A DNA stretch of 64,000 nt from Ectothiorhodospira sp. BSL-9. Lineage in GTDB: Bacteria; Pseudomonadota; Gammaproteobacteria; Ectothiorhodospirales; Ectothiorhodospiraceae. How positions within the stretch are numbered: the stretch's first letter is position 1; every line of letters starts with the position of its first letter. The DNA lies in NCBI RefSeq assembly GCF_001632845.1, contig NZ_CP011994.1, positions 1,240,001 to 1,304,000 on the forward strand, in the 5' to 3' direction. The notes under the pieces are model-generated. The model made no database searches. It was given only the letters and a program-made list of their open reading frames with translations, and had not been told where the DNA came from. The position numbers and the translations under genes were made by a program. This document shows positions 1 through 64,000 of this stretch, in pieces.

Positions 1-269
1 CCCCCAACAACCACCTGCTGGAAAAGCTCAAATCCAACCTGGAAGAGGTGCGGGCCCGTGGCGGACATCTGATGGTCTTTACCGACGACGTGGCCGCCCT
101 GGGCAGTGACGGCGCCATCCAGAGCCTGGCGGTTCCCCCCGTGGATGACTGGCTCTCCGCCATCATCCACACGGTGCCCCTGCAGCTGCTCGCCTACCAC
201 ACCGCCGTACTCAAGGGCACCGATGTGGACCAGCCCCGCAACCTGGCCAAGTCGGTGACGGTGGAGTAG
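1..269 (+). CDS. glmS: Glucosamine-6-phosphate synthase, C-terminal end (partial)
   Basis: Only the last 88 codons are present; the frame is open from base 3 to the TAG at 267. They match the end of the second SIS (isomerase) domain of glutamine:fructose-6-phosphate amidotransferase. The hallmarks are the GGHLMVF stretch, the PLQLLAYH stretch and the terminal LAKSVTVE, which is almost invariant in GlmS. The enzyme converts fructose-6-phosphate and glutamine to glucosamine-6-phosphate, the first step of UDP-GlcNAc synthesis for peptidoglycan and LPS. The glutaminase domain and the start lie upstream of the window. The gene faces the convergent hypothetical gene at 396-845. Confidence 0.96.
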
Positions 270-349
270 GGGAGCGGCGGATCCGGGGCGTCTTGCGCTC
301 ACGGTCCAGTGGGGCTTTATCGAGGGCCATGCGCGGACTAAGCAAGGCA

Positions 350-387
350 CCGGTGGCCGGCAATTCATGACGCCGACCGGCCACCGG
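350..387. terminator. Strong hairpin between convergent genes
   Basis: A perfect 11-bp inverted repeat (CCGGTGGCCGG at 350-360, its complement at 377-387) encloses a 16-base loop between glmS and the convergent gene ending at 396. There is no U-tract on either side, so termination is inferred from position and stem strength. It could serve both strands. Confidence 0.5.
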
Positions 388-395
388 GGGGCGGC

Positions 396-845
396 TCAGG
401 CCGCGTGCTGCGCCTTTGCCTCCTGGGCGACCCGGGCCTCTTCCGGGGTGTAAGCCGCGCCCGACCACAGCACCTCGTAGGCGATCTCCTCGTTGCCGTT
501 CTCGCACAGGTCCAGCACTTCCTGGAACAGGGGCTGGAACGTCTCGCTGCGATGGGAGCGCTCATGGTCCTCGAAGGTGTTCCAGAAGGTGATGATCAGC
601 GCCTCCTTGCCCTTGAGCGGGCTCTCCACCGCCTGGCCCACCGTGGATCCTTCATTGGAAACATTGCCGCTGTTCAGGGCCACGAACCCACCTACGAAAC
701 CAGTCTCCGAATGATAGGTCTTCACGTTTTCACAGAGCACCGCAACCCGCTCCTCCAGATCGTCCACGGTGTACTGCGGCTTGAGGATCACCCGGTTGAC
801 CGTGACCACGCCATCCATCGGAAAGTTGGGAATCAGACCACTCAT
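396..845 (-). CDS. Conserved hypothetical protein, possible dimeric alpha/beta-barrel fold
   Basis: This encodes 149 residues. I chose the ATG at 845 because a GGAGGAGG ribosome site lies just upstream; a longer frame reaches 890 without such support. The middle segment alternates hydrophobic strands and contains a stretch like ITFWNTFEDHERSH. That resembles the Trp/His-bearing helix-strand pattern of antibiotic-biosynthesis-monooxygenase (ABM/Dabb) small barrels. No catalytic motif can be assigned, and there is no signal peptide or membrane segment. It stands alone between glmS and the DJ-1 gene. The fold suggestion is weak and the function is unknown. Confidence 0.72.
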   Translation of the reverse strand: MSGLIPNFPMDGVVTVNRVILKPQYTVDDLEERVAVLCENVKTYHSETGFVGGFVALNSGNVSNEGSTVGQAVESPLKGKEALIITFWNTFEDHERSHRSETFQPLFQEVLDLCENGNEEIAYEVLWSGAAYTPEEARVAQEAKAQHAA

Positions 846-963
846 CGCATGCCTCCTCCAAAACAGGAATCGAGCTGACCCGTAGTGCATCAGCAGATCC
901 TAATGTAGAAGACTGAGCGTGATTGTCAAGTATTGCCCTTCCCAAGGCAGGGATGCCGCTCCC

Positions 964-1518
964 CTAATCAGACCGACACAGCGGCCCCTCCACCTCACGA
1001 CGCTTGTCGGCCCCCGCCAGCAATTCGATCAGGGTCAGGGCGAACTCCATGGCCGTTCCCGGCCCTTGCGAGGTGGCGATGTTGCCATCCACAACCACCG
1101 ATTGTTCCTTGAATCGGGTGTCGGGCAGGTCCAGGGTCTTCACCACAGAGGGGTGACCCGTGGCGTTGCGGCCCTTGAGCAGGCCGGCATTGCCGAGCAC
1201 CTTCGGCGCAGCGCAGATGGCGCCCACGAGGCGGCCTTCATCGTGCAGACGGTGCAGGAGAGCATGGATGCGGGGATCGGCATCCAGGCGGTTGGCGCCT
1301 GGCAGACCGCCGGGCAGTACCATCAGATCGAAGGGATCATCCAGAACCTCGTCCAGGAGCACATCGGGTTTGAGGATCACGCCCCGGGAGCAGGTCACCG
1401 TGCCCGGTTCCAGTCCGGCGACCACCACCTGGAAGTCGGCGCGGCGCAGCAGGTCGATCAGGGTGACGGCTTCGAGTTCTTCGCTTCCATGGGTGATGGG
1501 GATAAGGACGCGTGCCAT
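964..1518 (-). CDS. DJ-1/PfpI family protein (YajL/ThiJ-like)
   Basis: The 184-residue length is usual for the DJ-1 superfamily. The nucleophile-elbow motif GAICAAP places the conserved reactive cysteine at Cys102. An N-terminal GSEELEAV stretch supplies the conserved acidic partner near residue 14. GHPSV and the late SQGPGTA segment also match YajL-type members. Reported roles are protection against oxidative or carbonyl stress and methylglyoxal detoxification (glyoxalase III/deglycase, the latter debated). The start overlaps the end of the upstream yibQ-like gene by 61 bp on the same strand, suggesting co-transcription. The family is clear; the substrate is not. Confidence 0.9.
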   Translation of the reverse strand: MARVLIPITHGSEELEAVTLIDLLRRADFQVVVAGLEPGTVTCSRGVILKPDVLLDEVLDDPFDLMVLPGGLPGANRLDADPRIHALLHRLHDEGRLVGAICAAPKVLGNAGLLKGRNATGHPSVVKTLDLPDTRFKEQSVVVDGNIATSQGPGTAMEFALTLIELLAGADKRREVEGPLCRSD

Positions 1519-2291
1519 TGTTTCACCTCCTGCTTGCTTATGAGGTAATCGCTGACGGTGACCAGGCGGATACCCTGAGCCTTCAGCTCAGGCAGCATCG
1601 CCTCCAGCACCTCCAGCGTTGCCGGGTAGGGGTGCCCAATGCCCAGCGCGTGGCCGCGCATGCGTGCCATCTGAGCAAGCAGTTTCACCTGATTGCGCAC
1701 GAAATCGGCGTCGTGGGGCTGGGCGTCCAGGAAGACATCCCGCTGTGTGCTGGGCAGGCCTGCCCAGGTGGAGACATGGCGCACCAGGGTCTGGGCATGG
1801 GTGCGGCTGTCCACGAAATAGAGCGCTGGATCGGTGTCGCTCACCTCGGCCATCACCCAGGCCAGATGGTGGGGCTCTCGGGATATGCGGCTGCCCATGT
1901 GATTGTTCACGCCCCGTGCGTGTGGGACGCTGGCCAGGGCCTTGCGAACCGCGTCTCTGGTCTCGTGTTCGGTCATGTGCCGGAAAATGGCCCCGGGGCC
2001 AGGATCGTGCCCGCTGTCGGCCTCCATGGGCAGGTGCAGCATCACTTCGTGGCCACGTTCATGGGCCCAGATGGCAGCGTTGTGCGCCTGGGGGGTGTGG
2101 GGCAGTACCGCCACGGTGATGGGGCCAGGAAGCGCAGCCGTGCGCCGCGCCTCCCGGGGGTCGTTGCCAAGGTCGTCGATGATGATCGCAATCACCGGCC
2201 TTGGGTTATCCCCGGCCATCACCTGGGCGACCATTCCCGTCAGGGCCCAGAGCAGCAGCCCCAATACGCTGGCCCCGGCCAGGCGCGTCAC
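1458..2291 (-). CDS. yibQ: Divergent polysaccharide deacetylase family protein (YibQ-like)
   Basis: This 277-residue protein has an N-terminal signal or anchor segment (residues about 5-26, ending near VMAGDN) and a divergent NodB-like deacetylase domain (Pfam Polysacc_deac_2). Visible landmarks are IIIDDLG near residue 37, NNHMGS, FVDSRT and GIGHPYP, in the family order. It should act in the periplasm; its catalytic status and substrate are not established. The start is a GTG one base after the ctpA stop codon. The ctpA–yibQ pairing near envC is conserved in gammaproteobacteria and points to an envelope role. Confidence 0.9.
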   Translation of the reverse strand: MTRLAGASVLGLLLWALTGMVAQVMAGDNPRPVIAIIIDDLGNDPREARRTAALPGPITVAVLPHTPQAHNAAIWAHERGHEVMLHLPMEADSGHDPGPGAIFRHMTEHETRDAVRKALASVPHARGVNNHMGSRISREPHHLAWVMAEVSDTDPALYFVDSRTHAQTLVRHVSTWAGLPSTQRDVFLDAQPHDADFVRNQVKLLAQMARMRGHALGIGHPYPATLEVLEAMLPELKAQGIRLVTVSDYLISKQEVKQWHASLSPSPMEAKNSKPSP

Positions 2292-2292
2292 T

Positions 2293-3594
2293 TCAGCGTC
2301 GCGCCTGGAGGATGTCCAGCCCCTTGAGCATGTTCAGGGCCTCATAGAGCTGGTAGTCCCGCTGTGCCAGGGATTCGCGGGCCTCGACACGGTCCTCGTC
2401 CTCGGCGTCACGGTCGGCGCCACGCAGATGGCGATTCAACTGAGCCTCGGTGATGGGGCGGACGCTGGGCTCGCCGGACTCCGCCAGGGTGATCTGCTCC
2501 AGCTTGATATCCGGCTCGATGCCATCAGCCTGGATGGAGCGGCCCGCCGGGGTGTAGTAGCGCGCTGTGGTCAGTTTGAGCGCCTGACCCTTTTCCAGGG
2601 GCAGGATGGTCTGCACCGAGCCCTTGCCGAAGGTGGAGGAGCCCATGATGATGGCCCGCTCATGGTCCTGCAGGGCCCCGGCAACGATCTCAGATGCCGA
2701 CGCCGAACCCGCGTTCACCAGCACCACCATGGGGGCACCGTTGAGCACATCTCCTGGGGAGGCGGTGTAGCGGAACTGGGAGTCCTTGACGCGGCCTTCG
2801 GTGTAGACGATCAGGCCATCGTTCAGGAAGGCATCGGAAACGCCCACGGCCCCGTTGAGGATGCCGCCCGGGTTGTTGCGCAGGTCCAGCACCAGGCCCT
2901 TGAGGCCGCCGCTTTCCTTCTGCAGCTTGCGCGCCTCTTCCACCAGCATCTGTGCGGTGCGGGACTGGAAGGTGGTTACCCGCAGGTAGCCAAACCCGGG
3001 TTCCAGCATCTCGCTGCGCACACTCTGCACACGGATGGTGTCCCGGGTGATCTCCACCTCGAAGGGGGCCTCGCGGCCCTCGCGGACAACCGTCAGGGTG
3101 ATGTCGCTGCCCCGGGGGCCGCGCATCTTGTTGACCGCCTCATTGAGGGTCATCCCCTTCACCGGGGTGTCGTCCAGACGGATGATCAGGTCCCCGGCCT
3201 GCATGCCGGCCCGGCTGGCGGGCGTGTCGTCAATGGGGGAGATGACCTTGACGAAGCCATCTTCCATGCCCACTTCCAGGCCTAGCCCGCCGAATTCGCC
3301 CTGAGTGCCAATCTGAAGCTCGGAGAATTCATCGGAACTGAGAAAGGTGGAGTGGGGGTCCAGCCCGGAAACCATGCCCCGGATCGCATTTTGCAGCAGG
3401 TCCGAGTCCTCCACCTCGTCCACATAATTGCGCTTGATGCGCATATACACATCCGTGAATGCCCGCAGCTCCTCCAGGGGGACGGCCTGTGCGGCTTCCT
3501 TTCTGTCGGCGACCACGCCGAACGAGACGCTGAGCATCACGCCCAGTATCAGGCCCATCAGCAGGCCTGCGCCCACGCGGGTTTGGGTTTTCAT
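2293..3594 (-). CDS. ctpA: Carboxy-terminal processing protease, S41 family
   Basis: This is a 433-residue C-terminal processing peptidase. The parts in order are a signal/anchor segment (about 6-29), a linker helix region, a PDZ domain (about 85-170, with the GGLGLEVG and AGDLIIRL elements), and the S41 catalytic domain. The serine-lysine dyad fits Ser299 in SASASEI and Lys324 in STFGKGS; the spacing of 25 matches E. coli Prc. The family cleaves C-terminal tails of periplasmic or envelope proteins, often peptidoglycan hydrolases or their adaptors. Its placement next to the envC-like hydrolase activator fits that role. It is co-directional with envC upstream and yibQ downstream. Confidence 0.95.
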   Translation of the reverse strand: MKTQTRVGAGLLMGLILGVMLSVSFGVVADRKEAAQAVPLEELRAFTDVYMRIKRNYVDEVEDSDLLQNAIRGMVSGLDPHSTFLSSDEFSELQIGTQGEFGGLGLEVGMEDGFVKVISPIDDTPASRAGMQAGDLIIRLDDTPVKGMTLNEAVNKMRGPRGSDITLTVVREGREAPFEVEITRDTIRVQSVRSEMLEPGFGYLRVTTFQSRTAQMLVEEARKLQKESGGLKGLVLDLRNNPGGILNGAVGVSDAFLNDGLIVYTEGRVKDSQFRYTASPGDVLNGAPMVVLVNAGSASASEIVAGALQDHERAIIMGSSTFGKGSVQTILPLEKGQALKLTTARYYTPAGRSIQADGIEPDIKLEQITLAESGEPSVRPITEAQLNRHLRGADRDAEDEDRVEARESLAQRDYQLYEALNMLKGLDILQARR

Positions 3595-3689
3595 ATATTT
3601 TTACTCCACTACAGTCCCGGCACGCGAGGAATCCGCGGATGATCGGGATAGGGCCTCAATCGGCCAGACGGTTACTTTGGCATGCGCCG

Positions 3690-4880
3690 TTACCGAGAGC
3701 CTACCATTCGCTGGTTAGAGTCGCACCATCGGGCGGGGTTCACGGGTTGGCCGTCGTGGCGTATCTCGAAATACACGCCAGGGGCCTGATCCGTGCCGCT
3801 GTCACCGGCGCGGGCGATGGTGTCGCCTCTTCGCACCCAGTCGCCTGGGGATTTGTGCAGGCTTTCGTTATGGCCGTAAAGGGTCATGTAGCCATCGCCG
3901 TGATCCACGATCAACAACATGCCGAACCCGCGCATCCAGTCGGCGAAAGCCACCCGCCCATGATGCACGGCCTTTACCGCATCCCCCCGGTCGGCGGCGA
4001 TCACCACGCCACGCCAGCGCTGACCGGTGCCGCTGGCGCGTGCCGTGTCGAACTCGTGCCGGATCTCGCCGGGGACAGGGTATGGCAGTTGGCCGCGATG
4101 ATCGGCGAAGGCCTCGTCCATCAGGGATTCGTCGGGGATGTCGCTCAACGCCTCGTCCAGGGACTGGAGCAGTTCCTCCAGTGCCTGCTGATCGCTTTCC
4201 AGTTGGGTGAGGGTCTGGCCAGCGGCGTCGATGTCCGCCTGCAGCGCGGCGAGGGCCTCGGATCGTTCCTCCCGGCGGCTTTCCAGCTCGGTTTGCAGGC
4301 GCTGGCGGGCCGACCGCTGCCGGGCCTGATCCACCCTGACCTGATCCAGGGCCTGCCGGGTGCGTGCCAGATCGGCCAGGGCCTCGCGGGCCTCATGGAT
4401 GCGCTCGCCGCGGGCCTCGTTGAAGTGGCGGTAGTACGTAAGCATACGCTCCAGCCTGGCGGGATCCTCCTGGTTCAGGATCAGCTTGAGTTGATCCTGC
4501 TGCCCCGCCTGGTAGGCGCGCCGCAATTGCAGTGCCAGGGCCTCGCGATGTGTTTCCAGGCGCGCTTCCTCTTCCCGGGCGCGGGCCTCCAGGGTGCGCA
4601 GCCGCGCCCGGGTTGCCTCCAGGTCGACCTCGCTTTCGGCCAGATCCCGTGACGCACGGCTGACGGCGCGCTCGGTCTCGCGCAGCTGCGCCTCCAGGGC
4701 GCCCCGTTGGCCCCGGGCCTTCTCCAGTTCATCCCGAACCTCTTCAATCTCCCGCTGCACCTCCTGAAGGCGCTCGCGGGCCTGTTCCCAGTCGGTCTGG
4801 TTGGCATGGGCGGCGTGGGACAGGGCCAGCAGGATGATGAGTGTGGTCGCCCTGAATATGCCTCTTGACCGCCTGCCCAT
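3690..4880 (-). CDS. envC: EnvC-like murein hydrolase activator
   Basis: This is a periplasmic activator of cell-division amidases. From the ATG at 4880 it has a signal peptide (about 26 residues, ending AHA), a long coiled coil of about 220 residues rich in Arg, Glu and Leu, and a C-terminal LytM/M23 domain. The LytM domain is degenerate: the final HxH metal motif of active enzymes is YFEIR, as in E. coli EnvC, so it should activate amidases rather than cut peptidoglycan. A start at the ATG at 4904 is possible, but it would run through the FNR-like palindrome. The gene is divergent from the ArsR regulator and followed by ctpA. Confidence 0.93.
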   Translation of the reverse strand: MGRRSRGIFRATTLIILLALSHAAHANQTDWEQARERLQEVQREIEEVRDELEKARGQRGALEAQLRETERAVSRASRDLAESEVDLEATRARLRTLEARAREEEARLETHREALALQLRRAYQAGQQDQLKLILNQEDPARLERMLTYYRHFNEARGERIHEAREALADLARTRQALDQVRVDQARQRSARQRLQTELESRREERSEALAALQADIDAAGQTLTQLESDQQALEELLQSLDEALSDIPDESLMDEAFADHRGQLPYPVPGEIRHEFDTARASGTGQRWRGVVIAADRGDAVKAVHHGRVAFADWMRGFGMLLIVDHGDGYMTLYGHNESLHKSPGDWVRRGDTIARAGDSGTDQAPGVYFEIRHDGQPVNPARWCDSNQRMVGSR

Positions 4881-4890
4881 TGAAATATTT

Positions 4891-4904
4891 TTGATAAAGA
4901 TCAT
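4891..4904. promoter_or_regulatory. Candidate FNR/Anr binding site
   Basis: TTGATAAAGATCAT matches the FNR consensus TTGAT-N4-ATCAA at nine of ten positions. It lies in the AT-rich gap between divergent envC and the ArsR gene. A TAATATAC segment at 4923-4930 could be a -10 box for the ArsR transcript, putting the palindrome about 38-42 bp upstream of transcription start, a class II activator position. An Fnr-type regulator is encoded at 12933-13718. Binding is inferred only. Confidence 0.5.
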
Positions 4905-4997
4905 AATTGGATTAACCACTACTAATATACGAGATATCCGATGCCGCCGGTTCCAGTTGCCAACAATGCCGCCGAGCCCGTAAACAGGGCAGGACCC

Positions 4998-5312
4998 ATG
5001 CCATCCGATCGTTCTGACCTCATGGATAAGGAGGAGGATATCGAGCGTGCCTCGCGTTCGCTCAAGGCCATGGCACATCCGTTGCGCCTCAAGATCCTCT
5101 GCGTACTCGGGGACCGCGAGGTGAGTGTGCAGGAGATCGTGGATCATGTGGGCACTTCCCAGAGCAATATCTCACAGCATCTGGCCATCCTGAGGGACAA
5201 GGGTATTCTCTCGGCCCGGAAGGACGCCAATCGGGTGTATTACCGGGTGGGTGATGGCCGCACCCTGCGCCTGATCGGGATGATGCAGGAGGTCTTCTGC
5301 CGGTCTGCCTGA
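4998..5312 (+). CDS. ArsR-family transcriptional repressor with BigR/SqrR-like cysteine pair
   Basis: This small winged-helix regulator has about 104 residues from the ATG at 4998; upstream (4941) and downstream (5022) starts are possible. The recognition region TSQSNISQHLAIL is typical of ArsR. It lacks the ELCVCDL-type alpha3 metal site. It has two cysteines, Cys35 in ILCVLG and Cys101 four residues from the end, 66 residues apart. The persulfide sensors BigR (C42/C108) and SqrR (C41/C107) have the same spacing. That suggests it senses sulfide or persulfide by forming a disulfide or polysulfide bridge. It is divergent from envC and 76 bp upstream of a rhodanese gene. Confidence 0.85.
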   Translation: MPSDRSDLMDKEEDIERASRSLKAMAHPLRLKILCVLGDREVSVQEIVDHVGTSQSNISQHLAILRDKGILSARKDANRVYYRVGDGRTLRLIGMMQEVFCRSA

Positions 5313-5388
5313 GCCTTCTGGCTTGCCCGCGGGGCCCCAAGGGGGCAGAATGCGGACCTCCCAATGATTGACCCAGCCCGAGCGATTC

Positions 5389-5817
5389 ATGGACCAGTAC
5401 CTGGAGTTTGTTGCCAACCACCCCCTGTTGTTCGGCCTGCTGGCCGCCGTCATCGGCGCCCTGGGCTACATCGAGTTTTCCCGCCTCACCCAGAAATTCC
5501 AGGCGATGGGCCCGCAGGAGGCGGTGCGCGCCATGAATCAGGACGACTCCATGGTGCTGGACGTGCGCGAAGAGGCGGAGGCACGCAAGACCGGCAAGAT
5601 CTCCGGCGCTCGCCATATCCCCCTGACCAAACTCAAGGATCGCCTGAGCGAGATTGCCAAGCACAAGGACAAGACCGTCATCGTCTACTGCGAGAGTGGC
5701 ACCCGCTCCGGTCAGGCCTGCAACACCCTGGTGAAGAATGGCTTCGAGAAGGTCATCAATCTGCGCGGTGGTGTGCTGGGCTGGCAATCCGAAGGTCTCC
5801 CCCTGAGCAAGCGCTGA
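5389..5817 (+). CDS. yibN: Membrane-anchored rhodanese (YibN-like)
   Basis: It encodes 142 residues from the ATG at 5389; an in-frame TTG at 5368 is less likely. One N-terminal transmembrane segment (about 12-30) is followed by a single rhodanese domain. The active-site loop is YCESGTRSG, with Cys101 as the sulfur-carrying residue, and the domain ends in the NLRGGVLGW motif. Rhodaneses transfer sulfane sulfur from donors such as thiosulfate or persulfides. In E. coli the same gene precedes grxC–secB–gpsA, as here. The ArsR gene just upstream has the cysteine spacing of a persulfide sensor. Confidence 0.93.
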   Translation: MDQYLEFVANHPLLFGLLAAVIGALGYIEFSRLTQKFQAMGPQEAVRAMNQDDSMVLDVREEAEARKTGKISGARHIPLTKLKDRLSEIAKHKDKTVIVYCESGTRSGQACNTLVKNGFEKVINLRGGVLGWQSEGLPLSKR

Positions 5818-5846
5818 GCGTGATGCGATCGTGAGAGTGACGCCCG

Positions 5847-6122
5847 TTGACTGACTCCTCCCCCAAGCCGATGACCGTGGTCATGTATGGCACCGGCTGG
5901 TGTGCCTTCTGCATGATGGCCCGCCGCCTGCTACGCGGCAAGGGCGTGGAGTTTCAGGAGATACGCATTGATCACGACCCCGAGCAGCGCCGTGTGATGG
6001 AGGAGCGCTCCGGGCGGCATACTGTTCCGCAGGTCTTTGCCGGCGAGGATCACCTGGGCGGTTACACCGATCTGGTTGAACTGGACCAGCGGGGCGAACT
6101 GGACGAACGCCTCGGTCTTTAA
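5847..6122 (+). CDS. grxC: Glutaredoxin 3
   Basis: This is a 91-residue glutaredoxin: a thioredoxin fold with the active site GWCAFC and the downstream TVPQVF cis-Pro and GGYTDL glutathione-binding motifs. CAFC replaces the usual CPYC but keeps both cysteines, so dithiol chemistry should remain. The start is uncertain. A TTG at 5847 follows a GAGAGTGA sequence; the ATG at 5871 would give a protein beginning MTVVMYG, the more usual N-terminus for the family. It lies between the rhodanese and secB genes, as in E. coli. Confidence 0.93.
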   Translation: MTDSSPKPMTVVMYGTGWCAFCMMARRLLRGKGVEFQEIRIDHDPEQRRVMEERSGRHTVPQVFAGEDHLGGYTDLVELDQRGELDERLGL

Positions 6123-6204
6123 AGCCCGCCCTGTCAGTCGTTGCACCCTGGGGGGGCGCACCCTATCATGCCCTCCAAATCATTCACTTGCCCGCGGAGT
6201 TATC

Positions 6205-6732
6205 ATGTCGGAAAACCAGTCACCGAATGCAGGCGCCGACGGCGCCGCTCAGGGTCAGCCGCAGCAGGAGTTCGGGCTGCAGAAGATCTACACCAAGGAC
6301 ATCTCCTTTGAAGCGCCGGGTACGCCGGGCGTGTTCACCCGCGAGTGGAAGCCGGAGACCAATGTCCAGTTGAACTCCCAGGCACGCGCCCTGGATGAAA
6401 AGGGTGTGCACGAGGTGGAGCTGACCCTGACGGTGACCACCAAGTCCCAGGGCGAGACGGCTTACCTGGTGGAGGTCAAGCAGGCAGGTGTGTTCATGGT
6501 TCGCGGTATTCCCGACGAACAAAAAGGGCCGCTGCTCTCTTCCTACTGCCCCAACATCCTCTTCCCGTTTGCCCGGGAAGTGATTTCCGACCTGGTCACC
6601 CGCGGTGGCTTCCCGCAGCTGCTGCTGGCACCGGTGAATTTTGATGCCCTCTATGCCCAGAAGGTGCGTGGTCAGCAGCAGGCCCCTGCAGCGGGTGGGA
6701 ACGGCGATGCGGGCATCGCCACACAGAACTGA
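6205..6732 (+). CDS. secB: Protein-export chaperone SecB
   Basis: The 175-residue protein is the homotetrameric cytosolic chaperone that keeps preproteins unfolded and hands them to SecA. The ATG at 6205 is preceded by GGAG. Conserved blocks include the IYTKDISFEAP start of the fold, NVQLN, YLVEVKQAG, and the CPNILFPFARE helix. The start is displaced by an acidic, Gln/Ala-rich leader of about 20 residues, and the C-terminal tail is Gln/Ala/Gly-rich. It sits in the conserved grxC–secB–gpsA order, with a 14-bp gap to gpsA. Confidence 0.97.
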   Translation: MSENQSPNAGADGAAQGQPQQEFGLQKIYTKDISFEAPGTPGVFTREWKPETNVQLNSQARALDEKGVHEVELTLTVTTKSQGETAYLVEVKQAGVFMVRGIPDEQKGPLLSSYCPNILFPFAREVISDLVTRGGFPQLLLAPVNFDALYAQKVRGQQQAPAAGGNGDAGIATQN

Positions 6733-6746
6733 TCCGGGCTGACCCC

Positions 6747-7748
6747 ATGAGCAACGTGCGGAATGTGGCAGTGGTGGGCGCCGGCTCCTGGGGAACGGCG
6801 CTCGCCCTGCATCTGGCTCGCAAGGGGCTCGATGTGGGGCTGTGGGGTCGCGATAGCGACCACGTCAGATCCATGCAGGCAGAGGGTCGCAACGCCCGCT
6901 ATCTGCCGGAGGTTCCCTTCCCCGAGACCCTGGGGGCCACATCGGACCTGGAAGGCCTGGTGGACCGGGCTGACCGGGTGCTCCTGGCCGTGCCCAGTAG
7001 TGGGTTTGGCCCGGTGCTCCAGCGCATTGCTCCACATCTGGGTTCGAGCGGTCTGATCTGGGCCACCAAGGGGCTGGATCTGGACAGTACCCGCTGGCTG
7101 CATGAGTTGGTGCTGGAGGAACTGGGGTCGGATCGACCCTGGGGTGTGGCCTCCGGGCCCTCCTTTGCCGGTGAACTGGCGCGGGGCCTGCCCACGGCAC
7201 TCACGCTGGCCTCGCCGGATACGGGTTTCGCTGAGGACGCCATGACGTGGATGGCGGGCGGCACCCTGCGGGTTTATACCAGCGACGATGTGGTGGGCGT
7301 GCAGTTGGGTGGCGCCTTCAAGAACGTGCTGGCCATCGCCGCCGGGGTGTCCGATGGTCTGGGCTTCGGGGCCAACGCCCGCGCCGCCCTGATCACCCGG
7401 GGGCTGGCGGAATTGATGCGCCTCGGGGCCGCCACCGGCGCCCGCACCGAGACCCTCATGGGTCTGTCCGGTCTGGGGGATCTGGTGCTCACCTGCACCG
7501 ACAATCAATCCCGCAACCGCCGCCTGGGCATGGCGCTGGGTCAGGGACAGAGCCTGGAGGAGGCCATCGCGGCCATCGGTCAGGCGGTGGAAGGGGTGAG
7601 CACGGCCCGCATCGCCGTGGCCAAGGCCTCGGCCCTGGGTGTGGACATGCCCATCTGCAGTCAGGTGGCGCGGGTATTGTTCGAGCAACTGCCTCCCACC
7701 GTGGCGGTGGAGGAACTGCTCAGCCGGGATCCCAAACCGGAATTCTAG
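6747..7748 (+). CDS. gpsA: NAD(P)-dependent glycerol-3-phosphate dehydrogenase
   Basis: The 333-residue enzyme reduces dihydroxyacetone phosphate to sn-glycerol-3-phosphate for phospholipid synthesis. The N-terminal Rossmann motif is VGAGSWGTA. The conserved WATKGLD and SGPSFAGEL segments are present, as is the catalytic lysine block QLGGAFKNV. The C-terminal helical domain includes the GLGDLVLTC motif. Length and motif order are normal. Its stop codon overlaps the stop of convergent trmL by two bases. Confidence 0.97.
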
Positions 7749-8209
7749 GCACCGCCCGCATAGCCGCATTGCCGCCAGGCCTCATACACCACCAGGGCCA
7801 CCGAGTTGGACAGGTTCAGGCTGCGGCTGTCCGGCACCATGGGTATTCTCACCCGCCGCTCTGCCGGCAGCCCGGCCAGCACCGTCTCCGGCAGGCCCCG
7901 GGTCTCCGGGCCGAACAGCAGTGCATCACCCGCCTCGAAGTGCGTGTCGCCCAGGCCCTGTTGCCCACGGGTGGTCACGGCAAACAACCGCCGGGGGGCG
8001 ACAGCTTCCGAGAACGCCCCCAGGCTGTCATACTCCGACACCGACGCTAGATCCCGATAGTCCAGGCCGGCACGGCGCAGCCGTGTGTCATCCAGGGTGA
8101 ACCCCAGGGGATGGATCAGGTGCAGGCGGCAGCCCGTGTTGGCCGCCAGGCGCATGACGTTGCCGGTGTTGGGCGGGATTTCCGGTTGATACAGGACGAT
8201 GTGAAACAT
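7745..8209 (-). CDS. trmL: tRNA (cytidine(34)-2'-O)-methyltransferase
   Basis: This 154-residue SPOUT methyltransferase modifies the wobble base of tRNA-Leu isoacceptors. Family blocks are PEIPPNTGN at the start, [11 protein letters not shown] (SAM-binding knot), [17 protein letters not shown], and a final YEAWRQ helix. The start ATG shares the palindromic CATG at 8207-8210 with the ATG of divergent pyrD, so the two coding regions overlap by two bases. The stop overlaps that of gpsA. In E. coli trmL also belongs to this neighbourhood, there after cysE, which is absent here. Confidence 0.95.
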
Positions 8210-9155
8210 GCCAGTCGATACCCATCACAAACAGGCCCTTGCCATCGATTTCTGCGGCCTGCCGTTTGCCTCGCCCCTGGTGCTGCTTTCGGGCTGCGTC
8301 GGTTTTGGCGAGGAGTATACCCGGGTCGCGGGCTTCTCCAATCGCCAGGTGGGGGCGGTGTGCCTCAAGGGCACCACGGGCGACGCCCGCCTGGGTAACC
8401 CGCCGCACCGGGTGTACGAGACCCCCGATGGCATGCTCAACGCCATCGGCCTGCAGAACCCCGGGGTGGACCATGTGGTGGACGAGATCCTGCCGAACCT
8501 GGATTTCGATGAGACCCGCTTCATCGCCAATGTGTCCGGGTCCACCATTGAGGAGTACATCCGCGTTACCCAGCGGTTTGACGACTCCCCGGTGGATGCC
8601 ATCGAGATCAATATCTCATGCCCCAACGTGAAGGAGGGCGGGGTGGCCTTCGGTAACGACCCGGACATGTCGGCCCGGGTGGTGGAGGCCTGCCGCAAGG
8701 TGACGCAAAAGCCCCTGATCACCAAGCTCTCGCCCAATCAGACGGACATCGCCGGGAATGCACGGCGCTGCATCGAGGCGGGGACCGATGGCCTCTCGGC
8801 CATCAACACCCTGATGGGGATGGCGATTGATACAGAGCGTCGCCGTACGGTGATTGGCAACAACCAGGGCGGTCTGTCGGGCCCGGCGGTGAAGCCGGTG
8901 GCCCTGCTGCGGGTGCATCAGGTCTACCAGGTGGCCCGGCCCCATGGGGTGCCCATCATCGGTCAGGGCGGGGTGGCCAGTGCCGATGATGCCATCCAGT
9001 TCCTGCTGGCCGGCGCCACAGCGGTGGGGGTGGGCACGGGGCTGTTCTACGACCCCCTGCTGTGCGGCAAGATCAATCACGGTATCAGCGATTATCTCAA
9101 GCGCCATGGCATGAGCCATGTGTCGGAGCTCACCGGGGCCCTGGAGCTGAACTGA
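8208..9155 (+). CDS. pyrD: Dihydroorotate dehydrogenase, class 1B catalytic subunit
   Basis: The 315-residue FMN protein oxidises dihydroorotate to orotate. The catalytic base is cysteine (Cys138, motif [12 protein letters not shown]), which marks class 1; the class 2 enzymes usual in gammaproteobacteria use serine. The GLQNPGVD segment, INTLMGM and [12 protein letters not shown] flavin-phosphate loop fit PyrDB. A matching PyrK subunit (31194-32075) supports class 1B, an NAD+-linked heterotetramer. The gene is remote from pyrK, starting divergently from trmL within a shared CATG. It is followed after about 50 bp by a hairpin and a tRNA on the other strand. Confidence 0.93.
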
Positions 9156-9202
9156 AGCCCCCTCGTGCCAGGCTTCCATGACCACGAAGATGATCTCCAC
9201 AA

Positions 9203-9233
9203 CAAAAAAGGGCGGCCCCATGGGCCGCCCTTT
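9203..9233 (-). terminator. Rho-independent terminator of tRNA-Thr, probably shared with pyrD
   Basis: A 9-bp GC stem (GGGCGGCCC paired with GGGCCGCCC, loop CAT), extended by three A-T pairs, lies between pyrD and the tRNA. On the minus strand it is followed by TTTTTT, the normal order for an intrinsic terminator of the tRNA transcript. On the plus strand it could end pyrD, although the U-tract there is only three bases. Confidence 0.85.
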
Positions 9234-9237
9234 GCGT

Positions 9238-9313
9238 TGGTGCCGGAGAGAGGAGTCGAACCCCCGACCTTGGCATTACGAATGCCCTGCTCTACCAACT
9301 GAGCTACTCCGGC
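9238..9313 (-). tRNA. tRNA-Thr (anticodon CGT)
   Basis: The minus strand from 9313 folds into a full cloverleaf. The acceptor stem is GCCGGAG/CTCCGGC with discriminator A and an encoded CCA at 9240-9238. The D-arm includes AGCTCAGTTGGTAGAGC. The anticodon stem is GGGCA/TGCCA (one closing mismatch possible) with loop TTCGTAA, giving anticodon CGT, which reads threonine codon ACG. The T-loop is GTTCGACTC. A terminator follows directly. Confidence 0.97.
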
Positions 9314-9438
9314 GTGCCTGGGAATGTTGCCAGGGACGTTCATCCCGGGCCAACCTCTCCGACAGCCCGCGAAGGTTACAACAACCAGCCTGCGGACTCA
9401 AGATTGACCGTGCCCAGAGTCTTATCGGAGGTGTTGCC

Positions 9439-11496
9439 ATGATCCCTGCTGCTTTCGCCATGCCCTTGCTGCTGCTGATGGCAGCCCCGGTTGCGGGGAC
9501 CGAGGGGACAGGGGCCGACACGGCCGTGGGCCTGGACCCTGTTCAGGTGAGCGCCCCCCGCCTTGAGCGGGACTGGCTGGGCAGTCCCGCCGCCATCGGT
9601 CTGCTGGACCCCGAAGATGTGGGCATGGGCCGTCAAGGGCTGCAACTGGACGAATACCTGAATCGCATCCCCGGCCTGCAGATGCAGAACCGCTACAACT
9701 TCGCCCAGGATATCCGCCTGTCCATCCGGGGCTTTGGTGCCCGCGCCCCTTTCGGTGTGCGTGGGCTGCACATCCGCGTGGATGGCATCCCTGAAACCCT
9801 TCCGGACGGTCAGTCTCAGGTGGATGCCATTGATCTGGAGTCCCTTCAACGGGCAGAAGTGATCCGTGGCCCCAGTTCCACCCAGTACGGCAACGCCGCC
9901 GGCGGGGTGGTGGATTTGCATACCCAGCGAGGACGGGATATGCAGGGCGTGCAGGCCAAGGTGGATGCTGGAAGCCATGGCTTGCGTCGCCTGGGCATCA
10001 AGGCGGGAGATCAGGCGGGACCCTGGGAGTACAGTGTCAGTGGCTGGGACCTGCGCTATGACGGCTATCGGGATCACAGCCGGGTGGAGAAGCGGCTGCT
10101 CAATGCCAGGCTGGGTTACGAATTTGACGATGGCGCCCGCATTGAGGCGGTGCTGCGTGCCCTGGATGCACCGGACACCCAGGACCCGGGATCGCTGACC
10201 CGGGAAGAAGTGCAGGACGACAGGCGGCAGGCACGGGAGGCCTCCCTGGCTCGGGATGGCGGGCAGTCCGCGGAACAGCAGACCCTGGGGCTCACCTACA
10301 CCCGCCCCCTGGGTGCGGACGACGAGCTGGAACTGCGTGGTTTTGTGAGCCAGCGAGACTTCAACAACCGTTTGCCGTTTGAGGGCGGGGGGCAGGTGCG
10401 CTACCAGCGGGATCACCATGGCCTGGGCGCTCGTTACACCCGTCAGGCGACGGTCGGCAGCCTTCCCATCCTCTATACCGCCGGTGTGGACCTGGCCGAG
10501 CAGCGGGATGACCGCCAGCGCTTTGACAATCTGGACGGTGGTATCCGGGGGGAGCAGCAATTCGACCAGCTGGAACGCGCCCGCTCCCTGGGAGTCTTCA
10601 CTCAGGGGGGGGTAGAGCTGACGGATCGCCTGGATCTGGTGCTCGGCGCCCGCCATGACCGCCTGCGCATGTCCGTGGATGACCGATTCAGCGACCCGGG
10701 GGAGGACCGCTCCGGTCGCCAGGATTTCCGTGAATGGAGTTATCGCGCCGGGCTCGGCTATGCCTGGACACCGGGGCACCAGTTCTACGTCCAGTTGGGC
10801 ACCTCGTTCGAAAGCCCCACCTTCACCGAATTTGCCAATCCCGATGGCGGCACGGGTCTCAACCCGAATCTGGAGCCGGAGCGGGCCCGTAGCCTGGAGT
10901 TGGGTGCCAAGGGCTTCTGGGGTGATACGGGCCGTTACGAGCTGGCGGTGTTCACCACGCAGGTGCGTCATGAGATCGTGAACTACCAGTCGGACGATGA
11001 GCGTGACTATTACGAAAACTCCGGTCGCTCCAGACGCCACGGCCTGGAAGCCGGCGCCTCCTGGTATCCCATGGATCCCCTGCGCCTGACCCTGGCCTAC
11101 ACCCTGTCGCATTATCGGTTCAGGGAGTTTCGCGACGAATCGGGCGAGGACTTCTCGGGCAAGGCCTTTCCCGGCGTGCCGCGCCAGCAGCTATTCGCCG
11201 AACTGGCCTGGCAGGGCCCCGAGGGGCGATTCGTCACCGTGGACATGCTCGCCGTGGATCGGCTTTACGCGGATAACGCCAACACCGAGCGGGTGTCGGG
11301 GCACGTGTTGACGAATCTGCGCCTGGGGCGGGCCTGGGAAACGGGGAACGCCCGGGTGGTGCCCTATCTGTCCGTCAACAATCTCTTCGATCAGGACTAC
11401 CAGAGCAACATTCGCATCAACGCCCTGGGCGGCCGTTATTACGAGCCCGGCCCCGGTCGGGAATACGGAGTCGGGCTGAGCGTGCAGTGGCGCTGA
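9439..11496 (+). CDS. TonB-dependent outer-membrane receptor
   Basis: The start is the ATG at 9439, preceded by GGAGG; this gives 685 residues with a signal peptide (about 1-22, ending PVAG). The plug domain (about 30-155) contains VDGIPETLPDGQ and the AEVIRGPSSTQYGNAAGG motif. The rest is a 22-strand-type barrel with Arg/Asp/Gly-rich loops. Its C-terminal strand ends in an aromatic residue plus Arg (QWR) rather than a final aromatic. Plug and barrel resemble FecA/ferric-siderophore receptors, but no siderophore, heme or cobalamin gene is adjacent, so the ligand is unknown. TonB is encoded at 36007-36867; no exbBD is visible. Confidence 0.93.
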   Translation: MIPAAFAMPLLLLMAAPVAGTEGTGADTAVGLDPVQVSAPRLERDWLGSPAAIGLLDPEDVGMGRQGLQLDEYLNRIPGLQMQNRYNFAQDIRLSIRGFGARAPFGVRGLHIRVDGIPETLPDGQSQVDAIDLESLQRAEVIRGPSSTQYGNAAGGVVDLHTQRGRDMQGVQAKVDAGSHGLRRLGIKAGDQAGPWEYSVSGWDLRYDGYRDHSRVEKRLLNARLGYEFDDGARIEAVLRALDAPDTQDPGSLTREEVQDDRRQAREASLARDGGQSAEQQTLGLTYTRPLGADDELELRGFVSQRDFNNRLPFEGGGQVRYQRDHHGLGARYTRQATVGSLPILYTAGVDLAEQRDDRQRFDNLDGGIRGEQQFDQLERARSLGVFTQGGVELTDRLDLVLGARHDRLRMSVDDRFSDPGEDRSGRQDFREWSYRAGLGYAWTPGHQFYVQLGTSFESPTFTEFANPDGGTGLNPNLEPERARSLELGAKGFWGDTGRYELAVFTTQVRHEIVNYQSDDERDYYENSGRSRRHGLEAGASWYPMDPLRLTLAYTLSHYRFREFRDESGEDFSGKAFPGVPRQQLFAELAWQGPEGRFVTVDMLAVDRLYADNANTERVSGHVLTNLRLGRAWETGNARVVPYLSVNNLFDQDYQSNIRINALGGRYYEPGPGREYGVGLSVQWR

Positions 11497-11635
11497 TCAG
11501 AGCGATGGGCCCTGCCGCGACCCTGCGTCGATCCCGGCACGGTCTCGACACGGGTGGGGTAGACGTGTACAGATGAGGGTATGACACGGGGTAGCCATCG
11601 GGTTGCCTGAGCCACACAGAAGGGAGGGTGCGAAC

Positions 11636-12400
11636 ATGAAGCCATTCGAGAACAAGGTCGTGGTCATCACCGGCGCGGCGGGCGGCATAGGCGAGGCCAC
11701 CGCCCGAATGCTGCATGCCCAGGGGGCGCGGCTCCTGCTCACGGACCGGGAGCCCGACGGGGTGGAACGCCTTGCCGGGGAACTGGGTGATGGCGTCGCC
11801 GCCATGGCGGTGGACGTGAGCCGCGAGGCCGACAACCAGGCCATGATCGAGGCGGCGGAAAAGCGCTTTGGGGCCGTGAACGCGGTCTTTCTCAACGCCG
11901 GCATCGAGGGGCGGGTGGGCCCCATGGACAGTCTTGAGCAGGCGGACTGGGACAAGGTCTTCGCGGTCAATGTTCATGGCGTGCGCATGGGTATCCTGGC
12001 CGCCTTGCCGGCGCTGCGCCGGGTGGGGGGTGGGTCCATCCTCATCACTGCCAGTGTGGCCGGCGTGCGTGGCGCGGCGGGCCTGTCGCCCTATGTTTCC
12101 AGCAAGCATGCCGTGATGGGCATGATGCGCACCGCCGCCGCCGAGCTGGGCCCCGAGGGCATTCGCGTGAACACCGTCAATCCCGGCCCCGTGGACAACC
12201 GCATGATGCGCTCCATCGAGGATCAGGCCAGCCCCGGCCACGGTGATGACGTGAAGGCCGGCTTCGTGGAGCGCATGCCCCTGGGGAGGTACGTTACCAA
12301 TGAAGAGGTGGCCGGTGTCGCGGTGCTGCTGTTATCCGATGCCTCCAGTGGTGTGACGGGCACCCATTACCTGGTGGATGCCGGGCTCACGGCCCATTGA
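11636..12400 (+). CDS. SDR-family oxidoreductase
   Basis: The 254-residue classical short-chain dehydrogenase starts at the ATG at 11636, preceded by AGGGAGG. The cofactor motif is TGAAGGIG near residue 13, followed by LNAGIE, the catalytic Ser in ITASVAG, and the YVSSK catalytic Tyr/Lys. An acidic residue after the second strand (LLTDRE) suggests NAD(H) preference. The PGPVDNRMM segment and the C-terminal TGTHYLVDAG are typical of FabG-like enzymes. Neighbours give no pathway clue, so the substrate is unknown. Confidence 0.92.
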   Translation: MKPFENKVVVITGAAGGIGEATARMLHAQGARLLLTDREPDGVERLAGELGDGVAAMAVDVSREADNQAMIEAAEKRFGAVNAVFLNAGIEGRVGPMDSLEQADWDKVFAVNVHGVRMGILAALPALRRVGGGSILITASVAGVRGAAGLSPYVSSKHAVMGMMRTAAAELGPEGIRVNTVNPGPVDNRMMRSIEDQASPGHGDDVKAGFVERMPLGRYVTNEEVAGVAVLLLSDASSGVTGTHYLVDAGLTAH

Positions 12401-12427
12401 TCCGAATCACAGCCCGAGGAAGTGACC

Positions 12428-12916
12428 ATGTCGGAAAAATCCCGCTTTCTGCCCCACGCCGAACGCCTGGTGTGGTTCGGTTTCATGTTGTTCCTGCTGA
12501 TTACCGCGATGATCTACATCCATCGGGGCATTGGTCTTGAGCGGGATGTGCAGCAGGCTCACCAGGAAATCCTGGCGCTGCAGATGCGCCTGAACGAGAT
12601 CACGGCAGGTCAGGTGGAGCAGCCAGCCGTTGTGGGGCTCACCCAGGGGCAGGAGCGTCGTCTGCGCCGGCTGGGCTTGAATCAGCCCCGGGAGGACCTG
12701 CTGAATGATCTGGTACAGCAGCCGGAACTCATTGATCATGATCCGGTGCTGGGCGGCACACTGTTCTTTGTGCCGGATGAGACCCATATCCTCAATGACC
12801 GATGGGTACTGGCCACCTTTGAAGACGGCCATGTGCGAGGGCAGATGCTGCTGGAATACGAGGTGGCCTTCGGCACCATCGACTGGCGCGTATTGACCTC
12901 CGAGCTGGATCGGTAA
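12428..12916 (+). CDS. Hypothetical single-pass membrane protein
   Basis: It has 162 residues from the ATG at 12428; an in-frame GTG lies six bases upstream. A GAGGAA ribosome site precedes it. One transmembrane helix (about 17-36) is followed by a short heptad-like segment (about 42-60) and a soluble domain of about 100 residues containing LGGTLFFVPDETHILNDRW. I do not recognise a family. The GGTLFFV...WVLATFEDGHV pattern suggests a small beta-rich domain outside the cytoplasm. It follows the SDR gene by 27 bp and is convergent with fnr. Confidence 0.75.
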   Translation: MSEKSRFLPHAERLVWFGFMLFLLITAMIYIHRGIGLERDVQQAHQEILALQMRLNEITAGQVEQPAVVGLTQGQERRLRRLGLNQPREDLLNDLVQQPELIDHDPVLGGTLFFVPDETHILNDRWVLATFEDGHVRGQMLLEYEVAFGTIDWRVLTSELDR

Positions 12917-12932
12917 TCGCCCGGCGGCTGCT

Positions 12933-13718
12933 TCAGCTGCCCGCGGAGACCTCGGGGCGTTGTTCGCACTCCACGGGGCACTGTGGCTGCCCATGCAGCC
13001 CCGCCACGCGTCGCAGGCCTTCGATATCGTGCAGGGTAATCAGCTTGCGTCGCACGCTGATCAGGTCCTGGCTCTGGAAACGGCTGAACATGCGACTCAC
13101 CGTCTCCACCGCCAGCCCCAGATAGTTGCCGATATCGTTGCGGGACATGGTCAGGTTGAACTCGTGCCGGGAAAAACCGCGCTGCCCGAAGCGGTCGGAG
13201 AGGTTGAGCAGAAAGGCCGCCAGGCGGGCGTCGGAGGCCCGCTTGCCCAGCAGGGTCATGAGTTGTTCGTCGCTTTGCAGCTCGCGGCTCATGATCCTGA
13301 GTAGCTGATGCTGCAGTCCTGGCGTGCGTCCCGCCAGGGCCTCCAGCCCCTCGAAGGGGATCTCGCAGACGCTGGATGTTTCCAGAGAGAGTGCCGTGCA
13401 GGGGTGAACCCCCTCGCCGATGGCATCCAGCCCCAGGAGTTCCCCGGGCAGATGAAAGCCCGTGATCTGTTCCTCGCCATCATCGGTGAGCACGAAGGTC
13501 TTCACCGACCCGCAGCGCACGGCGTACAGGCAGCCCAGAGGATCTCCCGCCTGGTAGAGCAAATCGCCCCGATGCACTGGACGCTTGCGGCTGATGATGC
13601 CCTCCAGGAGCTCCAGGTCCTCCAGGGGAACCCCAAGCGGCAGGCATAGATCACCCAGACTGCAGGCCTTGCAGGCCTGTTTGAGATTCTTGATGTTCAT
13701 GACATTGCTCGGGGTCAT
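12933..13718 (-). CDS. fnr: Fnr/Anr-type oxygen-sensing transcription regulator
   Basis: This Crp-family regulator has about 261 residues from the ATG at 13718; the ATG at 13700 is an alternative. N-terminal Cys16, Cys19 and Cys25, plus Cys118 in SSVCEIPFE, reproduce the [4Fe-4S] ligand set of E. coli FNR, including the 93-residue gap between the third and fourth ligands. A cyclic-nucleotide-like barrel and dimer helix precede the HTH, whose recognition part is NDIGNYLGLAVETVSRMFSRF. It should activate anaerobic genes at TTGAT-N4-ATCAA sites; one candidate site lies at 4891. Confidence 0.94.
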   Translation of the reverse strand: MTPSNVMNIKNLKQACKACSLGDLCLPLGVPLEDLELLEGIISRKRPVHRGDLLYQAGDPLGCLYAVRCGSVKTFVLTDDGEEQITGFHLPGELLGLDAIGEGVHPCTALSLETSSVCEIPFEGLEALAGRTPGLQHQLLRIMSRELQSDEQLMTLLGKRASDARLAAFLLNLSDRFGQRGFSRHEFNLTMSRNDIGNYLGLAVETVSRMFSRFQSQDLISVRRKLITLHDIEGLRRVAGLHGQPQCPVECEQRPEVSAGS

Positions 13719-13857
13719 GGCTGTACTCGTCAAGTGGATTCGACCGCTTGTCCGGAAAAGGCTGATGGCCCGAACAAACATACTTGAGTTTAGCACTAAG
13801 GTACAAGCCTGCTAGGGAGACTCGATTCCGCCTGCCGGCCCAGGGTTCAGGATGGTG

Positions 13858-14262
13858 TCACGTGTTATGTGGGCGAGAGGCGTTGAAACGGGCGGCCAGA
13901 CCATGGCCCAGCCAGGCCGCCGCCAGGGCCGCGATCAGGTGCAGGCCCATGGCAATGGCCGCAGAGGTTAACCCGTTCTGGTAGGCCCAATCCAGGGTTT
14001 CCACGCTGAGCATGGAAAAGGTGGTGAATCCCCCCAGGAATCCTGTGACCACCGCCTGGTAGATCGTGGGGCTTACCTTGAGGCGCCCGCCCGGCCCGGT
14101 GAGGGTGGCGAAGGCGCCGATCAACAGGCAGCCCAGCACGTTGACGGTCAGGGTGGCGACAGGATGCACCAGGCCCATACCGCCCACCACGGCAACCCCC
14201 ACCAGGTAGCGGGTCAGTCCCCCCAGGGCGGTGCCGGCGGCGATGGCCAGATACAGTCTCAT
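13858..14262 (-). CDS. crcB: CrcB/Fluc fluoride ion channel, first of a pair
   Basis: The 134-residue, four-helix membrane protein belongs to the Fluc fluoride channel family. The start at 14262 forms an ATGA overlap with the stop of the second crcB copy, so they are translationally coupled. Family motifs are GGLTRYLVG, TVNVLGCLLIGA, and the signature GFLGGFTTFSML that carries the break in helix 3. Fluc channels are antiparallel dual-topology dimers that export F-. Single genes form homodimers; tandem pairs often form heterodimers. Confidence 0.93.
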   Translation of the reverse strand: MRLYLAIAAGTALGGLTRYLVGVAVVGGMGLVHPVATLTVNVLGCLLIGAFATLTGPGGRLKVSPTIYQAVVTGFLGGFTTFSMLSVETLDWAYQNGLTSAAIAMGLHLIAALAAAWLGHGLAARFNASRPHNT

Positions 14263-14660
14263 GGGTGGCCCGCCATAAGCATTGTCAGTTGGTATCCCAG
14301 CCAGGCCGCCCCCAGGCACGCCGTGCCCGAGGCCAGGACATTGCCTGCGGCCTGGAGTGAGCGTCCCTGTTGGGCCAAGTTGAGGGTTTGCAGGGCGAAG
14401 GAGGATACGGTGGTATAGCTCCCCAGAAAGCCCAGCATCATCAGGGCAAACAGCCCCGGCGAGGCCGTGTGGTCGAAGGGCCACAGGGCGATGAGCACCC
14501 CGGCGGCCAGGGCGCCGCTGACATTCACCACCAGTGTGCCCCAGGGGAATGCCGTGCCGGTGAGCTGCGTGACCCAGGCGCCCACCTGGAAGCGGGCTAC
14601 GCCGCCCGCGGCGCTGCCCAGGAGAACACCCATCAGGGTTTCAGCGGTGATCATGCTCAT
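14259..14660 (-). CDS. crcB: CrcB/Fluc fluoride ion channel, second of a pair
   Basis: It encodes 133 residues from the ATG at 14660, which overlaps the stop of the ligase-like gene (ATGA). Four hydrophobic helices are visible. Motifs are GGVARFQVG, VNVSGALAAG, and GFLGSYTTVSSFALQT in place of the usual GGFTTFS signature. The divergence from its partner, with Tyr for Phe and Val for Phe, suggests an asymmetric heterodimer with the gene that follows. Both are downstream of the ATP-grasp/7TM operon and may be co-transcribed with it. Confidence 0.92.
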   Translation of the reverse strand: MSMITAETLMGVLLGSAAGGVARFQVGAWVTQLTGTAFPWGTLVVNVSGALAAGVLIALWPFDHTASPGLFALMMLGFLGSYTTVSSFALQTLNLAQQGRSLQAAGNVLASGTACLGAAWLGYQLTMLMAGHP

Positions 14661-15622
14661 GCCGCGGGTTGGGCTGAGCCTGAGAAGCACTCCTGTGCCA
14701 GCGCTGCGCGGCGCTGGGGGCTGAGCCCTTCACTGTGAAGTGATTCGATCAAGCGCACCCGCTCACCCAGCCCGGAACCATTGGCCAGTTGAACCGCCAG
14801 GCCCGGGCGGGCGTTGAGTTCCAGCATCAGCGGCCCCCGTTCCCGATCCAGCACCACGTCCACGCCCAGATAGCCCAGGCCGGTGATCTCGAAGCACCGT
14901 GCAGCCATTTCCAGCAAGGTGTCCCAGCCGGGGATCTGCAGGCCCTGGATGGGGGCGCCGGTGTCCGGATGCACGTCGACGATGCGGTTATGCCATACCC
15001 CCTGTCCAGTGCGCCCCGTACCCATGTTGACGCCCACGCCTACCGCTCCCTGATGCAGATTCGCCTTGCCATCGGAATCCCGGGTGGGCAGGCGCACCAT
15101 GGCCATGATGGGGTAGCCCTTGTAGACGACGGTGCGGATGTCCGGTACGCCCTGATAGCTGACCTTCTCGAACAGGGGGTCGAATTTCACCCGGTATTCC
15201 ACCATGGCCTTGTCCGGCTGACCGCCCAGGCTGTGCATGCCGCTGAGCACATTGGACACGTGGTGACCTACACCCTCCAGATCCACCATGCGGCCGCTGG
15301 ATTTGCGAAAGCTGTCCCGCAGGCGCCCGGTGATCACCAGGATGCCGTTGCCCCCGGCCCCATGGGCGGGCTTGATCACGAAGTCATCACTGCGCGCCAC
15401 AATGCGGGGCAGGTGACGGATGTCGTGGTTGGTTTCGATCACCCCATACAGTTCAGGCACGGCCATGCCTGCCTCCAGGGCCAATTGCTTGGTGCGCAGC
15501 TTGTCGTCCACCAGAGGGTAGAGATGGCGGGGGTTCAGTTCGGCGATCAGGTCGGCATTGCGCTGGTTCATGCCCACCACGCCCTTGCGCCGGAGTTCAC
15601 GCGGGGAGATGAACCACTTCAT
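14657..15622 (-). CDS. RimK-like ATP-grasp ligase (alpha-L-glutamate ligase-like)
   Basis: The 321-residue ATP-grasp amidoligase has ATP-binding elements FVIKPAHGAGGNGI (about 100-115) and a late Mg-binding block LMLELNARPGLA. RimK relatives join an amino acid, often glutamate, to a C-terminal carboxylate. This subfamily almost always occurs beside a membrane protein with an inactive transglutaminase domain and a retropepsin-like protein, as here. Comparative genomics (Iyer, Aravind and colleagues) proposed a peptide synthesis or modification system. The natural substrate is unknown to me. Start and stop overlap the neighbouring genes by four bases each (ATGA). Confidence 0.9.
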   Translation of the reverse strand: MKWFISPRELRRKGVVGMNQRNADLIAELNPRHLYPLVDDKLRTKQLALEAGMAVPELYGVIETNHDIRHLPRIVARSDDFVIKPAHGAGGNGILVITGRLRDSFRKSSGRMVDLEGVGHHVSNVLSGMHSLGGQPDKAMVEYRVKFDPLFEKVSYQGVPDIRTVVYKGYPIMAMVRLPTRDSDGKANLHQGAVGVGVNMGTGRTGQGVWHNRIVDVHPDTGAPIQGLQIPGWDTLLEMAARCFEITGLGYLGVDVVLDRERGPLMLELNARPGLAVQLANGSGLGERVRLIESLHSEGLSPQRRAALAQECFSGSAQPAA

Positions 15623-17148
15623 GGGGCCTTTTCTCCCTTGAAGGCCTTGAAGCGCACCAGTTCACTGAGCCGGTAGCCGGTATAACGGCCCAGCAGCAGG
15701 GTGATTGCCAGGGCGATCAGCAGCAATTCCGGGAAGACGAAGAACAGGTGATCGATCGTGGGGTTGATCATCAGCAGATAGGCGGCGGCCGCCACCGCCA
15801 GGCTGCCAATGCCCTGGCGAATGGCGTCCGATGGGCCGTGCTCCTCCCAGACGATGGACATGCGCTCGATGGTCATGGCCAGGATCACCATGGGGAACAG
15901 GGCCACCGACAGCCCGTGCTCAATGCCCAGGTTATGGCTGAGGATGCTCAGGGTGAGCATCAGCATGATCACCACGATGACCACCGAGGCCAATCGGGGT
16001 ACCAGCAGCAGTTTGAGCCGGTCCAGGTAGAATCGGATGGCGAGCCCCAGGGAGACGATCAGCGTGAACAGGATGATGCCGCCCAGAAGCTCCGTCTCCC
16101 GAAAGGAGAGGGCGATGAGCACCGGCATGAAGGTGCCAAAGGTCTGCACGCCCACGATGTTGCGCAGAAGCACGATGATCATGGCGCCCAGGGGGACCAG
16201 CAGCAGCACCCGGTACATGTTCTGGGTCTGCACCGGCAGGTTGAACAGGGAAAAGTCCATCAGCCGGGAATCCATGACCTGGGCCCGCTGCTGGGCCACG
16301 TCGATGGCGTCCATGTAGTTCTGGGTCACCGCGAAGCTGATCTGCGGGTTGCGCGCCCGGCTCAGTCGCACCGGGTCCTCGTCCCCGTACCACCACACCA
16401 GGAAGTTTTCCGGATACCCCACGCTGCCGTCATGGATGTTGATGGGTACCCACTTGCGGGTGTTGTGCACCTCAAGCCAGGTTTGCGGCTGCAGGTCCCG
16501 GGCCCTTTCGGTGAGGGAAATGCCATGGACCATGCGTGCCGGGATGCGCGCCCCGGCCAGCAGGTCAATGGCGGTGCGGACCTTGGCCCGGTCGCTGTCC
16601 GAGTTGGATACGAACAGGCTGATGTTCTCATCGGGCACCTGCTTCAGGTCACGAACCAGCACCGTGGCAAAACTGGTGATGTCGGCCGACCGGGCGCGTA
16701 CCCGCGTGATCACCTCCTCGGCAGCCGAGGCGTAGGGTTCATCCCATTCCGGGGGGGTGACCGGACCGGGGTAGGGGGCATCGCGGCGTCGGTCACGGTC
16801 CAGCTGATAAACAGTGGTCCGATAGTAGAGTACCTGCCGCCCACTGGGCTGGCGGGTGGTCCACACCGCCTCGCGGTTCTCACCTACGAGCCCGGTGGTA
16901 AGGCCATAGCCCCGGGAGATGAAGTTCTCGTCCAGGATGGCCAGCCCCTTGGGCTGATCCGGGATGAACACCCGCGCCGTCACCGCGCCACCCGTGGGTT
17001 CGAACCCAACCCGTGCCTCCACGATCCAGTTGTTGGTGGTCTGGGCCGGCGTCAGCGGGAATCCCAGGTTGAAGGCCTTGTGGTAGAAGATCGTCAGGCT
17101 CATGGCAACCAGGGCCATGATCAGCAGGGGCAGGTGAAATCGCTTCAT
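15619..17148 (-). CDS. Inactive transglutaminase-like domain with 7TM region (UUP1/7TM_transglut family)
   Basis: This 509-residue membrane protein has an N-terminal anchor (about 7-23), a periplasmic transglutaminase-like domain (about 130-270) without an obvious Cys-His-Asp triad, and then seven hydrophobic helices (about 310-500) joined by short basic loops. The transglutaminase region keeps the NLFVSNS..RAKVRTAIDLL and THxGIS-like layout but has Ala/Arg-Met-Val-His where the nucleophilic Cys is expected. It is co-translated with the ATP-grasp ligase downstream and follows the retropepsin-like gene after 32 bp. It may bind or present the peptide substrate of the ligase; this is inference. 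Confidence 0.88.
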   Translation of the reverse strand: MKRFHLPLLIMALVAMSLTIFYHKAFNLGFPLTPAQTTNNWIVEARVGFEPTGGAVTARVFIPDQPKGLAILDENFISRGYGLTTGLVGENREAVWTTRQPSGRQVLYYRTTVYQLDRDRRRDAPYPGPVTPPEWDEPYASAAEEVITRVRARSADITSFATVLVRDLKQVPDENISLFVSNSDSDRAKVRTAIDLLAGARIPARMVHGISLTERARDLQPQTWLEVHNTRKWVPINIHDGSVGYPENFLVWWYGDEDPVRLSRARNPQISFAVTQNYMDAIDVAQQRAQVMDSRLMDFSLFNLPVQTQNMYRVLLLVPLGAMIIVLLRNIVGVQTFGTFMPVLIALSFRETELLGGIILFTLIVSLGLAIRFYLDRLKLLLVPRLASVVIVVIMLMLTLSILSHNLGIEHGLSVALFPMVILAMTIERMSIVWEEHGPSDAIRQGIGSLAVAAAAYLLMINPTIDHLFFVFPELLLIALAITLLLGRYTGYRLSELVRFKAFKGEKAP

Positions 17149-17180
17149 GCGGTGTCCTTGGGGTGGCGCGTGGGACTGGA

Positions 17181-17702
17181 TCAGTCGAGATTGCAGTCCG
17201 GGGCCTGCAGGTACTTGTCCTTGGAATCCAGCAGGATGGCACCTGCCATATGGTTGCGGCCCACCAGCAGCTGATAGCTCAATGCCGTGCGGTCAATCAG
17301 GCTGACCTCCTTCTTGCGGTACACATCCCCCATGCAAAGGCCCATCTCGACCACTGGACGCCGCTGATGGTTGCCACTGTGACGGATGATGCGCACATGC
17401 CGGGTGATCTCCCTCTCCAGGCGGATCTTGTTGCTCTCATCATCCGGGTCGATGATGTCAAAGGCGATCCAATCCTTGCCGTCACGCTCGAAGGTCTCCT
17501 TGTTCAGCGCGTTCAGCGAACTGGTGGTGGCGCCGGTGTCCATCTTCGCCTCCAGTACGATCCCTTCCGGCATCAGGGCGACATTTTCCACCCAGCCCAG
17601 AATGCGCATCTGCTCGGTATCCAGTGTGTCCTTGTCATCACTGGCCCCAGCCGTGGGCGTCAGCAGGGCGCCGAACAGGGCGGCGAGTACCATCCATTTC
17701 AT
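17181..17702 (-). CDS. RimB/YghJ-type retropepsin-like protein ('ATP-dependent zinc protease' family)
   Basis: The ATG at 17702 is preceded by GGAGGT. A signal peptide (about 1-22, ending AGAS) precedes one compact beta domain, for 173 residues. The core is KMDTGATTSSL, a D-T/S-G aspartyl-protease-like motif, followed by VEMGLCMGD and LVGRNHM, as in retropepsins. Database names call the family zinc proteases, but no HEXXH motif is present. It should act in the periplasm as a dimer. It is the first gene of the operon with the 7TM and ATP-grasp proteins and may hydrolyse what the ligase makes. Confidence 0.88.
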   Translation of the reverse strand: MKWMVLAALFGALLTPTAGASDDKDTLDTEQMRILGWVENVALMPEGIVLEAKMDTGATTSSLNALNKETFERDGKDWIAFDIIDPDDESNKIRLEREITRHVRIIRHSGNHQRRPVVEMGLCMGDVYRKKEVSLIDRTALSYQLLVGRNHMAGAILLDSKDKYLQAPDCNLD

Positions 17703-17782
17703 TTCTACCTCCGTTGCATTTCGGTAATGGTTCACAATTTTAGGTGGGGGCGCCATCCCGGAACGTTGACGAAGACCCCATT

Positions 17783-18733
17783 TCAGGTCTTCAATTCCGT
17801 ATCCCGGACCTGCGGCTGGCCGGTATAGGCCTGTTCCATGAAGTGGATGAACCGTTTGGCCTGGGGGGAGAGGTGTCGGCCCAGGCGCTGCACCACGCCA
17901 TAGCTGCGGGCGGGGAAGTAGTGATCCAGCGGTATGGCGGCCAGGGGCTCCTCACCGGTGAGGCAGACATCCGTCACGATGGAGATGCCGAGGCCCAGTT
18001 CCACGTACTTCTTGATGACTTCCCAGCCCCCGGCCTCCAGGGATACGTGGTAATCCACGTTATGCTGGCGAAACACCAGGTCCACCATGCGCCATGTGGA
18101 CAGATGCCGTGGTGGCAGGATCAGCCCGAAGGGACTGATGTCTTCCAGGCTGATCGGGCCGGTCTTCTGGGCCAGGGGGTGGTCCAGCGGGGCGATGAGC
18201 TTGGGATGATAATCCACGATGGGCTGGTAGGTGATGCCATCGGGCACCTCGAGCATGGAACCCACCGCGAAATCCACTTCATCCCGATGCAGCATCGCCA
18301 ACCCGTCGCGCCCGGTCACGTTATGCAACTTGATGCGGATATGCGGATGCACCTCGGCAAAGCGCCGCAACGGGTCAGGCAGCACGTAGAGGATGGTGGA
18401 CTCCCCCGCCGCCACGTTCAGTTCACCCGATTCCAGGCGACCGAATCGCGCCGCAAAGGTCTCGTGCAGCTTGTCCACACCTTCCACCAGCGGATCGGCC
18501 AGTTTGTACAAGGCCTCCCCCTCGGGGGTGAGCTTGATGTGCGGGCCACGGCGCTCAAATAAAATGGTGTCGAACTCACGCTCCAGTGCCTGTATCTGCA
18601 GGGAAACGGCTGGCTGGCTGAGAAAAAGCGACTCCGCAGCCATGGAAATGCTGCCCAGCCGGGCGGCCCGGCAGAAGGCCCGCAGCTGCTTGAGGCGGTT
18701 CTGCTTGTAGTAGAGGTTGGGCACCGAGCCCAT
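17783..18733 (-). CDS. LysR-family transcriptional regulator
   Basis: The 316-residue regulator starts at the ATG at 18733, preceded by GAGGAGA. The N-terminal winged helix contains SISMAAESLFLSQPAVSLQIQ, followed by a linker helix and a two-lobe effector domain (LIAPLDHPL, GLGISIV). An unusual N-terminal extension (about residues 1-12, SVPNLYYKQN) precedes the HTH. It is divergent from ppsA with a 135-bp gap, so ppsA is the first candidate target. The inducer cannot be told from the sequence. Confidence 0.92.
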   Translation of the reverse strand: MGSVPNLYYKQNRLKQLRAFCRAARLGSISMAAESLFLSQPAVSLQIQALEREFDTILFERRGPHIKLTPEGEALYKLADPLVEGVDKLHETFAARFGRLESGELNVAAGESTILYVLPDPLRRFAEVHPHIRIKLHNVTGRDGLAMLHRDEVDFAVGSMLEVPDGITYQPIVDYHPKLIAPLDHPLAQKTGPISLEDISPFGLILPPRHLSTWRMVDLVFRQHNVDYHVSLEAGGWEVIKKYVELGLGISIVTDVCLTGEEPLAAIPLDHYFPARSYGVVQRLGRHLSPQAKRFIHFMEQAYTGQPQVRDTELKT

Positions 18734-18776
18734 GATCTTCTCCTCATCAATGTTACTATTAAGAAACACAAGACTG

Positions 18777-18803
18777 ATTCATGGGGCAATAGCTTGGCTG
18801 AAT
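18777..18803. promoter_or_regulatory. Palindrome in the lysR/ppsA divergent promoter region
   Basis: ATTCA at 18777-18781 and TGAAT at 18799-18803 form an inverted repeat with a 17-base gap in the space between the LysR gene and ppsA. LysR regulators often bind such interrupted dyads containing T-N11-A. TACAAT at 18830-18835 could be a -10 element for ppsA. This is suggestive only. Confidence 0.3.
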
Positions 18804-18868
18804 ACTCGTCTTCAAGCTACGGTCCCGGCTACAATCACATTCCAACGTAAGAGGCAAAGGGCAGGACC

Positions 18869-21253
18869 ATGGATAAGTATGTGATCTGGTTCCAAGATCT
18901 GGGCATGAACGACGTTCCCGATGTGGGAGGGAAGAACGCATCCCTGGGGGAAATGATTCGCGGCCTGTCCGAAGCCGGCGTGCGTGTTCCTGGCGGCTTT
19001 GCCACCACCTCCCATGCCTTCCGCGAGTTTCTGCGTCACGAAGGCCTGGCGGACCGCATCAACAATGAGCTGGCCAGTCTGGACGTGGATGACATCAACG
19101 CCCTGCGCGAGGCCGGTGCCAAGATCCGCCAGTGGGTGGTGGAAACCCCGTTCCCGCCGGCCCTGAACGAGGCCATCGGCGAAGCCTGGAACCGGATGAT
19201 GGAAGAGGCGGCCGGTGATGAATTCACCGTGGCCGTGCGTTCTTCGGCCACCGCCGAAGACCTTCCGGATGCCTCGTTTGCCGGCCAGCAGGAAACCTTC
19301 CTGAACATCCACGGCCTGGACAGCGTGCTGCACCACATCCACGAGGTGTTTGCCTCCCTGTACAACGACCGGGCCATCTCCTATCGCGTACACCAGGGGT
19401 TTGATCACTCCGAAGTGGCCCTGTCCGCCGGCGTGCAGCGCATGGTGCGCTCCGACATCGGCGCCTCGGGCGTCATGTTCACCCTGGACACGGAATCCGG
19501 TTTCCGCGACGTGGTCTTCGTGACCGCCTCCTGGGGCCTGGGCGAGACGGTGGTGCAGGGTTCGGTCAACCCGGATGAATTTCATGTCTACAAGCCTTCC
19601 CTGGAGGCCGGGCGCCCCGCCGTGCTGCGTCGCCACCTGGGCAGCAAGGCCATCCAGATGACCTTCGGCAAGGACGGTCAGAGCACCCAGACCATCCCCG
19701 TGGACGACGCCGACCGCAACCGTTTCTGCATCAATGACAAGCAACTCGAGGAACTGGCCCGTCAGGCCGTGATCATCGAGAAGCACTATGGTCGCCCCAT
19801 GGATATCGAATGGGCCCTGGATGGCGTGGATGGCGAACTCTACATCGTCCAGGCCCGCCCGGAGACGGTGGAGAGCCGTCAGGACGGCCAGGTGATCGAA
19901 CGCTTCCGCATCCGCTCGCCCCGCACCGAAGTCATCGCCCGCGGGCGTGCCATCGGTCAGCGCATGGGCGCCGGCAAGGTGCGCGTGGTGATGGACCTCG
20001 ACGACATGCACAAGGTGGAGGCCGGCGATGTGCTGGTCACCGACATGACCGACCCGGACTGGGAGCCGGTGATGAAGCGGGCTGCCGCCATTGTCACCGA
20101 CCGGGGTGGCCGTACCTGCCACGCGGCGATCATCGCCCGCGAACTGGGTATCCCTGCCGTGGTGGGTTGTGGGGATGCCTCCTCACGCATCAAGGATGGC
20201 CAGGAGGCCACCGTGTCCTGCGCCGAGGGCGACGAGGGTCGCATCTACAAGGGCATCCTGGATTTCGAGATCACCCAGACCCGCGCCGACTCCATGCCCG
20301 AAGTGCCCTGCAAGGTGATGATGAATGTGGGCAACCCGGGCCGTGCCTTCCATTTCCGCAACATCCCCAACGCCGGTGTGGGGCTGGCGCGCCTGGAGTT
20401 CATCATCAACAGCATGATCGGCGTGCACCCCAAGGCGCTGCTGAATTTCGACTCCCTCTCCGGCGACCTCAAGGACGAGATCTCCCGCCGCATTGCCGGC
20501 TATGACGATCCGGTGACCTTCTATGTGGAAAAACTGGTGGAAGGCATCGCCACCCTGGGTGCCGCCTTCAACCCGAAGCCGGTGATCGTGCGCCTGTCGG
20601 ACTTCAAGTCCAACGAATACGCCAACCTGCTGGCCGGCGAGCAGTATGAACCCGATGAAGAAAACCCGATGATCGGCTACCGTGGCACCTCCCGGTACCT
20701 GTCGGAGAACTTCCGCGACTGCTTCGAACTGGAATGCCGCGCCGTGCGCAAGGTGCGCGACGAGATGGGCCTGACCAATGTGGTCATCATGGTGCCCTTC
20801 GTGCGCACCCTTGGTGAGGCTGATGGCGTCATCAAGCTGCTGGAGGAAATGGGCCTCAAGCGCGGCGAGAACGGCCTGAAGATCTACATGATGTGCGAGA
20901 TCCCCTCCAATGCGGTGCTGGCCGAGCAGTTCCTGGAGTATTTCGATGGCTTCTCCATCGGCTCCAACGACCTGACCCAGCTCACCCTGGGCCTGGACCG
21001 GGATTCCGGTCTGGTGGCCGCCACCTTCGACGAGCGTGATCCGGCGGTGAAGGCCCTGTTGTCCCAGGCCATCCAGGGCGCCCGCAAGGCCGGCAAGTAC
21101 GTGGGCATCTGTGGTCAGGGCCCGTCCGACTATCCGGACCTGGCGGAATGGCTGATGCAGGAAGGTATCGAGTCCATCTCCCTGAACCCGGATACGGTGG
21201 TGGAGACCTGGCTGCGCCTGGCCGGTGACGAGAAGGGCCGCAAGGACGCCTGA
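18869..21253 (+). CDS. ppsA: Phosphoenolpyruvate synthase
   Basis: This 794-residue enzyme converts pyruvate, ATP and water to PEP, AMP and phosphate for gluconeogenesis. The N-terminal ATP-grasp domain contains [21 protein letters not shown]. The swivelling phosphohistidine domain has [14 protein letters not shown] with His418 as the phosphorylated residue. The C-terminal PEP/pyruvate TIM barrel ends with the [12 protein letters not shown] cysteine motif. The length is normal. The downstream gene encodes PpsR, which switches this enzyme by threonine phosphorylation and pyrophosphorolysis. The target Thr two residues before His418 is present. Confidence 0.97.
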
Positions 21254-21285
21254 GGCTGAGGGGGCGCACCTGCCCCCCACCCCAA

Positions 21286-21308
21286 CCCCCTCCCCGGCGG
21301 GGAGGGGG
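21286..21308. terminator. GC hairpin between ppsA and ppsR
   Basis: CCCCCTCCCC at 21286-21295 pairs perfectly with GGGGAGGGGG at 21299-21308 around a GGC loop. It sits in the 97-bp gap between two co-directional genes and has only a short T-rich stretch after it. It could attenuate ppsR transcription or stabilise ppsA mRNA. Confidence 0.45.
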
Positions 21309-21350
21309 GCTGTCTTTCTGGAACACTGGCTGCAAACGAGGAGAATGGCC

Positions 21351-22166
21351 ATGATCCGCTCCGTCTTTTTCGTCTCCGACGGCACCGGCATCACCGCCGA
21401 GACCCTCGGGCACACCCTGCTCACCCAGTTCGAGCAGGTGTCCTTTCAGCAGATGAGCCTGCCCTTCGTGAACACCGACGACAAGGTGGAGTGGGCAGTG
21501 CAACGCATCAACCGGGCGGCAGAATCCGATGGGGGGAAGCCCCTGGTGTTCTCCACCCTCATCGACTCCCAGCTCAGAACCCACCTGGCCAAGTGCAACG
21601 GCGTGGTCTTTGACTTCTTCGAGACCTTCACCGGTGCCATGGAGCAGGAACTGGGCGTCACCGCCCAGCGTGTGGCGGGGCGCTCCCACGGCATGGGGAA
21701 TGTGCGCGCCTATTCCGAGCGCATCGATGCCCTGCATTACGCCATCCAGAACGACGATGGCGCCACCACCCGTGATTACCCCATGGCCGATGTGGTGGTG
21801 ATGGGCGTCTCCCGGGCCGGCAAGACACCCACCTGCATGTACCTGGCGCTCACCTACGGGGTCCGGGCTGCCAATTATCCCCTGGCGGACGACGACTTTG
21901 AGCGAGGCAGCCTGCCGGCGGCACTGGAACCCTATCGGCACAAGCTGTTCGGGCTTACGGTGGACCCGGAGCGGCTTCAGCAGATCCGCAATGAGCGCCG
22001 CCGTGGCAGTCACTACGCGAGCATGGACCAGTGTCTGATGGAGGTGCGCGCCGTGGAGCGGCTCTTCAAGCGCGAGCGCATCCCGTTCTTCAATATCACC
22101 CAGCGCTCCATCGAGGAGATCTCCGCCCAGCTCATGCAGCAGGCGGGCCTGACGCGGCGCATTTGA
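21351..22166 (+). CDS. ppsR: PEP synthase regulatory protein (bifunctional kinase/pyrophosphorylase)
   Basis: This is a 271-residue DUF299 protein. The ATG at 21351 has a GAGGAGA ribosome site at a good distance; an ATG six bases earlier is too close to it. The P-loop-like motif is VMGVSRAGKTPT. Family blocks FFVSDGTGITAE at the start and NITQRSIEEISA near the end are intact. It inactivates PEP synthase by ADP-dependent phosphorylation of the Thr near the catalytic His and reactivates it by phosphate-dependent dephosphorylation. Adjacency to ppsA is typical. Confidence 0.96.
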   Translation: MIRSVFFVSDGTGITAETLGHTLLTQFEQVSFQQMSLPFVNTDDKVEWAVQRINRAAESDGGKPLVFSTLIDSQLRTHLAKCNGVVFDFFETFTGAMEQELGVTAQRVAGRSHGMGNVRAYSERIDALHYAIQNDDGATTRDYPMADVVVMGVSRAGKTPTCMYLALTYGVRAANYPLADDDFERGSLPAALEPYRHKLFGLTVDPERLQQIRNERRRGSHYASMDQCLMEVRAVERLFKRERIPFFNITQRSIEEISAQLMQQAGLTRRI

Positions 22167-22170
22167 GGCC

Positions 22171-22986
22171 TTAAAGGCCTTCCAGATACCGGGCCCAGTT
22201 GCGGTCGGTGTCGCCGATCACCAGGAACTCTGGATTGAGCAGCGAGTCCTTGGTGTTATAGCGCAGGGGCTGCATGTGGATGTCGGTTACCTGTCCGCCC
22301 GCCTCGCAGACAACGCACTGCGCTGCTGCCGTGTCCCACTCACAGGTGGGGCCCAGGCGAGGGTAGAGGTCGGCCTTGCCCTCGGCCACCAGGCAGAACT
22401 TGAGCGAACTGCCCATGCTGATCAGTTCATGCTCTCCCACTCTTTCCAGCAGGGCCTGCATGCGTTCGGTGCCGTGAGAGCGACTGCCGGCGATCACGGG
22501 GACGCGCTGCCCGGTGTTCACCCGGATGGGCTCGGCGGCAGCCGTTGCCGACCGGCGGCGATGGGCACCCAGCCCCCGGGCGGCACTGTAGAGCAGGTCA
22601 AGGGCCGGACAGAACACCACCCCCAGCACCGGCTCGTGGTCATGGATCAGGGCGATGTTCACGGTGAATTCGCCGTTGCGCTTGATGAACTCCCGGGTGC
22701 CATCCAGCGGATCCACCAGCCAGTAGCTGGACCATTGGCTGCGTTCGCCAAAGGGGATCTGGGTCGATTCCTCCGAGAGGATGGGGATCTCCGGGGTCAA
22801 CTCCCCAAGGCCCTTTACGATATGCCGGTGTGCTGCCATATCCGCCTCTGTGAGCGGTGTGCGGTCGGCCTTTTCCGTTACATCGAAGCCTTGGCCGTAA
22901 ATGGTCATGATCGCCGTCCCGGCCTCACGGGCAATGCGGCAGGCGTTGTTGAGAAGGCGGTCCAGTGAGTGTTCGTCCAGTGTCAT
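22171..22986 (-). CDS. cysQ: 3'(2'),5'-bisphosphate nucleotidase CysQ
   Basis: The 271-residue member of the inositol-monophosphatase fold has metal-binding motifs PILSEES, WLVDPLDGTREF and the late CEWDTAAAQ, all in family order. CysQ hydrolyses 3'-phosphoadenosine 5'-phosphate to AMP, removing the inhibitory by-product of sulfate assimilation. The start ATG at 22986 overlaps the nudE stop by four bases (ATGA). The nudE–cysQ pair is conserved in gammaproteobacteria. Its stop is close to the convergent ppsR stop. Confidence 0.95.
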   Translation of the reverse strand: MTLDEHSLDRLLNNACRIAREAGTAIMTIYGQGFDVTEKADRTPLTEADMAAHRHIVKGLGELTPEIPILSEESTQIPFGERSQWSSYWLVDPLDGTREFIKRNGEFTVNIALIHDHEPVLGVVFCPALDLLYSAARGLGAHRRRSATAAAEPIRVNTGQRVPVIAGSRSHGTERMQALLERVGEHELISMGSSLKFCLVAEGKADLYPRLGPTCEWDTAAAQCVVCEAGGQVTDIHMQPLRYNTKDSLLNPEFLVIGDTDRNWARYLEGL

Positions 22987-23531
22987 GCGGTTCTCGAGAG
23001 TTGGTCGCGGGCCATGTAGAGCGCGGCGATGGAGCGGGCTTCTGTGCAGTCGTCCAGGGCGATGAGTTGATCCAGCTGGCTCAGCTTCCAGGGTACCACC
23101 TGGATGTCCTCCGGTTCGTCACCGGGGAGGCGCTCCGGGTAGAGGTCCCGGGCCAGTATTACGTGGGTGCTGTGGCTCAGATACCCCGGGGCCACGGTCA
23201 GGGCCGTCAGGTAATCCAGTTGGCGCGCGCCGTAACCCACCTCTTCCATGATCTCCCGGTTGGCTGCCTCCAGCAGTTCCTCACCTTGCTCCACCAGCCC
23301 CTTGGGCAGGCCCAGTTCATAGCGCTGCGTGCCGGCGGCATATTCGCGAATGAGCAGCACCGTGTCGTCATCCAGCATGGGCACGATCAGCACCGCCCCC
23401 CGGCCCGAGCCCACCAGGCGTTCAAAGCGGGTACGGGCGCCGTTGGCGAACAGGAGTTCCAGCTCCTCCACATGAAAGAGTCGGCTGCGGGCCACCGTTC
23501 GGCGGCTGAGGATCTGAGGTTTTTGCGGCAT
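22983..23531 (-). CDS. nudE: ADP compounds hydrolase NudE
   Basis: It has 182 residues from the ATG at 23531. The Nudix box is G-x5-E-x7-REIMEEVGYG, preceded by LPKGLVEQG. NudE enzymes hydrolyse ADP-ribose, NADH and Ap3A. The N-terminal PQKPQILSRRTVARSRLF and GAVLIVPM segments are typical. It is coupled to cysQ downstream and divergent from the yrfG-like gene, with about 107 bp between starts. In E. coli nudE and yrfG are also neighbours. Confidence 0.95.
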   Translation of the reverse strand: MPQKPQILSRRTVARSRLFHVEELELLFANGARTRFERLVGSGRGAVLIVPMLDDDTVLLIREYAAGTQRYELGLPKGLVEQGEELLEAANREIMEEVGYGARQLDYLTALTVAPGYLSHSTHVILARDLYPERLPGDEPEDIQVVPWKLSQLDQLIALDDCTEARSIAALYMARDQLSRTA

Positions 23532-23638
23532 GATGTCTGGGTGCCCTGTGATGGGTCGATGGGGTAGTCTCATGCTTGCCGGCCCAAGTCTCAAGGCCCG
23601 GATTTCACGTTTTCGAGTTTCATGAGGACTGCACTACA

Positions 23639-24307
23639 GTGAAGCCAGCATCCCCAAGCCTGCCCTGGACCGACGTGGACACCGTGCTACTGGACATGGA
23701 CGGCACCCTGCTTGATCTCAACTTCGACAACCATTTCTGGCTGGAGTATCTGCCCCGCCGCTATGCCGAACGCCATGGCATGGCCCCGCAAGTGGCCCGT
23801 GAGGGCATGATCAAGCGTTATGCCGCGGTTCGCGGCACGCTCAACTGGTACTGCCTGGACTACTGGCAGCAGGAGTTGCAGATGGATATCGTCGCCCTCA
23901 AGCAGGAGGTGGCCCATCTGGTGGCGGTGCATGAACACGTGCCGGCCTTTTTGGCCACCATGCGTCGCCAGGGCCGCCGGCTGGTGCTGGTGACCAATGC
24001 CCATCGCGGTGGATTGGAGATGAAACTCACGCTCACCGCCCTGGAGGGGCATTTTCACCGGGTGATCAGTGCCCATGAGTACGGGCGCCCCAAGGAGGAC
24101 CAGCGCTTCTGGGAGCAGTTCCGCGCCAGGGAGCCCTTTGACCCGGCCCGTACCCTGTTCGTGGACGATAACCTGGATGTGCTGCGCGCCGCCGAGCGTT
24201 TCGGTATTGCCCATCTGCGTGCCGTGCGCCGGCCTGATAGCCGACGCGGCGAGGTGGACACCGGCGAGTTCGCTGCCATCCGCGATTTTCGGGAACTGAT
24301 GCCCTGA
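23639..24307 (+). CDS. yrfG: GMP/IMP nucleotidase, HAD family
   Basis: I placed the start at the GTG at 23639, ten bases after GAGGA; this gives 222 residues, the length of E. coli YrfG. HAD motif I is LLDMDGTLLDL, motif II is LVTNAHRG, motif III includes the lysine in GRPKEDQRF, and motif IV is LFVDDNLDVL. The NHFWLEYLPRRYA cap start is characteristic. It dephosphorylates purine mononucleotides. A TTG at 23576 would give a longer protein but has no ribosome site. Confidence 0.92.
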   Translation: MKPASPSLPWTDVDTVLLDMDGTLLDLNFDNHFWLEYLPRRYAERHGMAPQVAREGMIKRYAAVRGTLNWYCLDYWQQELQMDIVALKQEVAHLVAVHEHVPAFLATMRRQGRRLVLVTNAHRGGLEMKLTLTALEGHFHRVISAHEYGRPKEDQRFWEQFRAREPFDPARTLFVDDNLDVLRAAERFGIAHLRAVRRPDSRRGEVDTGEFAAIRDFRELMP

Positions 24308-24315
24308 CAATCGCC

Positions 24316-24346
24316 CCCTGGAGCCCTGGAGCCCTGGAGCCCTGGA
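24316..24346 (+). repeat. 8-bp tandem repeat
   Basis: The unit CCCTGGAG occurs three times in a row and is followed by CCCTGGA, about 3.9 copies, in the 56-bp gap between the yrfG-like and TauE-like genes. The final copy lies just upstream of the ribosome site of the next gene. Such arrays can change length by slippage. Confidence 0.9.
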
Positions 24347-24363
24347 CCACCTCAAGGATTCAC

Positions 24364-25050
24364 ATGTCACTGGAACCCGGAACCCTCCTGGCCGCCTTTG
24401 TCGTCGGCCTGCTTGGTGGCGTGCACTGCGTGGGTATGTGCGGCGGCATCGTCGGTGCGCTGACCCTGGGCGTGAAGGGCGCCCAGACCGATGAGCGCCC
24501 CCGCCTGGCGCCCTTCCTGCTGGCCTATAACAGTGGCCGGGTGATCACCTACACCCTGGCCGGCGTCCTGGCCGGTGGCGTGGGCTGGTTTGCCGCCAAC
24601 CTCACCGATGTACACCATGCTCAGCAGGCGCTGCAGATCCTGGCTGGGCTGTTCATGATTGCCCTGGGGCTGTATCTGGCGGGCTGGTGGTACGGGCTTA
24701 CGCGGCTGGAGCGGGTCGGCGGGGTGGTGTGGCGGCGTCTGGAGCCCCTGGGGAGGCGCATGATGCCGGTGCGTTCACCCGGGCAGGCATTGGGGCTGGG
24801 GCTGGTGTGGGGCTGGCTGCCCTGTGGCCTGGTGTACAGCGTGCTCATCTGGTCGCTCACCGCCGGAGGGGCCCTGCAGGGGGGCGCCCTCATGCTGGCC
24901 TTCGGCCTGGGCACCCTGCCCAATCTGCTGCTGATGGGGGTATTCGCGGCGCGTCTGGCCAGCTTTGTGCGCAAGCCCTGGGTGCGGGGTCTCGCCGGCG
25001 GGGCGGTGGCGGGCTATGGGGTGTATATGCTGTTCGTGTCCTGGGTGTGA
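24364..25050 (+). CDS. DsbD/TauE-SafE-like membrane protein (cytochrome-biogenesis type)
   Basis: The 228-residue protein has six predicted membrane helices in two halves. The first starts with GLLGGVHCVGMCGGIVGAL and the second with GLGLVWGWLPCGLVYS. Each half thus carries a conserved cysteine-proline/glycine motif (HCxGMCGG and LPCG). This subfamily is often filed as 'sulfite exporter TauE/SafE' but is closer to the DsbD/CcdA transmembrane domain. It frequently accompanies copper or cbb3-oxidase genes, which are not visible here. Thiol electron or copper transfer is plausible but unproved. Its 3' end overlaps yggU on the other strand by 37 bp. Confidence 0.85.
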   Translation: MSLEPGTLLAAFVVGLLGGVHCVGMCGGIVGALTLGVKGAQTDERPRLAPFLLAYNSGRVITYTLAGVLAGGVGWFAANLTDVHHAQQALQILAGLFMIALGLYLAGWWYGLTRLERVGGVVWRRLEPLGRRMMPVRSPGQALGLGLVWGWLPCGLVYSVLIWSLTAGGALQGGALMLAFGLGTLPNLLLMGVFAARLASFVRKPWVRGLAGGAVAGYGVYMLFVSWV

Positions 25051-25346
25051 TCCTGGCCACACACATCCAGCGGTGCCTCAAGACGCTGCGGCGCGCGGAC
25101 GGCCAGGGTCTTCTCCCGGGAGGTGGCGCCGGACACCAGTTCCACCCGTGACCGGGCCACGCCGCAGTGCTTGCTCACCAGCCTGATCAGCCGTTGGTTG
25201 GCCGCTCCGTCCACCGGTGGGGCGGTGACATGGACCTTCAGCCGATCCCCCAGCGGCTCTCCCAGCTTGTCGCGGGAGGCCCTGGGCTGCAGTTTCAGGC
25301 GCAGCAGCAGGGTGTCACCCTGCCACTGCCACCACGCGTGGCTCAT
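25014..25346 (-). CDS. yggU: DUF167/YggU family protein
   Basis: The 110-residue protein has the DUF167 core: LKLQPRASRDK, VHVTAPPVDGAANQRLI, and SGATSREKTLAV. The family is a small alpha/beta fold of unknown function, conserved next to yggT and proC/yggS, as here. The C-terminal tail of about 20 residues (after LDVCGQDH) is longer than usual because the stop lies inside the convergent gene. It is 15 bp downstream of yggT. Confidence 0.88.
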   Translation of the reverse strand: MSHAWWQWQGDTLLLRLKLQPRASRDKLGEPLGDRLKVHVTAPPVDGAANQRLIRLVSKHCGVARSRVELVSGATSREKTLAVRAPQRLEAPLDVCGQDHTQDTNSIYTP

Positions 25347-25361
25347 CGGCTCGGAATCCCG

Positions 25362-25916
25362 TCAGATGGAGCTCACGAAGATCAGCAGCACGTTCAGCCC
25401 GATGATGGCCACCAGCGGCGACAGGTCCACCATGCCCGTTTGCGGCATGATGCGACGGATGGGGGCCAGAACGGGGTGGTTCAGGCTGAACACCAGGTCT
25501 GCCACGGGATTGCGACCCATGGCGCCACCGGCCTGGAACCAGCTCATCACCGCCTGGATGATGATGCTGATGATGTAGATCCAGATCACCAGACGGATCA
25601 GCGCCAGCACACTCACCACAAACAGGGTGAAGATGGGCACGCCCACCCCGTGCAGCATGGCGATCAGCCAGATCTCCAGCATCTTGAGCAACAGCACCAG
25701 CACGAACGCCGCCGTATCGATCCGGCCCATGGGGGGGATGAATCGGCGCAGTATCCGCAGCGGTGGATTGGTGACCGTCACCAGAAACTGGGATACCGGG
25801 TTGTAGAAGTCCGCCCGGGCCATGGCCAGCAGGGTGCGGAGCATCACCGCCAGGATGTACAGGCTGAACAGGGTGGAAATCAGAAAGTCAGCGACGTTTT
25901 GAAACGCGTGCGTCAT
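25362..25916 (-). CDS. yggT: YggT family membrane protein
   Basis: The 184-residue protein contains two YGGT repeats, each with two hydrophobic helices and an NPV/HPVLAPIRRI-type motif (NPPLRILRRFIP in the first half, NHPVLAPIRRIMP in the second). YggT proteins are inner-membrane proteins linked to osmotic tolerance and, in Gram-positive bacteria, to division-site proteins. It is co-directional with proC upstream (10 bp) and yggU downstream. Confidence 0.93.
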   Translation of the reverse strand: MTHAFQNVADFLISTLFSLYILAVMLRTLLAMARADFYNPVSQFLVTVTNPPLRILRRFIPPMGRIDTAAFVLVLLLKMLEIWLIAMLHGVGVPIFTLFVVSVLALIRLVIWIYIISIIIQAVMSWFQAGGAMGRNPVADLVFSLNHPVLAPIRRIMPQTGMVDLSPLVAIIGLNVLLIFVSSI

Positions 25917-25925
25917 GGATGAACC

Positions 25926-26753
25926 TCAGTCCCGACCCAGTTGGTCGGCCAGTGCATGGGAACGGTCGCGGGCGGCGGTGAGGGCGCGCAGCATGAGTTC
26001 GCGCAGCCCCCCGGATTCCAGTTGCGCCAGCGCCTGCTCGGTGGTGCCTCCCTTGGAGGTCACCCGGGTGCGCAGGGTAGCGGCATCCTCGTCGGATTCC
26101 AGGGCCAGCTTGGCAGCGCCGAAGGCAGTTTGCAGGGCCAGCAGCCGGGCCGTGTCGCGGGGCAGGCCCAGTTCCACGGCGGCATCTTCCAGGGCCTCGA
26201 TGAACAGGAAGCAGTAGGCAGGCCCGCTGCCCGAAAGGGCCGTCACCGCATCCAGCTGAGCCTCGTCTTCCAGCCATACGGTCAGCCCCACGGCGCGCAG
26301 GATGGATTCCGCCACGTCGCGCTGCTCATCGCTCACGAGGGGGTTGGCGGCCAGTCCCGTGGCGCCGCTGCCCACCAGGGCAGGCGTGTTGGGCATGCAG
26401 CGCACCACTGGCAGATTGCCACCCAGCCAGCGCTGGATATCCGCACCGCGCACGCCGGCGGCGATGGACACCACCAAGGGGTGGCGTTCCTGCACCTGCG
26501 CGGCCACCGAGCGGCACACCTCGCCGAGTACCTGGGGCTTGACCGCCAGGACCAGCACCTGGGCATGGGCGATGGCCGCCGCATTGTCGTCGGTCGCGTG
26601 CACATCGGGCCATCGCTGGCTCACCGCGTCTCGCTGTTCCGGATTGGGATCGGCCGCCCAGATGGCATCCTGGTTCCAGCCATCGGCGATCAGTCCACCG
26701 ATGAGGCTGCGCGCCATGTTGCCGGCGCCGATGAAGGCGATCGTCTCATTCAT
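25926..26753 (-). CDS. proC: Pyrroline-5-carboxylate reductase
   Basis: It has 275 residues from the ATG at 26753. It reduces pyrroline-5-carboxylate to proline, the last step of proline synthesis. The Rossmann motif is FIGAGNMARSLIGG, followed by LAVKPQ. The C-terminal dimer/active-site region has SGSGPAYCFLFIEA and VTSKGGTTEQAL. An ATG at 26768 would add five residues; neither start has a clear ribosome site. It is part of the conserved yggS–proC–yggT group. Confidence 0.96.
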   Translation of the reverse strand: MNETIAFIGAGNMARSLIGGLIADGWNQDAIWAADPNPEQRDAVSQRWPDVHATDDNAAAIAHAQVLVLAVKPQVLGEVCRSVAAQVQERHPLVVSIAAGVRGADIQRWLGGNLPVVRCMPNTPALVGSGATGLAANPLVSDEQRDVAESILRAVGLTVWLEDEAQLDAVTALSGSGPAYCFLFIEALEDAAVELGLPRDTARLLALQTAFGAAKLALESDEDAATLRTRVTSKGGTTEQALAQLESGGLRELMLRALTAARDRSHALADQLGRD

Positions 26754-26828
26754 GGGAAGGCCCGTCATGGCTATGTCAGTAGGGGCGTTATGGTAACCCG
26801 AACGCCGGGTGGATTCGTATGCCCCGGC

Positions 26829-27512
26829 TTATCCCCGCGCCCCGAAGATGGCCGTGCCCACACGCACGATGGTGGCGCCCTCGGCCACGGCGGCCTCCAG
26901 GTCGTCGGTCATGCCCATGGAGAGGGTGTCCAGTTCAAAGCCGCGTCGGATCAGATCCTCCTGAGCCTCCCGCAACCGGGCAAAGGCCCGGCGCTGCTCT
27001 TCGAAATCATCGCTGGGGGCGGGGATGGCCATCAGGCCGCGAAGTTTCAGGCCGGGCAGGGGGGCCACGGCCTCGGCCAGGGCAGGCAGGTCTTCCAGCG
27101 CGACGCCGGACTTGCTGTCTTCCGCGCTGATGTTCACCTGCAGGCATACATTCAGCGGCACGGCGCCCACCGGGCGCTGCTCGCTCAGCCGCCGGGCGAT
27201 GCGTTCCCGATCCACCGAGTGTGCCCACTGGGCCGTATCGGCAATGAGTCGCGTCTTGTTGCTCTGGATGGGGCCGATGAAATGCCAGGCGGGGTGACGA
27301 TCACCCAGTGCCCGGGACTTCTCATCCAGTTCCGAGGCATAGTTCTCCCCGAACTCACGCAGCCCGCAGTCCATGGCCTGGGCCACCATTTCCGCCGGGC
27401 GCGTCTTGCTCACGGCCAGGAGCTGGACGTCTTCAATGGGGCGGCCAAAGCGCTGGGCTGCCGCCTGTAGGCGGTCTTGCACCGCCTGGATTCGATCGCA
27501 TAGCTGGGTCAT
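26829..27512 (-). CDS. yggS: PLP homeostasis protein (YggS/PLPBP)
   Basis: The 227-residue single-domain TIM-barrel protein carries pyridoxal phosphate on Lys36 (AVSKTRPAE). Other blocks are FGENYASEL, WHFIGPIQSNK, LMAIPAP, and SMGMTDDLEAAV with IVRVGTAIFG. Thr replaces the usual Ser in SMGMS. It has no enzymatic activity; loss disturbs vitamin B6 and amino-acid balance. It is divergent from pilT, as in Pseudomonas. Confidence 0.95.
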   Translation of the reverse strand: MTQLCDRIQAVQDRLQAAAQRFGRPIEDVQLLAVSKTRPAEMVAQAMDCGLREFGENYASELDEKSRALGDRHPAWHFIGPIQSNKTRLIADTAQWAHSVDRERIARRLSEQRPVGAVPLNVCLQVNISAEDSKSGVALEDLPALAEAVAPLPGLKLRGLMAIPAPSDDFEEQRRAFARLREAQEDLIRRGFELDTLSMGMTDDLEAAVAEGATIVRVGTAIFGARG

Positions 27513-27606
27513 GACGCTATGCTATATTCGGGGCTGATCAGAGTCACCTGTTCGCATGCGTTACAGGCATGCCCCGGGTGATGACAGGACATCAAAAGGG
27601 GGCTGG

Positions 27607-28641
<1,035 letters not shown>

Positions 28642-28717
28642 GTCTGTCAGATACACTCGAACCAGGGTGGCCGGCGCCGGGCCGGCGGGATGATTTTCAA
28701 AGATCGAGGCACGCTTC

Positions 28718-29884
28718 ATGGATCGGGACAAGGCAATACGCTTCATGCACGACCTGCTCAGAACCCTGCTGAGCAAACAGGGCTCGGATCTATTCATCAC
28801 CGTGGGCGCGCCGCCGTCCATGAAGATCGACGGCAAGATGACGCCGGTCACCAATCAGCCCCTGTCACCGGCCCACACCCAGGTGCTGGTGCGTTCCATC
28901 ATGAATGACCGGCAATCCTCGGAGTTCGAGCGTTGCCAGGAGTGCAACTTCGCCATCAGCCTGCCGGGGATCTCCCGCTTCCGGGTGAACGCCTTCACCC
29001 AGCGGGGCAGCGCCGGCATGGTACTGCGCGTGATCACCGCCGATATCCCCGCCCTGGAGGATCTGGGCCTGCCGATGCAGCTCAAGGATGTGTCCATGAC
29101 CAAGCGGGGCCTGGTGATCTTTGTGGGCGGTACCGGCTCGGGCAAGTCCACCTCCCTGGCGGCCATGGTGGGTTACCGTAACCAGAACAGTTACGGACAC
29201 ATCGTCACCATCGAAGACCCCATCGAGTTCGTGCACTCCCATGTGAACTGCCTGGTGACCCAGCGCGAGGTGGGGGTGGATACGGAAAACTACGAGATCG
29301 CCCTGAAGAACACCCTGCGCCAGGCCCCGGATGTCATCCTGATCGGCGAGATTCGCGACCGGGAGACCATGGACTACGCCATCGCCTTCGCCGAGACCGG
29401 TCATCTGTGCCTGAGCACCCTGCACGCCAACAGCACCAACCAGGCCCTGGACCGCATCATCAACTTCTTCCCCGAAGAGCGGCGCCAGCAACTGCTCATG
29501 GATCTCTCATTGAACCTGAAGTCGGTGATCTCCCAGCGCCTCATCCCCAAATCGGATGGCAAGGGGCGGGTGCCGGCGGTGGAGGTCATGATCAACACCC
29601 CACTGATGTCGGATCTGATCTTCAAGGGCGAGATCCATCAGATGAAGGAGCTCATGGCCAAGTCCAACGAGGCGGGCATGCAGACCTTCGACCAGGCCCT
29701 GTTCCAGCTCTTCGAGGCCGGTCACATCACGTATGAGGATGCCCTGCGCAACGCCGATTCTCTCAACGACCTGCGCCTGCGCATCAAGCTGGACAGCAAG
29801 CGGGCCAGGAGCCACGGGCTCCTGGATGACACCCAGGATCTGAAGATGGAGGAGACCCCGGAGGAGTCGGGGATGCTCAAATGA
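28718..29884 (+). CDS. pilU: Type IV pilus accessory retraction ATPase PilU
   Basis: The 388-residue PilT-like ATPase has Walker A GGTGSGKST, TIEDPIEF, Walker B ILIGEIRD and TGHLCLSTLHANST. The AIRNLIRE box of PilT is replaced by a divergent LMSDLIFKGEI. A C-terminal tail of about 40 residues is rich in Asp and Glu. PilU forms its own hexamer and works with PilT. It follows pilT by 76 bp and precedes a second PilU-like gene. Confidence 0.96.
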   Translation: MDRDKAIRFMHDLLRTLLSKQGSDLFITVGAPPSMKIDGKMTPVTNQPLSPAHTQVLVRSIMNDRQSSEFERCQECNFAISLPGISRFRVNAFTQRGSAGMVLRVITADIPALEDLGLPMQLKDVSMTKRGLVIFVGGTGSGKSTSLAAMVGYRNQNSYGHIVTIEDPIEFVHSHVNCLVTQREVGVDTENYEIALKNTLRQAPDVILIGEIRDRETMDYAIAFAETGHLCLSTLHANSTNQALDRIINFFPEERRQQLLMDLSLNLKSVISQRLIPKSDGKGRVPAVEVMINTPLMSDLIFKGEIHQMKELMAKSNEAGMQTFDQALFQLFEAGHITYEDALRNADSLNDLRLRIKLDSKRARSHGLLDDTQDLKMEETPEESGMLK

Positions 29885-29933
29885 GTCGTCGTTACGCCTG
29901 ACGCCGCCGCTTGCTGAATCACGGGACCCGGAC

Positions 29934-31148
29934 ATGCTGCTTCAACCCTACCTCAAACTCATGGCCCAGAAGAACGCCTCCGACCTGTTCTTCACCACCG
30001 GTGCGCCGGCTTGCGTGAAGATCGAGGGTGAGGTGCGGCCCATGAGCCGCCAGTATCTGCAGCCGGGGGCGGTGAGGGAACTGGCCTACGACATCATGGA
30101 TGAGCGCCAGATCGAGACCTTCGAGCGCGAGAAGGAGATGAACCTGGGCATCTCGGTGGAGCAGCTGGGGCGCTTTCGGGTGAATGTCTATGTGCAGCGG
30201 GGTGAGGTGTCCATGGTGATCCGCTACATCAAGAGCGAGATTCCCACCGTGGAGCAGCTGCGTCTGCCGCCAATCCTCAAGGAGCTGGTGATGCATGACA
30301 ACGGGCTGGTGCTGGTGGTGGGGTCCACCGGCTGCGGCAAGTCCACCACCATGGCTTCCATGATCGACCACCGCAACAGCACGCGCACCGGGCATATCCT
30401 CACCATTGAGGACCCCATCGAATACAGCTTCATGCACAAGAAGTCCATCATCGGGCAGCGCGAGGTGGGGCTGGACACCCTCTCCTACGACAATGCCCTT
30501 CGCGAGGCCATGCGTGAGGCCCCGGACATGATCATGATCGGCGAGGTGCGTGACCTCAACACCATGAAGGCGGCCATCACCTATGCAGACACCGGCCATC
30601 TGGCCCTCTCGACCCTGCATGCGGTGAATGCCAATCAGGCCCTGGACCGGATCATCAATTTCTTCCCCCCCGAGGCCAAACAGCAGATCCTCATGGATCT
30701 CTCCCTGAATCTGCGGGGCATCGTCTCCCAGCGACTGGTACTGGGCAAGGAGGGTAATCGTCTGCCGGCCGTGGAGGTCATGCTCAACACCCCCTATGTG
30801 GCCGAACTGATTCGCAAGGGAGAGATCAATGCCATCAAGGCCGTGATGGAGAAGGGGGGCTCCACGGGGATGCAGACCTTCGATCAGTCCCTTTTCGAGT
30901 TGTACAAGGCGGATCTGGTCCACCTGCCCGAGGCGCTATCCAAGGCCGACTCCCGGGGCGACCTGGAATGGCGCATCCATTTCGGGGGTGGGGTGCGCAG
31001 CCTGAAGAAGAAGGACGAGGACCTCAACCTGCCCAGTTCCGACAGCATGGCTGGTGCGCGCGGGGTCACGGACGGGCGCAAGGGCTTTGATGATGAGCTC
31101 AAGCCCTTGTCGGAGACGGGGGTGGAATCCGGGCAACCGAAGGAATAA
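29934..31148 (+). CDS. Third PilT/PilU-family ATPase
   Basis: The 404-residue paralogue starts with a PilU-like N-terminal domain (LKLMAQKNASDLFF). The Walker A motif is GSTGCGKST, with Cys where the others have Ser. TIEDPIEY, IMIGEVRD and TGHLALSTLHAVNA follow, and the C-terminal box is YVAELIRKGEI. A Lys/Asp/Glu-rich tail of about 55 residues extends beyond PilU. It is nearer to PilU than PilT by motif comparison. All catalytic residues are kept, so it is probably an active ATPase. It may be an additional retraction motor or a hetero-partner. Confidence 0.93.
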   Translation: MLLQPYLKLMAQKNASDLFFTTGAPACVKIEGEVRPMSRQYLQPGAVRELAYDIMDERQIETFEREKEMNLGISVEQLGRFRVNVYVQRGEVSMVIRYIKSEIPTVEQLRLPPILKELVMHDNGLVLVVGSTGCGKSTTMASMIDHRNSTRTGHILTIEDPIEYSFMHKKSIIGQREVGLDTLSYDNALREAMREAPDMIMIGEVRDLNTMKAAITYADTGHLALSTLHAVNANQALDRIINFFPPEAKQQILMDLSLNLRGIVSQRLVLGKEGNRLPAVEVMLNTPYVAELIRKGEINAIKAVMEKGGSTGMQTFDQSLFELYKADLVHLPEALSKADSRGDLEWRIHFGGGVRSLKKKDEDLNLPSSDSMAGARGVTDGRKGFDDELKPLSETGVESGQPKE

Positions 31149-31161
31149 AGGGGCCATGGGG

Positions 31162-31190
31162 GGCGGTGTCCCAGCGATGGGGACACCGCC
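31162..31190. terminator. Hairpin between convergent pilU-like and pyrK genes
   Basis: GGCGGTGTCCC at 31162-31172 pairs perfectly with GGGACACCGCC at 31180-31190 around a seven-base loop. It lies between the stop of the third pilus ATPase gene and the stop of convergent pyrK. No U-tract is present. Termination is inferred from stem strength and position. Confidence 0.6.
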
Positions 31191-31193
31191 AGT

Positions 31194-32075
31194 TCAGGCG
31201 GCGGGGAACACCCGCTCCGCCGGGAACACCGGGCCATCCACGCAGACCCGCTTCATGGCGGGGCCCTGGTCCGTGTGCACCTTGACCACGCAGCCGGCAC
31301 ACCCGCCCACGGCACAGGCCATGTATTCCTCCAGCGACACCTGACAGGGCAGGCGGTATTCCCGGGCAAGCGCCGCACAGGCTTCCAGCATGGGGTGGGG
31401 GCCGCAGGCGTAGATCTGCACCTTGCGCCGCTCCTGGGGCGGCAGGGCATCCAGCCACAGGCGGGCCAGGTCGGTCACGAAGCCTTCATGGCACCCGGAG
31501 AATCCGGCCTGACTGGTGAGCCGCGAGGCCACGCCCCAGTCCTCCAGCAACGGCATGGCGGCGATCACGCCCTCCGGGATGCCGGGGATCATGATGCGTG
31601 ATGGCTGCGGCTTGAAGGGGAAGGGCACTTCCGAGCCCATGATGACGAACGGCTCACTCACCGGGTCGCGGCGCATGGCATCGGCCAGGAAGACCATGGG
31701 CGGAATGCCCACCCCACCCCCCAGCAGCAGGGCCCGGGGGCGGTCACCGTGGGGCATCTCGAAGGGCGTGCCGATGGGGCCCATCATGTTGATCTTCTCG
31801 CCCACCTGGCGCCGGGCCAGCAGCCGAGTGCCTTCGCCCACCGACTTGTAGAGAAACTCCACCCAGCCCTCGTCGGGATGGGTGCGCATGATGGACAGCG
31901 GCCGGCGCATGGGCAGCAGCGGATCGCATTGCAGATGGGCAAAGCTGCCGGGCCGTGCGTGGGCGGCACACTGGGGCGCCTTCACCCGCAGGATGTGCTG
32001 ATCGCCGGCATGGGCCGTGTGAGACAGGATGGGCGCATCCTCGACGAAGATGGTCCCGCGGTGTTTGTGGTTCAT
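31194..32075 (-). CDS. pyrK: Dihydroorotate dehydrogenase electron-transfer subunit
   Basis: The 293-residue ferredoxin-reductase-like protein has an FAD domain (RRPLSIMR), an NAD domain (LLLGGGVGIPPMVFLA), and a C-terminal 2Fe-2S site. In the latter, cysteines follow the pattern of EYMACAVGGCAGCVV, with a last cysteine in MKRVCVDGPVF. It passes electrons from PyrD flavin to NAD+ in class 1B enzymes. It is the last gene of the pyr block, 16 bp after pyrC', and 22 kb from pyrD. A different redox partner is possible but less likely. Confidence 0.9.
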   Translation of the reverse strand: MNHKHRGTIFVEDAPILSHTAHAGDQHILRVKAPQCAAHARPGSFAHLQCDPLLPMRRPLSIMRTHPDEGWVEFLYKSVGEGTRLLARRQVGEKINMMGPIGTPFEMPHGDRPRALLLGGGVGIPPMVFLADAMRRDPVSEPFVIMGSEVPFPFKPQPSRIMIPGIPEGVIAAMPLLEDWGVASRLTSQAGFSGCHEGFVTDLARLWLDALPPQERRKVQIYACGPHPMLEACAALAREYRLPCQVSLEEYMACAVGGCAGCVVKVHTDQGPAMKRVCVDGPVFPAERVFPAA

Positions 32076-32090
32076 GGGGCGACTCGTTGT

Positions 32091-33371
32091 TTACTTTCGG
32101 GACTCGAAGATGACACGGCCGGCGGCCAGGGTATGGGTGACCCGGCCCTGGAATTCCCAGCCGAAGAACGGGCTGTTGCGACCGGCGCTGAGCCAGTTGT
32201 TGGCGCTGGGGCTGTAGACCTTGTCCGGGTCCACCAGGGTGATGTCGGCCCGGGCATCCGGGGCCAGGGTGCCGGTGGGCAGGCCCATGATGCTGGCCGG
32301 GCCGGTGGTCACCCGCCGGATGGCCTCCATCAGGGGCAGCACGCCTTCCTCGGCCAGCCGCAGCGTCAGCGGCAGCAGGGTTTCCAGGGTGGACATGCCG
32401 GCCTGGGTGGCCGGAAACGGGGCCAGTTTGGCATCCGCCTCGTGGGGTTGGTGGTCCGAGCAGATGGCGGCGATGGTGCCGTCGGCCACCGCCTGGCGCA
32501 GGCCCTCGCGGTCACGGGAGGTGCGCAGCGGCGGCACCACGTGACACAGGCTGTTGAAGTCCGCCACGTCCATCTCGGTAAGGAACAGCTGGTGAGCGCA
32601 CACATCGGCCGTCACCGGGAGGCCGTCCTGCCGGGCCCGGGCCACCAGGGCGGCGCCCCTTGCCGTGGACAGTCGGCACAGATGAATGCGGGCGCCGGTC
32701 TGGGCCACCAGTGCCAGGATGACGCCCAGGCTGGCCGTTTCCGCGGCCTCGGGGATGCCCGTCAGCCCCAGGCGGGTGGCCACGGAGCCCTCGTGGGCAC
32801 AGCCACCTGCGGCCAGGGAAGAGTCGATGGGGTGCAGAAAGACGGTGATCTCGTGGCTGGCGGCGTACTCCAGGGCCCGGCGCAGCAGCACGTGGCTGTC
32901 CAGGGGTTTGAGGCCCTGGCTGGCGCCCAGGGCGCCGGCCCGCTTGAGTGCCGCCATCTCCGCCAGTTGCTGACCCCGCAGGCCTTCCGTGAGCGCCCCC
33001 AGGGGGTGCACGCGCACGCCGCAGGCCTGTTTGGCGCGACGGTGGATCAGTTCGATCTGGGCCGGGGAATCCACCGGCGGGTCCGTGTCCGGGGGACAGA
33101 TGAGGGTGGTGATGCCGGCGCTGGCGGCGGCCCGGGTTTCGGAAGCGATGGTGGCCTTGTTCTCGAACCCCGGCTCGCGCAGGCGCGCCGCCAGATCCAC
33201 CAGCCCGGGCAGCACCCAGCGGCCCCGGGCATCGATACGCCGATCGGGGTTGAAGCCCTCCGGCGCGACGCCCAGTGCAACGATCCGCTCTTTTTCGATG
33301 AACAGATCCATCACTTCATCCAGGCCCTGGTGCGGATCAATGACCCGGCCCTGTTCGATCAACAGCTTCAT
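32091..33371 (-). CDS. pyrC': Dihydroorotase-like protein lacking metal ligands (PyrC'/PyrX)
   Basis: The 426-residue amidohydrolase resembles type I dihydroorotase. The metal-binding HxH of active enzymes is missing: the motif PGLVDL(H)xH-REPG reads [15 protein letters not shown] later His block also differs (HLCRLST for the usual HICHLS), although SDHQPHE retains the catalytic-Asp region. It therefore resembles the non-catalytic PyrC' of Pseudomonas, which is required to assemble aspartate transcarbamoylase. A separate active pyrC would be needed elsewhere. Its start overlaps the pyrB stop by four bases. Confidence 0.93.
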
Positions 33372-34390
33372 TGCGATGCCCCCTGGTTGACGCTGCCCCC
33401 CATGATCATGGACATCACGGCCATGCGCACGGCGATCCCATAGGTCACCTGCTTGAGGATGACGGACTGTGGTCCGTCCGCCACCCGGGAGTCGATTTCC
33501 ACGCCCCGGTTGGCCGGGCCGGGGTGCATGACGATGGCCTCAGGTGCGGCCAGGGCCAGGCGCTCCTCGTTCAGGCCCCAGAGCTGGAAGAACTCATGCT
33601 CGGAGGGCAGCAGGCCGCTATCCATGCGCTCGCGTTGCAGTCGCAGCATGATGATCACGTCCACATCCTTGAGGCCGGCGCGGATGTCGTGGAAGACATG
33701 CACACCCAGTTCCTCCACAAAGGCTGGCAGCAGGGTGCGGGGGGCGATCACCCGCACCTCGCCAGCGCCCAGGACGTTAAGTGCGTGGATCTGGGAGCGG
33801 GCCACCCGCGAATGCAGGATGTCACCGACAATGGCCACTCGCAGGGCAGAAAAATCCCCCTTGTGGTGGCGGATGGTGAACATGTCCAGCAGTGCCTGGG
33901 TAGGGTGGGCATGACGACCGTCGCCGGCGTTGAGCACGCTCACGTGCGGTGCCACGTGCCGGGCGATGAAGTGGGCGGCACCGCTGTCGGCGTGACGCAC
34001 CACGAACATGTCCACCAGCATGGCCTCCAGATTGCGCAGGGTGTCCAGCAGGCTTTCGCCCTTCACCGTGGCCGAGGTGCTGATGTTGATGTTGAGCACG
34101 TCGGCCGACAGGCGTTTGGCGGCCAGTTCGAAGGTGGTACGGGTGCGGGTGCTGGCCTCGAAGAACAGGTTCATCACCGTCTTGCCCCGCAGCAGGGGCA
34201 CCTTTTTCACCGTCTGGGCGTTCACGCCCAGGAAGGATTCGGCGGTGTCCAGGATCTCGGTGATCAGGGGCCGGGAGAGCCCCTCGATGGTCAGCAGATG
34301 GCGCAGCCGACCCTGGTCGCCAAACTGCAGCGACGGGGGAAGTGGCCCCGAGGTGGCTGGAGCAGGGGGGGTGGGCCGGGCCTCCGTCAT
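33368..34390 (-). CDS. pyrB: Aspartate carbamoyltransferase catalytic subunit
   Basis: The 340-residue enzyme joins carbamoyl phosphate and aspartate in the second step of UMP synthesis. The carbamoyl-phosphate motif is [12 protein letters not shown], followed by [12 protein letters not shown], and [14 protein letters not shown] near the end binds aspartate. An N-terminal Pro-rich extension of about 25 residues is longer than in E. coli, as in Pseudomonas, where it helps form the PyrB-PyrC' dodecamer. It overlaps pyrR (upstream) and pyrC' (downstream) by four bases each. Confidence 0.97.
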
Positions 34391-34896
34391 GATGATGCCT
34401 CCAGTTGCACGATATCCAGATGCAACGGCGCGGGGCCGCGCAGCTTCACTTGTTGGTCCGGGTTCAGCTTCAGGTGTTCCCCCACCACCTGGGCCTGGAT
34501 GGGCAACTCTCGTCCGTCGCGCTCCACCAGCACCACCAGGGTGACCGAGGCGGGCCGGCCATAATCGAAGATCTCGTTCATGGCGGCGCGGATGGTGCGG
34601 CCGGTGAAGAGCACGTCGTCCACCAGCAGGATGTGCCGGTCTTCCACCGAGAAGGGGATGGAGGAAGGTTTCACCTGGGGGTGCATGCCGATGCGACTGA
34701 AGTCATCCCGGTAAAAAGAGATGTCCAGTCTGCCCAGTGGGGCCTCCAGCTGCAGGCGGGACTGCAACTGCTCGGCCACCCAGACACCGCCGCTGTGAAT
34801 GCCCACCAGGCCGGGGTCGGTGATGCCCTTGTCCGGCAGGCGGTGACGCAGTTCGTCGGCCATGCGGTCCAGGAGCTGTTTGACGTGTTCAGTCAT
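34387..34896 (-). CDS. pyrR: PyrR bifunctional regulator/uracil phosphoribosyltransferase
   Basis: The 169-residue type I phosphoribosyltransferase has the PRPP-binding motif [14 protein letters not shown]. The family binds UMP and, in Gram-positive bacteria, pyr mRNA; in Pseudomonas relatives it regulates pyr genes at the DNA or RNA level in ways less well defined. I saw no obvious attenuator between it and pyrB; the genes overlap. It overlaps ruvX by eight bases. Confidence 0.93.
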
Positions 34897-35365
34897 GGGA
34901 GGTCTCTTGGGAAAGCCAGTGTTCCAGGAGCACCGCCGCCGCTACGGCGTCGATGTCCTCCTTGCGAATACGCCCGCGGCGTCCCTCGCGGCGCCAGTCC
35001 TTGAGATGGGATTCGGCCGCGGCGGAGGTGAATTGTTCATCCACCGGGCGCACCTTCAGCCCGTAGCGGGCACGCAACCGGTCAGAAAAGGCCTGGATAC
35101 GCCGGGCCAGGGGATGCTCGGTGCCATCATCCGTTTCCGGCAGACCCACCACCAGCAGCTGGGGCTGCCACTCGCGCACCAGGGTGTCCAGGCGGGCCCA
35201 TTCGGGGATGCCGTTGCGGGCTGGCAGGGTCTCCAGGGGGGCGCTGGTGCCGGTGAGGCCATTGCCCACCGCCACACCGATGCGCCGCTCGCCATAGTCC
35301 AGCCCCAGTACCGTGCCCGACGTGGCCGGCCCCGTATTCGCCGGCTTCGACCGCTGTTCAGGCAT
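34889..35365 (-). CDS. ruvX: Putative Holliday-junction resolvase RuvX/YqgF
   Basis: The 158-residue RNase H-fold protein has a LGLDYGERRIGVAVG N-terminal motif. VVGLPETDDG and the later DEQFTSAAAE and EDIDAVAAAVLLE acidic positions complete the active-site set. In E. coli the protein is also needed for 16S rRNA 5' maturation. It lies in the conserved algH–ruvX–pyrR order and overlaps both neighbours by eight bases. Confidence 0.95.
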   Translation of the reverse strand: MPEQRSKPANTGPATSGTVLGLDYGERRIGVAVGNGLTGTSAPLETLPARNGIPEWARLDTLVREWQPQLLVVGLPETDDGTEHPLARRIQAFSDRLRARYGLKVRPVDEQFTSAAAESHLKDWRREGRRGRIRKEDIDAVAAAVLLEHWLSQETSHD

Positions 35366-35942
35366 GTCCCGCCTGGCCGGTCATCAGCGACAGATCGACC
35401 CCCAGGCGGCCGGCGGCGGCCTGCCAACGCTTTTCGGTGGGTTGCTGGAAGAGGATGTCCGGGTCGGAGGGGCAGGTGAGCCAGGCGTTCTCGCCGATTT
35501 CCTGTTCCAGTTGCCCGGGGCCCCAGCCGGCATAGCCCAGGGCGATGAGGTAGGACCCTGGGCCGCTGCCCTGGGCCATGGCCTCCAGGATGTCCCGTGA
35601 GGTGGTTACCGAGATCCGCTCGCTCACCTGCATGGTGGAGGTCCAGCGTCGCTCGGGCGGGTGCAGGATGAAGCCCCGGTCCGGTTGCACCGGGCCGCCG
35701 TTGAAGACGGGCACCTGGCTGGCATCCACCTCGATGGAGATGCCCATGTGCTCCAGCACCGACTCCAGGGTGAGGTCGGTGGGATGGTTGATGACGATGC
35801 CCATGGCGCCATCCTCGCTGTGCTCGCACACATAGGTAACCGAATGAAAGAAATTCGGATCCTCCAGCGAGGGCATGGCGATCAGGAACTGGTCTGTGAA
35901 GTTGGCACTGTGCATGGGTTCATGGGCGCACTTGGGGTACAT
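35358..35942 (-). CDS. algH: YqgE/AlgH family protein
   Basis: It has 194 residues from the ATG at 35942; the ATG at 35915 (HSANFTDQFLIAMP) matches the usual family N-terminus and may be the true start. Core blocks are SVTYVCEHSEDGAMGIVINHP, FNGGPVQPDRGFILH and ALGYAGWGPGQLE. The family is a cytosolic fold of uncertain function; mutants in Pseudomonas affect alginate and virulence control. It precedes ruvX in the usual order. Confidence 0.92.
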   Translation of the reverse strand: MYPKCAHEPMHSANFTDQFLIAMPSLEDPNFFHSVTYVCEHSEDGAMGIVINHPTDLTLESVLEHMGISIEVDASQVPVFNGGPVQPDRGFILHPPERRWTSTMQVSERISVTTSRDILEAMAQGSGPGSYLIALGYAGWGPGQLEQEIGENAWLTCPSDPDILFQQPTEKRWQAAAGRLGVDLSLMTGQAGHA

Positions 35943-36006
35943 GAGCTAGTGTACACCCTTGATGCCGGTCGTCGTAGGTGGGGCAGGCAGTCAGATCGAC
36001 CGATGT

Positions 36007-36867
36007 TCAACGGGTACGCAGGGTCTGGTTGCCCTGGAACACCCAGGTACGGGTGATCATGATCTGGTCGTAGGACTTGCGCATGTCGGCGGGAAAGGGT
36101 GCAAAAGGGCCCGCCAGATCGACAATGCGCCGGGCTGCGTCGTCCAGCACGCGCTCGCCGGAACTGCTGCCCACCTCGATGCTCAGCACCTGGCCCTCCC
36201 GGTCCACCAGCACGCTGAGCACCAGGGAGCCGGAAAGACGCTGGCGCCGCGCCTCATCCGGGTAATTGAGGTTGCCCACCCGCTCCACCTTGCGTACCCA
36301 GGCGTCCAGGTAACTGGCCTCCACGGCGGACTTGGCGCTCAGGGCGTCCACGTAGTGGGTACGGGGACGATGGCCGTGGCGTCGGTTCTGCTCGGAGATC
36401 TCCGAACTCAACCGTGCCATCTGCAGGCTGCGTTCCACCAGTTCATCGGTGGTCCATTCACGGGTGGGCGCGGGGATTTCGGTGGGAGTGTCCGGGGTGG
36501 CGGGCTGTTCGCTCTGCTCGGCGGTGATCACCTCCACCTCTTCCCGGGGCGTGGGCTCCGGGGCGCCGGCGCGCACCTCTTCCGGGGCCAGGCCATCAGT
36601 GGGCCTGAGCAGGGGGGCGGTCACCGGGCTGCTGGGGCGCTCTTCTTCGGCCTCCCGGCCGCTGGCCTGTTGATCCACCTGGGCGATGTGGCGGGCGTCC
36701 TCGGGCGTTTCCCGGGACTGGGTCTGCACCAGCACCACGTCCATCATGGGTGGGTGGGCTGAGGGCTCCGCTGGTTCGAAGTCGAAGCCCAGGCCGAAGA
36801 TGACGATGCCGTGGATCGCCAGTGCCAGGAAGATGCCCAGGCCCAGGCGGTCGCCGGGTGTCACCAT
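36007..36867 (-). CDS. tonB: TonB-like energy transducer
   Basis: It has 286 residues from the ATG at 36867. One N-terminal transmembrane helix (about 9-27) precedes a Pro/Glu-rich periplasmic linker (about 35-150) and a C-terminal TonB domain with YLDAWVRKVERVGNLNYPDEA and the GSLVLSVLV strand. The location next to algH and gshB matches tonB3 in Pseudomonas, where it was linked to twitching motility. No exbB/exbD is adjacent. The start could lie slightly upstream, overlapping the Gx gene. Confidence 0.9.
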   Translation of the reverse strand: MVTPGDRLGLGIFLALAIHGIVIFGLGFDFEPAEPSAHPPMMDVVLVQTQSRETPEDARHIAQVDQQASGREAEEERPSSPVTAPLLRPTDGLAPEEVRAGAPEPTPREEVEVITAEQSEQPATPDTPTEIPAPTREWTTDELVERSLQMARLSSEISEQNRRHGHRPRTHYVDALSAKSAVEASYLDAWVRKVERVGNLNYPDEARRQRLSGSLVLSVLVDREGQVLSIEVGSSSGERVLDDAARRIVDLAGPFAPFPADMRKSYDQIMITRTWVFQGNQTLRTR

Positions 36868-36887
36868 GCTGGAGGGGGTCAGGTTGC

Positions 36888-37397
36888 TCACGCTGGAGGC
36901 GAAAGCCGTCGTTGCATCAGGAGGGCCATTGTACCGCTCACCAGACCGAAAATCAGTGAGAAGGTGAGCAACACCGGCAGGAGTTTGAGCAGGCTGGCAT
37001 GGGGGATGAACAGCCACCAGGCCAGCAGGAACTGCCCCAGCATGTGGGCCAGGGCCGCCAGCACGCACAGCCCCATGGGGCTCAGTGCCTGGCCGGCCAG
37101 ACGATGGGCCAGGCCCAGGACCGCAAGGCTGCACAGGGCACCGGCGGCGCTGAGCCAGAAGGTGGGGCTGAGAAAGGTGCCAATCACCAGGCTGCCGGCC
37201 AGCACCCGCAGGCCGGTCACCCAGGCGGCCATGCGCCAGCCATAGAGCACCAGGACCAGCACGGTGATCACGTTGGCCAGGCCCGGCTTGATGCCCGGCA
37301 GCGGGCTGGGGAAGGCGGCCTCCAGCACATGCACGGCAATGGCCAGGGCGGCCAGCCAGGCAATCAGGTGGTCTTCGCGGGTGGTGGCAATCTGCAC
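36888..37397 (-). CDS. Gx transporter family membrane protein (Hpre_diP_synt_I)
   Basis: The 169-residue protein has five or six hydrophobic helices. The helix-breaking LPGIKPGLANVITV motif is typical of the family once named heptaprenyl diphosphate synthase component I, now the Gx transporter family. These resemble ECF/RnfD-type small membrane subunits. It is immediately downstream of a NusG-II domain protein and ApbE. That order also occurs in other bacteria and suggests work with a covalently bound flavin protein. Role unknown. Confidence 0.85.
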   Translation of the reverse strand: MQIATTREDHLIAWLAALAIAVHVLEAAFPSPLPGIKPGLANVITVLVLVLYGWRMAAWVTGLRVLAGSLVIGTFLSPTFWLSAAGALCSLAVLGLAHRLAGQALSPMGLCVLAALAHMLGQFLLAWWLFIPHASLLKLLPVLLTFSLIFGLVSGTMALLMQRRLSPPA

Positions 37398-37420
37398 GGG
37401 CGTAGGACGATGGCGGGGGG

Positions 37421-37783
37421 TCAGTAGTTCATGCTGTCGAATTCGGCCTCATCGCCCAGCACCTCGATGATCACCCGGTTGGGCAGGCTCACGGCCATGT
37501 CGCCGGCCCGCCTCAGCCAGCCTGCGCTCTGGCAGATGCCCTGGGAGCCGGGAGAGGCGGCGCAGCGCGCGGCGCCATCGGCGATTTCCACCACGGTGAT
37601 GCCGGCGGGACCGGGGATCTCCAGTTGCCGGGCCTCGTCCAGGGGCAGTCGGGCCACCTCCTCGTTGCCGGAAATCACCCGCACCTGCGAGGCGGGGGCC
37701 CCCGGGCTCCAAAGCCAGGCATAGGTGCCGGCCACCAGCCCGCAGGCCAGCAGGATCACCAGGGCGTCGGCGCGGGTGATCAT
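37421..37783 (-). CDS. NusG domain II-containing exported protein
   Basis: The 120-residue protein has an N-terminal hydrophobic anchor (about 8-25) and a NusG domain II-type small beta domain (about 35-115). Two cysteines (in ARCAASP and GICQSAG) could form a disulfide. It overlaps apbE by four bases (ATGA), so its synthesis is coupled to it. Such proteins co-occur with Gx transporter genes and ApbE. Function unknown. Confidence 0.85.
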   Translation of the reverse strand: MITRADALVILLACGLVAGTYAWLWSPGAPASQVRVISGNEEVARLPLDEARQLEIPGPAGITVVEIADGAARCAASPGSQGICQSAGWLRRAGDMAVSLPNRVIIEVLGDEAEFDSMNY

Positions 37784-38865
37784 GCCGACGGGGAGACGGA
37801 CGCCGTGTCCTGCCCGTCGGGCAGCGGCGTGATGACTCGGTCCTTGGGTTCGGTCTCGAAGCGCACGCGCTTTTCCATGGCCGGGGTCATGTACACCACG
37901 CCCGCATCATCAATGAGCATGACCTTCTCGATGCCCAGGCGGGCGGCGATGCGGGGCCAGTCGTCGGCGCCGGCGATGAACAGGGCCGTGCTGGCCACGT
38001 CCGCCTCGGCGGCATCATCATGGATCACGGTGACCGATCGTGTGCCCCGTGCGGGGCGACCGGTGCGTGGGTCGAGAATGTGGTGATAACGCTCGCCCTC
38101 GTGCATGAAATACCGCTCATAGTCGCCGGAGGTGAAGATGGCTTCATCGCCCTTGATCTCGATGGCCGCAAGCACGCCCTGCCCGTCGGGGGCGCGCACG
38201 CCGATGCGCCAGGGGCGGTTGCCCGGCCGGCCAATGGCGCGCAGGTCGCCTCCGGCATTGAGGATGGCGTTTTCCACCCCTAACTCCTTGAGGTGCTCCA
38301 TGGCCTGGTGCAGGCCATACCCCTTGGCGTAGGCCCCCAGGTCCAGGCGCACGGCGGTGTTGTGACTGCGCATGCGGATGCCGTCGATCCATACATCGTC
38401 CATGGAGGGTTCTTGCTCCAGGATCGCCTGAATCTCCGCGTCATCGGGCGGCGGGCCCTGGGGGTCGTCCGACTGAAAGCCCCACAGGGCAAACAGTTCT
38501 CCCAGGGCCGGGTTGAACAAGCCCTCGGTGGCCTCGGAGAGCCGTTTGGCCTCGATGATCAGCGGCAGTACCGAGGGGTTGGCGGAGAATTCCATGCCGG
38601 TGGCCAGCAGTTGGTTGGTGCGCCCCATGGGGCCGGGTTCCCAGGCATGCCAGGCGCCGTGCATGTAGTCCAGATCCGCCCGTACCGCCTCGGCGGCGGT
38701 GCGGGCCAGTTCCCGGTCAGCGGTGTAGATGTTCAGTTCGATGATGGTGCCGAAGGCGATGAAACGGTCACGATGAATCTCCGGGCGCTCGCAGCCGACC
38801 ACAAGGGTGGTGGTCACGATGATGGCCAGTACCGCAGCGGCCCTGTGAAGGATTGCCCGGCTCAT
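37780..38865 (-). CDS. apbE: FAD:protein FMN transferase (lipoprotein)
   Basis: The 361-residue protein starts with a signal peptide and a lipobox LVVGC (Cys25), so it should be a periplasmic lipoprotein. The ApbE domain has FGTIIELNIY, the AYAKGYGLHQA block, NAGGDLRAIG and HHILDPRTGRPA. It moves FMN from FAD to a Thr in target proteins such as RnfG, RnfD, NqrB and NqrC. The target here is unknown; the adjacent Gx and NusG-II proteins are the first candidates for partners. It overlaps gshB by four bases. Confidence 0.94.
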   Translation of the reverse strand: MSRAILHRAAAVLAIIVTTTLVVGCERPEIHRDRFIAFGTIIELNIYTADRELARTAAEAVRADLDYMHGAWHAWEPGPMGRTNQLLATGMEFSANPSVLPLIIEAKRLSEATEGLFNPALGELFALWGFQSDDPQGPPPDDAEIQAILEQEPSMDDVWIDGIRMRSHNTAVRLDLGAYAKGYGLHQAMEHLKELGVENAILNAGGDLRAIGRPGNRPWRIGVRAPDGQGVLAAIEIKGDEAIFTSGDYERYFMHEGERYHHILDPRTGRPARGTRSVTVIHDDAAEADVASTALFIAGADDWPRIAARLGIEKVMLIDDAGVVYMTPAMEKRVRFETEPKDRVITPLPDGQDTASVSPSA

Positions 38866-39827
38866 GCCTCAGCCTCCAGTTTGCGGGCGATGGCGCCCAT
38901 GAGTTGATCCCCGATGTCCAGTCCGAACAGGGCGTCCAGTTCCCGGATGCAGGTGGGGCTGGTCACATTGATTTCGGTGAGGTAATCGCCGATCACGTCC
39001 AGGCCCACGAAGGTCAGTCCCTTCTCCCTGAGCCTGGGGCCCACCTGCTGGCAGATCCATTGATCCCGGTCGCTGAGCGCCAGACCCTCGCCACGCCCGC
39101 CCACGGCCAGGTTGGCGCGGTTTTCACCCTCGGCCGGGATGCGGGCCAGGGCGTAGGGCACCGGTTCACCGTCGATGAGCAGGATGCGCTTGTCCCCCTG
39201 ACGATATTCGGGCAGGAAGCGCTGCGCCATCACCGTGCGGGTGCCCCGTTGCGTGATGGTTTCCAGGATGACCCCCGTGTTGCTGTCCCCCGGGGTGAGG
39301 CGGAATACGGAAACGCCTCCCATGCCGTCCAGGGGTTTGACCACGATATCCCCCTGCCGTGCCATGAATTCGCGGATGCGACCGGGGTCGCGGCTGACCA
39401 GCGTGGGTGGGCAGCACTGGGGGAACCAGGCGGTGAACAGCTTTTCATTGGCGTCCCGCAGGCTGGCCGGGTGATTCACCACATGGCAGCCCTCGGCCAT
39501 GGCCAGCTCCAGCAAATAGGTGGTGTAGATGTACTCCATGTCGAAGGGCGGATCCTTGCGCATGAGGATCACGTCCAGGTCGGACAGAGGGTGGGTGCCG
39601 GCCTCACCCAGCCTGTACCAGTGCGTGGGGTCGTCGCGGACCGCCAGCGGGCGAGAGCTGGCCAGCACGCGGCCGTCCTCCAGCCACAGGTCGCCCTGTT
39701 CCAGATAATGCAGATGCCAGCCCCGGGACTGGGCTGCCAGCAGCATGGCCAGGGTGGAGTCTTTCTTCACCTGGATGCCCGCAATCGGGTCCATGACTAC
39801 GCCCAATCGGATGTCTGTGCCGTTCAT
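38862..39827 (-). CDS. gshB: Glutathione synthetase
   Basis: It has 320 residues from the ATG at 39827. The ATP-grasp ligase joins gamma-glutamylcysteine and glycine. Landmarks are LGVVMDPI at the start, LMRKDPPFD, VVKPLDGMGGVSVF and the final EINVTSPTC. The frame continues upstream to 39995, but that part would overlap pilG and has no homology I recognise. The gshB–tonB–algH order is the Pseudomonas one. It is divergent from pilG. Confidence 0.96.
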   Translation of the reverse strand: MNGTDIRLGVVMDPIAGIQVKKDSTLAMLLAAQSRGWHLHYLEQGDLWLEDGRVLASSRPLAVRDDPTHWYRLGEAGTHPLSDLDVILMRKDPPFDMEYIYTTYLLELAMAEGCHVVNHPASLRDANEKLFTAWFPQCCPPTLVSRDPGRIREFMARQGDIVVKPLDGMGGVSVFRLTPGDSNTGVILETITQRGTRTVMAQRFLPEYRQGDKRILLIDGEPVPYALARIPAEGENRANLAVGGRGEGLALSDRDQWICQQVGPRLREKGLTFVGLDVIGDYLTEINVTSPTCIRELDALFGLDIGDQLMGAIARKLEAEA

Positions 39828-39968
39828 CGGCCCACCCCACACGCTTTCAAGGAGAATGGGTGCATCATACAAGACAGCAAAGGCAAAGCCATTGGCGGCC
39901 GCTTGGGGTTTTGTTTGATACGGCCCTGGCCATGGAGTAAATTCGGGAGCCTGTCTTGACACAACGGC

Positions 39969-40400
39969 ATGCACGGGGGCGTCGTGAGCGAACACACCGA
40001 GGAAGGCGGTAACGGGGAGGAGGATCTCTCAGGACTCAAGGTGATGGTCATCGACGATAGCAAGACCATCCGGCGCACGGCAGAGACGCTGCTGAAAAAG
40101 CATGGCTGCGAGGTCGTGACGGCCACCGACGGCTTTGAGGCCCTGGCCAAGATCGCCGAGCACAAGCCGGACATCATCTTTGTGGATATCATGATGCCGC
40201 GGCTGGATGGCTATCAGACCTGCGCACTCATCAAGCACAACCGGTTGTTCAAGCAGACGCCGGTGATCATGCTGTCCAGCAAGGACAGCATCTTCGACAA
40301 GGCCCGGGGGCGTATCGTCGGCTCGGAGCAGTACCTGACCAAACCCTTCACCCGTGACGACCTGCTGGGCGCCATCAGGTCGCATGTCAGGAAACAATAG
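39969..40400 (+). CDS. pilG: Twitching-motility response regulator PilG
   Basis: The 143-residue single receiver domain has VIDDSKTIRR at the start, phospho-acceptor Asp in FVDIMMPRLDG, and the conserved Lys in YLTKPFT. An N-terminal extension of about 20 acidic residues precedes the domain; a GTG at 39984 is an alternative start. In the Pil-Chp pathway PilG is phosphorylated by ChpA and promotes pilus extension and cAMP signalling. It is the first gene of the operon. Confidence 0.95.
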   Translation: MHGGVVSEHTEEGGNGEEDLSGLKVMVIDDSKTIRRTAETLLKKHGCEVVTATDGFEALAKIAEHKPDIIFVDIMMPRLDGYQTCALIKHNRLFKQTPVIMLSSKDSIFDKARGRIVGSEQYLTKPFTRDDLLGAIRSHVRKQ

Positions 40401-40487
40401 GCCAGGCCCGGGGTGGGGCCGACCATACCCGGCCCATACCGCCATCAGGGCGGATGAGGCCCAGAGCATCCATAGGGAGACCATGTC

Positions 40488-40850
40488 ATGACCCGCATCC
40501 TGGTGGTCGATGATTCACCCACCGAACTGCATGTCATCAAGACCATGCTGGGAAAGCATGGCTACGAGGTGAGCACCGCTTCCAGTGGTGAGGATGGCAT
40601 GGCCAAGGCGCGGGAGACCCTGCCGGATCTCATCCTCATGGATGTGGTCATGCCGGGTCTCAATGGTTTTCAGGCCACCCGGCAGCTGAGCCAGGACGCC
40701 GCAACCGCCAGGATCCCGGTGATTGTGGTCACCACGAAGGATCAGGAGACGGACCGGGTCTGGGCCATGCGCCAGGGTGCGCGGGATTACATCGTCAAGC
40801 CCGTGAAGGAGAAGGATCTGCTGGAACGGCTCAAGGATATCCTGCCCTGA
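40488..40850 (+). CDS. pilH: Twitching-motility response regulator PilH
   Basis: The 120-residue receiver domain contains VVDDSPTELH, the phospho-acceptor Asp in LILMDVVMPGLNG, and the IVKPVKEKD lysine. PilH opposes PilG, probably as a phosphate sink. Its stop overlaps the pilI start (TGATG). Gene order pilG-pilH-pilI-pilJ-chpA is the standard one. Confidence 0.95.
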   Translation: MTRILVVDDSPTELHVIKTMLGKHGYEVSTASSGEDGMAKARETLPDLILMDVVMPGLNGFQATRQLSQDAATARIPVIVVTTKDQETDRVWAMRQGARDYIVKPVKEKDLLERLKDILP

Positions 40851-41410
40851 TGGAGTCCACCCAGACCCATACGGCGGCCGCGGACCCCTTCGCCTACCTG
40901 GTCTCCGTGGAGCGCAAGGGGCGCTCCCTGGGGGGGCAGTTGCCCATCCAGGAAGAACTGCGCGGGGCCTGGAAGGGCGTTCTTTTCCGCATTCACGGCG
41001 AATCGCTGCTGGCCCCCATGGAACAGGTGGCCGAGATCGTCACGCCTCCCTCGTTTACGCGCATTCCCGGGGTTAAGCCCTGGGCCCTGGGCATGGCCAA
41101 CATGCGGGGCAATCTGCTGCCCATGATGGATCTGCACGGGTTCCTGTACGGCGACAATCTGGAATTCGATCCGCGACGGCAACGTCTGCTGGTGATGAAT
41201 CACCAGGGCGTGTATGCCGGGCTGCTGGTGGAGAGTGTACTGGGGATGAAGCACTACTGGCGTGAAGAGCGGCTCGACGACGTGCCCGAGGTGGATGCGC
41301 GCCTGCAGCCCTACCTGGCCGGGGCCTGCCGCCGGGGGACTGAACACCTGGCGGTGTTCAGTCCATGGAAGCTGGTGGACGACGAACAATTCATGAACAT
41401 CTCGGCGTAA
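40850..41410 (+). CDS. pilI: CheW-like adaptor PilI
   Basis: The 186-residue protein has a single CheW SH3-like domain, with [15 protein letters not shown] at its start and [16 protein letters not shown] in the middle. It should couple the receptor PilJ to the kinase ChpA. It starts within the pilH stop codon and is followed after 61 bp by pilJ. Confidence 0.94.
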
Positions 41411-41471
41411 GCCGGAATCACACACAGGGTGCCATGGCGGCAGACGCCCATGGCGGGTCGAGGGAGACACG

Positions 41472-43568
41472 ATGAAATCGCCTTCAAGTGACGGGGCCGC
41501 GAAGATGGGCATCAGCCGGGGCATGGCGGTGCTCACCGGAATTGTGGTGCTGTTGATGCTGCTGACCGTGTCCGCCTTTGTGTATTACACCATGCAGGTG
41601 GGCAACAGTCGGGACTATGCCGCTGTCGCCGCGGATCAACGATTGTGGGTTCAGCGCCTGGAGTCCCAGGCCCGGGTGGCCGCAGCGGGCGATGATGCCG
41701 CCTTTGTGGAGTTGCGGCGCCACCGGGATCGTCTGGACGCTTCACTGACCCGTTTGCGGGATGGCGATGCCGACATCACGCCGGTCTCCGGGGCCCTGAC
41801 GGGGCCGCTGCGGGATCTGCGCGGCGCCTGGGACAGTTTCCGCCCCCCCCTGAATGACCTGCTGGATGCCCGCTCCACCCTGGCCGATGCCAGCGAGCGC
41901 GCCGGGCGCGCCGCTCCGGCACTGTCCCAACTGCGCGAGTCGGCACAGGTGCTGGCCGGCGATCTGGCGGAGGCCGGGGCGCAGTCCGACCGGGTCTATC
42001 TGGCGGCCCGTGTCGCCATGGGCGGTCGGGATATGGAGCGGGATCTACTGCTTGTCGAGGCCGGCGAGGGGCTTCCTGGCAGCGCCCAGCGTCTGGAGCA
42101 GGGGCTGCGGCGTGTGGAAGCGGACATCAATCGCCTGCAGGCCTTTGCATTGCCGGAAAACGATGTGGCACCGGCCATGACAGATCAGGTGAGCCAGATT
42201 CAGGACCATCTGGACAGCTTGCGCCCCGACCTTCAAGCCCTGGCGGGGCTGTCTTCCAGCCTGGCCCGGGTGTCCACCTCCGCCGATCAGGCGAATGCCC
42301 AGGCCGGCGAACTGCTGGCCGCCGTGGGCGGCTTTCAGGAGGCCGTGGACCGCCATGCTGCCGGGCTCAGCAAGTGGGTGATCGCCGGTTACCTGCTGGC
42401 GGCCCTGACGGTGGCGACCATCGGCCTGCTGGCCTATCTCTTCTATCAGGACGCCCAGCGCCGACTGGCGGTGACCACGGAGCAGAATCGTCGCAACCAG
42501 CGGGCCATCCTGCGCCTGCTGGATGAGATGACCAACCTGGCCGAAGGGGACCTGACCGTCCATGCCACGGTCACCGAGGACATCACCGGTGCCATCGCCG
42601 ACTCGGTGAACTACGCCATCGATGCCCTGCGCAGCCTGGTGACCACCATCAACCAGACGGCCATGCAGGTCTCCACCGCGGCGGTGAAGACCCAGGCCAC
42701 CGCCCTGCGCCTGGCCGACGCGTCCAACCATCAGGCCCGGGAGATCGCCTCCGCGTCCTCCGGCGTGACCGACATGGCCGACTCCATCGAGCAGGTGTCC
42801 CGCTCCGCCGAGTCCTCCGCCGAGGTGGCGCAAAAGTCCGTGCAGATCGCCTCCAAGGGGGCGCTCACCGTGCGCAAGACCATCGACGGCATGGACACCA
42901 TCCGCGAGCAGATCCAGGAGACCTCCAAGCGCATCAAGCGCCTGGGTGAATCCTCTCAGGAGATCGGCGACATCGTCAGCCTGATCACCGATATCGCCGA
43001 TCAGACCAACATCCTGGCCCTGAATGCTGCCATCCAGGCCTCCTCCGCCGGTGAGGCGGGGCGCGGATTCGCGGTGGTGGCCGACGAGGTGCAACGTCTG
43101 GCCGAGCGTTCGTCCAACGCCAGCAAGCAGATCGAGGCCCTGGTCAAGACCATCCAGGCAGACACCAAGGAGGCGGTCATCTCCATGGAACAGTCCACCT
43201 CCAACGTGGTGGGCGGCGCCAAGCTGGCCTTCGACGCCGGCGATGCCCTGGCCGAGATCGAGGGGGTGTCCCACCAGCTGGCCGACCTGATCGCCAACAT
43301 CTCCAAGGCGGCGCGCCAGCAATCCGAGGTGGCGCAGAACATCTCCAACACCATGAACGTCATCCAGGAGATCACCATGCAGACCTCCGATGGCACCAAC
43401 GAGACGGCCGTTTCCATCGGCAACCTGGCCAATCTGGCCTCCGAACTGCGCAAGTCGGTCTCCGGCTTCAAGCTACCCGAATCCGAGCAGCTGGAGACGG
43501 TGATCATCGACCCCGCCGACACGGGTCAGGGAGACAAGTCGGGCCGATCCGATCAGGGTCCGGCCTGA
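41472..43568 (+). CDS. pilJ: Methyl-accepting chemotaxis protein PilJ
   Basis: The 698-residue transducer has a first transmembrane helix (about 19-41) and a periplasmic PilJ-type helical sensor region (about 42-300). A second helix (about 302-325), a HAMP region and a long coiled-coil signalling domain follow. The kinase-contact hairpin is [23 protein letters not shown]. The C-terminus is acidic and lacks a CheR-docking pentapeptide. It senses pilus or surface contact in Pseudomonas and controls ChpA. Confidence 0.95.
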
Positions 43569-43650
43569 TGCCCGAGCATTCAGGGCAATGACCTGCGGGG
43601 CACGACAATCGCCGGTTCGCTAACACCATTGGGAACAGGCTGGGTGGGCC

Positions 43651-49178
<5,528 letters not shown>

Positions 49179-49182
<4 letters not shown>

Positions 49183-49649
49183 GCGACCAACAACCGGACA
49201 GCGTCAACTGTTTCATCATCTCCCTGCAGGAGCAGAACCTGCTGCTGCCCCAGTCGGTGGCGGTGGAAGTGGTGACCCAGCAGGTGGTGCGGGGCGTGCC
49301 CGGTGCCCCCGCGTGGCTGCGCGGGGTGTTCGACTGGCGCCAGGCCCAGGTCCCCATCGTTTCCCTGGACACCCTGCTGCAGGTGCCCGAGGAGCGTCAG
49401 ACCCGCATCAACCGTTTCGTGGTGCTGCATGGGGTGGAACGCCATGCGGGCCTGGACTATTATGGCCTGCAGGTACGGGGCATCCCCCACCCCGTGAAGC
49501 TCAGCCCCGCCGATATCGAACTGGAACCGCGCCGCGAGGAGGACCCGCCGGTGATTGCCGCCCGGGTGCGTGCCAGTGGGGTGCTGTGCATCATCCCCGC
49601 CTTCGAGATGATGGAGGATATGCTCCAGGCGGGGCTTCAGGGGCTTTGA
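49179..49649 (+). CDS. chpC: CheW-like protein ChpC
   Basis: The 156-residue CheW domain starts at the ATGA shared with the chpA stop. Blocks LLLPQSVAVEVV and APAWLRGVFDWRQAQVPIVSLD follow the CheW pattern. In Pseudomonas ChpC is a second adaptor of the pathway. Its stop is directly adjacent to the stop of convergent rsmE. Confidence 0.9.
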
Positions 49650-50411
49650 TCAGCCCATGTCCCCCCACAGGGACTGGATGATCGCCAGGGCCGCCACACC
49701 GGCGGTCTCCGTGCGCAGCACCCTGGGGCCCAGTTGCACCGGGCTCAGGCCGCAGTGACGGGCCTGGGCAATCTCGCCTTCCTCCAGCCCGCCCTCCGGG
49801 CCGATCAGCAGCGTGACCGCCTGGGGCTGATCCCTGGATGCCGCCAGATCCCCAAGACCTGATGTGGCCTCCGGGTCCAGTACCAGCGACCATGAGGCGA
49901 CTTCCTGTGCCTCGCGCTCCGATTGCTCGTCCAGCCACTGGCTCAGGGGCAGGGGGGGCAGCAATTCCGGGATGTCCGTGCGACCACTTTGCTCGCAGGC
50001 GCTGATGATCACTCCACGCCAGTGGTCCAGGCGCTTTTGCATGCGTTTCGGGTCGTCATGGGTCACGCTGCGCCTGGCCACCAGCGGCTGAATCCGGCTC
50101 ACCCCCAGTTCCGTGGCCTTTTGCAGGCTGTAGTCCATGCGGTCCCCCTTGGCGATACCCTGCAGCAGGGTCACGCGCAGGGCCGGGCGGGTGTCCCGGG
50201 GTTGGTGTTCATCAATGCGCACCCGGGAGGCCCTGCGTTCGGCCTGGGTGAGGGTGGCGGCATATTCGCCGCCCTGGCCGTTGAAGAGTATCAGCGGTGC
50301 CCCTACCCGCAGCCGCAGCACCTGCACCACATGCCGGTGGGCGCGTTCGTCCAGGGCGATCTCGTCGCCGGTTTGCAGGGGTTGATCGATGAAGCAGCGT
50401 GGGATGCGCAT
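49650..50411 (-). CDS. rsmE: 16S rRNA (uracil(1498)-N3)-methyltransferase
   Basis: The 253-residue SPOUT methyltransferase has the N-terminal PUA-like segment RAHRHVVQVLRLR and the SAM knot with LLIGPEGGLEEGEI and the late LGPRVLRTETA. It methylates U1498 of 16S rRNA. It is convergent with chpC with no gap. The comM fragment lies upstream after 73 bp. Confidence 0.95.
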   Translation of the reverse strand: MRIPRCFIDQPLQTGDEIALDERAHRHVVQVLRLRVGAPLILFNGQGGEYAATLTQAERRASRVRIDEHQPRDTRPALRVTLLQGIAKGDRMDYSLQKATELGVSRIQPLVARRSVTHDDPKRMQKRLDHWRGVIISACEQSGRTDIPELLPPLPLSQWLDEQSEREAQEVASWSLVLDPEATSGLGDLAASRDQPQAVTLLIGPEGGLEEGEIAQARHCGLSPVQLGPRVLRTETAGVAALAIIQSLWGDMG

Positions 50412-50484
50412 GGCCAGGGTCCGGTGGCTGTCACAGGGAGGCGGCTCACCTTACCCGTTGTGCCGGCCGTGCTCCAGTCCCGGA

Positions 50485-51161
50485 TCACCCGCCCGTGTCT
50501 TCCCGCCAGCGGTCCATGGCCCGGTAACTCAGGGCCTCCATGAGATGCGTCTGCTGGATGGTGGCCTGCTGGTCCATGTCCGCCAGGGTGCGGGCCACCC
50601 GCAGGATGCGGTGATAGCTGCGCGCAGACAGCCGGAACCGGTCCATGGCCTGTTCCAGCAGGCGTCGGTTCTCGGGGCTCAGTTCGGTCAGCCGCTCCAG
50701 TTCACGGCCGGAGAGGGCCGCATTCAGGCAGCCCTGTCGCGCCAACTGGCCGTTGCGACAACGCAGCACGCGGGCCCGCACGGTGGCGCTGGACTCCGGG
50801 GTGGGGCCGGCGTCCATGAGCAGATCCCGGGGCAGGCGCGGCACCTCGATGCACAGGTCGATGCGATCCAGCAGGGGCGCCGAGATGCGCCCGCGCTGAC
50901 GCCTGCGTTGCTCCGGTGTGCAGCGGCATTGCGGCCCCAGGTCGCAGTCATATCCCTGGGGACAGGGGTTCATGGCCGCCACCAGTTGAAACCGCGCGGG
51001 AAACTCCGCCTGATGTGCCGCCCGGGAAATGGTGATCTGGCCGGTCTCCAGGGGTTCCCGCAGCACGTCCAGCACCCGGCGATCGAACTCGGCCATCTCA
51101 TCCAGGAACAGGATGCCGTTGTGGGCCAGGGAAATCTCCCCGGGGCGGGGGCGTGAGCCAC
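50485..51161 (-). pseudogene. comM: ComM (YifB/Mg-chelatase-like helicase), C-terminal fragment split by the Tn7-like island
   Basis: About 225 C-terminal codons of comM remain. They include the Walker B block GILFLDEMAEFDRRV, NPCPQGYDCD with its Cys-rich insert (CRCTPEQRRR), and the C-terminal GRELERL/SARSYHRIL region. The N-terminal Lon-like domain and Walker A are missing. Homology stops abruptly at the codons for GSRPRPGEIS, where the intact protein would read GGGS; beyond 51162 the sequence is transposon end. The frame continues 12 codons into the island, giving a chimeric N-terminus that begins at 51198. ComM is a branch-migration helicase needed for efficient natural transformation. 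Confidence 0.93.
51157..51161. other. Candidate 5-bp target-site duplication, left copy
   Basis: GCCAC lies immediately outside the island terminus TGTGAATTCC. Tn7-family elements make 5-bp duplications. On the comM strand it reads GTGGC, inside the Gly-rich GGGS codons. The second copy should adjoin the right end, beyond the window, so the assignment is unconfirmed. Confidence 0.5.
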
Positions 51162-51234
51162 TGTGAATTCCACAAAAAATGCCGATTGCAGCTATCATAG
51201 ATCAATGACATACGGTGATTTTTACATGAATTGA
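51162..51234. repeat. Left transposon end with imperfect inverted repeats
   Basis: The terminus TGTGAATTCCACAAAAAATG is followed about 50 bp later, at 51213-51232, by a sequence whose complement is AATTCATGTAAAAATCACCG. Aligned with AATTCCACAAAAAATGCCG at 51166-51184 it shares AATTC, an A-rich core and CCG. These are candidate TnsB-binding sites. Tn7 ends typically hold several sites of about 22 bp; only two could be picked out by eye. Confidence 0.55.
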
Positions 51235-51272
51235 CCTGACCAGATAACAGGAATAAGCCGGACTGGATTGGC

Positions 51273-51953
51273 ATGGAACAAGAAATTAACGGACTGACTT
51301 CGATGCGCCCTGTGCGCTCCATCGGCACGAGCCGCCGGAGCGTGACTGGGCGGGTCGCCTTTGGTGGAAAATCGATCCCCTTCGAGTCCTCGTTGGAGCG
51401 GGATTTCCTGGTCTTGCTCGATTTTGACTTGGCGGTGGAGGATGTTCTGGAGCAGCCGTGTCGCATCACGTTCACGGATGCGAACGGTCGGGAACGCCAC
51501 TACACGCCCGACTTCCTCGTGGAGTACGGGGATGGCGAACGCGTGATCTTTGAGGTGAAGTACCGTGCCAACCTGAAGGACGAGTGGACTTCACTGAAGC
51601 CGCGCTTTCGGGCCGCTATACGGTACGCCAAGCAGAATGGCATGCGCTTCTCGATCGCGACGGAGGTCGAAATCAGAGGCGGGGCCTATCTGGCCAACGC
51701 CAGGTTTCTGCGACCATATCGAGACTATAAGTGGACACCGGCCATCGACGAACACCTGATCAAGACGCTCGTCACCCTTGGTGAAACCACGCCGGAATCG
51801 TTGTTGGCGGCGGCCTACTGGACCCTGGAGAACAGGATCAAGGCCGTCTCGAGCCTTTGGCGCTTGGTCGCGACCCGAAGGATCCATGCGGATCTTTACG
51901 AACCCCTCACGATGGCAACGCCCATCTGGACAACGCTGGAGGATGGCCTCTGA
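51273..51953 (+). CDS. tnsA: TnsA-like endonuclease (TniC)
   Basis: The 226-residue protein has a PD-(D/E)xK nuclease core: a Glu in FESSLERDF (Glu38 or Glu42), Asp80 in YTPDFLVEY, and Glu94-Val-Lys96 in VIFEVKYR. A C-terminal winged-helix-like domain (about 150-226) fits the TnsC-contact part of TnsA. TnsA cuts the 5' ends of the element while TnsB cuts the 3' ends, giving cut-and-paste movement. It is the first gene of the module, about 110 bp from the island terminus, and its stop overlaps the tnsB start (TGATG). Confidence 0.93.
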   Translation: MEQEINGLTSMRPVRSIGTSRRSVTGRVAFGGKSIPFESSLERDFLVLLDFDLAVEDVLEQPCRITFTDANGRERHYTPDFLVEYGDGERVIFEVKYRANLKDEWTSLKPRFRAAIRYAKQNGMRFSIATEVEIRGGAYLANARFLRPYRDYKWTPAIDEHLIKTLVTLGETTPESLLAAAYWTLENRIKAVSSLWRLVATRRIHADLYEPLTMATPIWTTLEDGL

Positions 51954-53887
51954 TGAGCGAGCCAGCATTCCTTTCGATGAAACCCGGGTCATTTGTGATC
52001 TCCCAGGGCAAGCGCTTCAAGATCACGCACATGCTCGGTGTAGACAGTGTTCTTGCCAAGAACCTGGAAACCAACGCGGTTGAGCGGCTTCGGGTCGATC
52101 TAATTAGGCCCTTCAAGGATGAGGATCTGCCTGATGGCGTCGTGGCCGCTGGACGCGATATCGAAGACATCTGCGATGAGGATTGGAAGGAAGCTCAGCG
52201 CCGGTTCGCGGTGATCAAGCCACTACTTGATGATCCTGGGCGAACACGGGAAAAGGTCCGACAGGCGGCAGAGGTCGAGGGCGTGGCTACCGGAACGCTC
52301 TACGACTGGATCCGCGCCTACAACGAGTCGGGACAGCTTTCTGCGCTTGTTCCTCAGAAGCGTGGCCGCAAGCCAGGGCAGACGGGGTTGGATTCTGACC
52401 TTGAGGAGATCATTGAGGCTGCAATTCAGGAGATCTATCTGAGCAAGCAACGGCAGAAGCCTCAGGACGTGGTGGACCATGTCGCCCTTCTGTGCCGCAA
52501 CGCTGGCATCAAGCCTCCACACGCCAATACCGTGCGGAATCGCCTGAAGAGGCTGCGCCCAAAGCGGGTTCTAAGGGCCCGAGGAATGGGAGACAAGGCG
52601 CGAAACCTGTACACCCCAATCAGGGGGAATTTCCCCGGCGCGGAGTTTCCGCTCGCGGTCGTCCAGATCGATCATACCGAAGCCGACATCATTGTGGTTG
52701 AGGAGGGCACCCGCCAGCCCATGGGGCGCCCTACGATCACGTTGGCGATTGATGTCTACAGCCGGATGGTTACCGGCTGTTATGTGTCCATGGAAAAGCC
52801 CAGCGCGGTGGCGGCCGGTATGTGTTTGGCCCGGTCCATGATGCCCAAGAATGAGTACCTTGCGGACCTTGAAGTGCCGGGCGACTGGCCGGTGTGGGGC
52901 AAGATCGGCACGGTTCATTGCGACAACGCCAAGGAATTCCGTGGCGCCATGCTCTCCAACGCCTGCGAGCAGTACGGAATAGATCTGCAGATGAGACCGG
53001 TGAAGGTGCCGCACTATGGTGGCCATATTGAGCGATTGATGGGCACCAGTGCGGGGGAATTTCGCAAGCTTCCGGGCGCAACCTTTTCTTGCCCAAAGGA
53101 GCGCAAGGGGTATGACTCCGAAAAGGAGTCCGCGCTGACCCTGAGGGAGTTCGAGCAGCGTTTGGTCGATTTTATCGTCAATGTCTACCACCAGCGGGTG
53201 CATGCCGACTTGAATGTGCCGCCCCGGCGGCAGTGGGAAATCGGCTTGCTGGGGGATACGTCCCAACCCGGAAAGGGCATACCGGAGGTTCCGAGTGACC
53301 CTCGGCGGTTGAGGCTCGACTTCCTTCCGTTCGTCGAGCGTACGGTCCAGCCCTACGGCATCGTGGTTGACGAGATATTTTACTACCACGAGGTCCTCAA
53401 CCCCTGGATTAACGCCCGTGAACCGAAGCGTTCCAAGGAAAAGCGGAAGTTCATTGTCCGGCGTGATCCGCGTGACATTAGCGTGGTCTACTTCTTCGAC
53501 CCAGAGGCGCACCAATACTACGAGATCCCTTACCGAAATACCGCACACCCTCCGATCAGTGTGTGGGAGCTGAGAGCGGCTCAGCAGAGGTTAAAGGAAG
53601 AAGGGCGGGCGCATGTGGACGAGGACACGATATTCGAGGCCATAAGCCGAATGCGCGAAAGGGTCGAGGAAGCTGTGACCAAAACGAAGGCGGCTCGCCG
53701 ACAGCAGCATCGGATCAAAACTACCCAGAAAAGCGCGCAGGCCCGCCAAAAGACTGCGGATACCCCCGCGCCGGCACAAGAATCTTTGCCCGCCGGGGGC
53801 AATGCGCCGACAGCCGCTCCCTCGGACGCGGATGACATCTTCTCGATGCCAATTCAACCCTTTGATGACCTTGCGGTGAAGCAATGA
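51953..53887 (+). CDS. tnsB: TnsB-like DDE transposase (TniA)
   Basis: It has 644 residues from the ATG at 51953, overlapping the tnsA stop. An N-terminal SH3-like/HTH region (HTH near 105-160) is followed by the integrase-fold catalytic domain with Asp240 (VQIDHTEAD), Asp324 (VHCDNAKEF) and Glu360 (GGHIERLMG). A beta-barrel follows, then a Lys/Arg- and Ala-rich C-terminal tail of about 100 residues that probably contacts TnsC. The three catalytic residues are intact. It binds the ends and performs strand transfer. Its stop overlaps the tnsC start by four bases. Confidence 0.95.
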   Translation: MSEPAFLSMKPGSFVISQGKRFKITHMLGVDSVLAKNLETNAVERLRVDLIRPFKDEDLPDGVVAAGRDIEDICDEDWKEAQRRFAVIKPLLDDPGRTREKVRQAAEVEGVATGTLYDWIRAYNESGQLSALVPQKRGRKPGQTGLDSDLEEIIEAAIQEIYLSKQRQKPQDVVDHVALLCRNAGIKPPHANTVRNRLKRLRPKRVLRARGMGDKARNLYTPIRGNFPGAEFPLAVVQIDHTEADIIVVEEGTRQPMGRPTITLAIDVYSRMVTGCYVSMEKPSAVAAGMCLARSMMPKNEYLADLEVPGDWPVWGKIGTVHCDNAKEFRGAMLSNACEQYGIDLQMRPVKVPHYGGHIERLMGTSAGEFRKLPGATFSCPKERKGYDSEKESALTLREFEQRLVDFIVNVYHQRVHADLNVPPRRQWEIGLLGDTSQPGKGIPEVPSDPRRLRLDFLPFVERTVQPYGIVVDEIFYYHEVLNPWINAREPKRSKEKRKFIVRRDPRDISVVYFFDPEAHQYYEIPYRNTAHPPISVWELRAAQQRLKEEGRAHVDEDTIFEAISRMRERVEEAVTKTKAARRQQHRIKTTQKSAQARQKTADTPAPAQESLPAGGNAPTAAPSDADDIFSMPIQPFDDLAVKQ

Positions 53888-54774
53888 GCGATTTGGATCA
53901 CCTGGAACCGTCTATACGCGGCGCCATGTCCCTCCCCACGGAAGAACGCATTGCTTTCGCGCAGCAGGACCGTTGGATTGGCTACACGAAGGCCCAGGAG
54001 GCGCTGCGTACCCTCTCGGATCTTCTCGCGCACCCACGCACGCTACGGATGCCGAATCTGTTGCTGGTGGGTGAAAGCGGGAACGGAAAAACCACGATCA
54101 TCGACAAGTTCCGGGAGCTTCACCCGGTGGTATCCCAGCCAGGCGGGGAGCCGTTGGTACCGGTGGCGACCATGGGGATGCCATCGGAGCCCGTCGAGGC
54201 GCGATTCTGGACTGAACTTCTGCTGGCTCTGAAAATCGCCCACCGGGACTCGGATCCTGTGCAGCGCAAGAAGAACCAAGCGCACTCGATTCTCACGTAC
54301 GTGCAATGTCGCATGCTGGTGATCGATGAGATCCACAACCTCCTCTACGGACATGCACGCCAGCAGCGCCATTTCCTTGGGGTGATGAAGAACCTGAGTA
54401 ACGATCTCAAACTCCCGATCGTCGCAGTCGGCACCCGGGATGCGATCCGAGCACTGCATACTGACACGCAGCTATCCAGTCGTTTCGAGCCCTTTGGGTT
54501 GCCCCGATGGCAGCTTGATGCCGAGTTTTTGCGCTTGCTCGCGAGCTTCGAGCGCCTTCTGCCACTCGCCAAGCCCTCCAACCTGGCCAGCAGGGAATTG
54601 GCGATCAAGTTGCATGGAATGAGTGGGGGCACGATTGGAGGGCTTGCCAGGATCCTGAAACGGGCGACAGTCCAGGCCATCCGCGACCGCAGCGAGCAGA
54701 TCACACTGAAGACGCTTGGTCAGCTTGATTGGGTCAAGCTGTCTGATTACGGCAAGCAAGCGCAGACCCTATGA
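53884..54774 (+). CDS. tnsC: TnsC/TniB-like AAA+ ATPase
   Basis: The 296-residue ATPase has Walker A GESGNGKTT (Lys69), Walker B MLVIDEIH (Asp148, Glu149), a sensor 1 region in VAVGTRDAI, and the conserved FEPFGLPRWQLD segment of TniB. TnsC forms filaments on target DNA and links the TniQ protein to the transposase. The starting ATG overlaps tnsB and the stop overlaps tniQ, both by ATGA. Confidence 0.95.
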   Translation: MSDLDHLEPSIRGAMSLPTEERIAFAQQDRWIGYTKAQEALRTLSDLLAHPRTLRMPNLLLVGESGNGKTTIIDKFRELHPVVSQPGGEPLVPVATMGMPSEPVEARFWTELLLALKIAHRDSDPVQRKKNQAHSILTYVQCRMLVIDEIHNLLYGHARQQRHFLGVMKNLSNDLKLPIVAVGTRDAIRALHTDTQLSSRFEPFGLPRWQLDAEFLRLLASFERLLPLAKPSNLASRELAIKLHGMSGGTIGGLARILKRATVQAIRDRSEQITLKTLGQLDWVKLSDYGKQAQTL

Positions 54775-55841
54775 TCGGTGACACGTGGCCTTACTGTGTA
54801 CAGCTGCAGGAAGACGAACTGCTTTCCTCCTTCCTGATTCGCAATGCGCGGGCACATGGCACAACGCCGTATTGTTTCCTTAGCTACTACTGGCCAGGCC
54901 GCCACTTCTGGGACCGGGATACTGACCGGACGGCGGATACAGATTGGCTTAAGGAGTTGGAAGTCCTGGCCGGGGTTCCGGCGGAGCGATTGGAGGCCAG
55001 TACGCTACTGCCCTTTCGCCGTGTCTTGGGAAGCACGCTGCGCAGCGGTGACACGCCGCTGCTTCTGGCGGTCAGTCTCTTTCACCGGACGCGCCGTCGC
55101 CATGGGCTCCAGTTCTGCCCGGCGTGCTTTGCGGAGGGGCGCCAATGGTTCCGCCGGACTTGGCGGCTGGGATTCGTTTTCGTCTGCCCCGAACACCGGA
55201 TTCCACTCATGGATGCCTGCCCCGCGTGTGGAAGCCCTGTGGTGCCCCATCGGTCCTTGTCGTTGGACTTGTCACGCTGCCATGAATGTGGCGCCTTCTT
55301 GGGTGGCGATTACCGTGGCGAGTTGCCGGCCGCGGGTGTTTTGGAATGGCAGAAAATGCTGCTGGATACCTTGGTGGGTTCGCGGGTAGGCGTGGGTCCT
55401 TTCGAGCGATCGGAGGCCTTCGCTGCGGTGCGAAGCCTGTTGTCCGTCCTCACCGCCCGTGGGGTGCACAAGGCAATCCGGGAGACGTTCCGTCTTCCCG
55501 CGGCCACCCTGGGGAGCGAAAGGCTTCAGTTTGAGCATGCGCGGGCTGTAGATCGCTCAGTTCTGATGGAAACCCTGGCGGCATGGCTCTCCGACTGGCC
55601 CTCCTCGTTTCGGGTGGGTGCCAATGCCGCCCATCTGACACAGAGAACATTTCGCCGCCTGAATCAGCTGCCGTCAAAACTGGGGCTGGAGGTCGAGGGC
55701 CTTCCACCAGGGGGAGAGCGCGATAGGCGGTATGTGCCAAAGGTCTTCGATGCAAAACTGATGCGTCTTGCCCGGCTGGACAAGAAAGCCTACCGCGCAT
55801 TGCGTGCGCAACGGCTTCGGGCATTGTCGGGGCTGTCATGA
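54771..55841 (+). CDS. tniQ: TniQ/TnsD-like target-selection protein (TniD)
   Basis: The 356-residue protein has the TniQ N-terminal domain, with EDELLSSFLIRNARAHG near residue 14. A zinc-binding array has Cys116/Cys119 (CPAC), Cys139/His142 (CPEH), Cys150/Cys153 (CPAC) and Cys170/Cys173 (CHEC). About 180 residues follow, rich in Leu, Arg and HTH-like helices. Proteins of this type recognise the attachment site and recruit TnsC. Since the element lies in comM, this protein probably recognises the comM site, perhaps with the TniE-like protein. That link is inferred. Confidence 0.93.
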   Translation: MIGDTWPYCVQLQEDELLSSFLIRNARAHGTTPYCFLSYYWPGRHFWDRDTDRTADTDWLKELEVLAGVPAERLEASTLLPFRRVLGSTLRSGDTPLLLAVSLFHRTRRRHGLQFCPACFAEGRQWFRRTWRLGFVFVCPEHRIPLMDACPACGSPVVPHRSLSLDLSRCHECGAFLGGDYRGELPAAGVLEWQKMLLDTLVGSRVGVGPFERSEAFAAVRSLLSVLTARGVHKAIRETFRLPAATLGSERLQFEHARAVDRSVLMETLAAWLSDWPSSFRVGANAAHLTQRTFRRLNQLPSKLGLEVEGLPPGGERDRRYVPKVFDAKLMRLARLDKKAYRALRAQRLRALSGLS

Positions 55842-57424
55842 CAGATCCATCCTCGGAGAAAATGCGGCGCTGCGACGAGTGTGGTAAAGAGATGGTACGG
55901 GCCTCCCGAATCGAGAATGGCTATGCGTACTGCGGGACCTGCTACAACAGGGTGTTCAAACGTGTGGCCTGTTCGTTATGCGGTGGACCGGCGCGGGTCC
56001 GCGAGCACGACGGGGAGCCTGTGTGCCCCTCCTGTAGACGGAAGAATCGCTCGTGCTGGAGGTGTGGAAAGGAAATCGATAAAGCCGGCCGAATCATAGG
56101 GGACAAGGCAGTCTGCGCATCTTGCGCTCATTATTTCGCTGAGCCCAAACCCTGCCCAAATTGCGGGCAGTTGTCCCGTCGCCTGAGCCGGTCGCCGTCG
56201 CAGGGTTTCGACGAACCGGTGTGTGATCGGTGCCGTAACCAGCATCTGGAAACGTGCAGTGTCTGTCGTCGCTACCGCAAGGTGGAACAGCGCGATGAAG
56301 CCGGACGCTCCTTATGTTGGCAGTGCGCCGCCGAGGAACCAGTGCGGCATTCCTGCCCTGAGTGCGGTGCCGATGTGCCGGGTGGTGGATCTGCACGATG
56401 TGAAGCTTGTGCACTGAAGGACAGGGTGCGTCGTCGCGTCAGGCTTAATGTGGAGTTGCTGGAACAAACTTGGGTGCGTTCGTTATTCGAGGCCTTTTGC
56501 GCGTGGGAGGAATTGCGCAAGGAAGCAGGCAACATGACCGCCCGGATTGACCGATACGCCGTATTCTTCGCAGAGATTGATCGTCACTGCATGGCGCCTG
56601 GTGAGGTCACCCAGAGCCACTTATTCAATATCTTCGGGGCAGAACGGCTCAGGCGAGGATTTCTCATCGTTTCGTTCCTCTGTGAGCGTCTGGAGATCGA
56701 GTGGGATGCGGGCGCTCTTGAAGATATGATCGAGACAAAGAGAATCCGTCTGCAGGCCCAGTCATGGCAAGATCGGCCTTGGGCCTTGGATCTTCAACGC
56801 TTCGTTGAAGAGCTCCAGCACCGCAAAGGGCCGTCGCTCAAGCGAAAGACAATCAGGATGTATCAGACGGCCGCTGGTGGCCTTCTCGAAACGTCCGGTG
56901 TGAATTCTCCGGGAGAGCTAACGCAGGCAGGCCTGCAACGCTATTTGAAACGCCATCCCGGACAGGCCGCCAACTTGAGCGCTTTTGTTCGGTATCTGCG
57001 AGAGGGCTCTGGAGTATTACTCGACTTAAGGTATAAACCTCAGGCCTCGCTGCTGAAAAAGGATCGTAAACTTGTCGAGCATGTACAGGCCATGGTCAAA
57101 CAACTTGAGGCAGAGACTAACGAGCTTAGGGCCAAGGCACTGCTGGTGGGGTTGCTGGCCGCTCTTTATCGGGTTCCAGCCAAGGAGATTCTGACGTTGA
57201 CAGAAAATGATGTTTTGGAGGATTCGGAAGGTTTCCTACTTTGGCCAAAGAACTACGAACTACGTGTTGAGGGGCGTCTTGCAAAACTGTTAAAACGCTG
57301 GGTTCCCTCTTCCACAGAAGGAGTGAACGGCTTCCTGTTTAAGGGCAGGAACAAGGTGCAGCCTTTGACTCAAGACGCAGTACGACATCATTTGTCTATC
57401 TCTAGCAAAGAAGTGACCGACTGA
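55838..57424 (+). CDS. tniE: TniE-like protein: zinc-ribbon array plus recombinase-like domain
   Basis: The 528-residue protein starts with twelve CxxC motifs in about 190 residues, spaced as six zinc-ribbon pairs (CDEC, CGTC, CSLC, CPSC, CWRC, CASC, CPNC, CDRC, CSVC, CWQC, CPEC, CEAC). After a helical part comes a segment like the SAM-like N-terminal domain of tyrosine recombinases (about 305-385). A partial core follows with LLAALYRVPAKEILTL. In that core the first catalytic Arg appears replaced, and the frame stops before an HxxR/Tyr segment. It is probably not a recombinase but a DNA- or protein-binding factor of the transposition module. It overlaps tniQ by ATGA. Confidence 0.85.
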   Translation: MTDPSSEKMRRCDECGKEMVRASRIENGYAYCGTCYNRVFKRVACSLCGGPARVREHDGEPVCPSCRRKNRSCWRCGKEIDKAGRIIGDKAVCASCAHYFAEPKPCPNCGQLSRRLSRSPSQGFDEPVCDRCRNQHLETCSVCRRYRKVEQRDEAGRSLCWQCAAEEPVRHSCPECGADVPGGGSARCEACALKDRVRRRVRLNVELLEQTWVRSLFEAFCAWEELRKEAGNMTARIDRYAVFFAEIDRHCMAPGEVTQSHLFNIFGAERLRRGFLIVSFLCERLEIEWDAGALEDMIETKRIRLQAQSWQDRPWALDLQRFVEELQHRKGPSLKRKTIRMYQTAAGGLLETSGVNSPGELTQAGLQRYLKRHPGQAANLSAFVRYLREGSGVLLDLRYKPQASLLKKDRKLVEHVQAMVKQLEAETNELRAKALLVGLLAALYRVPAKEILTLTENDVLEDSEGFLLWPKNYELRVEGRLAKLLKRWVPSSTEGVNGFLFKGRNKVQPLTQDAVRHHLSISSKEVTD

Positions 57425-57649
57425 TGAGGGTATTAGTCGCGATGTGGCTGATGGAAATCGGCCTACCGAGTTATTGCAGATTCTGATAGTCTGACTTTGA
57501 ATTAAGCCGAGATCCTCAGAGATCAAATTCGTAGAGGTATCTGTGCGAATCCACCCAACGTGCCCGCGCCTTCGGCGCTGGGACGGCATTTTCGCAATTA
57601 TGCCTCCATGGGGCCCCCACGAAGCCGAGCATGACTAGGAAACCAGATA

Positions 57650-58999
57650 ATGAACGCAATTAGCCTTGAAGGCTCGCCTTACCTGCTAGATGATGAGGCT
57701 GAAAATGAAGTGACACAACGAGTGACGGAGCTTGATGAGCGCGTGTCATTGCTGCGTGCACATGGCTCACTAAATGAAGATACGATCAAAGAGTACTACG
57801 GAGAAAAAAGATTTGAGCAGGTTGCCGAATCCAACGCTATTGAGGGGAGCACCCTCTCGATAGGTGAGACTGAGTTGGCTGTATTAAAGGGTACTACTAT
57901 CACTGGGCATGATCCAGCTTACGTCAGGGACGCGCTGTCGTTGGATAAAGCTCTACAGCGGCTAACTGTCATGGCAAGACAAGCTGAGAGTCCTACAGAT
58001 ATTAGTCAGGTTAAAGAGCTACATGGGTTAATCCTTGGTGATCGACTTGGTGCCGGGGTCTTTCGAGCGGAGCCAGTACGTATCAGCGGTTCAAGCCACA
58101 CCCCACCAAAGACCTGGAATGAGGTAATGGACTCGATGGAGGACTGGGAAAACTGGTCGAAAAAGAATGCGACGCTACCAGCGCCAATTAGGGCTGCTAT
58201 CTTGCATGCCTGGTTATCTCACATACACCCATTTATCGATGGGAATGGTCGAACTGCAAGAGCGATTACCAATCTAGAATTGGTGAGATCCGGTTATCCT
58301 CCTGTGATCATAAAGAAAAAAGAAAAAGATCGATACATTGAGGCCCTTTCCGAATCGGATGATGGGGGGGATATTCGTAGTTTTCTCGAGCTGATTTTCG
58401 AGCGCTTAGATGGGGCGTTGATTGGGTTAGAGCTATCAGCTAGGAAAAAACAGGGATATAGTCCAATACAAGAACGGATCCGACAAAAACAGCAGAGGCA
58501 GTTTAATATCTGGGACTCGAGCATTAATCTTCTAGCTAGAACAATTGAGCATAAGCTGCAGTCTGAGATTGAGCCGCTGAATGGGAGGGTGTCTGTTAAG
58601 ATTTTTGAGTCGCCACTAGATCTTGACGATTATTTAGCTATTTGCGATGGGAAATCTGCGCAGAAGTCGTGGGCGTTCATAGTTAGTATTTTGATTCCTG
58701 GTTTTGCTACTCAAACCCGATTGGCTTACGTAGGTTTTAGGAGTAAGCTAATGCTTCAAGAATTGACTGACGAAGGCGGTCCCTCACTGTTGTGGTCGAA
58801 AAGAAATCCTGAAGGGTTTCCAAAATGGAAGGGGGTCTCACATGAGGCGCCCTATGCGGTCGAGCTGACAACGAAGCTTGGCGCCGGTGATGAATGGTAT
58901 GCAAGACGGATTGATGGAGTGATAGAAAATCTGTCGACGACAATGCTGGCGGCTAAGATCGCTAACAGTCTTATTGACCTTGCATCTAATAATAAGTGA
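57650..58999 (+). CDS. Fic-domain protein, class II (self-inhibited AMPylase type)
   Basis: The 449-residue protein has the Fic motif HPFIDGNGR with His193. The inhibitory helix motif SNAIEG lies at residues 61-66, with the regulatory Glu at 65. That N-terminal position defines class II. Fic enzymes usually attach AMP to target hydroxyls; the Glu blocks ATP gamma-phosphate until released. A C-terminal region of about 200 residues after a winged-helix-like part has no motif I recognise. DNA here is AT-richer than the core chromosome. No antitoxin gene is adjacent, which fits self-inhibition. Targets are unknown. Confidence 0.92.
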   Translation: MNAISLEGSPYLLDDEAENEVTQRVTELDERVSLLRAHGSLNEDTIKEYYGEKRFEQVAESNAIEGSTLSIGETELAVLKGTTITGHDPAYVRDALSLDKALQRLTVMARQAESPTDISQVKELHGLILGDRLGAGVFRAEPVRISGSSHTPPKTWNEVMDSMEDWENWSKKNATLPAPIRAAILHAWLSHIHPFIDGNGRTARAITNLELVRSGYPPVIIKKKEKDRYIEALSESDDGGDIRSFLELIFERLDGALIGLELSARKKQGYSPIQERIRQKQQRQFNIWDSSINLLARTIEHKLQSEIEPLNGRVSVKIFESPLDLDDYLAICDGKSAQKSWAFIVSILIPGFATQTRLAYVGFRSKLMLQELTDEGGPSLLWSKRNPEGFPKWKGVSHEAPYAVELTTKLGAGDEWYARRIDGVIENLSTTMLAAKIANSLIDLASNNK

Positions 59000-59103
59000 A
59001 TGCCGTTGGGTGTGGTCCGGGTACTCTAGGGTGGATTTCGCAATGATTGAATGAGTACGATCACCCCTACTGAGGGTGTTTGCGGCTGGAATGATCACGC
59101 AGG

Positions 59104-59530
59104 GTGAGGTTTGAGGGGGGGCTCGGGGAGCTTGAACGAACGCGCCCTTTGGGGGAATCTCTGGTTGCCAAGCCGCGCCACCGCACACAGGAGTTCTGGG
59201 AGTTCTTGCGTACCATCGCCAGCAATACCCCAAAGTACCTGAACGTCCATCTGATCATGGACAACTACAGCACCTACAAGACGCAAGCCGTCAAGGACTG
59301 GCTGGCTGATCATCCGCGATTCCACGTGCAGTTCACCCCAACCTCTGCCTCATGGTTGAACTTGGTGGGGCGCTTCTTCGCCACGCTCACGGAGAAATGG
59401 CTCAAGCGCCAGTCCCACGTCAGTGTCAAAGATCTCCTGGATTCCATTCGGCATTACCTGAAGATCTACAACGAGGATCCCAAACCCTTCGTCTGGCACA
59501 AGGACGCCGACACCATACTCCAGTCTGTGG
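59104..59530 (+). pseudogene. IS630-family transposase, 3' remnant
   Basis: About 125 codons of a DDE_3-type IS630 transposase remain: LIMDNYSTYKT (second catalytic Asp), SASWLNLVGRFFATLTEK and the final HYLKIYNEDPKPFVW. The last catalytic Glu (usually NxVExxF) reads VGRF, so the residue is lost. The 5' part of the gene is missing, and homology starts near 59150. The 3' end is cut by an IS66-type end at 59531, and the frame reads on into that end. Confidence 0.88.
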
Positions 59531-59748
59531 GTACCTGTCCGGTAGCCCCCATATTCCATAGCCCGCCCTGATCCCCCATCGTCTCCGGCACGATCTCAAG
59601 CAACCAAAGGAGATGTGCCGGCATGAACAGAGGCATCCGACAGCGCAAGCGCGCTTTCTGGAAGGAGTTGGTCCAGCAGTGGGCGGCTTCAGGCCAGAGC
59701 AAGGCGGCCTTTGCCCGTCAGCACGGGGTCACACCCCAGCAGTTATCG
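59531..59748 (+). mobile_element. Partial IS66-type left end with truncated tnpA
   Basis: This 218-bp segment begins with GTACCTGTCCGGTAGCCCC and is a diverged copy of the first 217 bp of the IS66 element that follows. Differences include GTCTCC for GTCACC, one extra A, and GAGTTG for GATCTG. A tnpA start at 59623 reads 42 codons and then hits a stop at 59761 in the next element. The diverged bases show it is not a simple recent tandem duplication. Most of this first IS is gone. Confidence 0.88.
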
Positions 59749-59767
59749 GTACCTGTCCGGTAGCCCC
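59749..59767 (+). repeat. IS66 left terminal inverted repeat
   Basis: GTACCTGTCCGGTAGCCCC is the left end of the complete IS66 element. The same sequence occurs at 59531-59549 at the partial copy. Confidence 0.9.
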
Positions 59768-59839
59768 CATATTCCATAGCCCAACCTGATCCCCCATCGT
59801 CACCGGCACGATCTCAAGCAACCAAGGAGATGTGCCGGC

Positions 59840-60223
59840 ATGAACAGAGGCATCCGACAGCGCAAGCGCGCTTTCTGGAAGGATCTGGTCCAACAGTGGG
59901 CGGCTTCAGGCCAGAGCAAGGCGGCCTTTGCCCGTCAGCACGGGGTCACACCCCAGCAGTTATCGCAGTGGGCAGTGCGCTATCCGGAATGGGTGGTGGC
60001 CGCGACCGAGGCCAAGGTGGAGCATTCGCCCTCGAAGCCAGCTGTCGGGACGCAGCGCTTTTTGACGGTGCGCACGGTGGAGGACGACCCTGATCCCGCA
60101 GACCTGTCGCCGCAGCCCGGTGGACCGGTGGTGGTGACCTTGAGCCACGGTCGTCGGCTCGAGCTCTATCCGGGGTTTTGCGCCCAGACCCTGCAACGGG
60201 CCATGGAGGTCCTGGAGGCATGA
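59840..60223 (+). CDS. tnpA: IS66 accessory protein TnpA
   Basis: The 127-residue protein starts with the HTH-type segment FWKDLVQQWAASGQSKAAFARQHGV. The C-terminal part VTLSHGRRLELYPGF is typical of IS66 TnpA. The protein is required for transposition of some IS66 elements. Its stop overlaps the tnpB start (ATGA). Confidence 0.93.
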   Translation: MNRGIRQRKRAFWKDLVQQWAASGQSKAAFARQHGVTPQQLSQWAVRYPEWVVAATEAKVEHSPSKPAVGTQRFLTVRTVEDDPDPADLSPQPGGPVVVTLSHGRRLELYPGFCAQTLQRAMEVLEA

Positions 60224-60585
60224 TCGCGTGGCCCACGGGCGTGGCCATCCACCTGGCAGTGGCGCCGGTGGATTTCCGCAAGGCCTTCGATGGTCTGTGC
60301 ATCGAGATCGCCGAGGTCCTGGAGCGGGATCCGCTCAGCGGGGAGTTGTTCGTCTTCCGCAACCGGGCCGGGGACAAGCTCAAGGCCCTGTACTGGGATG
60401 GCCAGGGCTTTGTGATGATCTACAAGCGCCTGGAGAAGGGACGATTCAAGTGGCTCCATCACGTCGATGGGGATGCAGACGGCGAGGTTCGGCTCTCCCG
60501 CAGCCAGATGCAGGCGCTGTTCGAGGGCATCGATTGGCTGCGCCTGGAAACCCCTCGAAAATGCCTTGCCACAGCCACCCGCTGA
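60220..60585 (+). CDS. tnpB: IS66 accessory protein TnpB
   Basis: It has 121 residues from the ATG at 60220. The family motifs are PVDFRKAFDGL, LFVFRNRAGDKLKALYWDGQGF and the YKRLEKGRFKW segment. It is translationally coupled to tnpA. Confidence 0.95.
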   Translation: MIAWPTGVAIHLAVAPVDFRKAFDGLCIEIAEVLERDPLSGELFVFRNRAGDKLKALYWDGQGFVMIYKRLEKGRFKWLHHVDGDADGEVRLSRSQMQALFEGIDWLRLETPRKCLATATR

Positions 60586-60644
60586 TAGATAAATACCATC
60601 AATAAGTCAGACACTTAGCGGTCTCATCATGGTAAAACGCAGGC

Positions 60645-62282
60645 ATGTTGAACGGCACTGCACAAGGCCTGATGACACCGCCTTCCGGCCTGCGCGAATC
60701 GCAGTCCCGCGCTGCCCTGGCGGACCGTGATCAACTCATCGAGCAGCAGTCCCAGCTACTCGCCCAGCAGCAGTCCACGATCAATGAGCTGAGCGAACAA
60801 CTGGAGAATCTCAAGCGCCAGGTCCTTGAGGCCCAGCGCAAACGCTTCGGGCAAAGCTCCGAGCGTGGCTGTTACCTCCAGCAGGATCTCTTCCACCCGC
60901 AGGAAGCTCCGATCCCCGAGCAAGACGAAGAAGAAACCACCGAGGCGCCCAAAAAGCGGCGCAAGACCCAGCCCCCTCGAGGTCGCCGTGTCCTCCCACC
61001 GGAATTGCCCCGGGAGACGCAGCGCTACGACTACGACGACGAAACCCGGGCCCAACTGGAAGCCCAGAACGGCGGCCCGCTGGTGGAGATCGGCGTCGAG
61101 GTGACCGAGACCCTGGAGTACCAACCCGGGCAGCTGTACGTGAAGCGCCACGAGGTGCCCAAGTATGCGATCCAGGGGGATGACGGGGAGCGCACCATCG
61201 TCTCTCCACCGCGCCCCTCGCCACCGATCCCCGGCGCCCAGGTGGGTGCCAGCCTGCTGGCCCACACCGTGATCAGCAAGTTCGCCGATCATCTGCCGCT
61301 CAACCGCATCAGCCAGCAGCTGGCCCGGGATGGTTACGACGTTCCCCGCCAGCGGCTGTGCGACTACGTGCTGCTGTCCGCCTCGGTCCTGGCCCCGCTG
61401 GCCGACCTCGTTCGCCAGGATGCCCTGGCCAGTCCGGTCGTTCACAGCGACGACACCACGGTGCCGCAACTGGAAAAGGGCCGACGACAAACCCGAACCT
61501 GTCGCCTGTGGCTCTACCTGGGCCGCGGGCGGGAGGACGGCATCATCCCGGTGTTCTACGACTACACCACCAACCGATCCCAGGAAGGTCCGCTGGAACA
61601 CCTGCGTGACTACCAGGGATATCTGCAAGCCGATGCCTATGCGGGCTACCTGAACGCCGAGCGGATCCAGGAGGCGCTGATCTGGTGTGCCTGCTGGGCC
61701 CATGCGAGGCGCCCGTTCGAAAAGATCGCCCGCAAACACAAAAAACGCGGCCGGGTGCATCTGGTGATGAAACTGATCACGGCGATCTACCAGGTGGAAT
61801 CGCGCCTGCGCGAACAGGGGATCACGGACCCCGAGCAGATCCGCGAGGCCCGCCAGCGCCGCACGGTGCCCATCCTCAAGCGCTTGCGTCGCCTGCTGGA
61901 CCGCATCCTGCCCAGCCTGCCGCCCCGGGGAGACTTCGCCAAGGCGATCGGTTATGTCCTCAACCACTGGCAGGCCCTGATGCGCTTCACTGAGGATGGC
62001 CGCCTGGAGCCCGACAACAACCGCGGCGAACGTGCCCTGCGCGGGGTGTGCGTGAGCCGCAAGAACTGGAACTTCACCGGCTCGGAGAATGGTGGCCACG
62101 CCCTGGCCATCCTGCTCACCCTCCTGGAGACCTGCAAGCAGAACGGGGTGAACCCCCGTCACTATCTGATCGATGTGCTTGAGCGCATCCAGGATCATCC
62201 CGCCAATCGCCTCCACGAACTGCTGCCCTATCACTGGGAACCGCGCACCCAGGCCTGCGGGGAGAATGCCAGCGGGGAGTGA
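60645..62282 (+). CDS. tnpC: IS66-family transposase TnpC
   Basis: The 545-residue transposase has an N-terminal coiled coil (about 20-65), a region where IS66 zinc-binding cysteines are not evident, and then the DDE domain. Visible parts are VVHSDDTTVP, LQADAYAGYL, WAHARRPFEK and GRLEPDNNRGERALR with the final acidic residues. The C-terminal IS66 tail (LLPYHWEPR) is intact. It looks functional. The termini are 30 bp beyond its stop. Confidence 0.95.
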   Translation: MLNGTAQGLMTPPSGLRESQSRAALADRDQLIEQQSQLLAQQQSTINELSEQLENLKRQVLEAQRKRFGQSSERGCYLQQDLFHPQEAPIPEQDEEETTEAPKKRRKTQPPRGRRVLPPELPRETQRYDYDDETRAQLEAQNGGPLVEIGVEVTETLEYQPGQLYVKRHEVPKYAIQGDDGERTIVSPPRPSPPIPGAQVGASLLAHTVISKFADHLPLNRISQQLARDGYDVPRQRLCDYVLLSASVLAPLADLVRQDALASPVVHSDDTTVPQLEKGRRQTRTCRLWLYLGRGREDGIIPVFYDYTTNRSQEGPLEHLRDYQGYLQADAYAGYLNAERIQEALIWCACWAHARRPFEKIARKHKKRGRVHLVMKLITAIYQVESRLREQGITDPEQIREARQRRTVPILKRLRRLLDRILPSLPPRGDFAKAIGYVLNHWQALMRFTEDGRLEPDNNRGERALRGVCVSRKNWNFTGSENGGHALAILLTLLETCKQNGVNPRHYLIDVLERIQDHPANRLHELLPYHWEPRTQACGENASGE

Positions 62283-62295
62283 AGACTGGCTATAC

Positions 62296-62312
62296 GGGGC
62301 TACCGGACGTAC
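62296..62312 (-). repeat. IS66 right terminal inverted repeat
   Basis: GGGGCTACCGGACGTAC is the right end, the complement of the left end with a two-base deletion (GTACGTCC against GTACCTGTCC). Confidence 0.88.
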
Positions 62313-62904
62313 TCTGCCTACCACCGGCCATCTGGCACACCATGACCGTCGGGGAACACGGGGGCGATTTCCGGGTTCCGGGCGGGGTTGGTCACGGATT
62401 CAGGATAGGGGCAAGCGGGTTTTTGTAGGCTGGTCAACACGTTTTTCACGCTCGGAGCGTCTTTGGCTTGCTTGGATTTTCAATTATTTCAACAAATTCA
62501 GTTCACTATCGCCTAAATTAACGGCATTGGCTGGAAGCGAGGACCCCCCTCTCTCAACCCCGAAACATTTGCCCTTTGTGACAGGAATTATTTAGACTCG
62601 AGGTCGCCGTTGTTTGGTTGTCCTCGTCGCCGGGCCCCCTGTGGAGGCCATGCCCTTCACAACTAGGGGCATGGCCACATCGACGGTGGGTTCTCCCGGT
62701 CATAAGGTGCAAGCTGTTGAGAATCTGGCCTAGCCTTAATGGTTTGTCTGAAACGCAACTTCAGTCGGTCGGTCTTTGTCAGGGCTTAAAGCGCTCAGCC
62801 TCTCACCACCCTAGCAGAGGCGCTATTGCTTTTAATGATAGTATGCGGCCTCCGCTCGGTTTAACTCGCTAGGATGAAAGCTAGATACAGTTATCGGAAG
62901 AACA
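62313..62904. other. Non-coding stretch with one hairpin
   Basis: These 592 bp after the IS66 right end contain no convincing gene on either strand. The first 120 bp are GC-rich and the rest is AT-richer than the chromosome. A perfect 10-bp hairpin, GGCCATGCCC at 62646-62655 with its complement at 62667-62676, has no T-tract. The 100 bp before 62905 probably hold the promoter of the ATPase gene, but I see no clear -35/-10 pair. Confidence 0.6.
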
Positions 62905-64000
62905 ATGATAAATTTCCCCATCTTTGAAAATCTAGATGTCTCGGGCTATGGGCTTTATCCGGGCAGACCTGACGGGGAAGATGGCCTTCGGGTTGATTTT
63001 GCTCCTGGCCTAACGCTCATTCTTGGCACAAACGGTCTCGGGAAAACCACTCTTGTCACAATCCTGTATCGCCTACTCACCGGTCCTTGGGAAATCCCAG
63101 GTCTCGCGGATCGGGGCCCGCTTGGGAGTGTGAAACTTAAACCAACGAAGTTGAGCTCGTCTGCAAGGCGCATCTTTGCTAAGCGCGTCGCCGATGGTGC
63201 GGCTGGAGCCACGGCTACCTTAGCTATTCGGCTGGGTGATGATCGCCTAAGAATAGAGCGCCGGCTTAGTGATCTAGCGCTGATATCTTTTTTCGTCAAC
63301 GACGAAGATAAAGGTGCGACCGAAGACGCCTTCCAGAATGAGATTAAAGCCCGCGTTGGCGTTTGGTCTTTCGGCGACTGGATTCTCCTGCTGCGACACC
63401 TGATCTTTTACTTCGAGGATCGTCGTGCACTTGTGTGGGACGCTACCGCACAAAGACAGATTCTTCGGTTCCTTTTTCTTCAACCGAGCGTCGCCCAAGA
63501 ATGGACCGAGAGAGAGCGATCGATCCTCGCCTTGGACAGTCGGGTGCGCAACCTAGGTGCAGCGCTTTCCAAGGAGGAATCGACTCTTTCTGATGCCGAG
63601 TCTGCTGTCGCTGAGAGTGGCGGAGTGAGGGAGGAGTTAAAAACGCTCGGGGATCTACAGCAGATCGACCTGGCTAAGCGCCAAGAAGTTGATGAGGCGT
63701 TAGTTGACGTTGAGTCTCAGCGAGCTGAGGCGCGACTTAGGCTGTTAACATTTGAGCAGGAGCGCGAGTCATGTTTTCGCAACTACGAACGTGCGAAGCT
63801 ATCTGCCATTGAAGCAAAATTCCCAGAAAAATCTGAGACAGCACGCTACATACTTGCCCACCTGCTGACGGAGAGCGACTGTCTGGTTTGCGGTAATGTT
63901 GCCCCAGATGCCATGCAAGCTTATCAAGATCGGATAATCAATGCGCGGTGTGTCGTCTGCAATACTGATCTCTCGGGAACATCTGCGACAACTACACCAT
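62905..64000 (+). CDS. SMC/Rad50-like ATPase with CxxC pair (partial)
   Basis: The frame is open from the ATG at 62905 to the window end (365 codons). The Walker A motif GTNGLGKTT lies at residues 41-49 (Lys47), in the SMC/Rad50 position. A coiled-coil-like region (about 200-310, rich in Glu, Arg and Ala) is followed by CLVC (326-329) and CVVC (349-352), a putative zinc site comparable to a Rad50 zinc hook. The rest, including the signature motif and Walker B, is outside the window. Such ATPases recur in defence and DNA-repair loci. The exact system cannot be named here. Confidence 0.85.
   Translation, partial: MINFPIFENLDVSGYGLYPGRPDGEDGLRVDFAPGLTLILGTNGLGKTTLVTILYRLLTGPWEIPGLADRGPLGSVKLKPTKLSSSARRIFAKRVADGAAGATATLAIRLGDDRLRIERRLSDLALISFFVNDEDKGATEDAFQNEIKARVGVWSFGDWILLLRHLIFYFEDRRALVWDATAQRQILRFLFLQPSVAQEWTERERSILALDSRVRNLGAALSKEESTLSDAESAVAESGGVREELKTLGDLQQIDLAKRQEVDEALVDVESQRAEARLRLLTFEQERESCFRNYERAKLSAIEAKFPEKSETARYILAHLLTESDCLVCGNVAPDAMQAYQDRIINARCVVCNTDLSGTSATTTP

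Follow-up and report, generated by a model that had tools for sequence, protein, structure and literature searches.

TnsF of a Tn7-like element inserted in comM of Ectothiorhodospira sp. BSL-9: a very probable target selector with six zinc fingers and a recombinase-like half that has lost its catalytic site

The 528-aa protein studied here is encoded in a window of 64,000 nucleotides from Ectothiorhodospira sp. BSL-9 (contig NZ_CP011994.1, positions 1,240,001 to 1,304,000). It belongs to the known TnsF family as a new member and very probably selects the target for a Tn6022-type (Tn7-like) transposon, a role that includes the proposed hand-over of the site to TniQ; we put the probability of this reading at roughly 0.9. 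Homology, domain anatomy, loss of the catalytic site, and insertion in comM with a target-site duplication were observed for the window copy itself. By analogy with its homologue in Acinetobacter johnsonii, the protein would also bind DNA and TniQ and be needed for transposition. In that case it would direct a Tn7-type transposase to comM as a target selector made of protein alone.

The gene, formerly called orf3 or tniE, was named TnsF by Faure et al. (2023; PMC10293859), and that paper describes an anatomy of fingers, CB1, CB2, and a partial catalytic domain. In E. coli, comM insertion by AjTn6022 was impaired on removal of TnsA, TnsB, TnsC, TniQ, or TnsF; A. johnsonii TnsF bound both comM dsDNA and TniQ; and a 10-bp stretch within the Walker B codons was required for comM insertion (PMC10293859). 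A 2024 review states that Tn6022 targets comM via TniQ and Orf3 (PMC11406308). An earlier sequence-only reading of the window had called the role of the protein poorly defined, a view that is out of date, since the function was published in 2023 for the Acinetobacter relative; its suggestion that the protein may read the target or contact DNA agrees with the binding of the homologue to comM DNA (PMC10293859). For the A. johnsonii homologue, the structure prediction and the deletion test proposed in that reading are already in print (Faure et al. 2023). Among the matches listed (titles and beginnings of abstracts, with subscription literature mostly uncovered), no further paper on TnsF function was found. 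The features of the window are collected in Table 1.

Table 1. Features of the comM insertion, the transposon module, and the domains of TnsF (positions are those of the window)
Feature	Position	Strand	Remark
comM 3′ part, interrupted host gene	50485..51161	-	TIGR00368 positions 281-499
5-bp target-site duplication GCCAC (GTGGC on comM sense strand)	51157..51161	.	
Left terminal inverted repeat TGTGAATTCCAC	51162..51173	+	right-end match at genome position 1,320,957, beyond the window
tnsA, endonuclease	51273..51953	+	Tn7_TnsA-like_N E 3.1e-18
tnsB, DDE transposase (start codon inferred)	51953..53887	+	Mu-transpos_C E 9e-9
tnsC, TniB-type AAA ATPase	53884..54774	+	Pfam TniB E 7.7e-68
tniQ, 356 aa, basic C-terminal tail	54771..55841	+	Pfam TniQ E 1.3e-27
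tnsF (= tniE/orf3), 528 aa, very probable target selector	55838..57424	+	open ORF; relatives in Tn6022-type modules
Six zinc fingers, residues 12-191, 24 invariant Cys	55871..56410	+	
Fingers 1-3, residues 12-96	55871..56125	+	portion retained in TniQ-TnsF fusions
CB1 helical domain, residues 195-312	56420..56773	+	AlphaFold2 pLDDT 90
CB2, SAM-like core-binding domain, residues 313-400	56774..57037	+	3nrw match
Partial catalytic domain, residues 401-528	57038..57421	+	Pro447 (57176-57178) in Arg I column; ends before HxLR box

The Tn7-like element is 29,796 bp long and splits comM, with ends TGTGAATTCCAC and the 5-bp duplication GCCAC, and the comM flanks, once joined, read through as ComM. 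The 5′ part of the gene lies at genome positions 1,320,955-1,321,797. The two halves, about 30 kb apart, are the sole strong comM matches in the genome, where two more are weak and partial. For the host, the element splits the only strong match to a gene reported to aid the recombination of DNA acquired by transformation (PMC10293859). In this host, 47 nt separate the element end from the Walker B codons (ILFLDE, ComM 337-342) that follow it.

No confirmed relative was obtained when genome contigs were scanned with the single window sequence, nor from the viral contigs scanned; with an alignment as the query, the genome contigs yielded 25 tnsF loci. Together with the window these make 26 loci, of which 19 are at comM (the window, 17 assigned by tblastn, and L038 assigned by pattern), 3 lie elsewhere, and 4 are unjudgeable, three on short contigs (L022, L033, and L037) and one with no recognisable Tn7 genes upstream (L023). 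When two loci with TniQ-TnsF fusions are added to the 19, 21 comM junctions are available, and 19 of them fall on the identical nucleotide and 2 are shifted by one. The element ends 17 nt ahead of the PGE-motif Pro codon in these 19, at 16 nt in L017, and at 18 nt in L031, the end being defined as the ACA nearest 17 nt from that codon (a second ACA lies nearby in L018, L019, and L035). All 21 junctions have the element on one side, with the tnsA end facing the comM 3′ part. The 5-bp duplication was checked at both ends, and is present at both, in the window, L030, and L035; a single end is visible at the other loci. In L038 the comM 3′ part is broken again just past the Walker B codons, as if by a second element.

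The loci outside comM are Tn6022-type elements of Vreelandella (L026, L027, and L028), and in L027 and L028 the element lies inside the end of an ORF that resembles a transposase by eye. These three of the 26 loci indicate that TnsF does not dictate every insertion, and the Vreelandella elements perhaps follow another targeting route.

The window protein and TnsF of an Acinetobacter element share 25.8% identity over 95% of the query (E 8e-28). No curated family for window TnsF was found in Pfam, NCBIfam, or PADLOC, and the Pfam search gave sub-threshold zinc-ribbon and XPA_N matches only. In the tree, Tn7-type TnsF (26 rows) and Tsy-type proteins (3 rows) form separate clades with support of 100/99, and the window copy is placed outside the clade of the Acinetobacter rows. 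The contig of L023 is labelled as a Riflebacteria MAG, but this assignment may reflect a binning error, since the tnsF of the locus is closest in the tree to proteobacterial rows. The ORF preceding tnsF in this locus was unmatched to TniQ, and a transposase fragment was also seen there by eye. Finger-bearing TnsF-like proteins also occur in Actinobacteria, on plasmids of Streptomyces (L092) and Gordonia (L093), and in Gordonia L093 and Variovorax L094 the TnsF-like gene adjoins a tyrosine recombinase and an HTH gene.

The N-terminal part of TnsF carries the twelve CxxC motifs that had been read from the sequence within about 190 residues. They lie at residues 12, 32, 45, 63, 73, 93, 106, 129, 140, 160, 173, and 188, and all 24 cysteines are kept in 19 of 19 aligned TnsF proteins; shuffling of residues 1-195 (20,000 trials) gave a mean of 2.8 motifs and a maximum of 9. 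Excluded from the 19-row alignment were L022 (contig end), L033 (open end), L037 (broken frame), the near copies L027-L029 and L038, the plasmid rows, and the rows with G handles. Over 32 related frames, 27 contain exactly 12 motifs (including L022 and L033, which run off their contigs) and L010 and L017 contain 13; the others are L037, broken and short, and the TniQ fusions L008 and L041, which are the same genes as in L050 and L051. The twelve motifs make six two-knuckle zinc sites, and the six zinc-ribbon pairs of the earlier reading are not borne out. Every finger unit of the AlphaFold2 model has a helix starting at its second CxxC, so that, on this reading of the secondary structure, treble-clef (GATA/LIM-like) fingers would be a better description than ribbons. 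In a PDB-sequence profile search, the sole match with E below 0.01 was a weak one to GATA-3 (E 0.0051); the best-ranked Foldseek rows were mostly LIM-domain proteins, every one with E above 0.001.

The C-terminal part resembles a tyrosine recombinase. The AlphaFold2 model built on 19 sequences had a mean pLDDT of 83 and a pTM of 0.47, the latter meaning that the relative placement of the domains is unreliable. With VIA-align, XerD (1a0p, chain 3-240) matched residues 314-528 with Z 9.6 over 197 residues (rmsd 13.1 across two domains), the topoisomerase IB catalytic domain (2h7f) matched residues 412-527 with Z 9.8 over 104 residues (rmsd 2.6), and the SAM-like integrase N-domain (3nrw) matched residues 313-400 with Z 7.7 over 84 residues (rmsd 2.5), which is below Z 8, the minimum advised for the tool. 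The SAM-like domain and the shortened tyrosine-recombinase fold predicted by the sequence-only reading were both recovered in this way; Foldseek by itself returned no match to window TnsF at E <= 0.001, and neither did a BFVD fold search, which gave none convincing at full length. CB1 queried alone reached at best Z 2.7, with no convincing fold, and the likeness by which it is termed core-binding-like (PMC10293859) may still hold.

When the C-terminal half was aligned by profile with XerC/D-type proteins (30 loci fetched, 22 past a motif filter and used), 197 columns were covered with E 6.8e-5 and a probability of 63%; with only the window, L014, and L017, the values were E 4.5e-6 and 87%. The alignment ends at template residue 237-238, about 12 residues short of the HTLRH box at 250, and Pro447 occupies the column of the catalytic Arg I, as had been anticipated from the apparent replacement of the first Arg and the missing HxxR/Tyr end. 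The 19 rows hold P (6), K (5), S (4), R (2; L017 and L024), T (1), and D (1) in the Arg I column, and 4 of the 19, including the window (Lys471), hold Lys in the catalytic Lys column. An active tyrosine recombinase has a full catalytic set of Arg, Lys, HxxR, His, and Tyr, and window TnsF lacks it. An active recombinase, or a resolvase for cointegrates, might be supposed from the recombinase-like fold and the retained Lys471, but Pro447 occupies the Arg I position and truncation has removed the HxLR box with everything beyond it, so such a role is hardly conceivable and was rejected. The C-terminal tail is longer in the window copy and in Burkholderiales L010, L014, and L017 than in the Acinetobacter and Halomonas rows; window TnsF retains about 40 more catalytic-domain residues than the Acinetobacter rows, and its contact with TniQ may therefore differ from theirs.

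The gene order of the module is tnsA-tnsB-tnsC-tniQ-tnsF, with the tnsA end adjoining the comM 3′ part. The idea that the protein is translated together with TniQ is supported by the arrangement of the genes: the window tnsF start overlaps tniQ by 4 bp, and in 28 of 28 loci an open frame stops at a point from 2 bp upstream of the tnsF start to 14 bp into the gene, with overlap in 26 and a 2 bp gap in 2. TniQ was detected by tblastn in 27 of the 28 (the window being counted via its own Pfam match), with none in L023. The last 40 residues of the window TniQ have a net charge of +10, and such a basic tail is in line with the published TniQ-TnsF contact (PMC10293859).

In the mechanism that we propose, TnsF would bind the conserved Walker B region of comM and pass the site to TniQ via its truncated recombinase domain, and TniQ would recruit TnsC and TnsAB. 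TnsAB and TnsC would then carry out the insertion, in a single orientation, at a point some 47 bp upstream of the Walker B codons; TnsF itself has no recombinase chemistry. The order of hand-over from TnsF to TniQ and on to TnsC and TnsAB is the one we infer. TniQ relatives such as TnsD of Tn7 themselves read DNA, and the C-terminal end of the TnsF catalytic domain is lost, so TniQ might itself choose comM and TnsF might be mainly a structural adaptor or regulator of TniQ and TnsC. We regard this as improbable, because TniQ was not found by tblastn in two Tsy loci with comM pieces, Tsy is reported to use a TnsF-like protein for comM without Tn7 genes, and TnsF alone binds comM DNA (PMC10293859). 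Selection of the target by TnsF is therefore preferred.

Which part of TnsF reads comM may be approached through the fusions. In L050 (G021, 7674-9716) and L051 (G166, 7771-9792), TniQ is fused to TnsF fingers 1-3 in proteins of 681 and 674 aa; G021 belongs to the family of the window genome and G166 to its class, and one such fusion, SCZ64694, is in print (PMC10293859). The fused fingers match TnsF fingers 1-3 with E 1.6e-28 and fingers 4-6 with E 0.018. When fingers 4-6 and the C-terminal half were searched for in the fusion loci, only short weak pieces were found, and the best of them (E 1.4e-4) overlies the fused fingers themselves. The linker that joins TniQ to the fingers contains a SAM-like segment (Phage_int_SAM_1 E 3.5e-6 in L050, 0.059 in L051). 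Beyond TniQ, separate TnsF and the fusions thus have in common fingers 1-3 and some SAM-like domain. Both fusion elements are inserted at the standard comM nucleotide and retain only fingers 1-3, which makes these fingers a good candidate for the comM reader, a proposal newly offered here.

The sequences of the fingers bear on this proposal. The finger region has 9 invariant non-Cys residues, 7 of them within fingers 1-3. Arg38, Arg53, and Arg75 are unchanged in all 19 rows and both fusions, and the Variovorax Tsy-type protein shares them, together with Tyr36 and Phe40, with all of these proteins; Gly28 is absent from both fusions. Tentatively, and at somewhat less than even odds, fingers 1-3 would read comM with one invariant Arg each, and the recombinase-like half would serve mainly as a dock for TniQ; the natural fusions would have shed fingers 4-6 along with the partial catalytic domain now that TniQ is covalently joined. 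The three Arg as sole determinants of specificity are a weakened proposal, since the comM-linked Tsy proteins L060 and L061 are without all three. The finger reading is also limited in that there are just two fusions, and present-day insertion of these elements need not be the work of the fused protein.

The alternative within the TnsF explanation is that the recombinase-like domains CB1 and CB2 read comM and that fingers 1-3 merely stabilise the complex or contact TniQ. This has a chance only just short of even. It was proposed by the published authors (PMC10293859). Such domains bind DNA in true recombinases, the fusions too carry a SAM-like linker segment, and the missing Arg38, Arg53, and Arg75 in Tsy L060 and L061 agree with it as well. 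On the other hand, the strong match of the fused fingers to fingers 1-3 and the concentration there of invariant residues favor the fingers, and no profile match of the fusion linker to CB1 or CB2 was detected, a weak negative because CB1 and CB2 themselves hardly match each other (E 0.008) and the fusion profile consists of two sequences. If the finger reading is true, a protein-only module of three fingers would serve as a portable target reader for Tn7-like insertion; the TniQ-finger fusions would be natural minimal selectors, from which a small module for steering such insertion could be derived.

The rest of the element carries a 601-aa gene at its right end (L009:15072-16874, minus strand), on the strand opposite to tnsF. 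It matches opposite-strand genes located 3′ of tnsF in L011 (E 3.7e-41), L010 (4e-13), L017 (1.1e-10), and L030 (1.4e-8), and the relative in L030 also adjoins the comM 5′ part, as in the window element. Pfam TnsE_C was not matched by the window element's own 601-aa gene; sub-cut-off matches were obtained in L017 (E 0.025) and L010 (E 0.091). The gene is probably tnsE. The cargo includes a Fic protein (window 57650-58999) and an 864-aa protein (L009:9764-12355) that matches the PADLOC candidate defence family PDC-S28 (E 6e-104). Four further cargo genes at L009:6-3945 (genome 1,304,006-1,307,945), coding for a methyltransferase, a 223-aa protein, a 358-376-aa protein, and an ATPase-like protein, recur in conserved order in L060:15093-19963 with 27-47% identity (E 1e-21 to 8e-125). 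The first set belongs to the Tn7-type window element and the second to a Tsy locus of another family, and they are perhaps a defence cassette common to comM islands.

Among known systems, TnsF of AjTn6022 resembles the window protein in its operon with a short TniQ, its N-terminal fingers, its comM target, and its partial catalytic domain without a catalytic chamber (PMC10293859). It is shorter, with 498 aa against the 528 aa of window TnsF, whose sequence continues until shortly before the HxLR box. At the sequence level the window protein was compared with the Acinetobacter rows, not with the A. johnsonii protein, and it shares only 20-26% identity with those rows. The fusions in L050 and L051 are similar to SCZ64694 in joining TniQ to TnsF fingers (PMC10293859), and unlike separate TnsF they form one polypeptide with fingers 1-3 only, the CB1-CB2-partial catalytic part being undetected downstream. 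XerD and XerH share the fold of residues 314-528, whereas TnsF has Arg I replaced, lacks the C-terminal catalytic part, and has fingers added.

The TnsF-like proteins of Tsy (L060:9868-11787 and L061:183-2099) are similar to window TnsF in having fingers, CB domains, and an association with comM (PMC10293859). Unlike window TnsF, they are about 640 aa long with a full-length C-terminal domain, and they are accompanied by a tyrosine recombinase, an HTH protein, and, in L060 only, a GIY-YIG protein. Catalytic activity is reported to be essential for ZooTsy TnsF (PMC10293859). An intact catalytic set was expected in the Tsy-type proteins but was unsupported, as the HxLR box was not recognised by eye in any of five (L060, L061, L092, L093, and L094), and some Tsy-type TnsF may also be catalytically dead. 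The Tsy loci in G449 and G427 contain the tyrosine recombinase, the HTH protein, the TnsF-like gene, and a piece of comM that aligns as far as residue 346, four residues beyond Walker B. Tsy thus cuts comM just past Walker B and the window element inserts before it, so that these codons have Tn7-type insertions on one side and Tsy insertions on the other, which agrees with the published work (PMC10293859).
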